Positions 1-64,000 of a DNA stretch of 64,000 nt are shown here, piece by piece (position 1 is the first letter of the stretch; every line of letters starts with the position of its first letter). Under the pieces are notes generated by a model. The model made no database searches. It saw nothing but the letters and a program-made list of their open reading frames with translations, and was not told where the DNA came from. The position numbers and the translations under genes were made by a program. The stretch comes from Micromonospora sp. WMMA1947 (GTDB lineage: Bacteria; Actinomycetota; Actinomycetes; Mycobacteriales; Micromonosporaceae): positions 3,162,001 through 3,226,000 of the forward strand of contig NZ_CP114909.1 in assembly GCF_027497355.1 (NCBI RefSeq), in the 5' to 3' direction.

Positions 1-1
1 G

Positions 2-736
2 ACCGGCGCGCCGAGCCCGGCCAACGGCGGCGCGAGCCAGGTGCCGCCGTCGGGTCAGGGCGGCGCGGCCGACCTCGACCCCGGCGCCATCTCGACCGCG
101 ACCACCACCTGGTCGGTGGCCACGCAGTCGGGCCGGATGCTCTGCGTCATCGACGTCTCCGGCTCGATGAAGAAGCCGGTCGCGACCGCCAACGGCGCCA
201 GCCGGGAGCAGGTCACCGTCGCCGCCGCGAGCCAGGGCCTCGGGCTGTTCGACGACTCCTGGTCGATCGGCCTCTGGACCTTCTCCACCAACCTCCAGGG
301 CTCGCAGGACTGGAGCGAGCTGGTCGGAATAAAGCCTCTGTCCAGCAACCGGGGCGCACTCCAGCGCGGCCTGGCCTCGATCAAGCCCTCCAGCGGCGAC
401 ACCGGCCTGTACGACACCATGCTCGCGGCGTACAAGAAGGTGCAGCAGGACTGGGAGCCGGGCAAGGTCAACTCGATCGTGCTGTTCACCGACGGCAAGA
501 ACGAGGACGCCAACGGCATCTCGCAGAAGGAACTGCTGGACCAGCTGAAGAAGCTGAAGGACGACGAGCAGCCGGTCCAGGTCGTCATCATCGGCATCGG
601 CACCGAGGTGAACCGGGCCGAGCTGGAGTCGATCACCAAGGTCACCGGCGGCGGCGCGTTCGTCACCACCGACCCCAGCAAGATCGGCGAAATCTTCCTC
701 CGGGCGATCGCGCTCCGGCCGCCCGCCCCCCGCTGA
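2..736 (+). CDS. VWA-domain protein, C-terminal part (5' end outside window)
   Basis: The frame is open from the first bases, so the gene starts upstream of the window; a GTG at 41 is inside the frame and is probably not the start. The visible part is a von Willebrand factor A domain with a complete-looking metal-ion-dependent adhesion site: DVSGS in the first strand, a Thr in GDTGLYDT, and TDG in FTDGKNED. Proteins of this type in actinobacteria often carry an N-terminal signal or lipoprotein region and a solute-binding-like domain, which cannot be checked here. Likely an extracytoplasmic or membrane-attached metal-dependent binding protein; the partner is unknown. A strong hairpin 20 nt downstream marks the end of the transcript. 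Confidence 0.85.
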   Translation, partial: TGAPSPANGGASQVPPSGQGGAADLDPGAISTATTTWSVATQSGRMLCVIDVSGSMKKPVATANGASREQVTVAAASQGLGLFDDSWSIGLWTFSTNLQGSQDWSELVGIKPLSSNRGALQRGLASIKPSSGDTGLYDTMLAAYKKVQQDWEPGKVNSIVLFTDGKNEDANGISQKELLDQLKKLKDDEQPVQVVIIGIGTEVNRAELESITKVTGGGAFVTTDPSKIGEIFLRAIALRPPAPR

Positions 737-755
737 CCTGAAGCTCAGCGCTAGT

Positions 756-789
756 CTTCCGCCGTACCGGAAATCCGGTACGGCGGAAG
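756..789. terminator. Intrinsic terminator hairpin after the VWA gene
   Basis: A perfect 16-bp inverted repeat (756-771 with 774-789) with almost no loop sits 20 nt after the VWA stop codon and about 160 nt before the next gene. It lacks a long T run, as is usual for actinobacterial terminators. Confidence 0.75.
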
Positions 790-948
790 GCTTCCCGGGT
801 CAAGACGCGGGATGAGAACTGACGGTAATGCGTCCGAATCAATCGGTAACCATAATTGTCCAGGCATGATGACCGGGTGCCTCGACCGCGGGCTCCACAC
901 CGGAGCCGGGCGGGGACGAGGCGGTCCTGAGCGAAGTGGGGAGGGCCG

Positions 949-2430
949 GTGACCTCGGCGACGCTGTTGACTCCTGCCACGTCGTCGCGACCCGGTGGTG
1001 AACGCCCGGGCAAGACGACGCGAGCCGCGGAGCGGGCCTACATCCGGGTCCTGGTGGTGCTGGACACCGCCGTGCTCGCGGTGGCCATCCTGGTCGGTTA
1101 CCTGGCCCGGTTCGGAGACGAGGAGCCGACCGGTTCCGAGATCCCGTACGTGGTGGTCGCCCCGGCGCTGCTGCTGGTCTGGCTCGTCTCGCTCAAGGCG
1201 ATGCGGTGCTACGACGACCAGGTGCTCGGCTACGGCGCCGACGAGTACCGGCGGGTCAGCGCGGCGAGCATGCGACTCGCCGGCGGCATCGCCATCGCCG
1301 GGTACATCGCCGACGTCGGCGTCTCCCGGGGCTTCCTGGCGATCTCCTTCGCCGTCGGCACGATCGGGCTGGAGGTGGCGCGGTTCGCGGCCCGCAAGCG
1401 GCTGCACCGGGCCCGCGACCGGGGCGCCGGCTGGTCCCGCAAGGTGCTCGTGGTGGGTGACACCGCGCATGTGCTGGAGCTGGTGCACACGCTGCGCCGG
1501 GAGCCGTACGCCGGCTATCAGGTGGTCGGCGCGTGCATCCCGGACGCGCTGCTCGCCCCGGTGCCGCAGCGGCTGGGCGACGTGCCGGTGGTGGGCAGCT
1601 TCCGGGGCATCCCGGAGGCCGCCACCGCGATCGGCGCCGACACGGTGGCGGTCACCGCCTCGGGCGAGCTGACCGCGACCCGGCTGCGCCGCCTCGGTTG
1701 GCAGCTGGAGGGCACCGGCGTCGACCTGGTGGTGGCACCGGCGCTCACCGACGTGGCCGGTCCCCGCATCCACACCCGTCCGGTCGCCGGGCTGCCGTTG
1801 ATCCACGTCGAGGCGCCCGAGTTCCGGGGTGCCCGCAAGCTGGTGAAGGGCTTCGTCGACCGGTCGATCTCGTCGATCGCCCTGCTCGTGCTGGCGCCGC
1901 TGCTGATCGTGATCGCGCTCGCCATCAAGATCGACAGCCGTGGCCCGGTGCTGTTCCGGCAGACCCGGGTCGGTCAGGGCGGCGAGGAGTTCGGCGTCTT
2001 CAAGTTCCGCACGATGGTCGTCAACGCCGACGCCCTGCTCGCCGAGCTGGCCGCGCGCAACGAGACCGACGGCCTGATGTTCAAGATGCGCGACGACCCG
2101 CGCGTCACCCGGGTCGGCCGACTGCTGCGCAAGTGGTCGCTGGACGAGCTGCCCCAGCTCGTCAACGTGCTGCTCGGCCAGATGAGCCTGGTCGGCCCGC
2201 GCCCGCCGCTGCCGTCCGAGGTGGCCCGCTACGACGGCGACGTGGCCCGCCGCCTGCTGGTCAAGCCCGGCATGACCGGCCTCTGGCAGGTCAGCGGCCG
2301 GTCCGACCTCAGCTGGGAGGACGGCATCCGGCTCGACCTGTACTACGTGGAGAACTGGTCGCTGGCCGCCGACCTGACCATCCTCTGGAAGACGTTCGGC
2401 GCGGTGATCAACAGCCGCGGCGCGTACTGA
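949..2430 (+). CDS. Exopolysaccharide polyprenyl glycosylphosphotransferase
   Basis: This 493-residue protein transfers a sugar-1-phosphate from a nucleotide sugar to polyprenyl phosphate, the first membrane step of exopolysaccharide or cell-surface glycan synthesis (WcaJ/CpsE family). The N-terminal half has about four hydrophobic helices and a Rossmann-like CoA-binding-type region (KVLVVGD around residue 165). A further membrane helix (residues 310-325) precedes the bacterial sugar transferase domain with the family hallmarks [25 protein letters not shown] and [13 protein letters not shown]. Start: GTG at 949 with GGGGAGGG about 5 nt upstream. It stands alone between two terminated neighbours, with no glycosyltransferase cluster visible, so the sugar and polymer are unknown. 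Confidence 0.93.
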
Positions 2431-2439
2431 GGGGCCGGG

Positions 2440-3570
2440 TCAGGGCTGCGGCCCCAGCCAGTCCAGGCACACCACCACCGCGTCGTCCACCAGGTCACCG
2501 GCGACGAACGCCCGCAGGTCGCCGATCAGCGACCGGACCGCGTCCAGCGGTTCCATCGGTCCGGTCCGGCGCAGGAACCGGTCCAGCGCCACCTCGCCGT
2601 ACCGCACCTGCTCGGTGGTGGCCTCGATCACGCCGTCGCTGACCACGAACAGGCGGTCCTCGCGTTCCAGCCGGAACCGCTGCGGGCGGTAGTCGCTGCT
2701 CTCGAACATGCCGAGCGGGAACTGCTTGTCCAGCTCCTGCTCGGTCACCTGGCCGGCCCGCAGCCGCAGCAGCCGGGGCGAACCGGCGTCCACCACCGTC
2801 ATCTCGCCGGAGGCCAGGTCCAGTTCGATCAGGAGCACGGAGACGTGCTGCTCGCCCCGGTACTGGGCGTAGATCGCCTGGTCGGCCAGGGCGGCCTGGT
2901 CGGCCAGGTCGAGCCCGGCCCGGCGCGCGTTGCGCAGCGCGTGCGTGGCCAGCGAGGCGAGCAGCGCCGCGGCCACCCCCTCGCCGTAGCCGTTCAGCAC
3001 CGCCAGCCAGAGCCGGTGACCGTCGTCGGACCAGTCGAAGCTGTCCCCGCGCACCGCGTACGCCGGTTCCAGCTGCCCGGCCAGGCTGAACGACGGCCGG
3101 ATCCGGCTGCGCCCCGGCAGCAGCTCCCACTGCATCTCGGCGGCCAGCGTGAGACGCCGGCTGCGCCGGGCGGTCCGGTAGATGTCGGTGGTCGCCATGA
3201 CCGCGCTCAGCTCGTGCCCGAGCACCGTGGCGATGGTGGCCAGCTCCCGGCAGGCGTTCGGGTCGGCGGGGACCGGGGCGACCTGGAGCACGCCCCGGCG
3301 TTCGCCGCGCATGCCCACCGGGAACCAGCCGACGCCGTCGGCGATCACCGGCTCCTGGTGGTCGAAGGCGCGCCAGGCCGGGTGGCCGGGGCCGGTGACC
3401 GACGGGCCGTCACCCAGCGGCAGCAGCTCGGCGAGCCGGTAGTCGACCTGGTAGAGCTCGGTGCGGGTGACGCCGTACGTGCGTGCCAGCTCGGCGGCGA
3501 GCCGGTCCACGATGAGATCCGTCGGCGCCTCGGTCAGGACGCGGCGAGCGCGTCCCTCCGCTCCGCTCAT
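2440..3570 (-). CDS. PP2C-family (RsbU/SpoIIE-type) protein phosphatase with GAF-like N-terminus
   Basis: This 376-residue protein looks like a stress-signalling serine/threonine phosphatase that would dephosphorylate an anti-sigma-factor antagonist. Residues about 20-130 resemble a GAF-type sensory domain and residues 150-376 the SpoIIE phosphatase fold. The metal-binding motifs are present but altered: RGDSFD in place of GGDFYD, NGYGEG in place of DxxGHG, SDGVIEAT in place of TDGVTEA, and a final DDAVVV. The Asp-to-Asn change in the second motif could weaken metal binding. The start lies divergently 56 nt from a MarR-type gene. A second SpoIIE phosphatase lies 1.6 kb away, so the two may act on the same partner-switching module; no anti-sigma gene is adjacent. 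Confidence 0.85.
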   Translation of the reverse strand: MSGAEGRARRVLTEAPTDLIVDRLAAELARTYGVTRTELYQVDYRLAELLPLGDGPSVTGPGHPAWRAFDHQEPVIADGVGWFPVGMRGERRGVLQVAPVPADPNACRELATIATVLGHELSAVMATTDIYRTARRSRRLTLAAEMQWELLPGRSRIRPSFSLAGQLEPAYAVRGDSFDWSDDGHRLWLAVLNGYGEGVAAALLASLATHALRNARRAGLDLADQAALADQAIYAQYRGEQHVSVLLIELDLASGEMTVVDAGSPRLLRLRAGQVTEQELDKQFPLGMFESSDYRPQRFRLEREDRLFVVSDGVIEATTEQVRYGEVALDRFLRRTGPMEPLDAVRSLIGDLRAFVAGDLVDDAVVVCLDWLGPQP

Positions 3571-3610
3571 CTTTGCTCCTTTGCACAGGTCGCCGGGCAG
3601 ATCCGGGGAG

Positions 3611-3616
3611 TAGTCT
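3611..3616 (+). promoter_or_regulatory. Candidate -10 hexamer for the MarR gene
   Basis: TAGTCT lies 10 nt before the ATG at 3627 in the divergent intergenic space. Initiation there would give a 5' leader of only a few nucleotides. Confidence 0.4.
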
Positions 3617-3626
3617 CGGGCCCACC

Positions 3627-4181
3627 ATGACCGAAGAGCGCGGTCCCCGGGGACCTGAAACGAGTACGTCCGCCGCCCTGGACGAGGCGGCAGGCACCTT
3701 GCTCGCCGTCTGGGAGGCGGCCCGGGAACGCACCACCAGCCGGCTGTCGAGTGCCCAACTACGCGCGATCATGGTCGTCGAGCAGTATGACGGCATCAAC
3801 CTCCGCCGGCTCGCCACGCTCACCGACATGTTGCTCTCCTCCGCCAGCCGGCTGTGCGACCGGCTGGTCGCGGCCGGGATGCTGGAACGCGAGCCGGGCC
3901 GCTACGACCGGCGGGAGATCTCGCTGCACCTCACGCCCGCCGCCATCCGGCTGCTCGCCGAGCTGCGCGAGGACCGGCGGCACCGGCTGGAGCGGATCCT
4001 GGCCGGGATGAGCCCGGAGGGCCGGGCCGCGCTGGTACGCGGCATGCGCGAGTTCGACGAGGTGGGCCGGCGCGGCGAGGCCACGGTGGCGGACGGATGG
4101 CCGATGCTGCAACCCTCCGGGGAACGGATCGGCGACCCCGCCCGGCCGTCCGACGAGCCTCCGGTGGCCCGTACCGCCTGA
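3627..4181 (+). CDS. MarR-family transcriptional regulator
   Basis: A 184-residue winged-helix regulator. The central part fits the MarR DNA-binding fold: RLATLTDMLLSSASRLCDRL is the recognition helix region and REPGRYDRREISLHLTPA the wing, followed by a dimerisation helix. The ATG at 3627 is preferred over an in-frame upstream TTG because the extra residues would overlap the divergent promoter. The gene is divergent from the PP2C gene at 2440-3570 and convergent (1 nt apart) with the cobalamin-binding gene, so it may control the signalling patch around it. The ligand is unknown. Confidence 0.88.
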   Translation: MTEERGPRGPETSTSAALDEAAGTLLAVWEAARERTTSRLSSAQLRAIMVVEQYDGINLRRLATLTDMLLSSASRLCDRLVAAGMLEREPGRYDRREISLHLTPAAIRLLAELREDRRHRLERILAGMSPEGRAALVRGMREFDEVGRRGEATVADGWPMLQPSGERIGDPARPSDEPPVARTA

Positions 4182-4182
4182 C

Positions 4183-5184
4183 TCAGCCCTCACGGGCGGC
4201 CCGCAACCGGGCCACCACCCGGGGATGTTCGGTGAGTGCCCGTTCCAGCGCGCCGAGCACCTCGTCCAGCAGCGCCCGGCCGCCCCGGGAGGTCAGCGCC
4301 TCCTCCTGCCACCCGACGAAGTCGCGCAGCAGCCGGTCGTCGTCCACGCGCACGGCCGCGATCAGCGCGTCCACCAGGTGCGCGATGCCGGCGGCGACGT
4401 CCTCGGCGCTTTCGGGCGGCGGGTCCACCGCGGCCAGCGCCAGCCGGATCAGCTCACGCCGCCGGTGCAGCACCGCCACGTACGCGTCGTCCGGCGGGGG
4501 CGGCGGCGCGCCGGTGTGCGCGGCCGACAACGGCTGCTCCAGCAGCGCCACCGCGTCCCGGGCACTGGCGCCCCAGCCCGCCGCGCCGATCACGGTGGCC
4601 CACCGGCCGTCCGGGCCGAAACCGGGACCACCGGCGAGCACCGGCACCCCGGCCGCGCGGCTGGCCTCCACCATCCGCGCCGCCCGGACCAGCCGGTTCG
4701 GCTGCACACAGCTCAGCAGCACCGCGTCCGGGCCGGTCTGGTGCAGATAGGAGACCAGATGCCGGGCCGGCACGCTGGCGCCGAGGAACGTCACCCGCCA
4801 GCCCGCCGCCCGGACCACCTCGGTGACGATGCGGGCGGCCAGCGCGTGCCACTCGCCCTCGACGCACGCCATCACCACGTGCCCGCGCCGGGGCGGACCG
4901 GTCGTCGCACCCAGCGCGTCCACCACCTGCTCGCTGACGTGGGTGGCGGCGTGCTCCTGGGCGATGCTCCAGGAGCCGGTGAGCCAGCGCAGGCCGACCT
5001 CCCGCTGCGCCACCGCGACCAGGTCGACCAGGACGTCCGCGACCGAGAAACCGTCGGCGAGCAGGCCGCGTGCGAGCGCGATCGCGCCGGCCCGGTCGGC
5101 GGCGTCCAGGCGGTCGAGGTACGCGGCGAGCGTGTCCGGCCCGATCCGGCGCCCGGCCCCGGGGCGGTCCGGCGGCGGTGTCAT
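4183..5184 (-). CDS. Cobalamin (B12)-binding domain protein
   Basis: A 333-residue protein with the two-part B12-binding architecture of MetH and CarH/LitR sensors: a helical cap domain (about residues 20-95, with QEHAATHVSEQV) followed by a Rossmann-type cobalamin domain (about 100-220). The lower-ligand motif DxHxxG appears as GEWHALA, keeping the His but with Ala for the Gly. There is no MerR DNA-binding domain, unlike CarH, and the C-terminal 100 residues are helical and unassigned. The ATG at 5184 overlaps the stop of the upstream PP2C gene by 4 nt (ATGA), implying translational coupling. The context suggests a light- or redox-responsive cobalamin sensor feeding a phosphatase; that role is inference. 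Confidence 0.85.
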   Translation of the reverse strand: MTPPPDRPGAGRRIGPDTLAAYLDRLDAADRAGAIALARGLLADGFSVADVLVDLVAVAQREVGLRWLTGSWSIAQEHAATHVSEQVVDALGATTGPPRRGHVVMACVEGEWHALAARIVTEVVRAAGWRVTFLGASVPARHLVSYLHQTGPDAVLLSCVQPNRLVRAARMVEASRAAGVPVLAGGPGFGPDGRWATVIGAAGWGASARDAVALLEQPLSAAHTGAPPPPPDDAYVAVLHRRRELIRLALAAVDPPPESAEDVAAGIAHLVDALIAAVRVDDDRLLRDFVGWQEEALTSRGGRALLDEVLGALERALTEHPRVVARLRAAREG

Positions 5185-6935
5185 CCGGCTGCCACGGCGA
5201 GCATGGCGATGTCGTCGTGGGGTTGCCCGTCCAGCCACTCGTCGACGAGCTGGAGCACCCGGTCGACGAGCGCGGCGGGTGGGAGCCCGGCGCCGGTGGC
5301 GAGCGCCTGACGCAACCGGGCGTCGCCGAACATGGCCGGCTCGGTCGGGCCGCCGCGAGCCTCGGTCACCCCGTCGGTGTACGCCAGCATCAGGTCACCC
5401 GGCGCCAGCCGTACCTCGGTGTCGGCGAACCGGGCGTCGGTGAGCGCGCCCACCGGCATGCCGCCCACCCGGACCGTCTCCACCCCGCCGCCGGCGCGAA
5501 CGACGAGCGGGGACGGGTGCCCGCCACCGGCGAGCCGCACCAGCAGCCCGCCGTCCGGCTCGCGGCGCAGCGCGCCCAGCAGGAGCGTGGTGAACTGGGC
5601 CCGGCGGGCCGCGTCGGGGGCGTCCAGCAGCGCCCGGTTGAGCAGCTCCAGCAGTTCCCGGGGGCGCTGCTCGACCAGGCGCAGGGTCTGCAGCGACTGG
5701 CGGACCCGGCCGGTCAGCACTGCTGCGCCGACGCCCTTGCCGCACACGTCGCCCAGTGCGAACAGGCCGCCGTCGCCGGTGGGGAACAGGTCGTAGAAGT
5801 CGCCGCCGATGCGCAGGCTGTCCCCGGCGGCGCGATAACCGCCGGCGAGCGTCATCCCGGGCAGGCGGGGCAGTTCCGGCGGCAGCAGGCTGTTCTGGAG
5901 CACCCGGGCCAGGTGGGCCTGCTCGCCGTACAGGTCCGCGGCGGCCAGCGCGGCGCCGGCCCGGCCCGCGAACTCCCGGGCCAGGCCGATCTCCCGCTTG
6001 TCGAAGCCGGGTCGCTCCGGGCGGCGGGCCAGCACCAGCGCGCCGGCCGGACCACCGGCGCTGGGCATCGGGCTGATCAGCACGGTGCCCGGGCGGCCGA
6101 ACCCGGCGGGCAGCACCTCGGCCAGGTCGGCCAGCTCGGCGTCCAGCCACGGGCTCGGTTCGGTGAGGTCGCCGTCGAGCGCCTCCACCAGCCCGGGGAC
6201 GGATTCCACGGTCGTCCAGGCGGCCAGGCCGGTCACCGGGCCGGGATCGCCGGTGGCGTACCGGGTCCAGTGCGGCTCGTCCTCGGCGGGCGGGGGCGGG
6301 CGGTGCACCACCACCGCGACGTCGGCCAGGTAGGGCACCGGCAGCGTCACCGCGGTACGCAGCGTCTGCTCGCGGTGCAGGGACAGCCCGAGCCGACTGC
6401 CCGCCTCGGCGAGGAACGCGGTGCGCGACCGTTCGGCGAGCAGCGCGTCGGTGCGCGCGTGCTCCTCGGTGACGTCCCGGACGTACCAGGCGTGGCGGTC
6501 GTCGGCCAGGGGCCGCCGCAGGCCGTTCAGCCGCCGGCCGCGGTGCTCGGTCTCGAACGTGTCCGAACCAGCGGCCGCCGCGCCGGCCAGGGCGGGCACC
6601 GGGCACGCGGCCAGGTCGACGCCGGGCGACACCTCGGGGAGCAGGTCGGCGGCCATCGCGTTGACGAGTGTCACCACCCCGGAGCGGTCGACTGTCACGA
6701 CCGCCTCGGCGAGCCCGTCCAGCAGCTCGCGGGCCAGGTGGTCGTCAGCCGGTAGCGCGACCCCGGCAACCCGCCGGGGTCGTCTCCGCGAGGCGTGTCC
6801 ACCGCCGCTGACCGGCCCCGCGACACCGCCCCGGCGCGCGGCGGTCACCTCCGGTGGCCGGGCGCTTCGGTCGGTCGACCCCTGCGCATGCTGTCGGTGC
6901 ACTCCTCGCTCGGCGGACACGTTGCCTGGCGGCAA
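5181..6935 (-). CDS. PAS-GAF-SpoIIE protein phosphatase
   Basis: A protein of up to 584 residues. A PAS-like segment (about 65-155, LDGLAEAVVTVDRSGVVTLV) is followed by a GAF domain (about 160-340) and a C-terminal PP2C/SpoIIE domain (about 350-584) with intact metal motifs: GGDFYD, GDVCGKG, TDGVTEAR and HDDIAM. It should be an active phosphatase that dephosphorylates an STAS-type anti-anti-sigma factor in response to PAS/GAF signals. The start is uncertain: the track-length start is TTG at 6935, the first 40-60 residues look unstructured, and a GTG at 6848 is an alternative. It forms a two-gene operon with the cobalamin-binding gene (4-nt overlap). Confidence 0.88.
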   Translation of the reverse strand: MPPGNVSAERGVHRQHAQGSTDRSARPPEVTAARRGGVAGPVSGGGHASRRRPRRVAGVALPADDHLARELLDGLAEAVVTVDRSGVVTLVNAMAADLLPEVSPGVDLAACPVPALAGAAAAGSDTFETEHRGRRLNGLRRPLADDRHAWYVRDVTEEHARTDALLAERSRTAFLAEAGSRLGLSLHREQTLRTAVTLPVPYLADVAVVVHRPPPPAEDEPHWTRYATGDPGPVTGLAAWTTVESVPGLVEALDGDLTEPSPWLDAELADLAEVLPAGFGRPGTVLISPMPSAGGPAGALVLARRPERPGFDKREIGLAREFAGRAGAALAAADLYGEQAHLARVLQNSLLPPELPRLPGMTLAGGYRAAGDSLRIGGDFYDLFPTGDGGLFALGDVCGKGVGAAVLTGRVRQSLQTLRLVEQRPRELLELLNRALLDAPDAARRAQFTTLLLGALRREPDGGLLVRLAGGGHPSPLVVRAGGGVETVRVGGMPVGALTDARFADTEVRLAPGDLMLAYTDGVTEARGGPTEPAMFGDARLRQALATGAGLPPAALVDRVLQLVDEWLDGQPHDDIAMLAVAAG

Positions 6936-6980
6936 GCGTACCGAGCGCAGGCACGGAATGCCCGTCGAGGATCATCCGGG

Positions 6981-8240
6981 TCAGCCGGCCCGGGCCAGCC
7001 ACCCCACCGGCCGGTCGACGATCCGGCGGACCACCGAGCCGGCTCCGCCGACCGCGGCGGACTGCGCCCCGAGCACTGCCGGGCGCACCGTCACCGGTGC
7101 CCAGGCGGCGGTGAGCACCCGCCGGGAGACCTCCGCCTCCACCGTCGGCCGCAGCCAGGGCGCGAGCCGGGCGTATCCGCCCCCGAGCACCACGGTGTCC
7201 AGATCCAGCAGGTTCACCACGCCCGCCACCGCCACCCCGAGGGCGGTGCCGGCGTCGGTCAGGGCGGTCAGCGTGGCCGGGTCGCCGGCCTCGGCCAGGT
7301 CGGCGAGCCGGGTGGCGGCGGTGTCGGCCGGCAGTTCCGCGCCGGGCAGCCCGGCGGCGGCCAGGATGGCCTCCTGACCCGCGTACCGCTCCAGGCAGCC
7401 CTGGCCGCCGCAGCGGCACGGCCGCCCCTGCGGCTGCACCGGGAAGTGACCGATCTCTCCGCTCCACCCACGCGCGCCCCGGTACAGCGCGCCGTCGAGC
7501 ACGATCCCGGCGCCGATGCCGATTTCGCCGGTGACGTGCAGGAAGCTGCGCGGGCCGGCCGGGCCGGCGTACAGCTCGCCGAGCGCCGCCAGGTTGGCCT
7601 CGTTGTCGACCACCAGCGGCGGCACCCCGTCGACCGGCTCGGCCAGCGGGTGCCCGGCGAGCAGGGCCGGCACGTCCACGTCCCGCCAGCCGAGGTTCGG
7701 CGCGAGCCGGACCAGGCCGCCGTCGCCCACCAGACCCGGCACGGCGAGCGCCGCGCCGGCCAGTGTCAGCCCGTCGCGTACGGCGGCGGCGCGCGCCTCG
7801 GCGGCCAGCGCGGCGAGCCGGGCGAGCGCGTCGGCGGGGGAGACCGGGCGCAGGTCGGCGCGGCGGACCAGGTGGTGCCGGACCGCGCCGGTCAGGTCGA
7901 CCACGCAGGCCGCCAGGTAGTCGACGTTCACCTCGAGGCCGAGCCCGGCCGGGCCGTCGGAGGCGAGCACCAGGCCGCGGGCGGGACGGCCCGCCCCGGT
8001 ACGCGGCTCCGGCTCCGCCTCGGCGACCAGCCGCCCGGCGATCAGGTCGTCCACCACGGCGGAGACGGTGGCCCGGGTGAGGCCGGTGTCGGCGGCGATC
8101 CCGGCGCGCGAGGGCGGTCGATCGGCGGCGGCGATCCGCCGGAGCACCACCGCGAGGTTCAACTCGCGCAGGCTGCCCTGCCGGACCGCCCCGGCGGTGC
8201 TGGCGCTTGTCACCTCTTGACACTGCCACATCGCCGCCAT
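6981..8240 (-). CDS. ROK-family transcriptional repressor of xylose genes (XylR type)
   Basis: A 419-residue ROK protein: an N-terminal winged helix (residues 20-85, [20 protein letters not shown]) and a sugar-kinase-like ROK domain with the zinc-binding motif [12 protein letters not shown] and the phosphate loop [11 protein letters not shown] repressors of this class bind D-xylose and leave the DNA. The gene is divergent from xylA with 53 nt between starts and an operator-like dyad directly against its start codon, so it probably represses both itself and xylAB. ATG at 8240 is used; a second ATG at 8231 is possible. The PP2C gene follows 45 nt downstream on the same strand. Confidence 0.92.
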
Positions 8241-8261
8241 TTAATTCAACCGCTGAACAAA
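8241..8261. promoter_or_regulatory. Candidate ROK/XylR operator
   Basis: An imperfect dyad TTAATTCA-N5-TGAACAAA (8241-8248 and 8254-8261) lies in the short divergent spacer and abuts the ROK start codon. It is the most AT-rich stretch nearby and resembles the A/T-rich dyads bound by ROK repressors. Binding here could block both transcripts. Confidence 0.6.
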
Positions 8262-8293
8262 TCGCGGACGACACCACCACCTGGAGGTCTGCC

Positions 8294-9481
8294 ATGGCTC
8301 CCCGCCCCACCCCCGCGGACAAGTTCTCCTTCGGCCTCTGGACGGTGGGCTGGCCGGCCCGTGACCCGTTCGGTGACGCCACCCGGCCCGAACTGGACGC
8401 CGTCGAGGCGGTGCACCGGCTCGCCGAGCTGGGCGCGTACGGCATCACCTTCCACGACGACGACCTGGTCCCGTTCGGCGCGGACGCGGCCACCCGCGAC
8501 GCCCGGCTCAGCCGGTTCCGCAAGGCACTCGACGAGACCGGCCTGGTCGTGCCGATGGTCACCACCAACCTGTTCAACCACCCGGTCTTCAAGGACGGCG
8601 GCTTCACCAGCAACGACCGCGAGGTGCGCCGCTACGCGCTGCGCAAGGTGCTGCGCAACATCGACCTGGCCGCCGAGATGGGCGCGAAGACGTTCGTCAT
8701 GTGGGGCGGCCGGGAGGGCGCCGAGTACGACGTCGCGAAGGACGTCCAGGCAGCGCTGGACCGCTACCGCGAAGCAGTCGACCTGCTCTGCGAGTACGTC
8801 GTCGACAACGGCTACGACCTGCGCTTCGCCCTGGAGCCCAAGCCGAACGAGCCGCGCGGCGACATCCTGCTGCCCACCGTCGGCCACGCGCTGGGCTTCA
8901 TCTCCACCCTGGCCCGCCCGGAGATGGTCGGGCTCAACCCGGAGGTCGGGCACGAGCAGATGGCCGGGCTGAACTTCGCCCACGGCATCGCCCAGGCGCT
9001 CTGGCAGGGCAAGCTGTTCCACATCGACCTCAACGGCCAGCGGGGCATCAAGTACGACCAGGACCTGGTCTTCGGCCACGGCGACCTGCTCAACGCGTTC
9101 GCCCTGGTCGACCTGCTGGAGCACGGCGGCCCGAACGGCGGCCCGGCCTACGACGGCCCGCGCCACTTCGACTACAAGCCGTCCCGCACCGAGGACATGA
9201 CCGGCGTGTGGGCCTCCGCCGAGGCGAACATGCGGACGTACCTGCTGCTCAAGGAGCGGGCCGCGGCGTTCCGCGCCGACCCGGAGGTGGCCGAGGCGCT
9301 CGCCGCCGCCCGGGTGGCCGAGCTGGCAAAGCCGACGCTGAACCCCGGCGAGGGCTACCGCGAGCTGCTGGCCGACCGGACCGCGTTCGAGGAGTTCGAC
9401 CCGGACTCGGCCGGGGCGAAGGGCTTCGGCTTCGTCCGGCTCAACCAGCTCGCCGTCGAGCACGTGCTCGGCGCGCGCTGA
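8294..9481 (+). CDS. xylA: Xylose isomerase
   Basis: A 395-residue enzyme converting D-xylose to D-xylulose (and glucose to fructose in vitro), the short class I form typical of actinobacteria. Visible signatures include the N-terminal [11 protein letters not shown], the catalytic-site stretch [10 protein letters not shown], the metal-ligand region [13 protein letters not shown] and the [21 protein letters not shown] segment. The ATG at 8294 follows GGAGG at a good distance; longer in-frame starts would run through the operator. xylB begins 11 nt downstream, so the two are co-transcribed under the divergent ROK regulator. Confidence 0.97.
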
Positions 9482-9492
9482 GGCGGGCCGCC

Positions 9493-10914
9493 ATGCCGCT
9501 CGTTGCGGGGGTCGACTCGTCGACCCAGTCCTGCAAGGTGGTCGTCCGGGACGCGGAGACCGGCGAACTGGTCCGGCAGGGCCGCGCGCCGCACCCGCCC
9601 GGCACCGAGGTCGACCCGTACGCCTGGTGGGAGGCCCTGCGGGCGGCGGTCGCCGAGGCCGGCGGCCTGGCCGACGTGGCCGCCGTCTCGGTCGGCGGCC
9701 AGCAGCACGGCATGGTCTGCCTGGACGCCTCCGGCGAGGTGGTCCGCCCGGCGCTGCTGTGGAACGACACCCGTTCCGCCGACGCGGCCCGGGACCTGGT
9801 CGAGGAGGCCGGCGGCGGGGAGACCGGCCGCCGGTTCTGGGCCGAGGCGACCGGCGCGGTGCCGGTGGCCAGCTTCACCGCGACGAAGCTGCGCTGGCTG
9901 GCCCGGCACGAGCCGGACAACGCCGAGCGGGTGGCAGCCGTCTGCCTGCCGCACGACTGGCTGACCTGGCGGCTCGCCGGCGCTCCCGGACTGGACGCGC
10001 TGCGCACCGACCGGGGCGACGCCAGCGGCACCGGCTACTGGTCGCCGCGCACCGGCGAGTACCGGCTGGACCTGCTGGAGCGGGCCTTCGGCCGACGCCC
10101 CGAGGTGCCTGTCGTGCTCGGCCCGGCCGAGGTGGCCGGGCACCTCGACCCGGCCGTGTTCGGCGACGGCGCGGCGGCCGGCCCGGTGCTCCTCGGGCCG
10201 GGCACCGGGGACAACGCCGCCGCGGCGCTCGGCGCCGGAGCCGGTCCGGGCGACGTGGTCGTCTCGATCGGCACCTCCGGCACCGTGTTCGCGGTGGCGG
10301 ACACCCCGGCCGCCGACTCCAGCGGCGCGGTGGCCGGGTTCGCCGACGCCACCGGCCGGTTCCTGCCACTCGTGTGCACGCTCAACGCGGCCCGGGTGCT
10401 CGACGCCGCCGCGACCCTGCTTGGCGTCGACCTCGACACGCTCGGCGAGCTGGCCCTGTCCGCCCCGCCCGGCGCGGACGGGCTGGTGCTGGTGCCGTAC
10501 CTGGAAGGGGAGCGGACGCCGGACCGGCCGCACGCCACCGGCGAGCTCAAGGGCTTGACGCTGCGGACGTCCACCCCGGCGCACCTGGCCCGGGCCGCCG
10601 TCGAGGGCATGCTCTGCGGGCTGGCCGACGGCCTGGACGCGCTGATCGCGCAGGGCGCCCGCGCCGACCGGATCATCCTGGTCGGCGGCGGCGCCCGGTC
10701 CGCCGCGGTACGCCGGATCGCGCCGCAGGTCTTCGGCCGTCCGGTGGTGGTGCCACCGCCGGGCGAGTACGTGGCGGACGGCGCGGCCCGGCAGGCCGCC
10801 TGGGTGGCGCTCGGTGGCGACACGCCGCCCGCCTGGTCGATCGGCGACACCGAGGAGTACACGGGCGAGGCGGTCCCCGCCATCCGCGAGCGCTACGCCC
10901 ACGCCCGGGGGTAA
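9493..10914 (+). CDS. xylB: Xylulokinase
   Basis: A 473-residue FGGY-family kinase that phosphorylates D-xylulose to xylulose 5-phosphate. The N-terminal phosphate loop [13 protein letters not shown], the substrate region GGQQHGMV, the nucleotide-binding IGTSGTVF and the adenosine motif LVGGGARS are all present at normal spacing. The ATG at 9493, just after the xylA stop, gives the expected family length; the open frame extends far upstream only because it shadows xylA. The TAA stop (10912-10914) is positions 2-4 of a dispersed 54-nt repeat. Confidence 0.96.
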
Positions 10915-10964
10915 GGAAGGGCCCCTTCTTAACGCCTCCGGTAGAGAAGGGGCCCCTTCTTAAC
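10911..10964 (+). repeat. 54-nt composite palindromic repeat, copy 1
   Basis: Two GAAGGG(G)CCCCTTC-type palindromes, each ending in TTAAC, are joined by a GCCTCCGGTA linker. The element begins G-TAA, and that TAA is the xylB stop codon. It is closely similar to 12466-12519 (opposite strand) and 58846-58899. Each palindrome could fold into a hairpin, so it may act as a terminator. Confidence 0.9.
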
Positions 10965-11023
10965 ACGCCCGCCGGTCGGGGGCGGTGTCCCGGATCGGGC
11001 CCGCACCTGATTGGCTGCCCTGC

Positions 11024-12457
11024 ATGACGGGCACCAGGATCTCCCGGCGCGGGAACGCGGCACACCGGATCTACAGCGTCGTGGTCTTCGTGGTGCTCGC
11101 CTCGCTGGACAACGTGGCGATCGGCCTGGTGCCCCCGCTGTACGGGCCGATCTCCACCGCCCTCGACGTACCCCAGCGGATGCTCGGCCTGGTCACCGCC
11201 GTCAGCTTCCTGGTCAGCGCGGTGGCGGCGGTGGGCTGGGCGTACGTGGGGGACCGCACCAACCGCAAGCCGCTGCTCATGGTCGGCACGCTGCTCTGGG
11301 CCGCGGGCACCGGGGGCAGCGCGCTCGCCGGGGGGTACGCGACGTTCCTGATCGCGCAGTTCGTCGGCGCGGTCGGGCTCGGCGCGGTGGGTTCGGTCGG
11401 TTTCTCCGTGGTCACCGACCTGATCTCACCGCGCCGCCGGGGCCTGGTGATGAGCTTCTGGGGGCTGTCGCAGGGCGTCGGGACGCTGGCCGGGACGCTG
11501 CTCGGCGGCGTACTCGGGTCGACCGACTGGCGGCGGCCGTTCCTGCTGCTGACCGGCGTGGGCCTGGCCGCCACGGTGGCGTACCTGTTCACCTACGACA
11601 TCCGGCGCGGGCAGAGCGAACCGGAGCTGGCCGGGGCGATCGACGCCGGGAACGAGTACGACTACCGGATCAGCCGCGCCGACCTGCCCCGGATCCTGGC
11701 CCGCCGGACCAACCGCTGGCTGATCCTGCAAGGGCTCACCGCCCAGGCCGCGTTCGGCTCGCTGGTCTGGTTGCCGGTGCTGTTCAGCCAGCGGGCCGAG
11801 GCGCAGGGCTACTCACCTGCGACGGCCGTGGTCGTGGGCAGCGTCTTCGCCACCCTGTTCCAGCTCGGTGGCGTCCTGTCCATCGTGGGCGGACTGGTGG
11901 GCGACGCGCTGCAACGGCGTACGCCGAGTGGCCGGGCCATGGTCGCGGCCGTCGGCATCCTCGCGGCGCTCCCGTTCTACCTGGTTCTGTTCTTCGTGCC
12001 GATCCGTATCGACGTGCCCGACGGCGCCGACTCCGGCGCGGTGGTCACGGCCGTGCTGTCCAGCGTGCTGACCGAGCCGTCGGTGGGGCTGAGCCTGCTC
12101 ACCGCCGTGGTGGCGCTGGCGCTGACCTCGGCGAACTCGCCGAACTGGTTCGCCCTGATCGCCGACGTCAACCCGCCCGAGCACCGCGGCACCGTCTACA
12201 GCCTGGGCAACCTCGTGAACGGCGTCGGCCGGGCAGCGGGCAACGGGCTGGTGGGGGTGGCGTTCGCCGGGCTGCGAGCGGCCTTCCCGCCGCCGCTGAA
12301 CTACGCGGTCGGGCTGGCCGCGTTCCAGCTCTTCTTCATCCCGACCGGGATCATGTACTGGCTGGCCGCGCATACGTCGCCGCGGGACATCGCGCAGGTG
12401 CACGACCTGCTGCACGCTCGCGCCGACCGCTTGGAGGAAGGAAGGGCCCCTTCTTGA
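11024..12457 (+). CDS. MFS transporter
   Basis: A 477-residue membrane protein with about 12 hydrophobic helices in the major facilitator pattern. The loop 2-3 signature appears as YVGDRTNRKPLLM and helix 4/5 has a glycine-rich segment; a hydrophilic central loop (about residues 195-235) divides the halves. The overall appearance is that of the spinster-like or metabolite:proton symporter groups. The substrate is not apparent. ATG at 11024 is preferred to an upstream in-frame GTG at 10985 because it puts the first helix at the usual position. The TGA stop (12455-12457) lies inside a half copy of the 54-nt repeat. Confidence 0.88.
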   Translation: MTGTRISRRGNAAHRIYSVVVFVVLASLDNVAIGLVPPLYGPISTALDVPQRMLGLVTAVSFLVSAVAAVGWAYVGDRTNRKPLLMVGTLLWAAGTGGSALAGGYATFLIAQFVGAVGLGAVGSVGFSVVTDLISPRRRGLVMSFWGLSQGVGTLAGTLLGGVLGSTDWRRPFLLLTGVGLAATVAYLFTYDIRRGQSEPELAGAIDAGNEYDYRISRADLPRILARRTNRWLILQGLTAQAAFGSLVWLPVLFSQRAEAQGYSPATAVVVGSVFATLFQLGGVLSIVGGLVGDALQRRTPSGRAMVAAVGILAALPFYLVLFFVPIRIDVPDGADSGAVVTAVLSSVLTEPSVGLSLLTAVVALALTSANSPNWFALIADVNPPEHRGTVYSLGNLVNGVGRAAGNGLVGVAFAGLRAAFPPPLNYAVGLAAFQLFFIPTGIMYWLAAHTSPRDIAQVHDLLHARADRLEEGRAPS

Positions 12458-12458
12458 C
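12437..12458 (+). repeat. Half copy of the palindromic repeat at the MFS stop
   Basis: One GAAGGGCCCCTTC unit with flanks matching the first half of the 54-nt element. The MFS stop codon TGA occupies the place of TAA in the usual TTAAC end. Confidence 0.8.
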
Positions 12459-12485
12459 GGTGCGTGTCAAGAAGGGGCCCTTCCT
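12439..12485. terminator. Bidirectional terminator formed from two inverted repeat units
   Basis: A 20-bp perfect stem (12439-12458 with 12466-12485) and a 7-nt loop arise because the half copy faces the inverted full copy. It separates the convergent MFS and alpha-glucosidase genes and can stop transcription from both sides. Confidence 0.8.
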
Positions 12486-12519
12486 CTACCTGAGGCGTTA
12501 ATAGGGGGCCCTTCCTTAC
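12466..12519 (-). repeat. 54-nt composite palindromic repeat, copy 2 (inverted)
   Basis: Read on the minus strand this copy starts G-TAAGGAAGG, contains a GCCTCAGGTAGA linker and ends CTTGAC. The TAA at element positions 2-4 is the stop codon of the alpha-glucosidase gene, exactly as for xylB and copy 1. Confidence 0.9.
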
Positions 12520-14159
12520 ACCCGGAACCAGACGGTGACATCCGTCGGGACCGCGGCACCGTCCAGCGGCGCGCTCGACACCAGCACCTCGGCTCCGGCC
12601 GGCAACGGCGCCGGGTCGGTGCCGAAGTTGGTCAGCACGGTGAGGTCGCCGTTGGTGAACGTGAGCACCTCGTCGCCGGAGGACAGGAACCGCAGCGGGC
12701 CTCGGGCCAGCGCGTGCTCCCGGCGCAGCCGCAGCGCGGTCCGGTACAGCTCGTACGTCGAGCCGGGCACGCCGCGCTGCCGGTCCAGTGCGTACTCGGC
12801 CCACACCGGCGGCTGGGGCAGCCAGCTCGCGTCGGTCGGCCCGAAGCCGTACGACGGGGCGTCGGCCTCCCACGGGATCGGCACCCGGCAGCCGTCCCGG
12901 CCGCGCTCGGTGTGCCCGCTGCGCGCCCAGGTCGGGTCCTGCCGGGCCTCGTCGGGCAGCGTGGTGTGCTCCGGCAGCCCCAGTTCCTCGCCCTGGTAGA
13001 GGTAGGCGGAGCCGGGCAGCGCGAGCATCAGCAGGCTGGCCGCCCGGGCCCGGCGCAGGCCCAGCGCGGCGTCCGGCTGCGGGTCGTCCACGCCGACGCC
13101 GTTGGCCCGGCCACCGCCGGTGCCCAGTCCGAGCCGGGAGGCGTGCCGGACCACGTCGTGGTTGGACAGCACCCAGGTGGTGGGCGCGCCGACGGAGTCG
13201 GTGGCCTCCAGCGAGCGGGTGATCACCGCGTACTGGGCCGGCGCGGTCCAGGCGGCCAGCAGGTACTCGAAGTTGAACGCCTGGTGCATCTCGTCGGGGC
13301 GCACGTACCGGGCCAGCCGCTCGGCCGGCTCCACCCACGCCTCGGCGACGAGAATCCGCTCCCCGGGGTACGAGTCGAGCACCCGCCGCCACTCCCGGTA
13401 GATCTCGTGCACGCCGTCCTGGTCCCACATCGGCGGGCGCGGCTTGTCCACCTCGCTGCCGGAGAGGATCTCCTGCGGCTCCTGCCAGTCGGCGAGGTCG
13501 GCCTGCTTAATCAGGCCGTGCGCCACGTCCACCCGGAAGCCGTCGACGCCGCGGTCCAGCCAGAAGCGCAGCACGTCGAGGAACTCCGCGCGCACCTCCG
13601 GGTTGTCCCAGTTGAGGTCGGGCTGGCCGGAGTCGAACAGGTGCAGGTACCACTGCCCGTCGGGCAGCCGGGTCCAGGCGGGGCCGCCGAACACGCTCAC
13701 CCAGTCGTTCGGCGGCTCGGTGCCGTCCGGGCCCTTGCCGTCGCGGATGACGTAGCGCTGCCGCTCCGGGCTGCCCGGCGCGGCGGCGACGGCCGCGGTG
13801 AACCAGCGGTGCGCGGACGAGGTGTGGTTGGGCACCAGGTCGACGATCACTCGCAGCCCGCGGGCCTTCGCCTCGGCGATCAGCTTGTCGGCGTCGGCGA
13901 GCGTGCCGAACAGCGGGTCGACGTCGCGGTAGTCGGACACGTCGTACCCGGCGTCGGCCTGCGGGGACGGGTAGAACGGGGACAGCCAGAGCGCGTCGAC
14001 TCCCAGCTCGGCGAGGTGGTCGAGCCGGGCCGTGATGCCCGGCAGGTCACCGATGCCGTCGCCGTCGGAGTCGGCGAACGAGCGCGGGTAGACCTGGTAG
14101 ATCACCGCCTCGGTCCACCAGCCGGTGCCGGGGGTCTGCTGCGTCGCGTCGGTGTTCAG
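12516..14159 (-). CDS. GH13 alpha-glucosidase
   Basis: A 547-residue glycoside hydrolase family 13 enzyme (oligo-1,6-glucosidase/AglA group) releasing glucose from alpha-glucosides in the cytoplasm. The N-terminal WWTEAVIYQVYPRSFADSDG is characteristic; the conserved regions are DLVPNHTS, GFRVDVAHG (catalytic Asp), LVAEAW (acid/base Glu) and LSNHD (third acidic residue). The open frame has no ATG or GTG at the right place; CTG at 14159 is preceded by AGGAG with 7 nt spacing and is the best start. It is last in the LacI/ABC-transporter gene set, so it hydrolyses the imported sugar. The C-terminal TAA comes from a dispersed repeat. Confidence 0.92.
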   Translation of the reverse strand: MNTDATQQTPGTGWWTEAVIYQVYPRSFADSDGDGIGDLPGITARLDHLAELGVDALWLSPFYPSPQADAGYDVSDYRDVDPLFGTLADADKLIAEAKARGLRVIVDLVPNHTSSAHRWFTAAVAAAPGSPERQRYVIRDGKGPDGTEPPNDWVSVFGGPAWTRLPDGQWYLHLFDSGQPDLNWDNPEVRAEFLDVLRFWLDRGVDGFRVDVAHGLIKQADLADWQEPQEILSGSEVDKPRPPMWDQDGVHEIYREWRRVLDSYPGERILVAEAWVEPAERLARYVRPDEMHQAFNFEYLLAAWTAPAQYAVITRSLEATDSVGAPTTWVLSNHDVVRHASRLGLGTGGGRANGVGVDDPQPDAALGLRRARAASLLMLALPGSAYLYQGEELGLPEHTTLPDEARQDPTWARSGHTERGRDGCRVPIPWEADAPSYGFGPTDASWLPQPPVWAEYALDRQRGVPGSTYELYRTALRLRREHALARGPLRFLSSGDEVLTFTNGDLTVLTNFGTDPAPLPAGAEVLVSSAPLDGAAVPTDVTVWFRV

Positions 14160-14200
14160 CGCCTTACTCCTGTCTGGGTGGTGCGGGACCAGCGAGTTCT

Positions 14201-15271
14201 TTAGTGTGCCCGGGGTGGCGCGGTCGATTCGCGCACCACCAGGCGAGTGGGCAGGATCACCGGGGGCGGCGTCGGATCGTCGGTGTCGGCGCCGCGCGGG
14301 GCGGGCACCGGGCCGGGGTACGGCGCGGCGGCCCGTACGCCCAGCGGGTCGAGCAGGATGCGGGCGGCGAGCAGCCCCTGCTCGGCGGCCGGCTGGGCGA
14401 TCGTCGAGAGCCCGAGCACGCCGGCCAGGTCGTGGTCGTCGATGCCCATCACGCTCACGTCCTGCGGTACCCGCAGCCCGGCGTCGCGCAGCGCGGTGAC
14501 CGCGCCCATCGCCATCTCGTCGCAGGCGGCGAAGATGGCGGTCGGCGGCTCGCCCCGGGCCAGCAGTTCGGCGGTGGCCCGGGTGCCTCCGTCGATGGTG
14601 AACCGCGACTCGACGTCGAGGCTCGGGTCGGGCCGCAGCCCGGCGGCCCGCAACTCCTCCTGGTAGCCGCGCCGCCGGTCCAGGTGGGTGGTGAAGGCCA
14701 GTTCGTCGTCCGGGTCGCCGGAGATGTGCGCGATCCGGGTGTGGCCGAGGTCGAGCAGGTGGCGGGTGGCGGTCCGGGCGGCGGCCACGTCGTCGATCCG
14801 GACGCAGGGCCACCCGGGCACCTTCGTGCCGGAGCTGATCGTCACGCCGGGCAGGTCGAGCTTGGTCAGCGCGTGCACGTCGGCCGCGCGCAGCGGCGTC
14901 GCGACCAGGATGATCGCGTCGACCCGCTTGTGCAGGCTCGCCGGGCGCAGGACCCGCCGGCGGGTCTGCTCGCGGCCGCCGAGGTTGTAGAGCAGCAGGT
15001 CGTAGCCGCTGTCCTGGAGGAACTCCTCGACCGCCTCGACCACGGTGCCGAAGAACCATCTGGTGATGCGGGGCACCACCACCGCCACCGTGCCGGTCCG
15101 GCCGCCGGCCAGCCGGCTGGCGCTGGGCGACACCGCGTACTGGAGTTGTTCGGCGGCGGCGAGCACCCGGCGGCGGGTCGCGGCCGAGACCGTCGGCAGG
15201 CCCCGCAGCGCCCGGGAGACGGTGGCCGTGGAGACTCCGGCCAGCCGGGCGACGTCGTCAATTCTGGTCAT
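14201..15271 (-). CDS. LacI-family repressor of the alpha-glucoside operon
   Basis: A 356-residue LacI/GalR regulator. The N-terminal helix-turn-helix reads DDVARLAGVSTATVSRALRG, followed by the hinge-helix region and a periplasmic-binding-protein-like sugar domain with the typical MGIDDHDLAGV near the C-terminal half. It lies between the ABC permease genes (61 nt upstream) and the alpha-glucosidase gene, all on one strand, like AglR in the agl loci of other bacteria. The probable target is the dyad at 18820-18833 before the binding-protein gene. The C-terminal 30 residues are proline-rich and variable. Confidence 0.93.
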   Translation of the reverse strand: MTRIDDVARLAGVSTATVSRALRGLPTVSAATRRRVLAAAEQLQYAVSPSASRLAGGRTGTVAVVVPRITRWFFGTVVEAVEEFLQDSGYDLLLYNLGGREQTRRRVLRPASLHKRVDAIILVATPLRAADVHALTKLDLPGVTISSGTKVPGWPCVRIDDVAAARTATRHLLDLGHTRIAHISGDPDDELAFTTHLDRRRGYQEELRAAGLRPDPSLDVESRFTIDGGTRATAELLARGEPPTAIFAACDEMAMGAVTALRDAGLRVPQDVSVMGIDDHDLAGVLGLSTIAQPAAEQGLLAARILLDPLGVRAAAPYPGPVPAPRGADTDDPTPPPVILPTRLVVRESTAPPRAH

Positions 15272-15331
15272 CGTGGGCTCCCCGCTGTGACCCGGGCCCG
15301 CCGCCGGCCGTGCCGGCGGCGGGACGCCGGG

Positions 15332-16291
15332 TCAACCCTTGACGCTGCCGGCGAGCAGACCTCGCACGAAGAAGCGCTGGAGGGACAGGAACACGATCAG
15401 CGGTACGACGATCGACACGAACGCGCCGGCCGTCAGCCGCTGCCACTCGTTGCCCCGGGTACCGGCCAGTTCCGCGAGCCGGACGGTCATCGGGGCGGTC
15501 TCGTCGCCGCCACCGGCGAAGATCAGCGCGACCAGCAGGTCGTTCCAGACCCAGAGGAACTGGAAGATGCCGAACGCGGCCAGCGCGGGCATGATCAGCG
15601 GCAGCACGATGGTGCGGAAGATCTTCGGGTGGGTGGCGCCGTCGACCCGGGCCGCCTCCATCAGGTCGCCGGGGAGCTGCGAGATGAAGTTGTGCAGCAG
15701 GAACACGGCGAACGGAAGCGCGAAGCAGGTGTGCGCGAACCACACCTGGGCGAACTTCTGCTCGTCCACCAGGTCCCATGCGGGCATGATCTGCACGCCG
15801 GCGACTGTGACACCGGTGGAGAAGAACCGCAGCAGCGGCACCAGGGCCATCTGCAGCGGCACGATCTGCAGCGCGAAGATGCCGATGTAGACCCAGTCCC
15901 GCCCCTTGAAGTTCATCCACGCCAGCGCGTACGCGGCGAGCGACGCGAACGCGAGCGGGAAGAGCACCGAGGGGATGGTGATCGCCAGCGAGTTGATGAA
16001 GTAGCTGGCCAGCTGCCCGGACGAGCCGCGGCTGAACAGCACCTCCTGGTAGTTCTCCAGCGTGATCTGCGGGTTGGTGAAGAACGTCCACCACCCGGTG
16101 GTCTTGATCTCGTTCTCCGGCCGGAGCGAGGAGATGAACAGGCCGAAGGTCGGGATCGTCCAGAGCATCGCGATGACGATCGACACGAGCGTGGCGGTAC
16201 GGCTGTTCAGGCGCTTGCGCACCCGGGCGCCCCGGGTGGTCGGCTCGGTGGCCTGGGCGCCGACTCCGACGGTGGGCGTGGCGGTGGTCAT
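15332..16291 (-). CDS. aglG: Sugar ABC transporter permease (AglG/MalG type)
   Basis: A 319-residue inner-membrane permease of the carbohydrate uptake family 1. It has six or seven hydrophobic helices and the cytoplasmic EAA loop EAARVDGATHPKIFRTIVLP that contacts the ATPase. The N-terminal 30 residues are hydrophilic. It begins 1 nt after the partner permease gene. No ATPase gene is in the locus, so a shared MsiK-type ATPase elsewhere in the genome is expected, as in other actinobacteria. The agl assignment rests on similarity of the whole module to alpha-glucoside transporters. Confidence 0.9.
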   Translation of the reverse strand: MTTATPTVGVGAQATEPTTRGARVRKRLNSRTATLVSIVIAMLWTIPTFGLFISSLRPENEIKTTGWWTFFTNPQITLENYQEVLFSRGSSGQLASYFINSLAITIPSVLFPLAFASLAAYALAWMNFKGRDWVYIGIFALQIVPLQMALVPLLRFFSTGVTVAGVQIMPAWDLVDEQKFAQVWFAHTCFALPFAVFLLHNFISQLPGDLMEAARVDGATHPKIFRTIVLPLIMPALAAFGIFQFLWVWNDLLVALIFAGGGDETAPMTVRLAELAGTRGNEWQRLTAGAFVSIVVPLIVFLSLQRFFVRGLLAGSVKG

Positions 16292-16292
16292 C

Positions 16293-17339
16293 TCAGCCCT
16301 CCCGCTGCTTGCGCAGGTTGCGGATCTGGTAGATCACGATCGGGATCACCAGGACGAACAGGAACACCGCCAGCGCCGAACCCTGACCGTTCTCCTGGTA
16401 GCGGAACGCCTGGTTGTACATCTCGGTCGCGATCACGTTCGTGTCGTAGTTGCCGTTCGTGGCGGTCCGGACGATGTCGAAGACCTTGAGCGTGGCGATC
16501 GAGATCGTGACGACCACGACGATCAGCGCCGGCCGGATGCTCGGAATGGTGATCCGCCAGAACATCTGCCACGCGGTGGTGCCGTCGAGCCGGGCCGCCT
16601 CGACGATGTCGGCCGGGATGGCCTTGATCGCGGCGGAGAGCACCACCATCGCGAAACCGGCCTGGATCCACACCATGATCGCGATGAGCAGGAACGTGTT
16701 CAGCGGCGAGTCCAGCAGCCACTGCTTCGGCTCGCCGCCGAGGCTCACCACGATCTGGTTGAGCAGGCCGATCTGGTCGCCCTCGCCCCGGTAGGCGTAG
16801 ACGAACTTCCAGATGATGGAGGCGCCGACGAACGAGATCGCCATCGGCAGGAAGATCAGGGACTTGGCCACCGCCTCGAACCGGGCCTTGTCCACGAGGA
16901 CGGCGTAGATCAGGCCGAACGCGGTGGCCACCAGCGGCACCAGCAGCACCCAGATCAGCGTGTTGATCAGGACCCGGACGATCGAGTCCTCGGCGAACAT
17001 CCAGCGGTAGTTGTCCAGGCCCACCCAGTTGTTGCTGCCGGAGTCCATGAAGGAGAGCAGCGTGGTGCGGACGGCGGGGACCACCAGCCCGACGGCGAGC
17101 AGCAGCAGCGTCGGCAGCAGGAAGAAGAACGCGAACGCGCCCTCGCGCTGCTTGGGCCGGCGGGGCAGCGGCGCGCCGCTGGCCGAGGCCGCGACCAGCT
17201 GTGCCTCCCGGCGCCGGGCGAAGTACGACGGCACCACGTCGAGGAGCAGGAGCAGCCCGCCCACCACCGCGACGAAAGCGATCAGCCCGTACATCAGCAT
17301 GAGGAACTTCGGCTGTTCCGCCGCGAAGTCGAACTCCAT
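16293..17339 (-). CDS. aglF: Sugar ABC transporter permease (AglF/MalF type)
   Basis: A 348-residue permease with an N-terminal membrane anchor (residues 15-40) ahead of the six-helix core, an arrangement seen in AglF-like permeases. The EAA loop reads EAARLDGTTAWQMFWRITIP. It is separated from the binding-protein gene by 72 nt containing a strong hairpin and directly precedes the second permease gene. Together they form the membrane channel of an alpha-glucoside importer. Confidence 0.9.
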   Translation of the reverse strand: MEFDFAAEQPKFLMLMYGLIAFVAVVGGLLLLLDVVPSYFARRREAQLVAASASGAPLPRRPKQREGAFAFFFLLPTLLLLAVGLVVPAVRTTLLSFMDSGSNNWVGLDNYRWMFAEDSIVRVLINTLIWVLLVPLVATAFGLIYAVLVDKARFEAVAKSLIFLPMAISFVGASIIWKFVYAYRGEGDQIGLLNQIVVSLGGEPKQWLLDSPLNTFLLIAIMVWIQAGFAMVVLSAAIKAIPADIVEAARLDGTTAWQMFWRITIPSIRPALIVVVVTISIATLKVFDIVRTATNGNYDTNVIATEMYNQAFRYQENGQGSALAVFLFVLVIPIVIYQIRNLRKQREG

Positions 17340-17368
17340 CGACCCTCCTTCAAGGGTTCGGCTAGCAG

Positions 17369-17405
17369 AGGTGGCCCGGTCCGGGGGAACCGGACCGGGC
17401 CACCT
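17369..17405. terminator. Intercistronic hairpin between binding-protein and permease genes
   Basis: A perfect 16-bp stem (17369-17384 with 17390-17405) and 5-nt loop, with further pairing possible outside it. Hairpins at this place in maltose-type operons partly stop transcription or protect the upstream mRNA, so that the binding protein is made in excess. Confidence 0.65.
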
Positions 17406-17411
17406 GCTAGA

Positions 17412-18752
17412 TCACTTCCAGCTGCCCTCGATGTCGTTCAGGACGGCGGTGGTGTCCTTGCCGTTGATCCAGGCCACCATGCCCTTCCAGAAGGTGCCGG
17501 CGCCGACCGCGGCCGGCATCAGGTCCGAGCCGTCGAAACGGAAGACCGTCTTCTCGTCCTGGAGGATGCCCACGGAGAGCTTGTCCACCGGGTTCGGGAC
17601 GTTGTTGATGTCCAGCTTCTTGTTGGCCGACACCCAGTCGCCGATCTTGGCGCGGCTGTTGGCGTACTCCCCGGAGGCCAGGTAGGTCTGCACCGCCTGG
17701 ACCTCGGGACGGTCGGCGAACGCGCCGACGAACTCGCCGCCGCCCAGCACCGGCTTGCCCTTGGCCGGGTCGATGGCCGGGAAGTAGAACGCGAAGACGT
17801 CGCCGTCCTCGGCCACCTTGGTGCCCTCAGGCCACTGGTTGGCGTAGAAGGACGCCTGGCGGTGCAGCGCGCACTTGCCGGCGGTGATCGGCGTGCCGCC
17901 CTCCTGGAACGAGGTGGTGGCGATGCTCTTCACGCCGCCGAAGCCGCCGTTGACGTACTTCTCGTTCTTCAGGATGGTGCCGGCCCGGTTGAGCGCGTCG
18001 GCCACCTGCGGGTCGTTGAACGGGATCTCGTGGGTGGTCCACTTGTCGTAGACGTCCGGGCCGCCGGTACGCAGCAGCACGTCCTCGATCCAGTCGGTGG
18101 CCGGCCAGCCGGTGGCGTCACCGGACTCGATGCCCGCGCACCACGGCTTGGTGCCGCTGGCCGCGATCTGGTCGGAGAGCTTGATCATGTCATCCCACGT
18201 GGTGGGGACGGTCCAGCCCTTCTCCTTGAAGGTCTTCGGCGAGTACCACACGAAGGACTTCACGTTCGAGCCGAGCGGGGCGCCGTAGAGCTGGCCGTTG
18301 ACGGTGCTGTACTTCAGCCAGTCGGCGGAGTAGTTCTGCTCGGCCATCGCCTTGGTGTCGGCGCCGACCGGCTTGAGCTTGCCGGAGTCGACGAACCGCT
18401 TCAGCAGACCCGGCTGCGGGATGAAGGCGAGGTCGGGGGCGTTGCCGCCGTCCACCCGCACGGGCAGCTGGGCCTCGAACTCGCCGGAGCCCTCGTGGTC
18501 GATCTCGATGCCGGTGCAGTCCTCGAACTCCTTCCAGGACTGCTGGAGGCGCTCGTCCTCGATGTCACGGATCGAGGAGTAGATGGTCACCTTCTTGCCG
18601 TCGTGACCTTCGTACTTCTCGTATGCGCCGCACTCGGCCGAGCCCGCGTTGCTGCTCTTCTTGTCGTTGCCGGTGCCGCAGGCGGCGACGCCGAGCGCCA
18701 GCCCCAGGACGCCGGCGACCGCGAGCGCCTGGCGCGATCTGGCAAACGCCAT
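17412..18752 (-). CDS. aglE: Alpha-glucoside ABC transporter substrate-binding lipoprotein
   Basis: A 446-residue family 1 extracellular solute-binding protein. The signal peptide ends in a lipobox (LGVAAC, Cys about residue 25), so it is lipid-anchored outside the membrane. The mature protein has the two-lobe sugar-binding pattern, with KKVTIYSSIRDIEDERLQQS at the start resembling AglE proteins. ATG at 18752 is chosen because it follows AAGGAGAT and starts the signal peptide; 54 further upstream codons are an accidental extension through the promoter. A LacI-type dyad at 18820-18833 lies about 68 nt upstream. Confidence 0.92.
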   Translation of the reverse strand: MAFARSRQALAVAGVLGLALGVAACGTGNDKKSSNAGSAECGAYEKYEGHDGKKVTIYSSIRDIEDERLQQSWKEFEDCTGIEIDHEGSGEFEAQLPVRVDGGNAPDLAFIPQPGLLKRFVDSGKLKPVGADTKAMAEQNYSADWLKYSTVNGQLYGAPLGSNVKSFVWYSPKTFKEKGWTVPTTWDDMIKLSDQIAASGTKPWCAGIESGDATGWPATDWIEDVLLRTGGPDVYDKWTTHEIPFNDPQVADALNRAGTILKNEKYVNGGFGGVKSIATTSFQEGGTPITAGKCALHRQASFYANQWPEGTKVAEDGDVFAFYFPAIDPAKGKPVLGGGEFVGAFADRPEVQAVQTYLASGEYANSRAKIGDWVSANKKLDINNVPNPVDKLSVGILQDEKTVFRFDGSDLMPAAVGAGTFWKGMVAWINGKDTTAVLNDIEGSWK

Positions 18753-18819
18753 GCCGATCTCCTTCCTTGCCGGCGCGTGGGGGGATCGAACCCGCGCCGG
18801 TCCGATGGTCGTGCACCCA

Positions 18820-18833
18820 TGTAAGCGCTTGCA
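18820..18833. promoter_or_regulatory. LacI-type operator upstream of the alpha-glucoside operon
   Basis: The near-perfect 14-nt dyad TGTAAGCGCTTGCA has the central CG and AAGCGCTT core typical of LacI/GalR operators. It lies between the promoter region and start of the binding-protein gene and is the probable site of the repressor encoded at 14201-15271. Confidence 0.75.
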
Positions 18834-18989
18834 TCGCGTCGGGTCCACCCCTGGCCGGACACGGCCCGGTAACAATCCCGAAACCCTGGCCAGCGGGGTT
18901 GGGTGCGCTCCCACGAATCTTCCCCGGAACGGAACTTTCTGTCACGATGTCCCCATCGTATTGAAGACTTTCAACATTGGAGGCAGTGG

Positions 18990-19766
18990 ATGCGTAAGCG
19001 ATGGCTCGCCCTCGGGGCGACCGCGGCTGTCCTGGCGGCGACCCTCGTCCCGGCCGCGCCGGCGATGGCCGCGCCGACGTTCAAGGTCCCGTTCCCCTGC
19101 AACCAGTCCTGGTCCGGCCAGACCCGGACCAACCACAGCCCGGCCAACGCGATCGACTTCAACCGGACCGACGACGCCGGTGACCCGGTCGTCGCCAGCG
19201 CACCCGGCACCGTCGACGTGGTCACCAACCTCGGCGACACCAGCTACGGCAAGTACGTCCGGATCAACCACGGTGGCGGCCACACCACCTACTACGCGCA
19301 CCTGAGCGCCTTCAACGTCTCGGTCGGGCAGACCGTCGGCTACGGCCGGGTGATCGGGTACGTCGGCACGACCGGCGGCTCCACCGGCCCGCACCTGCAC
19401 TACGAGCAGCGCATCGACGGCAGCTCCGTGAAGATCAAGTTCAACGGTGTCCAGGCGCTCTACTGGGGCACGAAGACCTACACCAGCGACAACGGCTGCG
19501 GCGGGACGAACACCGGCGAGGGCACCGTCAACACGGCCGGCTCCCCCCTGACGGTCCGCTCCGGCCCCGGCACCGGCTACAGCTCGGTCGGCACGGTTGC
19601 CGACGGGGCGAAGGTGACCATCCAGTGCCAGACCAGCGGCACCAGCGTCAGCGGCACGTACGGCACCAGCTCGATCTGGGACCGGATCGGCTCCGGCCGG
19701 TTCATCTCCGACGCCTACGTCTACACCGGCTACGACGGCTACATCCCCGGCGTACCCCGCTGCTGA
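18990..19766 (+). CDS. Secreted M23 metallopeptidase with SH3-type C-terminus
   Basis: A 258-residue exported protein. A signal peptide (residues 1-27, ending AMAAP) is followed by a LytM/M23 peptidase domain (about 30-165) with a His/Asp pair in NHSPANAIDF and the zinc motif GPHLHYE. A bacterial SH3-like segment (about 185-258, LTVRSGPGTGYSSVG) may bind cell wall. It should cut peptidoglycan cross-bridges or act on other glycine-rich peptides outside the cell. ATG at 18990 follows GGAGG. A small dyad TTGAA-GACT-TTCAA (18961-18974) lies just upstream. Confidence 0.92.
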   Translation: MRKRWLALGATAAVLAATLVPAAPAMAAPTFKVPFPCNQSWSGQTRTNHSPANAIDFNRTDDAGDPVVASAPGTVDVVTNLGDTSYGKYVRINHGGGHTTYYAHLSAFNVSVGQTVGYGRVIGYVGTTGGSTGPHLHYEQRIDGSSVKIKFNGVQALYWGTKTYTSDNGCGGTNTGEGTVNTAGSPLTVRSGPGTGYSSVGTVADGAKVTIQCQTSGTSVSGTYGTSSIWDRIGSGRFISDAYVYTGYDGYIPGVPRC

Positions 19767-19829
19767 ACCCGGCGGCCCGCGGCTGAACGAGGCGGGCGTG
19801 GGGGCGAGCGGCCCCCGCGCCCGTACCGG

Positions 19830-20327
19830 TCAGGAGTTCAGCCGCCACACCGCGAAGTTCAGCGCGGACGCGAACGTCACCCAGGCCCAGTACGGCAGCA
19901 TCAGCAGCGTGGCCGGCCGGGAGATCCGCCGGAACAGGGCCACCGTCACCCCGATCGCCAGCCACATCAGCACGATCTCGGCGAACGCCAGCCCGTACGC
20001 CCCGGCGCCGAAGAACAGCGGGGTCCAGATCGCGTTCAGCACGAGCTGCACCACCCAGGCCCAGAGCGCGGGGCCGAACCCGGCCCGGCGCCAGACCAGC
20101 CAGCCGGCGATCGCGATGAGCGCGTAGAGCACGGTCCAGACCGGGCCGAACAGCCACGAGGGCGGCGCCCAGGCGGGCTGCTCCAGGCTCTGGTACTCGG
20201 CGGAGGTGCCCTGCACACCCAGCCCGCCGATCGCGGCGGCGACGAAGGTGGCGGCGCCGAAGCCGAGCAGCGCCCACCACTGGCGGGCTCCGGTGGTGCG
20301 CCGGGCGACACTCTGCGACATCTCCAT
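19830..20327 (-). CDS. TspO/MBR family membrane protein
   Basis: A 165-residue, tryptophan-rich protein with five hydrophobic helices, the TspO fold that binds porphyrins and related ligands. The conserved W-x-PP segment (AWAPPSWLFGPVWTVLY) and the later AIWTPLFFGAGAYG match the family. The start is ATG at 20327; ATG at 20321 and an upstream ATG at 20360 are possible alternatives, as no clear ribosome-binding site decides. It is a single-gene unit. Confidence 0.9.
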   Translation of the reverse strand: MEMSQSVARRTTGARQWWALLGFGAATFVAAAIGGLGVQGTSAEYQSLEQPAWAPPSWLFGPVWTVLYALIAIAGWLVWRRAGFGPALWAWVVQLVLNAIWTPLFFGAGAYGLAFAEIVLMWLAIGVTVALFRRISRPATLLMLPYWAWVTFASALNFAVWRLNS

Positions 20328-20473
20328 GGTCGAGATGTTTCCGCTCCACCGCTGCGGCAAACGCCCCGCCGGACCCGGGCGCGAGAAAAGCCGGGGTCAC
20401 CCGGCCCGGACGTTCCGGTCCGGCAGGACGGAACGCCCGGGCCCGGCGACCCCGGCGGGTACGAGAACCGCTG

Positions 20474-20620
20474 TTACGTGTTGAAGATGCTGACGCCGCC
20501 CGGGCCGACCAGCAGGCCGACGACGATGAGGACGATGCCCCAGAGGATCTGCCGGCGGAACAGGGCGAGAATTCCGGCGACCACCAGTACGACTGCGAGA
20601 ATCCAGAGAATCAGCTCCAT
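20474..20620 (-). CDS. 48-residue membrane protein of the GPGGVSIF type
   Basis: A very small protein, almost entirely two hydrophobic helices: MELILWILAVVLVVAG, a short FRRQ turn, then WGIVLIVVGLLV, ending GPGGVSIFNT. The conserved C-terminal GPGGVSIF tail is seen in tiny hydrophobic proteins across actinobacteria, of unknown function. It has an ATG start and TAA stop and lies alone between the TspO and phosphoesterase genes. Confidence 0.8.
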   Translation of the reverse strand: MELILWILAVVLVVAGILALFRRQILWGIVLIVVGLLVGPGGVSIFNT

Positions 20621-20662
20621 GTCGGCTGAATACCCGGCCGCCCGATACGGGAAACCTCCCGG

Positions 20663-21391
20663 TCAGTCGAGCTGATCACCGCCGAGGTGGAAGACGCTGT
20701 ACGCCTGCTTGATCACCGGGTGGGCCACGTTGCGGACCCGTACGCCGCCCGGCGTGGTGCCGCGCTCGGTGCCGTGGTGGGCGTGCCCGTGCAGCGCCAG
20801 TGCGGTGGGTGCGGAGTCGATCGCCTGGCCGAGCTGGTAGCTGCCGAGGAGCGGGTAGATCTCCAGCGGCTCGCCGGCGAGCGTGTCGGGCACGGGGGAG
20901 TAGTGGGTGAGCGCGACGAGGGCGTCGCACTCCAGCGAGAGCAGCGCGTCGGCGAGCGCGTCGGCGCTCTCCCGGGTGGTCCGTACGAACGCCTTCATCT
21001 CCGGCTCGCCGAAGTCGCTGGCGCACCGCCCGGCGAACCCGCCGCCGAACCCCTTTACGCCTGCCACCCCGAGCCGCCCGCCGGGGGTGTCCAGCACGGT
21101 GCCGGTGCCCTCCAGCACCGTGATCCCGGCGTCCTGGAGCACCTTCACCACCTGCGGCACCTCGTCGCACTGGTGGTCGTGGTTGCCGAGCACGGTGATC
21201 ACCGGTACGCCGAGGCCGCCGAACTCCTGGGCCACGCACCGCGCCTCGGCCTCGGTGCCGTGCCGGGTCAGGTCACCGGCGAGCAGCAGCACGTCGGCGC
21301 AGCCGGGCAACTCCTCCAGCGCCGGGCGGAACCGGCCCACCACGTCCTGGTCCAGATGCACGTCACCCACGGCGGCGATCCGGATCACCAT
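20663..21391 (-). CDS. Metallophosphoesterase
   Basis: A 242-residue calcineurin-like phosphoesterase. All five metal-ligand blocks are visible: GDVHLD, GDLTRHG, GNHDHQ, LTHYSP and GHAHHG. The substrate could be a phosphomonoester, a cyclic nucleotide or another phosphodiester; nothing in the sequence decides. It follows the BON gene by 10 nt on the same strand and so ends a three-gene operon (nucleotidyltransferase, BON, phosphoesterase). ATG start with GGAGG about 6 nt upstream. Confidence 0.9.
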   Translation of the reverse strand: MVIRIAAVGDVHLDQDVVGRFRPALEELPGCADVLLLAGDLTRHGTEAEARCVAQEFGGLGVPVITVLGNHDHQCDEVPQVVKVLQDAGITVLEGTGTVLDTPGGRLGVAGVKGFGGGFAGRCASDFGEPEMKAFVRTTRESADALADALLSLECDALVALTHYSPVPDTLAGEPLEIYPLLGSYQLGQAIDSAPTALALHGHAHHGTERGTTPGGVRVRNVAHPVIKQAYSVFHLGGDQLD

Positions 21392-21401
21392 CGAACCTCC
21401 C

Positions 21402-21671
21402 TCACGGCAACTCCTCGACCTGGGTGGGCGCCTGCGTGCGGATCACCCCGATGTCGCTGGTCACGGGCGTGTCCGGGAAGCGCTCGGCCACCCGGCGCAG
21501 GATCTCCTCCCGCCGGTGCGGGCTCTCCACCTCGCCGTAGAGCACCAGCCCGTTCTCCCGCCGCACCACGGTGATGCCCTGCTCGGCCACCGTCGGGTCC
21601 TCGGTCAGCATGCTCTGGATCTCCGCCTCGACGTACTCGTCGGGGGGAACGTCGCCGGACAGTCCGGTCAC
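21402..21671 (-). CDS. BON-domain protein
   Basis: An 89-residue protein whose residues about 15-75 fit the BON fold (EYVEAEIQSMLTEDPTVAEQGI then GLVLYGEVESPHRREEI), a small lipid- or ligand-binding domain. It has no signal peptide, so it is probably cytoplasmic. The GTG start at 21671 overlaps the stop of the nucleotidyltransferase gene by 4 nt (GTGA), implying coupled translation. Confidence 0.85.
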   Translation of the reverse strand: MTGLSGDVPPDEYVEAEIQSMLTEDPTVAEQGITVVRRENGLVLYGEVESPHRREEILRRVAERFPDTPVTSDIGVIRTQAPTQVEELP

Positions 21672-22270
21672 AGGGTCTCCCTTCCGCCGGGCGCGCCGCC
21701 GGGCAGCACGTCCAGCCGGTCGAGCAGCACCAGGAACGCCTCCGCGTACGGCGAGTGCTGCGTCTCCTTCCGTACCCGTTCCCAGTCGATCTGTTCCCGC
21801 AGCGAGCGGGCCAGCGGCAGGGCCCGGGCGAAGTCGCAGTAGTGCTGCGAGAAGCTGAGCAGCTTGTGCACCATGAGTTGGCTGGCCGAGAGCACCGGCA
21901 TCTGGATCGCGTCGACCGGGCGCACGATCGTGTCGGCGAACGTCTCCTCGGTCACCGGCGTCTCCACCGGCCGGTGGATCAGGTCCACCATCCGGTCCTC
22001 GTCGTAGACCTTCACCAGCCAGTCCTCCGGCGGGCGCTCGGCGGTGAAGCCGGCCTCGACCAGCGCCTCCAGCGCCCTGTCGACGTCCGCCTCGCGGAGC
22101 AGGAAGTCCACGTCGTGGTCGCTGGAGTGGCCGCCGTGGGCGTACACCGCGAAGCTGCCACCGAGCGCGAACGGGATCTCGGACTGTTTGAGCACGGCGG
22201 CGACCTTCTTCAGCGTGTGCACCAGGGTCTCGTCCCCGCGCTCGGCCATCTGCGGCTCCCTCGTCGTCAT
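21668..22270 (-). CDS. Nucleotidyltransferase-fold protein
   Basis: A 200-residue protein with the minimal nucleotidyltransferase signature GGSFAVYAHGGHSSDHDVDF, a GS motif followed by the DxD metal site. The family includes aminoglycoside nucleotidyltransferases and toxin-antitoxin MNT proteins; here the neighbours are a BON protein and a phosphoesterase, not a HEPN toxin. The substrate is unknown. ATG at 22270 is used; ATG at 22249 is possible. Confidence 0.82.
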   Translation of the reverse strand: MTTREPQMAERGDETLVHTLKKVAAVLKQSEIPFALGGSFAVYAHGGHSSDHDVDFLLREADVDRALEALVEAGFTAERPPEDWLVKVYDEDRMVDLIHRPVETPVTEETFADTIVRPVDAIQMPVLSASQLMVHKLLSFSQHYCDFARALPLARSLREQIDWERVRKETQHSPYAEAFLVLLDRLDVLPGGAPGGRETL

Positions 22271-22385
22271 GTGGGGGGTGGGACCACGATGCGTACCCGG
22301 CGGACGCTCCGGTCACACCTGTTGCGGCGCGATCGGCCCGTCAGGGCAGGAAAGCGACACAGGGGCCGGGTGAGCGTCGGTCGGA

Positions 22386-22391
22386 TAACCT
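22386..22391 (+). promoter_or_regulatory. -10 hexamer TAACCT, leaderless start
   Basis: The hexamer ends 7 nt before the GTG at 22399, so transcription should begin at or next to the start codon. Confidence 0.55.
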
Positions 22392-22398
22392 CGGGAGG

Positions 22399-23124
22399 GT
22401 GGCCAGCTCACTGCGGACGCGGCGGGGCAGGGCCCGACTGCGTGCCGTCGCCCTGATCGGAATCGACGGCTCAGGCAAGACCACCCAGGCACACCGGCTC
22501 GCCCAGGCGCTCACCGCCGCCGGCCTTCCCGCGACCTACCACCGCAACGCCGGTGGCCGCCGCTGGCTCGGCCGCGTCGCGCAGCGGGTCGGCCGTCCGG
22601 ACGCGCAGCGGCTCGTCGGGCGCGGCGGCCTGCTCGTCGTCGAGTCGGTGCTGCGGTGGCTGGCCATCGCGCTCGCGCTGCTCAGCTGCCTGGTGACCGG
22701 CCGGACCGCGGTGATGGACAGGTGGTCGGCCTGCCAGTACGCCAGCATCCGGGCGCACGGCGGGCAACGGTGGGAGCGGCTGGCCCGGGCCGGGTACCGG
22801 ATCTTTCCGGCTCCCCGGGTGACGTTCCTGCTCACCGTCGACCCCGCCGAGGCGTACCGCCGGATCGAACGGCGCGGCACCGACCACGAGAGCATGGCGT
22901 GGCTGACCGCCGCGGCCGACGCCTACCGGGCGCTGCCGGAGTACGCCGGCTTCGTGGTGGTGGACGGCAACGGCCCGCCGGAGGAGGTGGCCCGCCGGAT
23001 CCGGGCGCACCTGAGCGAGTGGCTGCCCGACGACCCGTCCACCGGTCCCGGCCCGGCGCCGGCCGGCCCGCCGCGCCCGCTCGGCGGGCGGGACGGGCCG
23101 GTGCCGGTTCAGGCCCGTCCGTAG
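22399..23124 (+). CDS. Thymidylate-kinase-like P-loop kinase
   Basis: A 241-residue protein with the P-loop GIDGSGKTT near residue 23, a DRWSACQYAS segment matching the DR(Y/H) motif of thymidylate kinases, and VTFLLTVDPAEAYRRIERRG as the LID region. The family phosphorylates nucleoside monophosphates; this branch has a longer N-terminus and a proline-rich tail, so it is probably not the housekeeping Tmk. The 3' end overlaps the convergent SDR gene by 16 nt. The start lies directly after a -10 hexamer. Confidence 0.83.
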   Translation: MASSLRTRRGRARLRAVALIGIDGSGKTTQAHRLAQALTAAGLPATYHRNAGGRRWLGRVAQRVGRPDAQRLVGRGGLLVVESVLRWLAIALALLSCLVTGRTAVMDRWSACQYASIRAHGGQRWERLARAGYRIFPAPRVTFLLTVDPAEAYRRIERRGTDHESMAWLTAAADAYRALPEYAGFVVVDGNGPPEEVARRIRAHLSEWLPDDPSTGPGPAPAGPPRPLGGRDGPVPVQARP

Positions 23125-23786
23125 ACCGGGATGCTCGCGCCGCTCGTGGGCGCGGACTCGGGGGAGGCCAGGAAGCGGATGACCGCGGCGATCTCGGCCG
23201 GCGGCACCCAGCGTCCGTGGTCCGCGTCGGGCTGGGCGGCACGGTTGGCCGGGGTGTCGATGACGCTCGGCAGCACCGTGTTGCACCGCACGCCGCGCTG
23301 CCGGTACTCGACCGCCACCGTCTCGGCGAACGCCCGCACCGCGGCCTTGGCGGTGACGTAGCCGGAGGCGCCCGGGAACGGCGAGACCGCCGCCCGGGCG
23401 GAGACGCATACCACCGCGCCGTCGCCGGACGCCACGAGGTGCGGCAGCGCCGCCCGGGTGACCAGGTACGTCGGGCGCAGGTTGAGCCGCAGCATCCGCT
23501 CGAAGTCCTCGACCGGTGTCTCGTGCACCAGGCCGCCGGCGGCGTACCCGCCGACGAGGTTGACCACCGCGCGCAGCGGCGCGGCCGGCTCGGCGGTCGC
23601 CGCCTCGACCGCCCGCGCGGCCCCGTCGGGGGTCAGCAGGTCGGCCACGACCCGGACCGGGCCGTCGTCCGTCCCGGGCTCCCGCTGGGGTACGACCACC
23701 CGCCAGCCGGCGTCGAGGAAGGCGGCGGTGACCGCGCCGCCGAGCCCACCTGTGCCTCCGGTCACCAGCACCGTGCGTTCCGTCAT
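23109..23786 (-). CDS. Short-chain dehydrogenase/reductase (SDR)
   Basis: A 225-residue classical SDR. The NAD(P)-binding TGGTGGLGG lies at the N-terminus; the catalytic Ser is in VSARAAVS and the YxxxK motif is YVTAK. The substrate is unknown. The start is ATG at 23786, six nucleotides after TAGCGT, so the mRNA is probably leaderless; a GTG two codons upstream is less likely. The stop overlaps the convergent kinase gene. Confidence 0.88.
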   Translation of the reverse strand: MTERTVLVTGGTGGLGGAVTAAFLDAGWRVVVPQREPGTDDGPVRVVADLLTPDGAARAVEAATAEPAAPLRAVVNLVGGYAAGGLVHETPVEDFERMLRLNLRPTYLVTRAALPHLVASGDGAVVCVSARAAVSPFPGASGYVTAKAAVRAFAETVAVEYRQRGVRCNTVLPSVIDTPANRAAQPDADHGRWVPPAEIAAVIRFLASPESAPTSGASIPVYGRA

Positions 23787-23792
23787 GGACAC

Positions 23793-23798
23793 ACGCTA
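23793..23798 (-). promoter_or_regulatory. -10 hexamer TAGCGT (minus strand) for the SDR gene
   Basis: Lies 6 nt from the SDR ATG at 23786, consistent with leaderless transcription. Confidence 0.5.
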
Positions 23799-24024
23799 GC
23801 CAACCGCCCCGCCGACGGGCCGGTGGGCCGTCCGGCCCGCCCGGTCGAGGCCGACCAGGCAGGCCCGGCCGCGCGAAGGCGGACCGGTACGTCGGGCGGC
23901 AGGAGTGACTCGACCGGAGCGGATGAGGCGGGCGGGCTGCGACAATGGGATCCTTGGTCCGGGGCAGGCACGGAAGACGGTAAATTTCCCGATACGCGGT
24001 GTCATGGTTGACGCTCGGGCCTGC

Positions 24025-24039
24025 TGAAAGTAAGTTTCA
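24025..24039. promoter_or_regulatory. Candidate RpiR/MurR operator
   Basis: The dyad TGAAA-GTAAG-TTTCA ends 3 nt before the GTG of the RpiR-type gene. Its position would block initiation or the start region of the murR-like/murQ operon, which suggests autoregulation. Confidence 0.55.
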
Positions 24040-24042
24040 TCC

Positions 24043-24957
24043 GTGGCGAAGAGTTCGAAGATTTCTGCGAGTCACGAGCCCGGTGGACTGATCGTCCACA
24101 TCAGCGGCCTGCTGCCCTCGCTGTCCCCGGCCGAACAGCGGGTGGCCCGGCTGGTCGTCTCCGATCCGGCGGATGCGGCCCGGCGCACGATCACCGACCT
24201 CGCCACCGCCGCCGAGACGTCCGAGGCGACAGTCATCCGCTTCTGCCGCTCGGTCGGCATGGACGGCTACCCGCAGTTGCGGATCCGGCTCGCCGCCGAG
24301 GCCGCCCGCCGGATCGAGCCGCCGGACGCGCGAGTGGTCGGTGGCGACATCCCGCCGGGTGCTGATCTCGCCCAGATCATCGCCACGATCGCGTTCAACG
24401 ACGCCCGCGCCGTCGAGGAGACCGCCGAGCAGCTCGACCCGGCGGTCTGCGAGCAGGTGGTCGAGGCGATCGGCGCGGCCGGCCGGATCGACGTCTACGG
24501 CGCGGGCGCCAGCGGCTTCGTCGCCTCCGACTTCCAGCAGAAGCTGCACCGCATCGGCCGCATCGCGTTCTACTTCCCGGACGTGCACACCGCGCTCACC
24601 TCCGCCGCCCTGCTCGGGCGCGGCGACGTCGCGGTCGGTATCTCGCACACCGGCACCACCTCCGACGTCATCGAGGTGCTGGAGCAGGCGCGGGCGCGCG
24701 GCGCCACCACTGTGGCGCTGACCAACTTCCCGCGCTCGCCGATCACCGAGGTCGCCGACCACGTGCTCACCACCGCGGCCCGGGAGACGACGTACCGCTC
24801 CGGCGCGACGGCCAGCCGGCTGGCCCAGCTCACCGTCGTCGACTGCCTCTTCGTCGGGGTGGCCGCCCGCAGTCGGGCCCGGACCAAGAAGGCGCTCGAA
24901 GCCACCGCCGAGGCGGTCAAGTCGCGCCGGGTCGGTCCCGGTCGGAGGCGGGCATGA
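24043..24957 (+). CDS. MurR/RpiR-family transcriptional regulator
   Basis: A 304-residue regulator: an N-terminal RpiR helix-turn-helix domain (residues 20-100, AEQRVARLVVSDP then AAETSEATVIRFCRSVGMDG) and a C-terminal SIS sugar-phosphate domain (about 130-270) with GAGASGFVASD and SHTGTTSD. It probably senses N-acetylmuramic acid 6-phosphate or a related phosphosugar. It overlaps murQ by 4 nt (ATGA), so regulator and enzyme are one operon. Start GTG at 24043. Confidence 0.92.
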   Translation: MAKSSKISASHEPGGLIVHISGLLPSLSPAEQRVARLVVSDPADAARRTITDLATAAETSEATVIRFCRSVGMDGYPQLRIRLAAEAARRIEPPDARVVGGDIPPGADLAQIIATIAFNDARAVEETAEQLDPAVCEQVVEAIGAAGRIDVYGAGASGFVASDFQQKLHRIGRIAFYFPDVHTALTSAALLGRGDVAVGISHTGTTSDVIEVLEQARARGATTVALTNFPRSPITEVADHVLTTAARETTYRSGATASRLAQLTVVDCLFVGVAARSRARTKKALEATAEAVKSRRVGPGRRRA

Positions 24958-25901
24958 CGGCGGGCCGGGTGGAACGCGACGGCGTGGCGGCGATCCGGCC
25001 GGTGGTGCGCGTCGGCGCGCCGACCGAACGGCGCAACCCGCACAGCGTCGACCTCGACCTGATGTCCACCCGGGACGTGCTCACCGTGATCAACGAGGCG
25101 GACCGGCGGGTGCCGGCCGCGGTCGCCGCGGTGCTGGACGAGATCGCCGAGACGGTCGACCTGGCCGTGGCCGCGCTGCGCGACGGGCACCGCGTGCACT
25201 ACTTCGGGGCCGGCACCTCCGGTCGCCTCGGTGTGCTGGACGCGGCCGAGCTGGCGCCCACGTTCAACTCGCCGCGGCACTGGTTCTGCTCGCACCTGGC
25301 CGGTGGCCCGGACGCGATGTGGCGGGCCGTCGAGGACGCCGAGGACGACGAGCGCGGCGGCGCAGCCGAGGCCGGCGAGTGCGTACGCCCCGGCGACCTG
25401 GTGGTGGGCCTGGCGGCCAGCGGGCGCACCCCGTACGTCCTCGGGGCGCTCGCCGCGTCCCGGGCGCAGGGGGCCGGTACGGTGCTGCTCTGCGCGAATC
25501 CGGAGGCCGAGGCCGCCGCGTCGGTGGACGTCTTCATCGGGGTGGACACCGGGCCGGAGGTGGTCACCGGGTCGACCCGGATGAAGGCCGGCACCGCGCA
25601 GAAGCTGGTGCTCAACACGTTCTCCACGGCCGTCATGGTGCGTCTGGGCCGGGTCTACTCGAACCTGATGATCGACATGGTGGCCACCAACGCCAAACTC
25701 CGCGGCCGCATGATCTCGATTCTCGTGGAGGCCACCGGCTGCGCCGAGGAGGTGTGCCGGGTCGCCCTGCGGGAGGCCGACGGCGACCTCAAGACCGCGC
25801 TCGTCGCGCTGGTGTCCGGCGCCGAGGTGCCCGCCGCCCGGGCCGCGCTGGCCCGCTCCGCCCACCAGGTACGCGGCGCGCTCGCCCTGCTCGCCTCCTG
25901 A
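24954..25901 (+). CDS. murQ: N-acetylmuramic acid 6-phosphate etherase
   Basis: A 315-residue SIS-domain enzyme that cleaves the lactyl ether of MurNAc 6-phosphate to give GlcNAc 6-phosphate and D-lactate, used to recycle peptidoglycan sugars. Family signatures are clear: TERRNP near the start, GAGTSGRLG, LAASGRTPYV and the phosphate/active-site stretch STRMKAGTAQKLVLN. Translation is coupled to the upstream regulator. No MurNAc transporter or anhMurNAc kinase is adjacent. Confidence 0.96.
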   Translation: MTAGRVERDGVAAIRPVVRVGAPTERRNPHSVDLDLMSTRDVLTVINEADRRVPAAVAAVLDEIAETVDLAVAALRDGHRVHYFGAGTSGRLGVLDAAELAPTFNSPRHWFCSHLAGGPDAMWRAVEDAEDDERGGAAEAGECVRPGDLVVGLAASGRTPYVLGALAASRAQGAGTVLLCANPEAEAAASVDVFIGVDTGPEVVTGSTRMKAGTAQKLVLNTFSTAVMVRLGRVYSNLMIDMVATNAKLRGRMISILVEATGCAEEVCRVALREADGDLKTALVALVSGAEVPAARAALARSAHQVRGALALLAS

Positions 25902-26362
25902 CCGTTCCGCCCCCGCCCGTCCCGCCTCGATCCACCCGCCCGGCGCATCCGTCAGGCGGGTGCGACGCGTATCACGTGCGGGAGGGGGACGACTCCTCCC
26001 ACACGGATTGTTCAACGAGGCGGAGGGTAATCCTTGAGCATGGCTGAACCGACCGGTCCGCAGGCGCGTATCTCGCAGTGACCAGGATCGCAACGACTCG
26101 GTGACGCGGCTCGCTGTGTTCATGGATCAGGCAATGGTGCCATTCCATGGGCGAACGGCGATTTCGCAGCTCCAGCGCGTGCCGAAAACGGCGCCCGCGA
26201 GCCGCCCGAACCGGGCCGGTAACAGGAAACATGGACCGGGCTCTCAGCTACTACTCAGGCATTCGTGACAGTTTCGACTCACGACATGGAATCCCCGACG
26301 CGTCACATCTGTTGTGTAGGTGTCAGCACCTACGGGCACAGCGGAGGTTACGGGGAGGGCTG
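25902..26362. other. 461-nt intergenic region between murQ and the sigma-factor gene
   Basis: Two stem-loops follow murQ: 25933-25940 with 25955-25962 (8 bp, 14-nt loop) and 25976-25985 with 25995-26004 (one mismatch), probably terminators. Nearer the sigma gene is a perfect dyad GTAGGTG-TCAG-CACCTAC at 26316-26333. The rest is less GC-rich than the genes and probably holds the sigma-gene promoter and leader; no convincing coding frame was seen. Confidence 0.6.
26316..26333. promoter_or_regulatory. Dyad upstream of the sigma-factor gene
   Basis: Perfect 7-bp inverted repeat with a 4-nt centre, ending 29 nt before the ATG. It could be an operator or a hairpin in the mRNA leader. Confidence 0.4.
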
Positions 26363-27364
26363 ATGAACGTGGGGATGGCAAGGAACCGGGCAACCGGCGC
26401 GAGCGAGGGGACCGTGGCAATCGTGGACAAGAACATCGGCATGCGTACCGACGAGGTCGCCGAGGAGCGGGACCTGGTCGGCGTCTACCTGCACGAGATC
26501 TCCCGGACGCCGCTGCTCGACGCCGCCCGGGAGGTCGACCTCTCCAAGGCGATCGAGGCGGGCCTCTACGCCGAGCACCTGCTCGACGAAGAGCGCATCC
26601 CCGACGGCGTCGACCGGGAGGACCTGGAGCGGCTGGTCGTCGAGGGTGAGCGCGCGAAGGACCTCTTCATTCGCGCCAACCTGCGGCTGGTCGTGTCGAT
26701 CGCCCGGCGCTACGTGCGCTCCGGGATGCCCATGCTGGACCTGATCCAGGAGGGCAACACCGGCCTGGTCCGGGCGGTCGAGAAGTTCGACTACGAGCGG
26801 GGCTTCAAGTTCTCCACCTACGCGACCTGGTGGATCCGCCAGGCCATCAGCCGGGCGATCGCCCAGCAGGAGCGGACCGTACGGCTGCCCGTGCACCTGG
26901 TCGAGGACGTCAACCGGATGCGCAACGTGGCCCGGCAGCTCACCCGTGAGCTGGGCAGCGACCCGGAGCCGGAGCAGATCGCGACCGCGCTCGGCGTGAC
27001 CGTCGAGCGGGTGAACGAGCTGGTCCGCTGGTCGCAGGACACCGTCTCGCTGGACACCCCGGTGGGTGACGACGGCGACACCAACCTCGGTGACCTGGTC
27101 GCCGACAGCGACGCGCCGTCGCCGGAGGAGATCGTCCTCACCGGCCTGGAGCGGCAGCGGATCGAGGGTCTGCTCAACCACCTCGACGACCGTTCCGCGG
27201 GCATCATGCGGGCCCGGTACGGCCTGGAGGACGGCCGCGAGCACTCGCTGACCGAGGTCGCGTCGCGGTTCTCGCTCTCCCGGGAGCGGATCCGCCAGCT
27301 GGAGATCCAGGCCCTCGGCCGGCTGCGTGAGCTGGCTCGCGCGGAAGGGCTCCAGGCGGCCTGA
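26363..27364 (+). CDS. Group 2 RNA polymerase sigma-70 factor
   Basis: A 333-residue primary-like sigma factor without the long acidic N-terminus of HrdB. Region 1.2 (DLVGVYLHEISRTPLLDAAREVDLS is the family pattern; only the start is quoted: DLVGVYLHEISRTPLL), region 2 with LRLVVSIARRYV, LDLIQEGNTGLVRAVEKF and FSTYATWWIRQAI, region 3, and region 4 with the helix-turn-helix SRFSLSRERIRQLEIQAL are complete. Length and layout match HrdD/SigB-type factors that recognise nearly the same promoters as the housekeeping factor. ATG at 26363 follows GGGGAGGG; an upstream in-frame extension is unsupported. A strong hairpin follows. Confidence 0.93.
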   Translation: MNVGMARNRATGASEGTVAIVDKNIGMRTDEVAEERDLVGVYLHEISRTPLLDAAREVDLSKAIEAGLYAEHLLDEERIPDGVDREDLERLVVEGERAKDLFIRANLRLVVSIARRYVRSGMPMLDLIQEGNTGLVRAVEKFDYERGFKFSTYATWWIRQAISRAIAQQERTVRLPVHLVEDVNRMRNVARQLTRELGSDPEPEQIATALGVTVERVNELVRWSQDTVSLDTPVGDDGDTNLGDLVADSDAPSPEEIVLTGLERQRIEGLLNHLDDRSAGIMRARYGLEDGREHSLTEVASRFSLSRERIRQLEIQALGRLRELARAEGLQAA

Positions 27365-27378
27365 CCTGGTAACAATTG

Positions 27379-27425
27379 ACGGCGAACGGCCGGCGTCCGA
27401 CAGGGGGACGCCGGCCGTTCGCCGT
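27379..27425. terminator. Bidirectional terminator between sigma-factor and NlpC genes
   Basis: A 20-bp perfect stem (27379-27398 with 27406-27425) and 7-nt loop separates the convergent genes. Confidence 0.85.
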
Positions 27426-27436
27426 TCTCGTGGTGC

Positions 27437-28402
27437 TCAGACCCGGCCGTAGCCGGCGATCGTCATGATGTTCATGCCACGCTTGCTGACGTTGCGTCCG
27501 GCGCTGGGCGCGTCGATGATCTGGCCGTTGCCGACGTAGAGCGCCACGTGCCCGAGCCCGGAGTAGAAGACCAGGTCACCCGGTCGCAGCTCGCTGCGGC
27601 TGATCCGGGTGGTGGCGCTCCACTGCCGGGCCGCGCTGTGCGGCAGCGACTTGCCGACCGTCCGCCACGCCGCGAGCGTCAGGCCGGAGCAGTCGTAACT
27701 GCCGGGGCCGTCCTGGCCGTAGCCGTAGGGCTTGCCGACGGCGCCGTAGGCGAACCGCACCACGGTGCCGGCGTCACCGGAGACGGCCGGCGGCTTGCCC
27801 GCCGAGCTGGGGTTGCCGGGCGCCTCGTTGGCCCGCCCGTACGCCTTGCGCCGCATCTCGTAGAGGTCGGACAGGTCCGCCTCGATCCGCGTCTTCGCGG
27901 ACTTGAGCTGCTTGGCCTGCGCCGCCTCCCGGGCGAGCGTGGCGTCCAGCCGGGTCTTCTGGTCGATCAGCCGCTGTTGGTCTTCGGTGAAGCTGTTGAT
28001 GGTGCGCTGACGCTGGCGGGTGAGCTGGTCGAGCGTGCCCAGCCGCTCCGGCAGCGTGGCCTGGCCGCCCGGGTCCAGCAGGGCCGCCGCGGTGCGCATG
28101 CCACCGGTCTTGTACGCCGTCGCGGCCAGCACGCCCACATCGGCGCGGCTGCGTTCGGCCTGCTCCTGCAACGGCCCGATCCGGGCCTCCAACTTGGCCG
28201 CGGTGGCCTTGTTGGCCTTGATGTCCTCGTTGAGCTTGTTGTAGGACTCGACGATTCGCTCCAGCTCAGTCGAGGACTTCTCGATCTGCTTCGTCAGCTC
28301 GGCGGGTGTGGGCTCGGCCCGGGCCACCTGCGCCGGGGCGAGCAGCGCGGCCGAGAGGCCGGCCACCGCCAGCGAGCGGAGCAGCATCCGTAAGGACGAC
28401 AA
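27437..28402 (-). CDS. NlpC/P60 peptidoglycan endopeptidase (RipA-like)
   Basis: A 321-residue secreted cell-wall hydrolase. A signal peptide (about residues 1-30, ending VARAEP) is followed by a long coiled-coil region (about 32-185) and a C-terminal NlpC/P60 domain (about 205-321) with catalytic Cys in SYDCSGLT and His in GHVALYVG. It should cleave within peptide stems of peptidoglycan, as RipA does in cell separation; the coiled coil would restrain or localise it. The start is TTG at 28402, with AGGAG 11 nt before it; ATG at 28387 is an alternative. Confidence 0.92.
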   Translation of the reverse strand: MSSLRMLLRSLAVAGLSAALLAPAQVARAEPTPAELTKQIEKSSTELERIVESYNKLNEDIKANKATAAKLEARIGPLQEQAERSRADVGVLAATAYKTGGMRTAAALLDPGGQATLPERLGTLDQLTRQRQRTINSFTEDQQRLIDQKTRLDATLAREAAQAKQLKSAKTRIEADLSDLYEMRRKAYGRANEAPGNPSSAGKPPAVSGDAGTVVRFAYGAVGKPYGYGQDGPGSYDCSGLTLAAWRTVGKSLPHSAARQWSATTRISRSELRPGDLVFYSGLGHVALYVGNGQIIDAPSAGRNVSKRGMNIMTIAGYGRV

Positions 28403-28817
28403 GAGCGGAAAGCTCCTCTCCCACCGGTCGCCGGGCGCATCGGCGACCCGGCGACACCGGCCCGGGGCCGTCCGGGTGGACGGCTGTCGACCGGGCCGAC
28501 CTGGACAACCTAACCCGTGATCGCTGTAGCCGGGAGTTCAAGCAGGGGCGAAAGTTGGCAAAGTGGCGGAAAGTAATGAGGGGGAACCGGTGGGTGGATG
28601 AGGCGACTCGCCCGATTCGTCGTTCTGGGCGGATGTCGCCAGGCGGCGCCGGGCAAAGTCACGACAAAGACGGAAATCGTTCTCTGTTTCCGGCGGGCAG
28701 GGCCGGGCCGGTCAACCCTGCGACAGCCGAAACCCCGAGGTCAGGTGGCGCGACGCCAACACAATGAAGCCCGGACGGGAAATCCCACCACGGGATCCCT
28801 GGTCCCGGGAGGCCGCC
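28403..28817. other. 415-nt divergent intergenic region
   Basis: It holds the promoters of the divergent NlpC/P60 and DUF6232 genes. A 9-bp stem (28427-28435 with 28447-28455) lies in the NlpC leader, and an A-rich patch around 28548-28580 may be promoter DNA. I looked for a c-di-AMP riboswitch, common before such hydrolases, and did not find convincing conserved elements on the NlpC strand. Confidence 0.5.
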
Positions 28818-29336
28818 GTGCAGACCGACCGCTCCGCCGCCCAGCCGCCCCGCTCGCCGCGACCGGCCGCACCCAGGCTGCTCTACGCCCGGCCCGGGAT
28901 CGTCGTCACCGCCGAGCGCTTCACCGTCGGCCGCAACACCTGGCCGGTGGCCGAGATCACCCAGCTCCGGACCGACCGCGGGCCGCACGACCGGCTCGCG
29001 ATCCGGGCGGTCGCCGTGTCCGCCGCGATGATCGCCGCCGTCGGCCTGCTGCTCGGCTTCACCGGCGGCCTGCACCGGCTCACCGCCGGGGCGTACCTCC
29101 TACTCGGCGCGGTCGGGCTGGTGCCGATGCTGCTCGTGCTGGTCGGCGACCGCGTGCGGCCCCCGATGTACGAGCTGTGGGGCCGGGTGCGGGGCACCGA
29201 GGTGCTGCTGTTCAGCAGCGACGACGAGCGGCAGTTCGGTCAGGTCGCCCGCGCGCTGGGCCGGGCCCGGGAGGCGGCGCGGCTGGGCGGCTGGGCCGAC
29301 CCGCCGGCGGCCGAGCCGTGGCGGCCGGCCCGGTGA
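28818..29336 (+). CDS. DUF6232-family membrane protein
   Basis: A 172-residue actinobacterial protein with the family-type opening LLYARPGIVVTAERFTVGRN and ELQ/TDRGPHDR segment, then two hydrophobic helices (about residues 75-98 and 103-122) and a hydrophilic C-terminus. The layout resembles a small PH-like domain with a membrane hairpin. GTG at 28818 follows GGGAGG and is preferred to an ATG 54 nt upstream. Function unknown. Confidence 0.8.
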   Translation: MQTDRSAAQPPRSPRPAAPRLLYARPGIVVTAERFTVGRNTWPVAEITQLRTDRGPHDRLAIRAVAVSAAMIAAVGLLLGFTGGLHRLTAGAYLLLGAVGLVPMLLVLVGDRVRPPMYELWGRVRGTEVLLFSSDDERQFGQVARALGRAREAARLGGWADPPAAEPWRPAR

Positions 29337-29343
29337 ACGGCGG

Positions 29344-29673
29344 TCAGCCCGCGACCGGCTCCGGGGTACGCGGCCGCTGCTCGGCGGCCACCCACCGGCT
29401 CACCCGCCGCTCGGCGTAGAACGAGACGAACGGCACGGTGCCGGCGAGCATCACCAGCAGCATCCGCTTCAGCGGCCAGTTCGTCCGGCGGGACAGGTCG
29501 AACGCGAGCGCCAGATAGACCATGTACAGCCAGCCGTGCGCCACGCCGACCACGCCGACCACGCTCGGGTTGTCGAAGCCGTACTTCAGCGGCATGCCGA
29601 TCAGGACCAGCACCACGAGCGCCACGCCCACGATCCAGGCGATCACGCGGTACCGGGTAAGGGCTCCGCCCAC
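29344..29673 (-). CDS. DUF3817-family membrane protein
   Basis: A 109-residue protein with three hydrophobic helices and the conserved VVGVAHGWLYMVYLALAFDL core of the DUF3817 (YdzA-like) family. The C-terminus is cytoplasmic and basic. Function unknown. It follows the next upstream minus-strand membrane gene (29699-30130) by 25 nt and may be co-transcribed with it. Confidence 0.85.
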   Translation of the reverse strand: MGGALTRYRVIAWIVGVALVVLVLIGMPLKYGFDNPSVVGVVGVAHGWLYMVYLALAFDLSRRTNWPLKRMLLVMLAGTVPFVSFYAERRVSRWVAAEQRPRTPEPVAG

Positions 29674-29698
29674 CGTCGTCCGTCCTTCCGCACCGGCC

Positions 29699-30130
29699 TC
29701 AGCCGGGATAGTCGCCGGGCCGGGCGCCCGGATTGGCGTTCAACCAGGATAGGTAGCGGTTGTAGGCGGCCAGCTCGGCGTCGTCCGCCCCGTCGGCCGG
29801 GGCGGCCGGCACCCGTACGACGCGCACCGGCCGGCGTACCGCCGGGGTGGTGGCGACCGGCTCGTCGTCGGCAGCCGCCGACGGCGCCGGATCGGCCGCC
29901 GGCTGCGCGTCGCCCGGCGGTGTCGCGCGCAGCGTCTGGCGGACCTCACGCCACCAGACGAAGATCACGAAACCGGCGAACACCGGCCACTCGATCGCGT
30001 AACCGAAGCTGATCGCGTTTCCCCCGGCGGCGCGGGTGACCTGCCACCAGCCCATCCCGAGGCAACCCGCCACCAGCACGACCATGGCCACGTGGCGGAC
30101 GATCCACGCCGGTGTCCAGAGCCGTTCCAT
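29699..30130 (-). CDS. Small membrane protein with Pro/Ala-rich cytoplasmic tail
   Basis: A 143-residue protein: two hydrophobic helices (about residues 9-30 and 42-60, with [20 protein letters not shown]), then a long Ala/Pro-rich tail ending in [16 protein letters not shown] recognise the general type from actinobacterial genomes but not a function. The start is ATG at 30130, seven nucleotides after a TACTCT hexamer, so the mRNA is probably leaderless. Confidence 0.8.
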
Positions 30131-30137
30131 GCCCACG

Positions 30138-30143
30138 AGAGTA
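30138..30143 (-). promoter_or_regulatory. -10 hexamer TACTCT (minus strand), leaderless start
   Basis: Seven nucleotides before the ATG at 30130 and no ribosome-binding site between. Confidence 0.5.
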
Positions 30144-30254
30144 CCGGGACTCCCGGGCGTCTCCGACACGGCGTCGTAGTCCGGGCGGTGGTTTGGTGAC
30201 ACGCCCGGTGGGCATCCGAACAGGTGCCAACCCGAACGAGACGAGGGGGCGACG

Positions 30255-30548
30255 ATGACCGAATCGGTACGCCGGGACGCGAGCCCGGAACAGCGGGTCG
30301 CGGAGTGGGACGGCGATCACGCCCGCACCGTCGACGGCGAGCAGCTCGGGGTGGACCCGGTGGAGCTGGGCGACGAGGACCTGGTCCGGGAGATGCAGAG
30401 CCTGCACCGCACCCGGCTGGACACGCTGCGCCACGCCACCGACTCGGCGCTCGCCAACCACCTGCGGCGCACCGCCGAACTGGAGACGGAGTACCTGGCC
30501 CGGCACCCCGGCCGGGAGGTCGACCCGAGCCGGCTGCGGGACGCCTGA
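30255..30548 (+). CDS. DUF6158-family protein
   Basis: A 97-residue cytoplasmic protein. [31 protein letters not shown] and the [20 protein letters not shown] end match the DUF6158 family of actinobacteria, predicted all-helical. Function unknown. Its stop overlaps the start of the SRPBCC gene (TGATG). Confidence 0.82.
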
Positions 30549-30865
30549 TGGCCAGCCACGCCGAGCGCGGCATGTCCGCGCCGCCGGAGGTGGTGTTCAA
30601 CACCGCCACTGATCCGGACCGCTCCTCGGCCTGGCTGCCCGAGCGGCTGCGCAACTCCGGCACCTGCCGGGTCGAGGTCGTCGACGCCGACGACATGCGG
30701 GCCCGATGGAGCGCCGCGGACTGGTCCGCCGAGATCGACGTGGAACCGGCCGACGCGGGCGGCGCCCGGGTGCGGCTGGACCTGGCCGGGCCGGACCACG
30801 ACCTGGCCGACGAGATCCTGGCCAATCTCGACCGCGAGGTGGCCGACAACCTGACCGCCGGATGA
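30548..30865 (+). CDS. SRPBCC/START-like small protein
   Basis: A 105-residue protein, shorter than usual for the SRPBCC fold but with the typical opening APPEVVFNTATDPDRSSAWLP and a C-terminal helix. Such proteins bind hydrophobic ligands in a cavity; the ligand is unknown. Translation is coupled to the DUF6158 gene by a 1-nt overlap. Confidence 0.72.
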   Translation: MASHAERGMSAPPEVVFNTATDPDRSSAWLPERLRNSGTCRVEVVDADDMRARWSAADWSAEIDVEPADAGGARVRLDLAGPDHDLADEILANLDREVADNLTAG

Positions 30866-30899
30866 GCCCGGCCCGCACGACGAGCACGAGGAGGCCGGG

Positions 30900-31439
30900 T
30901 TGACCGGGAGTGGCCTGAAGCAGAAGGTGGCGCGCCTGCGCCAGGCGTACGCGCCGCACGAGCACCGGCCGCTGGAGGGCTACCTGAAGGCGATGGGCAC
31001 GTACGCCGGTGTGACCGCCGGGCTCGTCGGCCTGGTCCGGGCGACCGGGCGGCCGGTGCCCGAGCGGCCCACGCCGGCGGACGTGGTGCTGCTCTCGATC
31101 GCCACGCACAAGCTCAGCCGGCTGCTGTCCAAGGACGCGATCACCAGCCCGCTGCGGGCGCCGTTCACCCGCTACGACCACCCGATCGGCAGCGGCGAGG
31201 TGATGGAACAGGTCCGCGACGAGGGCAGCCCGACCCGGCACGCGCTCGGCGAACTGGTCAGCTGCCCCTTCTGCCTGGCGGTCTGGGTGGCCACCGGGCT
31301 CACCGGCGGCCTGGTGCTGGCGCCCCGGCTGACCCGCCTGGTCGCCACCGCGCTGACCGCGGTGGCCGCCTCCGACTTCCTCCAGATGGGGTACGCGGTC
31401 GCCCAGCAGGCGGCCGAGGGTGGTCGCCACGAGGCGTGA
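30900..31439 (+). CDS. DUF1360-family membrane protein
   Basis: A 179-residue protein related to sporulation protein YjcA-type DUF1360 proteins, with hydrophobic segments around residues 38-50, 118-138 and 140-160 and the family motif SCPFCLAVWVA. The start is TTG at 30900 after GAGG. It ends the small + strand cluster and is followed by a strong terminator. Function unknown. Confidence 0.82.
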   Translation: MTGSGLKQKVARLRQAYAPHEHRPLEGYLKAMGTYAGVTAGLVGLVRATGRPVPERPTPADVVLLSIATHKLSRLLSKDAITSPLRAPFTRYDHPIGSGEVMEQVRDEGSPTRHALGELVSCPFCLAVWVATGLTGGLVLAPRLTRLVATALTAVAASDFLQMGYAVAQQAAEGGRHEA

Positions 31440-31451
31440 GACGCGGACACG

Positions 31452-31483
31452 AAGGGGGCCGGCGCGCGGGCGCCGGCCCCCTT
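31452..31483. terminator. Terminator after the DUF1360 gene
   Basis: A 13-bp perfect stem (31452-31464 with 31471-31483), 6-nt loop and a short T run. It can serve both the + strand gene and the convergent minus-strand gene at 31501. Confidence 0.8.
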
Positions 31484-31500
31484 TCGCGTGTCTCCCACCG

Positions 31501-31710
31501 TCAGGTGGGGGTGGTGCCGTGGTCCTCGCCGGCCCAGCCGCGCGACGCCTCCGGCTCCCGCTCGTCCTCGTCCTCCCCGGTGATGACCTCCCGGTCCACG
31601 GCGGTCCGGTCGTGCTCGTTGGCGAAGTCCGGCTCCGGCAGCGTGTCGACGCCCTCCGGTGGCTGGCCGAGCGCCTCCAGGTGCTCGTGCTCGCGGTCGT
31701 GGTGGGTCAT
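31501..31710 (-). CDS. 69-residue acidic hydrophilic protein
   Basis: A short, Glu/Asp-rich and probably disordered protein starting MTHHDREHEHLEALGQPPEG. No family recognised. It has an ATG start preceded by GAGAGGACGCGAG and lies 25 nt downstream of another small gene on the same strand. Confidence 0.6.
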   Translation of the reverse strand: MTHHDREHEHLEALGQPPEGVDTLPEPDFANEHDRTAVDREVITGEDEDEREPEASRGWAGEDHGTTPT

Positions 31711-31735
31711 CTCGCGTCCTCTCGGTTCCGGGGGC

Positions 31736-31957
31736 TCAGGCGACCGTGCCGCCCAGCAGATCGGCCGCCTCGTCCGCCGCGTACTCGCCCTCAGGGAGCG
31801 CGGCGATCCGGGTGAGCAGCTCCGCGGGGAGTTCGGCGGCCACCGCCCGGCGGTAGATGTCCGCCTGGGTGATCCGCTCCTGGCCGTGGTAGATGTCGTC
31901 GAGCAGGTCGTCGAGCGGCCTGGTGTCGGGCTGCTCGGTCACGGGCGCGTCATCGGT
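31736..31957 (-). CDS. 73-residue acidic protein
   Basis: A short, mainly helical acidic protein with the segment GQERITQADIYRRAVAAELP followed by LPEGEYAADEAADLLGG. No function recognised; the acidic helical layout resembles small DUF2795-like proteins. GTG at 31957 follows GTAGGTGG; another GTG at 31969 is possible. Confidence 0.6.
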   Translation of the reverse strand, partial: TDDAPVTEQPDTRPLDDLLDDIYHGQERITQADIYRRAVAAELPAELLTRIAALPEGEYAADEAADLLGGTVA

Positions 31958-32009
31958 CACGCCGACCACCTACCCGGCACCGAACCGGTCAAACTCGCCG
32001 CAACCCCGC

Positions 32010-33098
32010 TCAGGCCGGTGCCGGGAGCGTGGCCCGGCGGGCCCGGACAGCCTGGGCCAGGTGCTCCAGGACCTCGGCGGTGGAGTCCCAGCCGATGCAG
32101 GCGTCGGTGACCGACTGGCCGTACGTCAGCTCCCGGGTCGGGTCCAGGTCCTGCCGGCCGGGCACCAGGAAGCTCTCCAGCATGATGCCGACGATCCCGC
32201 GCTGCCCGGCGGCGAGCTGGGCGGCCACGTCGGCGGCGACGAGCGGCTGGTTGCGGTGGTCCTTGCCGCTGTTGGCGTGGCTGGCGTCGACCACCACCCG
32301 CTCCGGCAGGCCCGCAGCGCGCAGCAGTTCCAGCGCCCCGGCCACCGACTCCGCGTCGTAGTTCGGCCGGCCGCCACCGCCGCGCAGCACCAGGTGCCCG
32401 TCCGCGTTGCCCCGGGTGTGCATGATCGCCGGCGTGCCGGAGACGTCGATGCCCGGGAAGACGTGCGGCACCCCGGCCGCCCGGATCGCGTCCACCGCGG
32501 TGGCGATGCTGCCGTCGGGGCGGTTCTTCATGCCGATCGGCATGGACAGCCCGGAGGCGAGCTGCCGGTGCACCTGGCTCTCCACCGTCCGCGCGCCGAT
32601 CGCACCCCAGGCCACCGTGTCCGCGATGTACTGCGGGGTGATCGGGTCGAGGAACTCGCAGCCCACCGGCAGACCCAGCCGCAGCACGTCGAGCAGGAGC
32701 GCCCGCGCGGTACGCAGGCCCGTGTTCACGTCGCCGGAGCCGTCCAGCGCCGGGTCGTTGATCAGGCCCTTCCAGCCCACCGTCGAGCGCGGCTTCTCGA
32801 AGTAGACGCGCATGACCACGAGCAGGTCGTCGGCGACCCGCGCGGCGGCCTCGCGCAGCCGGCCCGCGTACTCCAGGGCGGCGGCCGGGTCGTGCACGGA
32901 GCAGGGGCCGACGACGACGAGCAACCGGTCGTCGGCGCGGTCCAGCACCCGGCCGACGGCACGGCGGCCCGCCACGACGGCCTCGGCCAGCGGGGTGTCG
33001 AGGGGCAGGTGGTGGTGCAGCAGGGCGGGGGTGGTCAGCGGCACCACACGATCGATGCGCTGGTCGATGACGCGATGGGCGTCCGGGGAGGTGGTCAC
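32010..33098 (-). CDS. aroG: 3-deoxy-7-phosphoheptulonate synthase (class I DAHP synthase)
   Basis: A 362-residue enzyme condensing phosphoenolpyruvate and erythrose 4-phosphate, the first step to Trp, Phe and Tyr. It is the AroFGH type: VVGPCSVHDP, KPRSTVGWKGLINDP, MPIGMKNRPDGS, VDASHANSGKDH and the late SVTDACIGWD are all present. The GTG at 33098 after GGAAGGAAT gives the normal length; the longer frame upstream runs through an attenuator-like region. Because most actinobacteria use a class II enzyme, this may be a second isoenzyme. Expression is likely controlled by the leader peptide at 33219-33284. Confidence 0.95.
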   Translation of the reverse strand: MTTSPDAHRVIDQRIDRVVPLTTPALLHHHLPLDTPLAEAVVAGRRAVGRVLDRADDRLLVVVGPCSVHDPAAALEYAGRLREAAARVADDLLVVMRVYFEKPRSTVGWKGLINDPALDGSGDVNTGLRTARALLLDVLRLGLPVGCEFLDPITPQYIADTVAWGAIGARTVESQVHRQLASGLSMPIGMKNRPDGSIATAVDAIRAAGVPHVFPGIDVSGTPAIMHTRGNADGHLVLRGGGGRPNYDAESVAGALELLRAAGLPERVVVDASHANSGKDHRNQPLVAADVAAQLAAGQRGIVGIMLESFLVPGRQDLDPTRELTYGQSVTDACIGWDSTAEVLEHLAQAVRARRATLPAPA

Positions 33099-33148
33099 GG
33101 TGGGGATTCCTTCCGCCGACCGTGCCCCCGTGCCGGGTCCGGGGGATC

Positions 33149-33204
33149 GAGCCGGCTGCTCGCATACGAAAGGGCAGGGAAACAATCCCTGCCCGGCCGG
33201 CTCG
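33149..33204 (-). promoter_or_regulatory. Attenuator region of the DAHP synthase gene
   Basis: On the minus strand GAGCCGGC (33203-33196) can pair with GCCGGCTC (33156-33149), enclosing the terminator hairpin. A third copy of the same pairing sequence, CAGCCGGCTG (33248-33257), lies within the leader-peptide coding region, so mutually exclusive pairings are possible. Confidence 0.55.
33172..33194 (-). terminator. Intrinsic terminator in the DAHP synthase leader
   Basis: On the minus strand GGGCAGGGA-TTGTT-TCCCTGCCC followed by TTT: a perfect 9-bp stem with 5-nt loop, located between the leader peptide stop and the aroG start, 74 nt before the latter. Confidence 0.8.
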
Positions 33205-33218
33205 AAGAGGTGGTGACG

Positions 33219-33284
33219 TCAGCTCATGGTCGAGTCACCGGCTCCTCCAGCCGGCTGCCTAAACCATCGATACGACCGCGTCAC
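33219..33284 (-). CDS. Leader peptide MTRSYRWFRQP..., aromatic-amino-acid sensing
   Basis: A 21-codon reading frame starting GTG at 33284: the peptide begins MTRSYRWFRQPAGGAG and ends STMS. Codons 5, 7 and 8 are Tyr, Trp and Phe, the three end products of the pathway opened by the DAHP synthase downstream. A TACGCT hexamer lies 7 nt before the GTG, so the mRNA probably starts at the peptide. The pairing segments and terminator that follow make ribosome stalling at these codons a likely signal for read-through. The peptide is inferred; the codons and hairpin are directly visible. Confidence 0.78.
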   Translation of the reverse strand: MTRSYRWFRQPAGGAGDSTMS

Positions 33285-33291
33285 GTCGGCC

Positions 33292-33297
33292 AGCGTA
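33292..33297 (-). promoter_or_regulatory. -10 hexamer TACGCT for the aroG leader
   Basis: Seven nucleotides before the leader-peptide GTG; suits a leaderless transcript beginning with the peptide. Confidence 0.55.
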
Positions 33298-33360
33298 CCC
33301 GACGCGCGCCGGAAAACCCGCTGTCGTTCCGAAGTGCGGAACACGGGGTATGAGATCGCC

Positions 33361-33582
33361 ATGACCACGAGCCACGACCCCACTGACCAGGAACGGATCG
33401 AGTCCCGAGCGCATCTGCTGCCGGAGGAGGCGGCGGCGGGCAGCGACGACGCCCAGGCGCAGGCCGACGCGATCCTCGCCGAGTCCGACATCCGCGAGGC
33501 GGACCAGAACGCCGCCCCCGACACGGTGCTGGAGCACCGCACCTCCGAGCAGACCGTCACCCCCGTCGAGCCTCCCGACTGA
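33361..33582 (+). CDS. 73-residue acidic hydrophilic protein
   Basis: A small disordered-looking protein (MTTSHDPTDQERIESRAHLL at the start, PVEPPD at the end), divergent from the aroG leader. No family recognised. It overlaps the convergent gene at 33557 by 26 nt. Confidence 0.6.
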   Translation: MTTSHDPTDQERIESRAHLLPEEAAAGSDDAQAQADAILAESDIREADQNAAPDTVLEHRTSEQTVTPVEPPD

Positions 33583-34270
33583 GCGCGGCACCCCGGGCCC
33601 GGCGGGAACCCCGGTAACTGTCGTCCCGCAGCCGGGCCAGCGGGCCGGCCAGACGTAACCCCGGCGGCACGTTGCCGATCGGGTCGAACGCGAGCGCGGC
33701 GTCCTCGGCGGCGCCGCGCTCGTCGTCGAGGCGTACCTCGCCGAACGGCCGCCACCGGCCCACCGGCGAGGCCACCGCCAGCACCAGCCGGGGCTCGTCA
33801 CCGGCCACCGCCGCGCCCGCCTCGGCCAGGCCGCGGCCCAGGTCGGGTGACTCCGGGTCGGCCAGCGCGGCCAGGAGCAGCCGCCGCGCGCCGACCCGGA
33901 ACGGCATGATCGACGTGTACGTCCCGGTGAAGCGCCGCCGAGGCAGCGGCAGGTTCCGCAGCACCGGCGCGGCGCCGCTGGAACTCCACAGCAGGTCCAC
34001 CGGCGGCTCCGGGTCACGGTGCAGCCGCACCGCCACGCCCAGCACGTCCGGCCAGGCACCCGGCGTCGGCACGCCCTTGGAGAGGCGGATCGTGGCCGGC
34101 CACCGGCCGGGGGAGTCCAGCAGCGGCACCCCGGTCGGCGGTCCCGGCGTACCCCAGATCCGGGTCTCGCCGGCGAACGTGCGCCCGGCCGGGTGCAGCA
34201 GCCGGGCGTGCCGGAGCCGGGCCAGCGCGGCGGCGGCGCGCTCGACGGCGGAGGATGTGGTGGCGGCCAT
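33557..34270 (-). CDS. Conserved actinobacterial protein (often labelled phosphodiesterase)
   Basis: A 237-residue protein with GVPTPGAWPDVLGVAVRLHR, LPLPRRRFTGTYTSIMPFRV and FDPIGNVPPGLRLAGPLARL as conserved blocks. Proteins with this pattern are often annotated as phosphodiesterases without visible metal motifs, and the layout also recalls a stripped catalase-like fold; I do not trust either assignment. ATG start at 34270, divergent from the M16 peptidase gene. Confidence 0.72.
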   Translation of the reverse strand: MAATTSSAVERAAAALARLRHARLLHPAGRTFAGETRIWGTPGPPTGVPLLDSPGRWPATIRLSKGVPTPGAWPDVLGVAVRLHRDPEPPVDLLWSSSGAAPVLRNLPLPRRRFTGTYTSIMPFRVGARRLLLAALADPESPDLGRGLAEAGAAVAGDEPRLVLAVASPVGRWRPFGEVRLDDERGAAEDAALAFDPIGNVPPGLRLAGPLARLRDDSYRGSRRARGAALSREARRG

Positions 34271-34343
34271 GCCCGCTGGGGTACCCCGGCGCGCACCGAC
34301 GATGCTCCGGCGCGCGCGTCACGTCTGCGCCTCCGAGATCGGA

Positions 34344-34349
34344 TAGCGT
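34344..34349 (+). promoter_or_regulatory. -10 hexamer TAGCGT, leaderless start of the M16 operon
   Basis: Six nucleotides before the ATG at 34356, without a ribosome-binding site. Confidence 0.55.
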
Positions 34350-34355
34350 CGTCTC

Positions 34356-35644
34356 ATGCCCGACAGCGGTTTCCCCTGGCCGATCGAGACGACCCGACTG
34401 GACAACGGCCTGCGCGTGGTGGTGAGCGAGGACCGTTCCGCCCCGGCCGTGGCGGTCAACCTCTGGTACGACGTGGGCTCACGTCACGAGCCGGCCGGAC
34501 AGACCGGCTTCGCCCACCTGTTCGAGCACCTCATGTTCGAGGGCTCGGTGAACGTGGCGAAGACCGAGCACATGAAGCTGATCCAGGGCGCCGGCGGCTC
34601 GCTCAACGCGACCACCAACCCGGACCGGACCAACTACTTCGAGACGGTCCCCGCCGAGCACCTGGAACTGGCGCTCTGGCTGGAGGCCGACCGGATGGGC
34701 GGGCTGGTGCCGGCGCTGACCCAGGAGACGCTGGACAACCAGCGCGACGTGGTGAAGAACGAGCGCCGGCAGCGCTACGAGAACGTGCCGTACGGCGACG
34801 CCTGGCTGCGCCTGCTGCCGCTGCTCTACCCGCCCGGGCACCCGTACCACCACGCGACGATCGGGTCGATGGCCGACCTGAACGCCGCCGACCTGGCCAC
34901 CTTCCAGGAGTTCCACAGCACGTACTACGCGCCGAACAACGCGGTCCTCACGGTGGTCGGCGACACCACCGCCGCGGAGGTGTTCGCGCTCGCCGACAAG
35001 TACTTCGGCGGCCTCGCCGCGCGGGCCGACATCCCGGCTGCGCCGGACGGCCGCACCGTGCCGGCCACCGGCCGCCCGGCGGTGGAGACGGTCACCGCCG
35101 ACGTGCCCGCCCCCCGCGTCTACGTCGCGCACCGCACCCACCCGTTCGGCACCCCGGGGTACGACGTGACCACGGTGCTGGCCACCGTGCTCGGCAGCGG
35201 CCGGGGCAGCCGCCTCTACCAGCGGCTCGCCGACGGGGAACGGATCGCCCAGCCGGACCTGGTCGGCGCGGACGGGGTGGACCTGGCGCACGCACCCGCG
35301 CCGCTGATCGCCACCGCCACGGCCCGCCCCGGGGTGAGCGCCGAGCGGCTGCGCGACGGGCTGGCCGAGGTGGTCGACGAGCTGGCGACCGTGCCGGTGA
35401 CCGCCGCCGAGCTGGACCGGGCCAAGGCCCTGCTGACCACCATGTGGTGGCGGCAGATGTCCACTGTCGACGGGCGGGCGGACACGCTCGGCCGGTACGC
35501 CACCCAGCTCGGCGACCCGGCCCGCGCGGCCGACCGGCTGCCGGCCTGGCTCGCGGTGACCGCGGAGCAGATCGCCGAGCAGGCCGCCGAGCTGCTCGGC
35601 GCCGCCGACCGGGTGATCCTGACCTACGTGCCCGAGGAGAACTG

Positions 35645-35645
<1 letters not shown>
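34356..35645 (+). CDS. M16-family zinc peptidase, catalytic subunit
   Basis: A 429-residue pitrilysin/mitochondrial-processing-peptidase-like protein. The inverted zinc motif HxxEH appears as HLFEHLMFEG, with the downstream Glu in NERRQRYENVPYG. Such proteins degrade peptides in a clam-shell chamber formed by two related halves. The adjacent gene encodes the partner half and overlaps by 1 nt, so the two are made together. There is no signal peptide; it is probably cytoplasmic. Confidence 0.93.
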
Positions 35646-38108
<2,463 letters not shown>

Positions 38109-38116
38109 CCCCGTGG

Positions 38117-38147
38117 GCGTCCGTGCCGGGCCACCCGGCACGGACGC
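38117..38147. terminator. Terminator after asd
   Basis: A 14-bp perfect stem (38117-38130 with 38134-38147) and 3-nt loop, 8 nt after the asd stop. Confidence 0.85.
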
Positions 38148-38208
38148 TCCCGCAGCGGGTATGCCCCCGCGTCGCCGGCCGCCCCGCGCCGGCAGGGCGG
38201 GGGTGCCG

Positions 38209-38877
38209 ATGACGGCCGAAGGGGACACCGGGGACGCCGGGACGCGCTCGGACACGGTCCGGGCGATCGGGTTCAGCGACGCGGTCTTCGCCATCGTCAT
38301 CACGCTGCTGGTGCTCGACCTGCGGGTGCCCGAGACGGCGCCGGGCGGAATGCTGCGCGCCCTGCTCGACCAGTGGCCGGTCTACCTCGCCTACGTCACG
38401 TCGTACCTGTACGTGGCGGTCAACTGGCTGAACCACAAGGGGACGTTCCACCGGGTCCGCCGCGCCGACCGGGGACTGCACTGGGCGAACCTCGGCGTGC
38501 TGTTCAGCGTGGCGCTGCTGCCGTTCGTCACCGGGCTCGTCTCCCGCGCCGTGGAGGAGGGCGACGTCGTCGACGAACGGGTCGCGGTGTCCGCGTACGC
38601 GCTCGTCGGCGTGATCCTGTCGATGACCTGGCTCTGGCTCTACCACTACCTGAGCCGGCACCGGGAACTGCTGGAGCCGCACGTCACCGCGCGGTTCTTC
38701 GAGGCCGAACGCGTCCGGGCCTTGCTCGGCGTGCTCGCGTACGCGATCGCCGGTCTGGTGGGCGTGCTGCTGAGCGTGCCGGCGGCGCTCGCGGTGCTCC
38801 TGCTGTTGCCGATCTTCTACGGGCTGTCCAGCAACGGCTCCTACGACCTGCGCCGACGCCTGCACCCCCGGCGGTGA
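38209..38877 (+). CDS. TMEM175-family (DUF1211) potassium channel protein
   Basis: A 222-residue membrane protein with six hydrophobic helices. The first helix carries the family signature GFSDAVFAIVITLLVLDL, whose FSD motif lines the pore in bacterial TMEM175 channels. A second helix group has YLYVAVNWLNHKG. ATG at 38209 follows GGGCGGGG; ATG at 38161 in the same frame is possible. Single gene; the role in ion balance is inferred from the family. Confidence 0.88.
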   Translation: MTAEGDTGDAGTRSDTVRAIGFSDAVFAIVITLLVLDLRVPETAPGGMLRALLDQWPVYLAYVTSYLYVAVNWLNHKGTFHRVRRADRGLHWANLGVLFSVALLPFVTGLVSRAVEEGDVVDERVAVSAYALVGVILSMTWLWLYHYLSRHRELLEPHVTARFFEAERVRALLGVLAYAIAGLVGVLLSVPAALAVLLLLPIFYGLSSNGSYDLRRRLHPRR

Positions 38878-38941
38878 TGCGTGCGTTACCCCGCCCGAAG
38901 CGGCGGGTAGACGGCCGTGCCGACACCGAGAGGGGAGCACC

Positions 38942-39358
38942 ATGACAACGGTCGGAGAGTTCATGACGACCCGGTTGGTGACGATGGACGGCAACGACAC
39001 GCTCATCGCCGCGGCGCAGGAGATGCGCGACAGCGCCATCGGCGACGTGGTGGTGACCGACGGCGACGACGTGGTCGGCATTGTGACGGACCGGGACATC
39101 GCGGTACGCGGCGTGGCCGAGAACATGGACCCCACCGCCACCCGCCTCAACCAGATCACCAGCAAGGACGTGGTGACGGTGAGCCAGAACGACGACGCGG
39201 TGGCCGCCGCCGACCTGATGCGCACGTACGCGGTCCGCCGCCTCCCGGTGGTCGACGACGGCCGCCTGGTCGGCCTGATCTCCATGGGTGATCTGGCGGT
39301 GGAGCGGGAACCCCAGTCGGTGCTCGCGGACATCAGCGCCGACGACCCCAACAACTGA
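38942..39358 (+). CDS. Tandem CBS-domain protein
   Basis: A 138-residue protein made of two CBS domains (residues about 8-60 and 73-125; GDDVVGIVTDRDIAVRG and DDGRLVGLISMGDLAVE are the two ends). Stand-alone CBS pairs bind adenine nucleotides and act as energy or stress sensors. ATG follows GAGAGGGGAGC. A terminator follows. Confidence 0.93.
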   Translation: MTTVGEFMTTRLVTMDGNDTLIAAAQEMRDSAIGDVVVTDGDDVVGIVTDRDIAVRGVAENMDPTATRLNQITSKDVVTVSQNDDAVAAADLMRTYAVRRLPVVDDGRLVGLISMGDLAVEREPQSVLADISADDPNN

Positions 39359-39373
39359 CCTGACCGACGCGGT

Positions 39374-39404
39374 GACGCCGGCTCCCGGTTCGGGGGCCGG
39401 CGTC
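39374..39404. terminator. Terminator after the CBS gene
   Basis: A 14-bp stem with one G-T pair (39374-39387 with 39391-39404) and 3-nt loop. Confidence 0.8.
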
Positions 39405-39517
39405 GCGCGTGTGTGCGGTGGCGCCGCGCTCACCCGGTTCGGGCGAGGTTGGCCCCGGAACGGGTGGGGACACGGGCCTCGGACAGGAGACCGCGGATCG
39501 CGGGAGGAGTCGCCCGG

Positions 39518-39889
39518 ATGGTGGACATGACCACGAGATTCTTCGAGGACCTGGATCGGCGGGGGTTCGAGCCCCTGCTGGTCAAGACATCCGGAACGCT
39601 TCGCTTCGACCTGCACGAGGGCCCGCACACCACGCACTGGCTGCTGGAGATCGATCACGGCAACCTGCGGGTCCGCCAGGAGGACGGCGAGGCGGACACG
39701 GTGGTGGGCACCGAGCCGCGTCTGTTCGCCGAGCTGGTCGGCGGTGAGGAGAACGCGATCGCGGCGCTGCTGCGCGGTGACATGACCGTCGTCGGCGACC
39801 TGCGGCTCGTGTTGCAGGTCGAGCGGGTCTTCCCCGGCCCGCCGGACTCCCGGGGACCGCACCACACGTTCAGCGGGAGGGGTGCCTGA
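39518..39889 (+). CDS. SCP2 sterol-carrier-like domain protein
   Basis: A 123-residue protein consisting of one SCP2-type domain: TSGTLRFDLHEG, WLLEIDHGNLRV, then the VGTEPRLFAELVGGEENAI and LLRGDMTVVGDLRLVLQ strands and helices. These domains hold lipids or other hydrophobic ligands. GGGAGGAG lies 8 nt before the ATG at 39518. The stop overlaps the start of the debranching-enzyme gene, so the two proteins are made together; the reason for that link is not known. Confidence 0.85.
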   Translation: MVDMTTRFFEDLDRRGFEPLLVKTSGTLRFDLHEGPHTTHWLLEIDHGNLRVRQEDGEADTVVGTEPRLFAELVGGEENAIAALLRGDMTVVGDLRLVLQVERVFPGPPDSRGPHHTFSGRGA

Positions 39890-41949
39890 TGCCCGGCAGC
39901 AACACCGTCCGGATCCTGGACGGCAACACGTTCGTGGTCAGCGAGGACACCGGCGACATCGAGGCCACACCGAGCGAGCCGACCGGCCTCTTCTCGCTCG
40001 ACACCCGGTACCTGTCGAAGTGGGTGCTCACCGTCAACGGCGAGCGGCTCAACGCGCTCTCCTACGACGACCTGCAGTACTACGAGGCCCGGTTCTTCCT
40101 GGTGCCCGGTGTGGCCACGCACTACATCGACGCGAAGCTGTCGGTCATCCGGGAGCGGGCGGTGGGCGGCAGCTTCCGCGAGACGCTGACCATCCTCAAC
40201 CACGACGAGAAGGCGGTCGACCTGGAGGTCCGGATGGACGCCGGGTCCGACTTCGCCGACCTGTTCCAGGTCAAGGACGAGATCCTGAACAAGAAGGGCG
40301 AACACTACGCCGAGGCCGAGCAGGACCGGCTGCGCCTGGGCTACCGGCGCGGCAACTTCCGGCGCGAGACGCTCCTCTCCGCCAACCGGCCGGCCCGCTA
40401 CGACCAGCGCGGCTTCGCCTGGAGCATCCGGCTGGAACCCAACGAGCAGTGGGACGCCGTCATCGACGTGCAGACGTTCGCGATCGGCCCCGGCGGCCGG
40501 GACCTGCGGATGGGACTGCGCGCGCACGGCACCGAGCGGCTCGCGCTCCAGCACGACCTGGAGGAGTGGATCAGCCGGGCCCCGAAGCTGAACAGCGAGC
40601 ACGAGGAACTCGCGGCGACGTACCGGCGGAGCCTGGTCGACCTCGCGGCGCTGCGCTTCTCGCCGCTGTCGCTCGGCGGGCAGACGCTGCCCGCGGCCGG
40701 CCTGCCCTGGTTCATGACCATGTTCGGCCGGGACAGCATCCTCACCTGCCTCCAGGTGCTGCCGTTCGCGCCGGACATGTCGAAGACCACGCTGCGCATC
40801 CTCGGCGCGCTGCAGGGGACCCGGTTCGACGACTTCCGGGACGAGGACCCGGGCCGGATCCTGCACGAGATGCGGTACGGCGAGACGGCCGCGTTCGAGG
40901 AACAGCCGCACTCGCCGTACTACGGCTCGGTGGACGCGACGCCGCTGTTCGTGGTGCTGCTCGACGAGTACGAGCGGTGGAGCGGCGACGGCGCGCTGGT
41001 CAAGGAACTGGAACGGGAGTGCCGGGCGGCGCTGAAGTGGATCGACGACTACGCCGACCTGCTCGGCAACGGCTACATCTGGTACGAGCGGCGCAACACC
41101 GACACCGGCCTGGAGAACCAGTGCTGGAAGGACTCGTGGGACTCCATCTCGTACGCCGACGGCACACTGCCGCCGTTCCCGCGGGCCACCTGCGAGGTGC
41201 AGGGGTACGCGTACGACGCGAAGGTGCGGGCCGCCCGGATGGCCCGGGAGTTCTGGGACGACCCCACGTACGCCGATCAGCTGGAACGCGAGGCGGCGGA
41301 GCTGAAGCGGCGCTTCAACAACGACTGGTGGGTCGCCGACCGCGGCTTCTACGCGCTCGCGCTGGACCCGGACGGGCGCCCGTGCGACGTGCTCAGCTCC
41401 AACATGGGCCACCTGCTGTGGAGCGGGATCGTGGACGACGAGCGGGCGCCGAAGGTCGCCGAACACCTGGTCGGTCCGCGGCTCTGGTCCGGCTGGGGGG
41501 TGCGGACGCTGGCCGAGGGTGAGGTCCGCTACAACCCGATCGGCTACCACAACGGCACGATCTGGCCGTTCGACAACTCGTTCGTCGCCTGGGGCCTGCG
41601 CCGGTACGGCTTCGCCGAGGAGGCCGCCACCGTCGCCAACGGCATCCTCGACGCGGCCACCTACTTCGACGGGCGGCTGCCGGAGGCGTTCGGCGGCTAC
41701 CAGCGCGAGCTGACCAAGTTTCCGGTGGAGTACCCGACCGCGTGCAGCCCGCAGGCCTGGTCGACCGGCGCGCCGCTGCTGCTGCTGCGCACCATGCTCG
41801 GGCTGGAGCCGCACGACCAGCACCTGGCTGTCGACCCGCGGCTGCCGGTGGGCATGGGACGGATCGAGGTGCTGGACATCCCGGGCCGCTGGGGCCGGGT
41901 GGACGCGTTCGCCCGGGGGCGGCTCAACCTCGAGGAACTGGCCGACTGA
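39889..41949 (+). CDS. Amylo-alpha-1,6-glucosidase / glycogen-debranching-type protein
   Basis: A 686-residue protein. The N-terminal domain (about residues 1-230, starting NTVRILDGNTFVVSEDTGDI) is the GDE_N_bis type; the C-terminal (alpha/alpha)6 barrel holds MFGRDSILT, CWKDSWDSI and the catalytic-region NPIGYHNGTIWPFDNSF with a C-terminal PTACSPQAW block. Homologues remove alpha-1,6 branches or act on other alpha-glucosides. There is no signal peptide. It is coupled by a 1-nt overlap to the SCP2 gene. The true substrate is uncertain because this branch is often not clustered with glycogen genes. Confidence 0.9.
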   Translation: MPGSNTVRILDGNTFVVSEDTGDIEATPSEPTGLFSLDTRYLSKWVLTVNGERLNALSYDDLQYYEARFFLVPGVATHYIDAKLSVIRERAVGGSFRETLTILNHDEKAVDLEVRMDAGSDFADLFQVKDEILNKKGEHYAEAEQDRLRLGYRRGNFRRETLLSANRPARYDQRGFAWSIRLEPNEQWDAVIDVQTFAIGPGGRDLRMGLRAHGTERLALQHDLEEWISRAPKLNSEHEELAATYRRSLVDLAALRFSPLSLGGQTLPAAGLPWFMTMFGRDSILTCLQVLPFAPDMSKTTLRILGALQGTRFDDFRDEDPGRILHEMRYGETAAFEEQPHSPYYGSVDATPLFVVLLDEYERWSGDGALVKELERECRAALKWIDDYADLLGNGYIWYERRNTDTGLENQCWKDSWDSISYADGTLPPFPRATCEVQGYAYDAKVRAARMAREFWDDPTYADQLEREAAELKRRFNNDWWVADRGFYALALDPDGRPCDVLSSNMGHLLWSGIVDDERAPKVAEHLVGPRLWSGWGVRTLAEGEVRYNPIGYHNGTIWPFDNSFVAWGLRRYGFAEEAATVANGILDAATYFDGRLPEAFGGYQRELTKFPVEYPTACSPQAWSTGAPLLLLRTMLGLEPHDQHLAVDPRLPVGMGRIEVLDIPGRWGRVDAFARGRLNLEELAD

Positions 41950-41955
41950 GCCCGG

Positions 41956-42345
41956 TCAGTGCCCGGGCGGCGACGCGGTGTGCGCCTCGTTCGGCGGGAG
42001 CAGGCAGAACTCGTTGCCCTCCGGATCGGCCAGCACGGTCCAGCGCGGCAGCTCCCGCACGACAGTGGCGCCCGCCTCCAGCACCGCGGCCCGTTCCTCG
42101 GCGTCGCCGACCAGGTCCAGGTGGATCCGGCCGGGCTCCGGCAGCATCTCGGCGGGGCTGATCCACAGGTCGGGGCGCCGCCCGTGCGGATCGCGCAGCA
42201 GCACCGCCTCGGTCGGTGCGAGCGTGCCCTCGGCGAGCTTCACGCGGTCCTCCTCGACCACTGGCAGCCCGGTGACCGCGCTCCAGAACGGGGCGAGCAC
42301 GTAGGGGTCGCGGCAGTGGATGACGATCGCGGCGAGGTCGGGCAT
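41956..42345 (-). CDS. VOC-family (glyoxalase-like) protein
   Basis: A 129-residue vicinal-oxygen-chelate protein, with two beta-alpha-beta-beta-beta units: AAIVIHCRDPYVLAPFWSAV at the start and the closing WTVLADPEGNEFCLLPPN. Related proteins include glyoxalases and antibiotic-binding proteins; the ligand is unknown. ATG at 42345 lies 6 nt after TAGGTT, so the mRNA is probably leaderless. It lies 7 nt after the convergent glucosidase gene. Confidence 0.87.
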   Translation of the reverse strand: MPDLAAIVIHCRDPYVLAPFWSAVTGLPVVEEDRVKLAEGTLAPTEAVLLRDPHGRRPDLWISPAEMLPEPGRIHLDLVGDAEERAAVLEAGATVVRELPRWTVLADPEGNEFCLLPPNEAHTASPPGH

Positions 42346-42351
42346 GCCTCG

Positions 42352-42357
42352 AACCTA
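42352..42357 (-). promoter_or_regulatory. -10 hexamer TAGGTT (minus strand) of the VOC gene
   Basis: Six nucleotides before the ATG at 42345. It overlaps the stop codon of the upstream esterase gene. Confidence 0.45.
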
Positions 42358-43014
42358 GTCGTCAGCGGCGGCGGGCAGGACGCTGTCCAGGAACGCGGCG
42401 GCAGCCGCGCGCAGGTCGGGCCGGGCCAGGTCGAGCGCGTGACCGCCGTGGGTGAGCCACAGATGCGCCGGGTGCCCGGCGGCGAGCAGCCGGCCGGTCA
42501 GCTCGACCGCTTGGGCGGCCGGCACCGCTTCGTCGTCGCGCCCCTGCACCAGCAGCACCGGTACGCCGGAGCCGAGGTGGGTGGCGATCGTCGCGTCGAC
42601 GGTGGCCGGATCGCCCGGGGCCGGCGGATGACCCAGCAGGTCGGTCCACGGGTCGTCGCCGGGCGCGCGCCGGCGCCGCTGCTCCGGGTCGAGCGGGTCG
42701 ACGGGTGCCCAGTACGCGAGCACCCCCGCCACGTCGCCGGGCCGGTCCACCCCGCGCAGGCCGAGCTGAAGGGCCAGCATCCCACCGGCCGAGTCACCGC
42801 CCACCAGCAGCGGCAGGCCGCCCGCCGCCGCCCGGGCGGCCCGGGAGGCGGCACGGACGTCGTCGAGCTGGGCCGGCCAGCGCGCCTGGTGCGAGAACCG
42901 GTACGAGGCCGGGACCACGCGCAGTCCGAGGGACGCGAGCGCCGTCCCGTCCTCCTCGGCGCGGGCCCGCCAGCCTCCGCCGTGGATCCAGAGCAGCACC
43001 GCGCGTTCGGTCAT
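42355..43014 (-). CDS. Alpha/beta hydrolase (HSL-type esterase)
   Basis: A 219-residue alpha/beta hydrolase with the oxyanion-hole HGGGW near residue 11, nucleophile GDSAGG, and the acid and His in QGRDDEAVP and HGGHALD. The layout is the hormone-sensitive-lipase/carboxylesterase type. It has no signal peptide. ATG at 43014; upstream extension of the frame is noise. Located just before the VOC gene on the same strand. Confidence 0.9.
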   Translation of the reverse strand: MTERAVLLWIHGGGWRARAEEDGTALASLGLRVVPASYRFSHQARWPAQLDDVRAASRAARAAAGGLPLLVGGDSAGGMLALQLGLRGVDRPGDVAGVLAYWAPVDPLDPEQRRRRAPGDDPWTDLLGHPPAPGDPATVDATIATHLGSGVPVLLVQGRDDEAVPAAQAVELTGRLLAAGHPAHLWLTHGGHALDLARPDLRAAAAAFLDSVLPAAADD

Positions 43015-43101
43015 GAGGCCATCGTCGCCGCGCTCGGGCGGGTGCGCGACCCGGGTCTGCCGAGGGCAGATCGGCCCTACGGTCGCGTAACCTACTCGGG
43101 G

Positions 43102-43107
43102 TAAAGT
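43102..43107 (+). promoter_or_regulatory. -10 hexamer TAAAGT of the acyltransferase gene
   Basis: Six nucleotides before the ATG at 43114; leaderless arrangement. Confidence 0.55.
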
Positions 43108-43113
43108 TTCGAC

Positions 43114-43866
43114 ATGTCGGAACTCGTGTACCCACCTGTGATCACCGCCGCGAAGACGATGTTCCGGCTCCTCGACCTGCGCCTGGACGTGTCCGGCAGC
43201 GAGCACGTGCCGCCCACCGGCGGGGCCGTGATCGCCTCCAACCACGTGAGCTACCTCGACTTCATCTTCTCCGGCTACGGCGCGCACCCGGCGAAGCGGC
43301 TGGTCCGGTTCATGGCCAAGGACAGCGTCTTCCGGCACCGCGTCTCCGGCCCGCTGATGCGCGGCATGAAGCACATCCCGGTCAACCGGGCCGCCGGTGC
43401 CGGCTCGTACGCCGCCGCGGTGAGCGCGCTGCGCCGGGGCGAGGTGGTCGGCGTCTTCCCGGAGGCCACGATCAGCCGCTCCTTCACGGTGAAGGACCTG
43501 AAGAACGGCGCGGCCCGGATGTCGCAGGAGGCGAACGTGCCGCTGCTGCCGGTCGCGCTCTGGGGCACCCAGCGGCTGTGGACCAAGGGCCGCCCGCGCA
43601 CGCTGACCCGCCGGCACACGCCGATCACGATCATCGTCGGCGAGCCGATGGACCCGTCCGCCTACCCGGACGCCACGGCCATGACCGCCGAGCTGCGGAC
43701 CCGCCTGTCGGCGCTGGTCGACCGGGCCCAGCGGGAGTACCCGGACAAGCCGTCCGGCCCGGACGACACCTGGTGGCAGCCGGCCCACCTGGGCGGCAGC
43801 GCGCCGACCCCGGAGGAGGCCGTCGAGCTGGACCGGTCCGAGCGCCGCACCCGCAGCGCCTCCTGA
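43114..43866 (+). CDS. 1-acylglycerol-3-phosphate acyltransferase family protein (PlsC-like)
   Basis: A 250-residue membrane-associated acyltransferase. The catalytic HX4D motif is NHVSYLDF, followed by FPEATISRS (the FPEGxRS-type block) and VPLLPVALWGT. It probably acylates lysophosphatidate or a related lysolipid. The C-terminal 50 residues are hydrophilic. It stands alone. Confidence 0.92.
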   Translation: MSELVYPPVITAAKTMFRLLDLRLDVSGSEHVPPTGGAVIASNHVSYLDFIFSGYGAHPAKRLVRFMAKDSVFRHRVSGPLMRGMKHIPVNRAAGAGSYAAAVSALRRGEVVGVFPEATISRSFTVKDLKNGAARMSQEANVPLLPVALWGTQRLWTKGRPRTLTRRHTPITIIVGEPMDPSAYPDATAMTAELRTRLSALVDRAQREYPDKPSGPDDTWWQPAHLGGSAPTPEEAVELDRSERRTRSAS

Positions 43867-43913
43867 CCGCGCCCGCCCTCTGCGCGCTCGCGCTCGGGTT
43901 CCGGACGGGAGCG

Positions 43914-44657
43914 TCAGCAGGCGGAGCCGGGCTGGTCGTGGGCGGGGAAGCCGGACCACGACCAGGGCGTCGCCTCGGCCTCGGCCGGGCGGTAGTAGTC
44001 GTCGCGGGACAGGAACTCCACCGGCAGCGAGCCCGGCAGCATGACGGTGCCGAGCGTCGGGCCGGGGGAGGCGGCCACCCGGACGGCGAGGACGTCCCGC
44101 TCCGGCGGGGACAGGTCCACCAGCTCGGCGTGCGCCAGCCGGAATCCGGCCACCGCTCGGCGTACCTGCCGGGCCAGCGCGGCGACCGGACCGACCGGCC
44201 CGGTCAGCGCCAGCGCCGGCTGCCGGATGGTACGCAGTGCGTCGCAGACGACGCGCAGCTCGGCGGTGCCGTCGCCGACCTCGGCCAGCTCCAGCCGGGA
44301 CGGCCACTGCCAGCGGATCTGACCGCTGACCAGGCGGGACAGCCGGACCGGTCGCCGGTGCCGGGCACCCGCCCGGCTGTCCCGCCCGGAGACCACCGAC
44401 AGGTCGGAGCCGGTGCAGACGTACGCCAGCCGGCGGTCGGTCACGGTGATCGTCGCCGGGCCGGGCAGCGACCAGCAGCGGACGTCCTCACTCGGGCCGA
44501 GCAGGTGACCGGCGACGCGCAGGCAGTGCTGACCCAGCAGGCGTTCGCCCGGCTCCGGCACCAGCTCGTAGCGCCGGTCGAGCACCGGACGGGTGGGGTC
44601 GTCGTCGGCGTCGAACCGGTGCGGTCCGACGAAGAAGGGTGTGGCGTCCTCCGGCAC
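43914..44657 (-). CDS. Hypothetical protein, 247 residues
   Basis: A soluble protein without a recognised family. The central part (CWSLPGPATITVTDRRLAYV) resembles the PH-like or GRAM-like strand pattern of proteins that read membrane or ligand surfaces, and the C-terminus is proline- and tryptophan-rich. GTG start with GGGGAGGTC 5 nt upstream, a very clear ribosome-binding site. Confidence 0.7.
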   Translation of the reverse strand: MPEDATPFFVGPHRFDADDDPTRPVLDRRYELVPEPGERLLGQHCLRVAGHLLGPSEDVRCWSLPGPATITVTDRRLAYVCTGSDLSVVSGRDSRAGARHRRPVRLSRLVSGQIRWQWPSRLELAEVGDGTAELRVVCDALRTIRQPALALTGPVGPVAALARQVRRAVAGFRLAHAELVDLSPPERDVLAVRVAASPGPTLGTVMLPGSLPVEFLSRDDYYRPAEAEATPWSWSGFPAHDQPGSAC

Positions 44658-44732
44658 GGTACGACCTCCCCGGTGACGGTTGGCGGTACGGACGAGCCTT
44701 CCGGATTCCTGGGGTGACTGTCATGACGCCTG

Positions 44733-45449
44733 TTAGGGGGTCGGCCGGTCGGCCGACGCCTGCGACCGGTAGATGCCGATATCTTCCGGTCGGACGAGTC
44801 CGTCCTCGATCGCCCGGGCGAGCAACGCCGCCTTCGTGGCGGCCGGACGCCCCGCTCGGGTGTACTTGATCCGCGCACGGTCGACGTACTGCTTCACCGT
44901 GTGTTCGCTGATCTGCATCCGGCGGGCCACCGACGCCTTCGACATCGACTGGAACCACAGCAGCAGCGCCTCGCGCTCCTTGTCCGACAGGGACGGACGA
45001 TCCGGGCGGGCGTCACCGACCATCGCACCGGCCAGCGCCGGCGGCACGTACGGCCTGTCGCTCGCCGCCGCCAGCACCGTCGCCACGCAGTGCTCGCGGC
45101 CCTCGTGCTTGGCCAGGAACGCGACCGCTCCCGCGTCCAGCGCGGCGAGCATGGTCTGCGGGTCGCTGTGCTCGGAGTACACGACCACCCGGCGCCCGGC
45201 CGTGCTCAGCTCGGCCAGCTTGTCCAGCACCATCCGGCCGTGCAGGCGCAGGTCGAGCAGCACCACCTCGGCGTCCGGCGCGGCTCGCAGCACCTCGTCC
45301 GGGTCGTCCCCGGTGGCCAGCACCCGCAACCGGGGCTCACCGGCCAGCCAGGCGCGCACCCCGTCGATCACCACCGGGTGGTCGTCCACGATCGCCACCC
45401 CGATCGGGGTCCCGGCGTTCACGTCCGCCGCCAGCGGGTCTGCGTCCAT
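44733..45449 (-). CDS. LuxR-family response regulator
   Basis: A 238-residue two-component regulator. The receiver domain (about 18-130) has IVDDHPVV, the phospho-acceptor Asp in VVLLDLRL, and the Lys in FLAKHEG. The C-terminal LuxR helix-turn-helix (about 170-225) reads SKASVARRMQISEHTVKQYV. ATG at 45449 follows GGGGAGAT and lies 31 nt inside the upstream kinase-like gene, so translation is coupled. Partner kinases are the two upstream membrane proteins. Confidence 0.93.
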   Translation of the reverse strand: MDADPLAADVNAGTPIGVAIVDDHPVVIDGVRAWLAGEPRLRVLATGDDPDEVLRAAPDAEVVLLDLRLHGRMVLDKLAELSTAGRRVVVYSEHSDPQTMLAALDAGAVAFLAKHEGREHCVATVLAAASDRPYVPPALAGAMVGDARPDRPSLSDKEREALLLWFQSMSKASVARRMQISEHTVKQYVDRARIKYTRAGRPAATKAALLARAIEDGLVRPEDIGIYRSQASADRPTP

Positions 45450-46612
45450 CTGATCTCCCCGTCCCGCTCGTGCAGGTGTTCCACCGGCCCGTCCCCGCCG
45501 GTCGGCGGCTCGTCCGGGCCGTCGTGATCCGGTGTCACCAGGCTGACCACCACCTCGTCCGGGTTCGCCACCACTGTCATCCGGGCCCAGCCCTCGGCGG
45601 CGGCGAGCGCCGCCGTCAGCGGGTCGGCCAGCCCGCGCCGGATCTCCACCGGCAGTTCCGGGGGCGTGCCGACCGACACGAGGTCGATCGGCAGGCCGTT
45701 GCGCTCGGCCAGGTCGGCGGCCGCGCGCAGTTCGTGCAGCAACGCGTCCGGCACGTCGTCCGACTCGGCGATCAGCCGGCGCAGCCGGGCCGCGGCCAGC
45801 ACCGCCCGCCGCCGTACCGCCGGGTCGGCCGGGTCGGCGTCGCCCGCCGCCAGCTCGGCCAGCACCTCCTCGGCGGTGCCGCTGACCAGGGCCAGCCGTG
45901 CCTGCCGTTCGGTGCGTGCCCGCTCGGCCGCCTCCTGCTCCGCCGCCACGGCAAGCACCGCCGCCGCGGTGGCCGCCCGGTCCCGGGCCTGTGCGGTGAT
46001 CGCCGCCGCGCCGACGAAGACCGCCACCGGCAGGGTCGAGGTGCCGTAGACGTACATCGCCGTCCGGCTCAGATCGGCCGGGGCGGTCGCGCCGTACAGC
46101 ACCACTGCGGCCAGCGCGACGGCGCCGTGCGCGGCGAGCATCAGCAGCAGCCAGCGCACCGGCCGCCGCCAGATCACCAGCAGGAAGAACCAGGCCAGCC
46201 CGCCCCACACCCAGTTGGCGGTGCTGAACAGGAACCGCTCGCCGGCCCCCGCGACCACCGCCGCGTCCACCACCAGCAGCGCCACGGCCAGCGGCCCGGC
46301 CGGCGGCAGGCCGCCGCGCAGCAGCCGTACCCCCGTCCCGACCCCGACCAGCGCGGTCACCAGCCAGCCGGCCGCCACCACCGCGGGCGCCGCCATCCCC
46401 TGCCCGGCCCGCAACACGGCCGGCAACGTGACCCCCAGGTGCCAGGCGGCAGCGATGACGATCACGGCGACCCGCGCGCCCTGGTCCGAGGCGTCGGCCA
46501 CCGCGTGCGCCTCCGGCGGAGCGACGTCGGCTCCGGAGCGCGTCGCCACCCGCGGCCGGGGCAGCGGGCGCAGCGCGTGGCCGGCCGCCGCCGTACCCGA
46601 CTCAGTCGCCAT
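45419..46612 (-). CDS. Degenerate membrane histidine-kinase-like protein
   Basis: A 397-residue membrane protein: about six hydrophobic helices (residues 45-205), a coiled-coil linker (215-260) and a C-terminal part in the place of a kinase domain. No phospho-accepting His block of the HisKA_3 type is visible and the ATPase N and G boxes are not recognisable (the stretch near 330 reads PLTAALAAAEGWARMTVVAN, a remnant of the N box). It sits between an intact kinase gene and the response regulator gene, overlapping both, so it may be a sensor or regulatory partner of the kinase. Confidence 0.8.
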   Translation of the reverse strand: MATESGTAAAGHALRPLPRPRVATRSGADVAPPEAHAVADASDQGARVAVIVIAAAWHLGVTLPAVLRAGQGMAAPAVVAAGWLVTALVGVGTGVRLLRGGLPPAGPLAVALLVVDAAVVAGAGERFLFSTANWVWGGLAWFFLLVIWRRPVRWLLLMLAAHGAVALAAVVLYGATAPADLSRTAMYVYGTSTLPVAVFVGAAAITAQARDRAATAAAVLAVAAEQEAAERARTERQARLALVSGTAEEVLAELAAGDADPADPAVRRRAVLAAARLRRLIAESDDVPDALLHELRAAADLAERNGLPIDLVSVGTPPELPVEIRRGLADPLTAALAAAEGWARMTVVANPDEVVVSLVTPDHDGPDEPPTGGDGPVEHLHERDGEIRWTQTRWRRT

Positions 46613-47777
46613 CGGACCACTCCAGCCGAACCCGGGTACCAGCGCCAGGGGCGGAAGTCACCAGGGCCCGACCACCCACAGTGTCCATCCGTCCGTGGAT
46701 CGACTCGCGCAGCCCGTACCGGTGCGCCGGGACCGTGGCCGGGTCGAAACCGGGACCGTCGTCGACCACCTCGACCACGACGGTGCCACCCTCGCGCGCC
46801 AGGCGCAGCGACGTGGCCGCGCCCGGCGCGTGCCGTGCCACGTTCGCCAGCGCGGCGGCGGTGCTGTCGGCGAGCGCCGTGGCGACCTCAGCCGGCAGCC
46901 GGCACGGCGCGAGCGTCGCGGTCACCGCGAGCCCGGGCGTCGCGGCGAGCACCTCGCGCAACCGCTCGTCCAGGTCGGCCTCGCCCGTCGCGGTCGCGGT
47001 CCGCGCGCCCGCCAGCGCGGTGAGGGTACGCAGATCGTCCGCGCACCGCTCGCGCAACGTCGCCGAGTCCGGCACCGCGCCGAGACCGACCATGGTGAGC
47101 GTGCCCAGGACGGTGTCGTGCAGGTCGCGGTTGTGCCGCCGTTCGGCCTCGCGGGCGGCGCGCGCCACCACCGCCTCGTGGGACAACCGCTGGTAGTCGG
47201 CGAACGCGGCGTCGGCGCGGGCGATCCGCCGGCGCATCACCGCCGTCATCACCGCCGTGCTGCCGGTCTGCACCAGCAGCGTCCCGGCGTGCGCCCGCGC
47301 CTCGGCCGGGTCGCCGGCCAGCGTGGCGCCCGTGACGTACGCGGCGGTGACCAGCAGGCCGGCCGGCACGGACCAGCGGGCCGGGGCGGTGGCCTGCGTG
47401 TTGATGACTGTCGAGCTGGCCAGCACCGCGATCCAGCTCGCCTCGCCGGGCAGCACCTCCGGCGCGACGAGCCACGGTACGGCGATCGCGGCGGCGGTGG
47501 TCAGCGCCACGTCACCGGCGACCAGCGCGCCGCCGATGCCGTGCCGGAACGCGCGGAACGCGTACCAGACCGACCAGGCGGTGAGCACGACGACCGCGGG
47601 GATCAACAGCGCCACCCGCACCGGCGGCGTACGCACCGACAGGGCGACGACCGCGCCGACCACGCCGCAGGTGAGCCGCAGCAGCGCCGGCAGGGTGGTG
47701 AAGATCAGGCTGAACGCGTCACCCGCCGGGCGGGCCAGCGGGGGCCGTGGCATGGGCACGGCGGCAGCGACCGGCAT
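46602..47777 (-). CDS. Membrane sensor histidine kinase (HisKA_3 type)
   Basis: A 391-residue kinase with about six hydrophobic helices (residues 25-190) and a C-terminal kinase core: phospho-acceptor His in NRDLHDTVLGTL, N box ALANVARHAPG and G box VVDDGPGFDP. It should phosphorylate the LuxR-type regulator two genes downstream. ATG at 47777 is preferred to a further 30 codons upstream. The gene overlaps the next one by 11 nt. The signal is unknown. Confidence 0.9.
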   Translation of the reverse strand: MPVAAAVPMPRPPLARPAGDAFSLIFTTLPALLRLTCGVVGAVVALSVRTPPVRVALLIPAVVVLTAWSVWYAFRAFRHGIGGALVAGDVALTTAAAIAVPWLVAPEVLPGEASWIAVLASSTVINTQATAPARWSVPAGLLVTAAYVTGATLAGDPAEARAHAGTLLVQTGSTAVMTAVMRRRIARADAAFADYQRLSHEAVVARAAREAERRHNRDLHDTVLGTLTMVGLGAVPDSATLRERCADDLRTLTALAGARTATATGEADLDERLREVLAATPGLAVTATLAPCRLPAEVATALADSTAAALANVARHAPGAATSLRLAREGGTVVVEVVDDGPGFDPATVPAHRYGLRESIHGRMDTVGGRALVTSAPGAGTRVRLEWSDGD

Positions 47778-47925
47778 CGGGGAGATGTCCTTCCGGTAGC
47801 GACCCGGCCGGGTCCGCGCGGCAGAGATTGACGCTGGAGAATAACACGGTTTGTCGGAACTGGTCACCCTTGGTGCTTGACGAGTTTCGCTCCGGCGTAA
47901 AGCAGCCGGCCGTCCGGCCCGGCGA

Positions 47926-48726
47926 TCAGCGGCGCGCGGCGGCGAGCAGGTGGGCGCTGGCGCCGAGGATCGCCGCGTCCCGCTCGAACGTCTCGGCGCA
48001 GGCCAGCGCGTCGGTGAACAACCGCTCGTGCGACCCGGTGCCGAGGGCGTTCAGCAGCGGCCACAGCGGACCCTCCACCCCGTACACCTGCGGGGTGGGC
48101 AGACCCGCGGCGACGAACTCGGCGGCCAACTCCTCCGGCCGGTGGAAGAAGGCGGTGGTGAAGCCGGTGCGCGGATCGTTCACCCCGGTCTCGTACTCGG
48201 CGCGCAGCAACTGCCGGTTGTCGTCGTCCAGGCGGCCCTGCGCGGTCAGGTCGATCAGGGCGGCGTGGCGGCTGATCGCCGCCGCCACGATCGTCCCGCC
48301 CGGCCGGGTCACCCGCGCCGCCTCGCGCAGCGCCGCCACCCGGTCGGCCTGCCGGGGCAGGTGGTAGAGCGGCCCGAGCAGCAGCGTCGCGTCCGCCGCC
48401 GCGTCGGGCGCCGGCAACGCGCGGGCGTCACCCACCGAGGCGCCGACAAGTGGGTACGCCGACCGCGCCGCCGCCACGTGTGCGGGCACCAGGTCGACCA
48501 GGTGCACCCGGTAACCGGCCGCGGCGAGCGGACCCGCGTACGCCCCGGGACCACCGCCGACGTCCAGCACGTCGGCCGGTGCGGCGGGCAGCAGGCGGGC
48601 GAGCAGGTCCCGGGTACGCCGTGCCTCCAGCCGGCCCTGCGGTGACCCCTCCAGCCGGTCCGCCTCGACGTAGACATCGGTGTAGTAGCGGCGGACGTCC
48701 GGCTCGGGTGGACGGTGTGCGGGCAT
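47926..48726 (-). CDS. SAM-dependent methyltransferase
   Basis: A 266-residue class I methyltransferase. Motif I is DVLDVGGGPGAYA, the acidic residue is in VHLVDLVP, and the later blocks DATLLLGPLYHL and RPGGTIVAAAIS follow at normal spacing. The substrate is a small molecule, not identifiable. ATG at 48726; the longer frame upstream is a shadow of the divergent gene. Confidence 0.9.
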   Translation of the reverse strand: MPAHRPPEPDVRRYYTDVYVEADRLEGSPQGRLEARRTRDLLARLLPAAPADVLDVGGGPGAYAGPLAAAGYRVHLVDLVPAHVAAARSAYPLVGASVGDARALPAPDAAADATLLLGPLYHLPRQADRVAALREAARVTRPGGTIVAAAISRHAALIDLTAQGRLDDDNRQLLRAEYETGVNDPRTGFTTAFFHRPEELAAEFVAAGLPTPQVYGVEGPLWPLLNALGTGSHERLFTDALACAETFERDAAILGASAHLLAAARR

Positions 48727-48786
48727 CCCCTGATCGTCGACGAGAAGCGGAGCTGCGGCATCCGGTTTACGGTTGCCGAGGTTTCC

Positions 48787-48792
48787 TACCCT
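48787..48792 (+). promoter_or_regulatory. -10 hexamer TACCCT, leaderless start
   Basis: Seven nucleotides before the ATG at 48800. Confidence 0.5.
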
Positions 48793-48799
48793 GCGGGGT

Positions 48800-49240
48800 A
48801 TGGCATACCAGCCGGCCATGGTGCCGCCGAAGAAGTCCAAGCGAACCCTGTTCATCGTGCTCGGCGTCGTGCTGGCGATCTGTTGTTCCGGCGGTGTGCT
48901 CGCCGGATTCTTCCTCTTCCGTGCCGTGCAGGAAGCGACCGGCCCGGCCCGGTCCACAGCGCAGACCTATGCCGAGGCGATCGTCGACCGCGACTATCCC
49001 GCCGCGTACCGGCAGCTCTGCTCCCGCGTACGCGACCGGGTCAGCGAGGAGGACTTCACCCGGCAGCAGTCCTCCCAGCCGGAGTTCACCGACTACCAGA
49101 TCACCGGGCTCAACGTGTCGAACAACAACGGGCGGGTGAGCGGGTCGACGACCATCCGCTTCACCCCGGCCACCGGCACCAACGTGACCCAGTCGTTCCC
49201 GATGGTCAAGGAGGACGGGGAGTGGCGGATCTGCGAGTGA
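48800..49240 (+). CDS. Membrane-anchored DUF4878-like protein
   Basis: A 146-residue protein: short cytoplasmic N-terminus, one hydrophobic helix (about residues 20-42), then an extracytoplasmic NTF2-like domain (ARSTAQTYAEAIVDRDYPAA, GEWRICE at the end), the pattern of DUF4878-type proteins. Function unknown; ATG at 48800, with ATG at 48818 possible. Confidence 0.78.
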   Translation: MAYQPAMVPPKKSKRTLFIVLGVVLAICCSGGVLAGFFLFRAVQEATGPARSTAQTYAEAIVDRDYPAAYRQLCSRVRDRVSEEDFTRQQSSQPEFTDYQITGLNVSNNNGRVSGSTTIRFTPATGTNVTQSFPMVKEDGEWRICE

Positions 49241-49289
49241 GCCGGTCGCGGGGCGGTGGGGCGGGCGCCGGGCAGGCATACTCCGCGGG

Positions 49290-49670
49290 ATGACTGCGGA
49301 GTCCCCGCCGGTCCTGCGGCCCGGCCCCTTCCTCGTGGTGCTGCTCGGCGCGGTCGTGATCGCGTTGTTGCTGCTCATGCCGATCCGGATCGGCTTCGGT
49401 GACCACACGGCGGGCACCAGCTGCGGCAACGCGGTCGCCATGGATCTCGGGCACTGGCGCAACCAGCCCTACTCGGAGGAGAGGGACACCTACCTGGATC
49501 TGGCATTCCGCAGGTGCATCAGCGAGCGCGTCGACCGGACCGCGCAATCAGTCGGCGTGTTCACGTTGACGCTTCTCACCGTCATGGGGATGCGGGTGTG
49601 GCACGCGGCTCGCCGGGAGCGGGCCGGCCCGTCCGGAGGCGAACCTCTTCAGTCGCCGCGTGACACCTGA
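49290..49670 (+). CDS. Small membrane protein, two helices
   Basis: A 126-residue protein with two hydrophobic helices (residues 12-32 and about 88-103) flanking an extracytoplasmic segment with two Cys residues (TSCGNA and RRCISE) that could form a disulfide. No family recognised. It follows the DUF4878-like gene by 49 nt and may share its transcript. Confidence 0.65.
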   Translation: MTAESPPVLRPGPFLVVLLGAVVIALLLLMPIRIGFGDHTAGTSCGNAVAMDLGHWRNQPYSEERDTYLDLAFRRCISERVDRTAQSVGVFTLTLLTVMGMRVWHAARRERAGPSGGEPLQSPRDT

Positions 49671-49682
49671 TCCACTTGTCGC

Positions 49683-50093
49683 ATGGCCTCCTCTCCCGCA
49701 ACCCCGCTTCCGCCGGCCGTCGCGGACCGGCTCGCCCGCGAGCGCAACGTCTGGCTCTGCACGCTGCGCCGGGACGGCTCCCCGCACGTGACGCCGGTGT
49801 GGTTCGTCTACGCCGACGACGTCTGGTGGATCGGCTGCGAGGGCCGCAGCGTCAAGGCCCGCAACGTGGCGGCCGACCCCCGCGTCTCGCTCGCCCTGGA
49901 GGACGGCGTCCACCCGGTCGTCGCGGAGGGCGAGGCTCGGGTGCACCGGGCCGACTTCCCGCCCGCGATCGTCACGGCGTTCGCGGAGAAGTACGGGGGA
50001 TGGGACATCCGGCAGCCCGTCACCCCGGACAGTGAACGGGTGCTGCTGGAGGTGCCCGTCCGGCGGTGGCTGCTCGCCGGCGCGGCACGCTAG
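49683..50093 (+). CDS. Pyridoxamine 5'-phosphate oxidase-fold (FMN/F420-binding) protein
   Basis: A 136-residue split-barrel protein of the PPOX class: LCTLRRDGSPHVTPVWFVYA and GRSVKARNVAADPRVSLALE are typical of F420- or FMN-dependent small reductases in actinobacteria. The true cofactor cannot be told from the sequence. It starts 12 nt after the membrane protein gene, and its stop overlaps the convergent next gene by 4 nt. Confidence 0.87.
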   Translation: MASSPATPLPPAVADRLARERNVWLCTLRRDGSPHVTPVWFVYADDVWWIGCEGRSVKARNVAADPRVSLALEDGVHPVVAEGEARVHRADFPPAIVTAFAEKYGGWDIRQPVTPDSERVLLEVPVRRWLLAGAAR

Positions 50094-50536
50094 TCCCCGG
50101 AGAACCCCCAGAAGTAGAGCTCGTTCGGGGCACCCGCCTCGTCGTGCAGGACGGCGTACCGGCCGAACCAGCGCTGCTCGGCCAGCGGCTCGAGCGCCTC
50201 GACGTGAGCGCGGGTCGGCCGGGCGACGCCCGCTCGTGCGAGCGCCTCCGCCTCCGTCACCCGCTGGAACGCCCCGAAGCCGGGTTCCTCGCCGTCGGCC
50301 AGCACCCGCGTCATGTCGAGGATGGAGTGTGTGCCGGACTCCTGCACCCGCTCGTCCGCCCACAGCTCCTCCTCGCTGCGGGGACGGTCCGGGAAGTCGG
50401 CGGCGGAAGCGCCGAACCCGCCCGGCACCGCCCACCAGTAGTCGCCGGTCTCGAAGACCTGTCGGCGCAGTTCGTCCAACGCGGCCTGGGCGTCCGGCTG
50501 GTACGCCACGAAGTAGCTCCATCCCGATGCGCCCAC
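50090..50536 (-). CDS. Conserved hypothetical protein, 148 residues
   Basis: A soluble protein with GWSYFVAYQPDAQAALDELR at the start, a GTHSILDMTRV segment and an aromatic C-terminus (EQRWFGRYAVLHDE, ELYFWGFSGD). I recognise the general pattern from actinobacterial hypothetical proteins but not a function. GTG at 50536 follows GGGAGGTAGC. Confidence 0.72.
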   Translation of the reverse strand: MGASGWSYFVAYQPDAQAALDELRRQVFETGDYWWAVPGGFGASAADFPDRPRSEEELWADERVQESGTHSILDMTRVLADGEEPGFGAFQRVTEAEALARAGVARPTRAHVEALEPLAEQRWFGRYAVLHDEAGAPNELYFWGFSGD

Positions 50537-50657
50537 GCTACCTCCCGGTGATCCCGCTCGTCGCCGCCACGTCCGGCGGCGCACGCGATCATGCCCGAGA
50601 CCACCGACGAAACCGGCGGGTCAACGCGACCAGGATTCCTGTGCCACTGTCTCCGCC

Positions 50658-51509
50658 ATGCGTCTGTCGTCAGGCCTTCGAGTCGCCGCGGTCGTGGCCG
50701 GTCTGCTGTCGGTCGGAGCGGCACTGCTCGCCATGCGGGAAGCGTCGCTCCTGTGGGCGGTGGTCACGCTGGCGGCGTTGTGCGGCCACGCGCTCACCGC
50801 TTCCGGTGCGCCCCGGGTGAGGTGGAGCGTCGCCGCCGGCGCCGGGCTGTTCGCACTGGTGGCAGCCGCGAACCTGCACTGGCACCGGGAACAGGCGGCG
50901 GACGCGGGCGAGTCGGCAGGGAGTCGGGCGGCGACGCTGGCGCACCTGCTGGAGAGCTTGCGGGAGGGCCTGGACCGGCAGCGGCTGACCGCCTGGGGCC
51001 TGGCTCTCGGCGTACTCCTGCTTGCCCTTGCCGTGCCGGCGCTGCCGGCACGCGGCGGACGGCGGGGGGTGGTGACGGCGGTCCTGGCGGTGGCAGTGCT
51101 CGTCTGGTGCGGGCTGAGCGTGGCGGCGACGCCCGGCGACCCGCCGCTGCTCGACCTGCTCCTGGCGCTGCAGCCGACGCTGCTCGCCGTTCTCGTGACC
51201 GCCGCGGTGCTGGCGTCGTCCGGATGGCGGGGAGACCGGCGCGGGCTTCTCACGGCGGGCATGGTCCTGCTGGCGCTGGTCGCCGTGCGGGCCTGCGCGG
51301 ATCTCGCCGCCATGTGGGTGAGCTGGTGGACGCTTGTCGAGCCCGCCGAGGACGCCTTCCTGCAACCGGGAGTCATGGTGAGCGTGGGTGCTCCGGCGGG
51401 AAGCGCCCTTGAGGTGTCCTCGGCGGTGGAAACGGCTGTCGCGCTCGGCGGCGCGGGGTTGGCGGTCGTCGGCGCGTTGCGTGCTTCCCGCGAGAACGCC
51501 CGTCCGTAG
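50658..51509 (+). CDS. Polytopic membrane protein, 283 residues
   Basis: About seven or eight hydrophobic helices and little hydrophilic sequence except residues 75-105. No family recognised. A single gene, divergent from the upstream one and convergent with the MerR gene. Confidence 0.68.
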   Translation: MRLSSGLRVAAVVAGLLSVGAALLAMREASLLWAVVTLAALCGHALTASGAPRVRWSVAAGAGLFALVAAANLHWHREQAADAGESAGSRAATLAHLLESLREGLDRQRLTAWGLALGVLLLALAVPALPARGGRRGVVTAVLAVAVLVWCGLSVAATPGDPPLLDLLLALQPTLLAVLVTAAVLASSGWRGDRRGLLTAGMVLLALVAVRACADLAAMWVSWWTLVEPAEDAFLQPGVMVSVGAPAGSALEVSSAVETAVALGGAGLAVVGALRASRENARP

Positions 51510-51536
51510 TCTTCCCCCTTGCGCGGGCGGTCGCGC

Positions 51537-51896
51537 CTACGGGTGCGAATCGGTGATCGCGATGACCTCGTCGAGGCGGTCCAGTGCGGCCCGCAGGTCG
51601 TCGACCTTGGCCTGGATGCGCTCGCGCTCGGCGCGCAGCATCGCCCGCTGCGCGGGGTCGGTGTGCCCGGAGTCCCAGCACGGCAGGAGCTCCGCGATCC
51701 GGCTGCTGGTCAGGCCGGCGGCGTACATCTGCTGGATGAAGCGCACCAGCGTGACCGTGTCCGGCCGGTAGAGGCGCTGGCCGGACGCACTGCGCCTGGG
51801 GACGAGGAGACCCTGTTCCTCGTAGTAGCGCACGGCGCGCACCGAGACACCGGCGCCGCGCGCCACCTCGCCGATACGGATCAGGGTCTCGGGCAT
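51537..51896 (-). CDS. MerR-family transcriptional regulator
   Basis: A 119-residue regulator: N-terminal MerR winged helix (IRIGEVARGAGVSVRAVRYY and EQGLLVPRRSASGQRLY) and a dimerisation coiled coil, with a Cys in the C-terminal loop LLPCWDSGHT. It is divergent from an SDR gene whose promoter holds a matching operator. The inducer could be a metal, redox signal or small molecule. Confidence 0.92.
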   Translation of the reverse strand: MPETLIRIGEVARGAGVSVRAVRYYEEQGLLVPRRSASGQRLYRPDTVTLVRFIQQMYAAGLTSSRIAELLPCWDSGHTDPAQRAMLRAERERIQAKVDDLRAALDRLDEVIAITDSHP

Positions 51897-51931
51897 GTGG
51901 CTCCTCTCACTCCGATCCGGGCGGTCCGCAC

Positions 51932-51963
51932 TTGCCTCTGACGTCAACGTCAGGTTTTAGCGT
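51932..51963 (+). promoter_or_regulatory. MerR-type promoter and operator of the SDR gene
   Basis: A -35-like TTGCCT (51932-51937) and TAGCGT -10 (51958-51963) are 20 bp apart, the elongated spacing used by MerR activators. The spacer holds the perfect dyad CTGACGT-CA-ACGTCAG (51938-51953). The ATG at 51971 is 7 nt after the -10, so the mRNA is leaderless. Confidence 0.75.
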
Positions 51964-51970
51964 ACCGGGC

Positions 51971-52699
51971 ATGGACATCACCAACTCGGTAGCCCTCGTC
52001 ACCGGAGCCAACCGTGGCCTGGGCCGCGCCTTCGCCCAGCGCCTGCGCGAACGCGGCGCCCGCAAGGTCTACGCGACCGCCCGCCGCCCCGAAACCGTCG
52101 ACCTACCAGGCGTCGAAGTGCTGCCGCTGGACATCACCAGTCCCGCATCCGTACGGGCCGTCGCCGCTGCCGCCCCGGACGTCACGCTGCTCGTCAACAA
52201 CGCCGGAATCCAGACCGGAACCGACCTGGTGACCGGTTCGCTGGACGCGGTGCGGCACGAGGTGGAGACGAACGTGCTCGGCCACCTGGAGATGATCCGG
52301 GCCTTCGCCCCGGCGCTGGCCCGCAACGGCGGAGGCGGAATCGTGAACGTGCTCTCCGCCATGTCGTGGTTCGGGACCAGGGGTGCCGGCGCCTACCACC
52401 TGACCAAGGCCGCCGCGTGGGCGATGACGAACGGCGTACGCCTGGAACTCGCCGACCAGGGCACGCTCGTGACGGCGGTACACCTCGGCCTGGCCGACAC
52501 CGACATGTCAGCCGGCTGGCCCGTCGACAAGATCGCGCCGTCGGATCTGGCCGACGCGGTGCTCGACGGCGTCGAGGCGGGCGCCGCCGAGGTGCTCGCC
52601 GACCAGTGGAGCCGCGACGTCAAGTCCCGGCTGACGCTGACCCCGGAGGAGTTCAACGCCGCGATGGACCGGGCCTTGGCGGCGCTGACGACTGCCTGA
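51971..52699 (+). CDS. SDR-family oxidoreductase under MerR control
   Basis: A 242-residue classical SDR. The nucleotide-binding TGANRGLGRAF, the structural NNAGIQ, the catalytic Ser region NVLSAMSWF and YxxxK as YHLTK are present. The substrate is unknown. It is divergent from the MerR gene and probably its target. The 3' end overlaps the convergent membrane protein gene by 47 nt. Confidence 0.92.
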   Translation: MDITNSVALVTGANRGLGRAFAQRLRERGARKVYATARRPETVDLPGVEVLPLDITSPASVRAVAAAAPDVTLLVNNAGIQTGTDLVTGSLDAVRHEVETNVLGHLEMIRAFAPALARNGGGGIVNVLSAMSWFGTRGAGAYHLTKAAAWAMTNGVRLELADQGTLVTAVHLGLADTDMSAGWPVDKIAPSDLADAVLDGVEAGAAEVLADQWSRDVKSRLTLTPEEFNAAMDRALAALTTA

Positions 52700-53162
52700 T
52701 CGTCATCCACGCCATGATCGCGACGAGCACCACGGACACGACAGCCGAACCGGCTACCAACGGGTTGACGAACCCCGGCACCAACTCCGGCCCGCAGGTG
52801 GTGTCATGCAGCGGCCACATGGACGACGACCCGCCGGCTCGCTCCGGGTCGTACGGCATGTCACCACCCATCGCGATCCGACACCTGTCGTCGGGGTCGG
52901 TCGGCAATCCGGACGGCATTCGGCTCAGTCCGTAACCGTACGAGGCGAGTCCCGTCAGCACCGGCCCGGCGATCAGCATCCATCCGGCACGTCTCTGCCG
53001 TCTGGCCGGGCCGGGAGGGCTCCTTCGCCTTCGCCCGTTCACCAGGACGAGCAGACCCCACAGGGGCAGCGCGACGGCGCCAACCACGAGCAACGGCCAC
53101 GCCAGCGCGAGCAGCACCAGGACGACGTAGGCCACCATCAACGCGAACTCGGGGAACTCCAT
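52653..53162 (-). CDS. Membrane protein, 169 residues
   Basis: Three hydrophobic helices (residues 5-40 counting as one or two, about 62-80, and 133-152) and an extracytoplasmic loop containing two Cys residues. No family recognised. The start could be ATG at 53162 or GTG at 53171; no clear ribosome-binding site. Confidence 0.6.
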   Translation of the reverse strand: MEFPEFALMVAYVVLVLLALAWPLLVVGAVALPLWGLLVLVNGRRRRSPPGPARRQRRAGWMLIAGPVLTGLASYGYGLSRMPSGLPTDPDDRCRIAMGGDMPYDPERAGGSSSMWPLHDTTCGPELVPGFVNPLVAGSAVVSVVLVAIMAWMTIRQSSAPPRPGPSRR

Positions 53163-53252
53163 GGCGTCCACAACCTACAGGCACAGGAGTGGCTCAACCG
53201 GCGGTGATGGCCCGAACGCCCGCCGCCCTCACCGACCTCGACCTGGAGCCGT

Positions 53253-53888
53253 TCATCGCGCGGTACCGGACGCTCGACCCGCACGAGTTCGACTCCGCTC
53301 TCTGTGGTCCCGAATGACGACCGTGCCGGACCCGGTGGTGTCGGTGCAGTCCGGGCCGTGCACGTGGAGGCCGGCGACATCGGTGGTGATCGCGGCCGAG
53401 CCGAAGTAGGCGGGATCGAGGACGAAGGCCACACGGGTGCCGGCTCCGACGGGAGCGGAGAACTCCGCAGGTGGCTCGACCGGCCGCAAGCCGACGAGGC
53501 GCTGCCGATAGCCGTGGCCGTGTCGCCAGACCTCGACAGTGGTCTGCGAACTCACCGCCGCCGCGGCGGCGCTCGACCAGCGCTCGCTGGTGAGCAGCGA
53601 GTCGTAGTAGCCGAGCCTCGGCATGCCCGGGCCGGTGAGGACGTCCGCCTGATCGTCGGTCACCGAGAAGACGAGATCAGCGGTGATCTCCGCTACGACG
53701 TCGGGTGAGTGGCTCGCGGCGACCCGGGTGGCCGGATGAAACGCGTGCCCCACGACCGTGCACAGCACCCGAGTCGCCAGACGCGGATCGTCCCTGCCCA
53801 CCCCGAAGTACATACCGGGCCGCTTGCGTACGGAGTCGTCGAACTCCAGGACCCTGATCTTCGCGAGGCTGTAGTCAGGCTCCGTCAC
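53253..53888 (-). CDS. GyrB-like protein lacking ATPase motifs
   Basis: A 211-residue protein resembling the N-terminal GHKL domain of DNA gyrase subunit B. DYSLAKIRVLEFDDSVRKRPGMYFG matches in part; the clearest match is SVRKRPGMYFG, the ATP-lid arm of GyrB, and the C-terminal part VSSQTTVEVWRHGHGYRQ and GTRVAFVLDPAYFGS match the strand order of GyrB. The catalytic Glu/Asn of the N box (TVVGHAFHPA here) and the DxGxGIP motif are missing, so it should not hydrolyse ATP. It might bind gyrase or have another role. The start is uncertain (GTG at 53888, 53897 or 53915). Confidence 0.7.
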   Translation of the reverse strand: MTEPDYSLAKIRVLEFDDSVRKRPGMYFGVGRDDPRLATRVLCTVVGHAFHPATRVAASHSPDVVAEITADLVFSVTDDQADVLTGPGMPRLGYYDSLLTSERWSSAAAAAVSSQTTVEVWRHGHGYRQRLVGLRPVEPPAEFSAPVGAGTRVAFVLDPAYFGSAAITTDVAGLHVHGPDCTDTTGSGTVVIRDHRERSRTRAGRASGTAR

Positions 53889-54005
53889 GCCGACCACGCT
53901 ATTGCGGCAAGGCACGCGCGGCTATCGGCATGACAGCGTGTTTCGTCGTCCGCCGACTTGGCTGTACAGCCGCGAGCGTGCCGTTTCTGCTGAGCGCCCG
54001 CCGCT

Positions 54006-54624
54006 CTAGTCGAACCACACGACCAGGCGCACGCCGTCATCGCCGAAGCGCTGCGCCAGTGCGCGCATCACGGCGAAGACGTGCTCCCACCCGGTTCCCG
54101 GACCGACGACGTCCTGCCGGGTCATCGGCCCGTACTCGAACGCGACCCCGGCTTCTTCCCAGCGGCCCGGTGACCTCGGCAGGCGATGTGCCGACCGGAG
54201 GAACGCCATACTTCCCAACGACCTCGGCGGGCCACTCGTCAACCACCCGGAACTGACGAATCAGCCCCGGCGCCTCGTGCACGCGCAGCACCCCGCAGGC
54301 CGCAGGAGGCACCGACATGTCAAGGTCACGCAACTCGGCCCAGGAAACCCAGGTAGCGCCATGGATGGCAGCATCCATCCGCACGGCCTCGTCGTAGTCG
54401 GCTCGTACCGGGCTTGATACCTCCGCCGGCAGGCCGCGGCCAGCCGCAACCGGCTCCCAGCCGAGCCAGTTCCGCACACCGAACAGGCAACCGAACGCCG
54501 TGTAGTCGCCATCGTCGTAGAGCGGGGACAGCGGCATCATGCACAACCACGACTCCCGCCCGTGCCAGTCCGCGTCGGCATGGGGATGCCGGACCTCGAA
54601 AAAGCCGTAGATATCGGTTGGCAC
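54006..54624 (-). pseudogene. Frameshifted gene, conserved hypothetical protein
   Basis: Two overlapping frames join into one protein. The first begins VPTDIYGFFEVRHPHADADW at GTG 54624 and reads through GATWVSWAELRDLD and VDEWPAEVVGKYG; the second continues RWEEAGVAFEYGPMTRQD to the stop at 54006. Removing one base in the C run at 54165-54167 restores a single 205-residue frame. It may be a pseudogene, a sequencing error or a rare frameshift. The GTG lies 7 nt after TACCCT (leaderless pattern). No function recognised. Confidence 0.7.
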
Positions 54625-54631
54625 GCGCGAC

Positions 54632-54637
54632 AGGGTA
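54632..54637 (-). promoter_or_regulatory. -10 hexamer TACCCT (minus strand) of the frameshifted gene
   Basis: Seven nucleotides before the GTG at 54624. Confidence 0.4.
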
Positions 54638-54871
54638 AGCGTTCGAGGCGATTTATTGATGGGTTTCTGTGCCAGCCGTACGGCCCGTCCGCGGCGCCCG
54701 GAGAGACTCGCACCTGCGGCGTTGGGACTTGAAGAAGATCGCGGATGGCTGGTCAGGCGATCACGCGCCTGGTCAGCCGGTCCGTCGTTGACGATCCTTT
54801 CCGGCCGAGGGCAACCTCCTCGGCCAGCCGTACCGTTCCCCACATATGAGACCGACAAGAGACGTGGCGCG

Positions 54872-55399
54872 ATGAATCGCGCCGACGAGGACGAGTACCG
54901 GCAGTTCGTGACGGCCCGCCTGGAAACGCTGCGAGTGACGGCGTACCTGCTATGCCGTAACTGGCACACCGCCGACGACCTCGTGTCCATCACGATCGGG
55001 AAGCTGTACCGCCACTGGCACCGGGTCCGCGCGATGGAGAACGTCGACGCGTATGTCCGGGCAATGCTCACCAACGCCTGGCTGGACGAACGGCGCCGGC
55101 CGTGGCGGCGCGAACGGAGCACCGACAACCCGCCCGAGCGGGCGGACGCGGAGTTCTCCGAGGCTGCGCTGGCCGACCGGGAACACCTCCTCGACCTGCT
55201 GTCCCAGCTGCCGCCGCGCCGACGGGCAGTGATCGTCCTGCGGTTCTGGTGCGACCTGTCGGTCGAGGAGACGGCGCGGGTCCTGGGCATCAGCACCGGC
55301 ACGGTGAAGAGCCAGGCCGCACGGGGGTTGGAGAGCCTACGCCTGCTGGCGACGTGGGACGGGACGCGGATTCGGGCGAGGAACGGAGGGGAAGCATGA
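54872..55399 (+). CDS. SigE-family ECF sigma factor
   Basis: A 175-residue extracytoplasmic-function sigma factor. Region 2 (EEYRQFV-type start, LETLRVTAYLLCRNWHTADD, WHRVRAMENVDAYVRAMLTN) and region 4 (LPPRRRAVIVLRFWCDLSVE, ETARVLGISTGTVKSQAARG) are complete. It belongs to the SigE70/ECF41-independent small actinobacterial group usually linked to a membrane protein. ATG at 54872 chosen by homology; the longer frame upstream has no support. It overlaps the next gene by 4 nt (ATGA). Confidence 0.93.
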   Translation: MNRADEDEYRQFVTARLETLRVTAYLLCRNWHTADDLVSITIGKLYRHWHRVRAMENVDAYVRAMLTNAWLDERRRPWRRERSTDNPPERADAEFSEAALADREHLLDLLSQLPPRRRAVIVLRFWCDLSVEETARVLGISTGTVKSQAARGLESLRLLATWDGTRIRARNGGEA

Positions 55400-56175
55400 G
55401 CTATCAGACGGTTTTCCGGGAGGCGGTCGGCGAGATCCCACCCACCTCTATCGATGTAGAGCAGGTCATCCGCCAGCAGCGCCAGCAGCGTCGGCGGCAC
55501 CGGCTGGCGACCTTGGTGGCCGCTGCGGTACTCGGGGTCGCCGTCCCGCTCGCCATCGTTGGCGGGTCCGGGCCGGACCTACCGACATCGTCGTCCTCCC
55601 CGAGCCCGACTGCACAGCCGGCGCGGACCCCACGCCCGGAACCGGGGAAGACCTTCAGCACGAATGACCTTGCCGTCTTCGCGGCGCTGGAGCGCGAGGC
55701 GCCCGACGTCGAATGGATCACCAAAGATTGGCCGTCGGACGGCGACGTGGTGACGTGGAACCCTGTCAACTCGACGAAACTCTACTTCGGGCAGGGTCCG
55801 ATCCGTGCCGGCGATCGGACCGGATACTTCTCGCTGCAGGTGGAGCAGGACTGGGACCGTCGGGTCGTTCCCTGCATTCCGGAGAAGACCCAGGGCAAGA
55901 GCTGCGTCGACAGCACGGGACCGGCCGGCGAGAAAATCCGGACAGCATCGAGCCAGGTCCCGATCACGTCGTCGCCCAAGAACCGGAGTCTGACACTCCG
56001 CGGAATGCCCACTGCACCGACCAGCGACAGGTTCTCGACTCATTACGGCATCGCGGTCGAGCGGTCGGACGGGACGCGCCTGATAGCGACCATGGCTGCC
56101 GATGGGGAGAACCCACCCCTCACCCTCGCGCAGCTAACCGCGGTGGCCCTGGATCCCGCGCTCACGCTGGACTGA
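55396..56175 (+). CDS. Putative membrane-anchored partner of the ECF sigma factor
   Basis: A 259-residue protein with a 45-residue cytoplasmic N-terminus, one transmembrane helix (about 47-64), a Ser/Pro-rich linker and an extracytoplasmic domain with two Cys residues (VVPCIPEK and KSCVDST). This is the layout of membrane anti-sigma factors, but no zinc-binding HxxxCxxC motif is present. Operon position after the sigma gene with a 4-nt overlap supports a regulatory role; the mechanism is inferred. Confidence 0.72.
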   Translation: MSYQTVFREAVGEIPPTSIDVEQVIRQQRQQRRRHRLATLVAAAVLGVAVPLAIVGGSGPDLPTSSSSPSPTAQPARTPRPEPGKTFSTNDLAVFAALEREAPDVEWITKDWPSDGDVVTWNPVNSTKLYFGQGPIRAGDRTGYFSLQVEQDWDRRVVPCIPEKTQGKSCVDSTGPAGEKIRTASSQVPITSSPKNRSLTLRGMPTAPTSDRFSTHYGIAVERSDGTRLIATMAADGENPPLTLAQLTAVALDPALTLD

Positions 56176-56251
56176 ACGGCGGCCGGCCGGCGACGCGTGC
56201 ATCGCTGTCCATCGACAACGTCAAGAGCGAAGGATCTGATCTCTGAGGAGG

Positions 56252-56277
56252 CCCGGGGCTCGGGGCAGAGCCCCGGG
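56252..56277. terminator. Hairpin after the ECF operon
   Basis: A 10-bp perfect stem CCCGGGGCTC / GAGCCCCGGG with 6-nt loop, 76 nt after the stop of 55396-56175. Confidence 0.65.
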
Positions 56278-56317
56278 GTCTTCAGGTGCTGGTCGTCCCC
56301 AGCGTCACAGGCCGGCG

Positions 56318-56340
56318 CGGCCCGCTTCGCGGGCCGTCTT
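56318..56340. terminator. Second hairpin
   Basis: An 8-bp stem (56318-56325 with 56329-56336) with TTC loop and a short T run. It lies between the ECF operon and the integrase remnant. Confidence 0.55.
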
Positions 56341-56650
56341 GACGTGCGGCGGGGGAGCGGTAGCAGGATCACGGTCTGGTCTTCCCGCCCAGGTCGGTAC
56401 GCCGATGGATCCGGACCACATCGACCGGACGTGGCAGAAGGTCCGGCGGCGGCCTCGACTGTGGCTGCGGCTGCACGACCTGCACCACGCCTGCGCGACG
56501 TTCCTGCTCGTCTCCGGTGCCTCGCCCCGGACGGTGACGAAGGTGCTCGGTCACAGCCAGATCCGCCTGACGACGAATACCTACGCCCACGTCCTGTGGG
56601 AGATCGAGCGGGCCGCCGTGGACGAGGCCGCGCAGCACTTCGTCGGCTGA
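56339..56650 (+). pseudogene. Tyrosine recombinase (integrase) C-terminal remnant
   Basis: Only the last 80 or so residues of a phage-type integrase are present, beginning near PMDPDHIDRTW. The active-site block reads LHDLHHACATFLL, where functional enzymes have HDLRH; the essential Arg is replaced by His. The LGHSQIRLTTNTYAHV block with the nucleophile Tyr is kept. Loss of the N-terminal domains and of the Arg shows it is not functional. It ends 66 nt from the 3' end of tRNA-Arg, the usual place for such an integrase gene. Confidence 0.82.
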
Positions 56651-56716
56651 CTTGGCCGTACGTGGGTCGTGGTGATCGATTCGACCGAGCGCCAAGCCGC
56701 CGACCTGCGATAACGG

Positions 56717-56792
56717 TGGTGCGCCCGGCAGGATTCGAACCTGCGGCCTTGGGATTAGAAGTCCCCTGCTCTATCCGCTGAGCTACGGGCGC
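56717..56792 (-). tRNA. tRNA-Arg (anticodon TCT)
   Basis: The minus strand begins GCGCCCGTAGCTCAGCGGAT, folds into a full cloverleaf with acceptor stem GCGCCCG/CGGGCGC, anticodon loop CTTCTAA (TCT) and T loop GGTTCGAATCC, and ends with an encoded CCA. Next to its 3' end lies an integrase remnant. Confidence 0.95.
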
Positions 56793-56950
56793 GCGCCGAC
56801 GGTCGTCGCGCCAAGAGGGTACCGCCGGTCCGCACGTGGCCGGGGGCACGGGTCGGCGCGTCCGTTCCGCCCCTCAGCGTCCCACGCCGGGGTCCGGGCC
56901 GGCACCACAGTTCCGGCGGGTCCCGCGCGGGCCAGGCGGGACGCGATCCG

Positions 56951-56956
56951 TACCCT
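56951..56956 (+). promoter_or_regulatory. -10 hexamer TACCCT, leaderless start
   Basis: Six nucleotides before the ATG at 56963. Confidence 0.5.
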
Positions 56957-56962
56957 CGTCGG

Positions 56963-57697
56963 ATGCTGCTCGACCAGGAAACCGAGAACGAGATCGTCTT
57001 CGAGCTGTGTCAGCTCCTCGGGCGGGCGATCCTGCCCCTCACCGGCTCGGATGCGCCGGGCGCGCCGGCCGGCGTTCTCGGCACGGCCTTCTTCTACAGC
57101 GAGATGGTCGGCGCGACCGACGACGGCGAGGTCGCGCACGAGTGGCTGCTCACCGCCGACGCGCTCACCGACCGGGCGTACGGCGAGATCGGCTTGCGGC
57201 CGAGCGTCACCGACCCGGCCGAGGGGGCGGACGAGCCGATCGACCTGCCCGGTTTCGCCGACCACTGGCTGCACCTGCCGGAACTGGGGCTCGCCGCGAT
57301 GCCGACCGGCGGCCTGCACGGCTGGGCCGACGATCGGGGCTGGCGCTGGCGTACCCAGCAGGTCACCGAGGCGGTGGCCGCGCCGGCCGACGCGGTCGCG
57401 CGGATCGGCGCGGCGCCCGCCTCGGCGTTCGTGCTGGCGCTCGGTGTCGGCGACGGCGGGTCGCGGCCGCTGGAAGCGGTGGTCGAGCGGGTCGCCCGGG
57501 ACGGCGGCGAGGTGCGGGTCACGACGGAACTACCAGCGGGCTACGTGGGCGCGCCGGTGTTCGCGGTCGAGGCCGGGCCGGACGGCGGGCCGGCACTGCG
57601 GTGCCTGGGCGTGGTGCTGCCGCCGCGGGCGGGCGGTCACCCGGTCGCCACGTTCGACCGGATCCGCGCCGCGCTCGCGGCGGTCGTCAACGACTGA
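56963..57697 (+). CDS. Hypothetical protein with trypsin-like fold traces, no catalytic triad
   Basis: A 244-residue protein. GVLGTAFFYS and HEWLLTADALTDR resemble the start of trypsin-like peptidases (GTGF... LVTNxHV) but the His is missing, and LPAGYVGAPVFAV takes the place of GNSGSPVF, without the Ser. It may therefore be an inactive protease homologue used for binding. This reading is by pattern only. Conserved GC-rich gene, leaderless promoter. Confidence 0.65.
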   Translation: MLLDQETENEIVFELCQLLGRAILPLTGSDAPGAPAGVLGTAFFYSEMVGATDDGEVAHEWLLTADALTDRAYGEIGLRPSVTDPAEGADEPIDLPGFADHWLHLPELGLAAMPTGGLHGWADDRGWRWRTQQVTEAVAAPADAVARIGAAPASAFVLALGVGDGGSRPLEAVVERVARDGGEVRVTTELPAGYVGAPVFAVEAGPDGGPALRCLGVVLPPRAGGHPVATFDRIRAALAAVVND

Positions 57698-57784
57698 GCC
57701 GACCCCCGGCCCAGCCGACCGACCCTGCCGATCCCTGGGTGGCCGGGCCCGCCGAGCAAGAGGCGGCCGGGTAGCGCGATCGAA

Positions 57785-58801
57785 TCAGCCCTCGGTGGTC
57801 GCGTCGGCCGGCCGGCGCGGTGACGGCGGCGTTGTCGGCTCCGGTTCGGTCGGTCCGGCGCGCAGGAATCCCTCCGCCCACCGTCCGACCTCCGCGAAGA
57901 CCTTCTCGCGTACGCCGGGACTGGACAGCGTGAGGTCGTGCAGCCCGCCGTCGAAGCGGGCCAGCGTGATGTGCCGGCCGAGGCGCGGCGCCCAGCGCAC
58001 CATGTGCTCGACGTCGAGCACCGCGTCGGCGCCGGTGGCGCTGTCGTGCCACTTGGTGCCCCGGAAGCTACGCGTGGAACAGGCGAGCAGCACCGGCACC
58101 GGGATGTCCAGCCCGGCCCGCAGGCGGCGCTGACCGGCGCGAATCGCGTTGATCCAGCCGGCCCGGACCGGGAACCCGGCGAGCGGCTTCCAGGCCAGGT
58201 CGTACCGCCACTCGCCCCGGTGGTCGGCGTGCAGGCTCTCGCCGTACACCGTGCCCAGGCCGAACGGCAGGACACGCTGCGGCGCCCTGCGGCCCAGGCG
58301 GGAGACGGCGGCCGCGAGGGGCCGGCGGACCATCCAGGGCGCGTTGATGTCGAAGAAGGGGCTGTTGAGCACGATGCCGTCGACCAGGCCGGCGTCGCGG
58401 CGGTCGTGCGACCAGAGCGAGATGATCAGGCCGCCGGTCGAGTGCCCCATGGCGAGGAGGGTGTCGTGGCCCTCCTCGGCGCGGATGATCTCGGCGGCGG
58501 CGTCCAGCTCGGGGAAGTAGTCGCTCAGGTCGCGGCAGAAGTTCGGGGTCTGGTGCGGGAGCAGGCTGCGGCCGTACTTGCGCAGGTCGAGCGCGTAGAA
58601 GTCCCAGCCGCGCTCGGCGAAGAAGTCGGCGACGTGGGTCTGGAAGAAGTAGTCGACGAAGCCGTGCACGTAGAGCACGGCGCGGCCGGTCGGACGGTCG
58701 GCGCGCCGCCGCACGAGGGTCGCGACCACCGGCCCCTCGTCGTCGGTGCCCAGCTCGATCGTCCGCCGCTCGTAGGGGGCGCCCAGCACGTCCGGTTCCA
58801 C
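57785..58801 (-). CDS. Alpha/beta hydrolase (monoacylglycerol-lipase/S33 type)
   Basis: A 338-residue hydrolase with AVLYVHGFVDYFFQTHVAD-like oxyanion region (the HGF motif), nucleophile GHSTGG, and the later VLDVEHMV and FDGGLHDL blocks with the catalytic His. The domain spans almost the whole chain. It has no signal peptide. The GTG at 58801 lies 7 nt after TACCGT (leaderless pattern). Confidence 0.9.
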   Translation of the reverse strand: MEPDVLGAPYERRTIELGTDDEGPVVATLVRRRADRPTGRAVLYVHGFVDYFFQTHVADFFAERGWDFYALDLRKYGRSLLPHQTPNFCRDLSDYFPELDAAAEIIRAEEGHDTLLAMGHSTGGLIISLWSHDRRDAGLVDGIVLNSPFFDINAPWMVRRPLAAAVSRLGRRAPQRVLPFGLGTVYGESLHADHRGEWRYDLAWKPLAGFPVRAGWINAIRAGQRRLRAGLDIPVPVLLACSTRSFRGTKWHDSATGADAVLDVEHMVRWAPRLGRHITLARFDGGLHDLTLSSPGVREKVFAEVGRWAEGFLRAGPTEPEPTTPPSPRRPADATTEG

Positions 58802-58808
58802 GACCGCG

Positions 58809-58814
58809 ACGGTA
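58809..58814 (-). promoter_or_regulatory. -10 hexamer TACCGT (minus strand) of the hydrolase gene
   Basis: Seven nucleotides before the GTG at 58801; repeat copy 3 lies just upstream. Confidence 0.5.
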
Positions 58815-58845
58815 CGCCGCCTCGCTACCCGGCGGTAGGGGTGGT

Positions 58846-58899
58846 GAAAGGAGGGGGCCCTTGTTAACGCCTCCGGTAGAGGAAGGGCCCCTTGTTAAC
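58846..58899 (+). repeat. 54-nt composite palindromic repeat, copy 3
   Basis: Same layout as 10911-10964: two GGGG(G)CCC palindromes ending GTTAAC, joined by GCCTCCGGTAGA. The first half starts GAAAGGAG, so no stop codon of a gene is embedded. It lies between hpf (downstream side) and the hydrolase promoter. Confidence 0.88.
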
Positions 58900-58916
58900 A
58901 ACGCCTCGGCGCAGGG

Positions 58917-58949
58917 CGGCCCGCCCGCCGGCACCGGGCGGGCGGGCCG
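58917..58949. terminator. Terminator after hpf (minus strand)
   Basis: An 11-bp perfect stem (58917-58927 with 58939-58949) with an 11-nt loop, 10 nt past the hpf stop. Confidence 0.65.
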
Positions 58950-58958
58950 TGCCGGACG

Positions 58959-59369
58959 TCAGACGGTTTCGGCGTCCTCGCGCTCGGCGTCCTGCAACGG
59001 GGTGCCCTCGGGTTGGTCGACGGCGCGCAGGTGCTTGTTGTGGCGCGGCTCCTGCCGGGTCTTCGCGTCGTTGAGCTTGCGGCGCAGGTCGTCCCGGACG
59101 TCGTTGAGCGCGGCGTGCAGATCCTCCTCGGACGAGGTGGTGACGATCTTCTGCCGCCCGGCGATCCAGCACTCCAGGGTCACCTTCTGGCCCCGGGCCT
59201 CGCGATCCTTGACGGACACCTCCAGCTCGGTGGCGTCGGCGTGGAAGCCGGCGAGCCGGGCGTCCAGGGTCGCGAACTGTTCGGCGATCCAGTTGCGGTC
59301 GCCCTGGGAGAACCCGGCGCCGACCCGCAGGCACTCGGCCACGGTCGCGGGGTTCGCCACGGCGCTCAT
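58959..59369 (-). CDS. hpf: Ribosome hibernation promoting factor-like protein (HPF/RaiA)
   Basis: A 136-residue protein of the HPF/RaiA sigma-54-modulation family; it binds the small ribosomal subunit and blocks translation in starved cells. The N-terminal beta-alpha-beta-beta-beta-alpha domain is visible (ELEVSVKDREARGQKVTLEC, DLHAALNDVRDDLRRKLND). It is the short form, without the long-form dimerisation domain, and has a hydrophilic C-terminal tail. ATG at 59369 chosen; further upstream codons are not conserved-looking. Confidence 0.85.
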   Translation of the reverse strand: MSAVANPATVAECLRVGAGFSQGDRNWIAEQFATLDARLAGFHADATELEVSVKDREARGQKVTLECWIAGRQKIVTTSSEEDLHAALNDVRDDLRRKLNDAKTRQEPRHNKHLRAVDQPEGTPLQDAEREDAETV

Positions 59370-59655
59370 CGCGCTGCCTCGCGGACGTCTCGGAGAAGCA
59401 TGGGAGCTCCCTTTCTCTCGGTTGATCAAGTACTTACCCAACCGGCGCGATTCCGGAACGCCTGCTTGCCGGCTCCACTCGATCGTGCGTCTTTGCAGCT
59501 CAGGCACGTAGGGCCGGTCGGCCTAGCAGATCGGGACCTTGATCAGGTGGTTGTCCACAGGGCGGCTCGTCATCCACAGGCCCGGGCCGGCGGGTGGCCC
59601 CGGGCCGGGCGTCCGGCCGACGCTCACCGGGACAAGTCGATCCCTGGGAGGGGCG

Positions 59656-60480
59656 ATGTTCGATACGTACGTGACGATCGTCGGCAACGTGCTGACCGCG
59701 CCGGAGTGGCGCCGGACCACGCAGAGCGGGACGTTGGTGGCCAACTTCAAGGTCGCCTCGACCGCGCGCCGTCTCGACCGCGACAGCGGCCGCTGGGTGG
59801 ACGGCAACAGCCTTCGGGTACGCGTCAACTGCTGGCGCCGCCTCGCCGAGGGGGTGGCCGCCTCGGTGGCGGTGGGTGATCCGGTGATCGTGGCCGGGCG
59901 CCTCTACACGCGGGACTGGACCGACGAGGCGGGCACCCACCGCACGCTCTACGAGCTGGAGGCGGTCGCCGTCGGGCACGACCTGTCCCGGGGCCGCGCC
60001 CGCTTCCTGCGTAACCAGCCGCGCGCGGCCACCAGCACGGTCGAGGACGCGGCGGCCGAGCAGCGGGTGCACGGCGAGGCGACCGAGCCGGTGCCGGACG
60101 CGCAGGCCCCGGCGACGTTCGACGACCGGCCCTTCGACGACGACTTCCCGCCGCCGGAGTACGGGGGCCGGGTCGGACTGGTCGGCACCGTCGAGCGGGT
60201 GGGCGAGCCCGACCCGTTCGACGACCGGCCCGGTGTGCGGCAGGCCGCCGGCTTCGACCCCGGGCCGGGCGGCCCGGAGGGGGACGAGCTGGGCGGCGTG
60301 GAGGAGGACGGGCCGGTGACGGCCGAGGACGACGAACTGGGCGAGGTCACGCCGCCGGAGGCCGACGGGCCGGGTGGTGCCGGACCGGGCGAGGGCGAGC
60401 CGGGCGGCGCGGGCCCGGGCGGTGCGGGCGGGACCGCGTCGGGGCGCCGGAGCAGGCGGCGTACCCCGGTGCCCGCCTGA
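59656..60480 (+). CDS. ssb: Single-stranded DNA-binding protein paralogue with long acidic tail
   Basis: A 274-residue protein. The OB-fold (residues 1-115) shows TYVTIVGNVLTAPEWRR, VANFKVASTARR and LRVRVNCWRRLAEG. The remaining 160 residues are rich in Asp, Glu, Gly and Pro, ending in a Gly-Gly-Ala stretch and RRSRRRTPVPA, without the DDDxPF tip that recruits repair proteins. It differs from the housekeeping SSB and is alone rather than between rpsF and rpsR, so it is probably the second copy used in development or transformation. ATG at 59656 after GGGAGGGG. Confidence 0.9.
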   Translation: MFDTYVTIVGNVLTAPEWRRTTQSGTLVANFKVASTARRLDRDSGRWVDGNSLRVRVNCWRRLAEGVAASVAVGDPVIVAGRLYTRDWTDEAGTHRTLYELEAVAVGHDLSRGRARFLRNQPRAATSTVEDAAAEQRVHGEATEPVPDAQAPATFDDRPFDDDFPPPEYGGRVGLVGTVERVGEPDPFDDRPGVRQAAGFDPGPGGPEGDELGGVEEDGPVTAEDDELGEVTPPEADGPGGAGPGEGEPGGAGPGGAGGTASGRRSRRRTPVPA

Positions 60481-60498
60481 CTCTTCGTCCGACGGGGG

Positions 60499-60532
60499 CG
60501 CGGGGTGGTGACATCGGCGTCACCACCCCGCG
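60499..60532. terminator. Terminator after ssb
   Basis: A 14-bp perfect stem (60499-60512 with 60519-60532) and 6-nt loop, 18 nt after the ssb stop. Confidence 0.85.
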
Positions 60533-60567
60533 GTACGACTAGGCTGGCCGGCCGGAGGTGGTGACGG

Positions 60568-61641
60568 GTGCGGCAGGCGACCGCCATGGCGAACGCGACC
60601 GGGTTGGTGGCGGGCTACGCGTTCGACGCGCTGCTCGGCGACCCCCGCCGGTGGCATCCGGTGGCCGGCTTCGGCCGGGCGGCCGGTGCGCTGGAACGGC
60701 GGGTCTACCGCCCCGACCGGACGGCCGGCGCCGCGTTCACCGCGCTCGCCGTCGGCGCGCCGGTCCTGCTCGGTGCCGCCGCCACGCTGGCGACCCGACG
60801 CCACCCGATGGCCCGGGCCGCGCTGGTGGCCGCCGGCACCTGGACGGTGCTCGGTGGGCGCACGCTGCGGCACGAGTCCCGGGTGATGGCACGGTCGCTG
60901 GGCCGCGCCGACCTGCCCGCCGCCCGGGCCCGCCTGGGCAACCTCTGCGGGCGCGACCCGTCCGCCCTCGACGAGCCCGAACTCGCCCGCGCCACAGTCG
61001 AGTCGGTCGCCGAGAACACCTCCGACGCCGTGGTCGCCCCGCTGGTCTGGGGCGCGGTCGCGGGCCTGCCCGGCCTGCTCGGCTACCGGGCGGCCAACAC
61101 GCTCGACGCGATGGTCGGTCACCGCTCTCCCCGGTACGCCCGCTTCGGCACCCCGGCGGCCCGGCTGGACGACGCGCTGAACCTGGTGCCGTCCCGGCTC
61201 ACCGGGCTGCTCACGGTGGCCGTCGCGCCGGTGGCGCACGGGGACCGGGCCGCCGCGTGGCACGTGTGGCGACGGGACCGGGCGGACCACCCGAGCCCGA
61301 ACGCCGGCCAGTGCGAGGCGGCCATGGCGGGCGCGCTCGGCGTCCGGCTCGGTGGGCGCAACGTCTACTTCGGCCGCGCCGAGACCCGGCCGTTCCTCGG
61401 TGACGGGCCCCGCCCCGAGGCACGGCACCTGAAGCGTGCCGCCCGGATCTCCGGCGCGGTGGGTGTGGCGGCGCTCGGCCTGGCCGCGCTCTACCCGGTG
61501 ACGGTCGGCCGCCTGGCCGGGGCCGCCGGCCGGGCCGCGCTGGGCGCGTTCACCCGGGCGGCCCGTGGCCCGGGCCGGGCGGCTCGCGCTTCGAGCAGCG
61601 CGGCCGAGGCGGGCAGCGGGCACCGGGGGAGCGGGCGGTGA
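60568..61641 (+). CDS. cobD: Adenosylcobinamide-phosphate synthase
   Basis: A 357-residue membrane enzyme that attaches aminopropanol phosphate to adenosylcobyric acid (CobD in the aerobic nomenclature, CbiB in the anaerobic). The start [20 protein letters not shown], the conserved [15 protein letters not shown] and [18 protein letters not shown] segments, and [20 protein letters not shown] match the family. Four or five hydrophobic helices. GTG start after GGAGGTGG; the 3' end is Arg/Ala-rich and overlaps cobQ by 4 nt (GTGA). No cobalamin riboswitch was seen in the short upstream gap. Confidence 0.95.
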
Positions 61642-63251
61642 GCGGCGGGCTGCTGGTCGCCGGCACCACCTCCGACGCCGGCAAGAGCGTACTCACCGCC
61701 GGCATCTGCCGCTGGCTGCGCCGCCGGGGCGTCCGGGTCGCCCCGTTCAAGGCACAGAACATGTCGAACAACTCCGCCGTGGTGGTCGGTCCGGACGGTC
61801 GCGGCGGCGAACTGGGCCGCGCCCAGGCGATGCAGGCCGCCGCCTGCGGGCTCGACGCCGACCTGCGGTTCAACCCGGTTCTGCTCAAGCCGGGCAGTGA
61901 CCACGCCAGCCAGGTGGTGCTGCTCGGCGAGGCGGTGGACACGGTCACCGCCGGCAACTACCACGAGGTACGGGCCCGGCTCGCCACCACGGCGTACGCG
62001 GCGCTGGCCGAGTTGCGGGCCGAGTACGACGTGGTGATCTGCGAGGGCGCGGGCAGCCCCGCCGAGATCAACCTGCGTGACGGCGACTACGTCAACATGG
62101 GGCTGGCGCGGCAGGCCGAGCTGCCCACGATCGTGGTCGGCGACATCGACCGGGGCGGCGTGTTCGCGTCGATGTTCGGCACCGTCGCCCTGCTCGACGC
62201 GGCCGACCAGGCGCTGCTGGCCGGGTTCGTGGTGAACAAGTTCCGGGGCGACCGCGGGCTGCTCCAGCCGGGGCTGGACATGCTGCACCGGGTCACCGGC
62301 CGCCCGACGTACGGGGTGGTGCCCTGGGCACTGGACCTGTGGCTGGACGCGGAGGACTCGCTCGCGTACGGGCGGGTGCTCGGCCGGCCGGCCGCGCCCC
62401 GGGGCACCGACTGGCTCGACATCGCCGTGGTGCGGCTACCCCGGATCAGCAACGCCACCGACGTCGAGGCCCTCGCCACCGAGCCGGGTGTGCGGGTACG
62501 CCTCACCGTCGAGCCGGCCGAACTGGCCGCCGCCGATCTGGTGGTGCTCCCCGGCACCAAGTCGACTGTCGCCGACCTGGCCTGGCTGCGGGAGACCGGC
62601 CTGGCCGACGCGGTCCTGGCGCACGCCGCCGCCGGACGGCCGCTGCTCGGCATCTGCGGTGGCTTCCAGATGCTGGGCCGGGCGATCCACGACCCGGTGG
62701 AGAGCCGCCGCGGCACCGTACCGGGCCTCGGGCTGCTGCCCCTCGAGATCACCTTCGAACCCCGCAAGACGGTCCGCCGGGCCGAGGGCACCGCCGCCGG
62801 TGACGTGCCGGTGCACGGCTACGAGATCCACCACGGCCGGGTCACGGCCGCCGACCCGGGACTCACGCCGCTGCTGCGCTACGCCGACGGCACCGGTGAG
62901 GGCGCCCGCCTCGGCGCCGTGCACGGCACGCACTGGCACGGCGCCTTCTCCTCGGACGCGTTCCGCCGCCGGTTCCTGACCGAGGTCGCGGAGGCGGCCG
63001 GCCGGACCGGCTTCAAGGTCGCGCCGGACACGTCCTTCGCGGCGGCCCGGGAGCGGACGCTCGACCTGCTCGGCGACCTGGTGGAGGAGCACCTCGACAC
63101 GGACGCGCTGTGGCGGCTGATCGAGTCCGGCCCGCCGCCGGGACTACCGTTCGTGCCACCCGGCGCGCCACCGGCACCGGGCGTCGTCCGGCCGGCGGCT
63201 GTGGGCCCGGCGGCTGTGGGCCCGGCCGCCGTGGAGCGCGCGGCTCAGTAG
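61638..63251 (+). CDS. cobQ: Cobyric acid synthase
   Basis: A 537-residue glutamine-dependent amidase making four amidations on the corrin ring. The N-terminal P-loop-like dethiobiotin-synthetase fold has [20 protein letters not shown] and the [12 protein letters not shown] block; the C-terminal glutamine amidotransferase domain has Cys in [10 protein letters not shown] and His in GTHWHGAF. The last 15 residues contain three GPAAV-type repeats (63197-63232 in DNA), not part of the fold. Operon with cobD (4-nt overlap). The 3' end overlaps the convergent rhodanese gene by 7 nt. Confidence 0.96.
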
Positions 63252-63646
63252 CGCACGTCGGCCGGGCGGTCGGACATCGGCAGCCCGGCCTCCCGCCAGC
63301 CCTGCACCCCGCCGATCATGTCGGTGGCCTGCCGCAGCCCCAGCGTCTGGAGGCTGGCGGCGGCCAGGCTGGAGCTGTACCCCTCCCGGCACACCACGAC
63401 GATCTCGCGGTCGTACCCGGTGGCCTCCGGGATGCGCCACGCGCTCGCCGGGTCGAGCCGCCACTCCAGCACCGTGCGGTCGATGACGATCGCGCCGGGC
63501 AGCTCACCCTCCTCGCGGCGCTGCGCCTCGGTACGCGTGTCGATAAGCAGCGCACCGCCACGGACCGCCTCGACGGTCTCGTGCGGGGTGAGCCGGCGGA
63601 GACCGGCGCGGGCCTGTTCCAGGAGGGCGTCGACGCCCGGACACAT
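63245..63646 (-). CDS. Rhodanese-like domain protein
   Basis: A 133-residue protein that is a single rhodanese domain. The active loop [14 protein letters not shown] has the Cys nucleophile, and [22 protein letters not shown] is the N-terminal pattern (quoted only in part: [12 protein letters not shown]). Such proteins move sulfur or act as sensors. ATG at 63646. Divergent from the uridine-kinase-like gene. Confidence 0.88.
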
Positions 63647-63744
63647 CACGTCATGGAGCACCCCCCGATGATGCCCAGCGCACCGCGCCGCCGCTCGGCG
63701 AAACGGTCCGCCCGGGTCGCAGTTTCCAGCGGACGGGGGAACGT

Positions 63745-63750
63745 TAGCGT
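63745..63750 (+). promoter_or_regulatory. -10 hexamer TAGCGT, leaderless start
   Basis: Seven nucleotides before the GTG at 63758. Confidence 0.5.
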
Positions 63751-63757
63751 CGGTCGG

Positions 63758-64000
63758 GTGAACGTGGCCGTGATCGAGGCGTACGCCGGGTTGGCCCGCC
63801 GCGTGCTGGCCGGTCCGGCGCGGTTGGGGCGTACCCGGCTGGTCGCCGTCGACGGGCCCAGCGGCGCGGGCAAGAGCCGGTTCGCGACGCGCCTCGCGGA
63901 CGCCCTCGCGGCGCGGGCGGGCGGCGTGCGTCCGCCGCTGGTGCACACCGACGACCTGCTCGACGGCTGGGACGACCAGCTCACTTTCTGGACCCGGCTG
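63758..64000 (+). CDS. Uridine kinase-like P-loop protein (3' end outside window)
   Basis: The first 81 codons are visible. The P-loop GPSGAGKSRFATRLA and the HTDDLLDGWDDQLT block match the actinobacterial uridine-kinase/nucleoside-kinase family. GTG at 63758 follows the -10 hexamer by 7 nt. The gene continues past the window, so catalytic parts beyond the P-loop cannot be checked. Confidence 0.8.
   Translation, partial: MNVAVIEAYAGLARRVLAGPARLGRTRLVAVDGPSGAGKSRFATRLADALAARAGGVRPPLVHTDDLLDGWDDQLTFWTRL

Follow-up and report, generated by a model that had tools for sequence, protein, structure and literature searches.

The region directly upstream of the class I DAHP synthase gene of Micromonospora sp. 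WMMA1947 is probably a ribosome-mediated attenuator that reads tyrosine, tryptophan and phenylalanine. Judged by its sequence and those of its relatives, the leader is real, widely conserved and of a known kind, and it is a member of a large, little-described attenuator family in actinobacteria. Ribosome-mediated attenuation is supported because the order of the control codons shifts between lineages, yet their set follows the branch of the pathway that lies downstream. The leader was studied within a 64,000-nucleotide stretch of DNA, the window, and the reading draws on its anatomy (Table 1), its conservation, the covariation of its RNA structure and the branch-following control codons.

Table 1. 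Features of the leader region in the window, in order of transcription
Feature	Positions	Strand	Remarks
-10-like element TACGCT	33297-33292	minus	7 nt before the leader GTG
Leader peptide frame MTRSYRWFRQPAGGAGDSTMS	33284-33219	minus	21 codons plus TGA; read directly; frame kept in relatives
Control codons TAT-CGA-TGG-TTT (Tyr-Arg-Trp-Phe)	33272-33261	minus	direct reading
Segment 1, GCCGGCT	33255-33249	minus	inside the frame; pairs with segment 2 or segment 3
Segment 2, AGCCGGT	33243-33237	minus	inside the frame; 1:2 hairpin conserved
Segment 3, CGAGCCGGC	33204-33196	minus	1 nt before the terminator; 1:3 helix covaries
Terminator hairpin (predicted) GGGCAGGGA-TTGTT-TCCCTGCCC	33194-33172	minus	perfect stems, N5 loop; TTT at 33171-33169
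Segment 6, GCCGGCTCG	33156-33148	minus	complementary to segment 3; encloses the terminator
Shine-Dalgarno-like GGAAGGA of the DAHP synthase gene	33114-33108	minus	direct reading
Class I DAHP synthase, 362 aa	33098-32010	minus	PF00793 284.4 bits; TIGR00034 471 bits

An earlier note on this DNA had described a 21-codon frame with Tyr, Trp and Phe at codons 5, 7 and 8, followed by a hairpin and TTT, and direct reading bears it out: the frame opens with GTG (33284-33282, minus strand), its TGA ends at 33219, and the codons are TAT (33272-33270), TGG (33266-33264) and TTT (33263-33261). Rare codons are used in the control stretch; counted across 37 long open frames in the window, TAT accounts for 1.8% of Tyr codons and TTT for 1.9% of Phe codons, while CGA and AGG make up 2.9% and 2.7% of Arg codons. 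Both strands of the window hold 17 ATG or GTG codons that lie 6-8 nt downstream of a TANNNT element, among which only the leader GTG has Tyr, Trp and Phe inside five codons near the start; when the promoter condition is dropped, 7 of 3300 starts in the window do. Upstream of the leader promoter lies a divergent open frame of 73 codons (33361-33582, plus strand), which starts MTTSHDPTDQ.

The leader sits directly before the DAHP synthase gene, as in the aroR type of Corynebacterium glutamicum. The class I enzyme is a single match in the genome, with one class II enzyme elsewhere, and the stretch scanned upstream of the class II gene holds no short frame with two or more aromatic residues. No Rfam family, the T-box included, reached its gathering score within positions 30000-36000 of the window.

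An intrinsic terminator, predicted from sequence and covariation, stands between the leader frame and the gene. The three GCCGGCT-type segments claimed earlier are present, and the count rises to four (segments 1, 2, 3 and 6), the first two within the frame itself. Between the terminator and the Shine-Dalgarno site lie segment 6 (33156-33148) and, as GTCGGC, a further GCCGGC-type segment at 33120-33115. RNA from 33284 to 33100 is more stably folded than 200 of 200 dinucleotide shuffles (z -3.5), and the minimum-energy fold in the window consists of a long hairpin closed by segments 1 and 3, one nucleotide, and the terminator. GGTGAC:GTCACC pairs inside the long 1:3 hairpin.

The earlier note had made its reading hang on conservation, and in relatives the frame, the three aromatic codons and the terminator are kept. 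A class I DAHP synthase is present in 169 of 200 genomes of the window's family, and the leader frame was found in 69 of 70 upstream regions, of which 30 came from the enzyme search and 40 were picked for diversity; L045 is without it, and the leader of L065, overlooked by the script, was counted by eye. The alignment retained 46 of 47 representatives, leaving out L055, whose terminator is missing. A covariance model built from 46 upstream regions of the family (R1) matches 153 of the 200 family genomes, and the window's own genome once. Throughout the 46 aligned leaders the TTT columns are invariant and Phe closes the control stretch, with segment 1 only a few nucleotides further on. The YRWF order is almost unchanged in close relatives, and other genera of the family have FYWF, WYSWF, WYAWF, YWWF, YWRF or WYRF; a few family leaders are without Trp (YQRF, YRRF) and one is without Tyr (SRWFGW). 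In one leader, that of L066, the aromatic stretch is doubled (VSRWYSWLPTYSWFEWPAF).

The leader is also found well beyond the family. Class-wide, R1 matches 57 of 394 genomes at E<=0.01, and all 55 listed matches outside the window's family have a start codon 6-8 nt after TANNNT; in a phylum-wide draw it matches 5 of 296 genomes at the same threshold. A second family gave matches in 113 of 151 genomes at a loose E<=1, with leader and enzyme both present in 48 of 50 loci inspected (the best 30 plus 20 selected). The R1 matches L279 and L281 (E 0.4-0.7) were rejected as false. One YWRF-type pattern, run against named genomes, gave at least 118 stretches. Among the matches listed, the 80 loci examined hold 81 sites, every one of them with the promoter spacing (72 at 7 nt), 77 with a class I DAHP synthase motif downstream and 58 with a loose terminator-tail pattern; the four sites without the DAHP synthase motif have no more than 61-349 nt left to the end of the locus as fetched. 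These listed matches include Dietzia, Hoyosella, Mycolicibacterium, Catellatospora, Glycomyces, Tsukamurella, Luteimicrobium, Williamsia, Phytoactinopolyspora, Gordonia and Hamadaea. Mycolicibacterium houstonense (L159) carries two copies of the leader region (1315-1346 and 2341-2372), 1026 bp apart and identical over the 240 nt stretches compared.

Translation of the frame is indicated by its geometry. A set of 171 anchored loci, from which L072-L074 were dropped as duplicates and L119 as having no anchor, shows a start codon 6-8 nt after TANNNT in every case. By a blind rule 168 of the 171 starts share the reading frame of the control Phe, the other three loci having anchors misplaced in T-runs or before TTC, and the distance from start to Phe ranges from 18 to 39 nt, always in steps that are multiples of three. 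Because the spacing from the -10 element to the start codon is fixed, the leader mRNA is probably leaderless and the frame probably translated from it.

The strongest sign that the codons act as amino acid sensors is that the codon set tracks the pathway branch. Tyr, Trp and Phe are all present in 131 of 151 DAHP synthase leaders (128 by script plus L269, L271 and L280 after correction of their anchors, with L119 scored as lacking). At 21 class-wide loci the leader precedes instead a chorismate mutase domain, alone or fused to a weak DAHP synthase-like domain; Pfam confirmed 19 of these, and L089 and L124 were included by their likeness to the confirmed loci. None of the 21, which serve the Phe/Tyr branch, has Trp among its control codons, all 21 have Phe, and 13 have Tyr too. 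When only unique control stretches are counted, Trp occurs in 67 of 79 before DAHP synthase and in 0 of 18 before chorismate mutase (Fisher p 5e-12, a value computed over related lineages that are not independent). The 20 exceptions among the DAHP synthase leaders comprise 14 in family f22, mostly RYPYF-like, five in the window's family and L119; Trp is missing from 14 of the 19 DAHP synthase leaders of f22.

At 13 loci (L075, L080, L083, L085, L088, L092, L093, L095, L098, L099, L126, L128 and L129) the downstream protein is about 300-415 aa long and has a chorismate mutase domain fused to a DAHP synthase-like domain that is weak and partial. The GPCS motif, a class I marker, is missing in these 13 fusion proteins, which are possibly regulatory or inactive relatives of DAHP synthase.

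One test of covariation compared the stability of cognate and swapped pairs without aligned base pairs; its z-scores still include relatedness. Cognate segments 1 and 3 pair more stably than swapped ones in the 46 family sequences (z -7.7) and in 37 representatives of seven families (z -7.7; reversed control -1.9). In 22 representatives the best scan interval for this pair reaches -5.0, the lowest reversed control being -3.7, and in family f2 by itself the signal is weak (z -2.0 over 13 representatives). Across the whole scan of the 46 sequences, 20 of 474 interval pairs fall below -4 against five of 474 reversed controls (lowest -5.2); in the 22 representatives the figures are six and none. 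The terminator and the 1:3 helix covary jointly: both sides of the pair have changed in 47 cells, where shuffles give 13.3 and slid controls 1 to 7. Pairing of the control codons with the region before the stop codon covaries as well (z -4.5, 22 representatives). The 3:6 pairing has z -6.3 in the 46 sequences and -3.5 in the 22 representatives, the latter within the control range. A helix at the 5' end (GTGACG with CGTCAC after the stop codon) was set aside, having z -5.6 in the 46 and falling outside the 14 best in the 22 representatives. With the neighbourhood of the Shine-Dalgarno site, segment 1 shows no covariation at 14 loci (z +0.8) and no more than z -3.0 in 33 family sequences, and segment 6 shows none (z +2.3).

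Two relatives bear on how the 1:3 helix might act. L292 and L278 have a hairpin with T7 or T6 behind it, and its 5' strand includes segment 3 or the beginning of that segment; since segment 3 is there part of the T-run hairpin, the 1:3 helix and the terminator are mutually exclusive at these loci. At 14 of 16 hand-picked loci (L112-L114, L269, L271, L274, L278, L284-L286, L291-L294, L296 and L055), the place of the usual terminator is taken by a GAGCCGG...CCGGCTC hairpin that in most cases has no T-run. The 14 are L055 and 13 loci of family f2 or f3; their replacement hairpin is built from segment 3 itself, and the output there may be translation start or another type of termination.

The mechanism that is proposed from these features would run as follows. 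Transcription would begin at or very near the leader GTG. When charged Tyr-, Trp- or Phe-tRNA is short, the ribosome would slow at TAT, TGG or TTT, and just downstream of such a lagging ribosome segments 1 and 3 would form the long hairpin, which would disable the adjoining terminator so that DAHP synthase is made. With ample amino acids the ribosome would reach the stop codon, segments 1 and 3 would be held apart, and the terminator would end transcription. The stalling and readthrough are what we infer from the leader; that the 1:3 helix is the conformer that stops the terminator has an even chance of being right. It is taken as the antiterminator of the window because of homology with L292 and L278.

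Folding calculations in which ribosome masks cover the Tyr, Trp or Phe codon or the stop codon count against this model: whatever the ribosome state, the terminator keeps a mean probability of 0.92-0.93. A classical antiterminator that shares a strand with the terminator was thereby rejected for the window, where the 1:3 helix and the terminator lie 1 nt apart. In L038 and L064 the terminator value in the Phe state is near 0, probably through a misplaced anchor in their alignment rows. Before the 3' half of the terminator exists, its 5' strand pairs variously. As the hairpins of the window only abut and the terminator folds in all states, any exclusion between them would need a steric or kinetic basis. 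Moreover, with a ribosome at the Phe codon much of segment 1 would be hidden and only the distal part of the hairpin left. The lack of a Tyr effect on the C. glutamicum operon, as stated in a review, and the f22 leaders without Trp also count against the model.

Trp-type attenuators resemble the window in having end-product control codons, hairpins inside the frame and a terminator before the gene; the window differs in that its antiterminator-like helix abuts the terminator without a shared strand and that three aromatic amino acids are read on one leader. Leaders for several amino acids have a precedent in ilvGMEDA of E. coli. Among the features by which an attenuator is recognized, an in-frame start and stop before the terminator, product-matched control codons and an intrinsic terminator are all found, and a strand-sharing antiterminator is not; the leader is consequently said only to work like trp-type attenuators.

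The original paper on the aroR leader before aroF of C. glutamicum is reportedly that of Neshat et al. (2014). As described in excerpts of PMC11802643 and PMC4046766, aroR is a Phe-Tyr-Phe leader acting by attenuation, and aroF transcription rises under Phe limitation, Tyr availability being without effect; aroR is also named in passages of PMC3890552 and PMC7356990. Thus the earlier claim that actinobacteria offer no described example falls to aroR, a short aromatic-rich leader before a DAHP synthase gene as in the window. The Tyr-Arg-Trp-Phe order of that claim stands as unreported in the open-licence literature searched, where no report of Tyr-Trp-Phe leaders or of chorismate mutase leaders was found either. 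The control run of aroR, which is known here by description, is Phe-Tyr-Phe, with Trp unmentioned in the excerpts, whereas that of the window is Tyr-Arg-Trp-Phe. The small-genome locus L280 (family f2) has WRFYF, containing Phe-Tyr-Phe, before DAHP synthase, and by architecture and peptide it suggests a link between the two types; its R1 match is weak (E 0.72).

Other actinobacterial leaders place the family among its neighbours. The 2005 survey (PMC1262725), in the portion available, describes elements of the Trp, Cys, Leu/Ilv and Ile genes and reports that the other amino acid pathways it covered yielded no conserved structures; a table in PMC8079986 has eight Streptomyces lividans leaders, none of them in that table before DAHP synthase or chorismate mutase. 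Related uORF attenuators appear in excerpts of PMC10272879, PMC4974804, PMC4633059 and PMC13236596. The ilvB-II motif and the actinobacterial ilv, leu and trp leaders (PMC10272879, PMC1262725, PMC8079986, PMC13236596), as excerpted, are like the window in placing a uORF in a hairpin that is followed by a terminator hairpin, and several of the ilv, leu and trp leaders are described as leaderless; they differ in their amino acids and genes. With aroR as the known precedent, what is new is the apparent three-way reading, the breadth and the tuning to the branch.

One alternative is that the attenuator senses mainly Phe, the codon adjoining segment 1 being the sensor and the Tyr and Trp codons merely tuning speed: the ribosome would cover segment 1 and free segment 3, and the output might partly be translation start by way of segments 6 and 8. 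The place of Phe as last control residue near segment 1 in all 46 aligned leaders fits this, as do the reported response of C. glutamicum to Phe limitation and not to Tyr (in the excerpts cited above), the GAGCCGG...CCGGCTC hairpin at 14 of the 16 hand-picked loci, and the complementarity of segment 1 to the sequence before the Shine-Dalgarno site. That last pairing, however, shows no covariation at 14 loci (z +0.8) and only z -3.0 in 33 family sequences, and speed tuning does not predict that 131 of 151 DAHP synthase leaders retain Trp and Tyr while Trp occurs in 0 of 21 before chorismate mutase; the alternative is considered unlikely. The earlier proposal of an aromatic-sensing leader gains from the same tracking of the branch by the codon set, and loses where, by the excerpted reports, the C. 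glutamicum operon does not respond to Tyr availability.

It is very improbable that the region is a conserved terminator with RNA structure in which no amino acid is sensed and the short frame is incidental. Conserved structure and a terminator that folds whatever the modelled state speak for it, but such a region would not be expected to keep start codon, promoter spacing and frame while the start-to-Phe distance varies from 18 to 39 nt in steps of three, nor to match its aromatic set to the downstream gene. Hardly credible, too, is an arrest peptide, in which the residues themselves, and not a shortage of charged tRNA, would stall the ribosome. RxYxWF followed by PA does resemble a conserved peptide in close relatives, but aromatic order and spacing vary widely (YRWF, FYWF, WYSWF, YWRF, RYPYF), and it is RNA segments 1 and 2 that encode the conserved PA or APGGA.

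Under the preferred reading, a ribosome-mediated attenuator for Tyr, Trp and Phe, a broader picture is evenly poised between right and wrong: one scaffold across the actinobacterial aromatic pathway, retuned by codon swaps, varied in output and acting as an OR gate for three amino acids. It would carry Tyr, Trp and Phe before the shared first enzyme, and Tyr and Phe or Phe alone before chorismate mutase; in some lineages the terminator would have been exchanged for a hairpin that may act on translation start. If true, many soil actinobacteria would control entry into the shikimate pathway by an RNA sensor for three amino acids that is small enough to escape gene finders, and the exchange of codons between the DAHP synthase and chorismate mutase leaders would be a natural experiment on the retuning of an attenuator. 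The leader would then also offer a way to influence the supply of aromatic precursors in producer strains.
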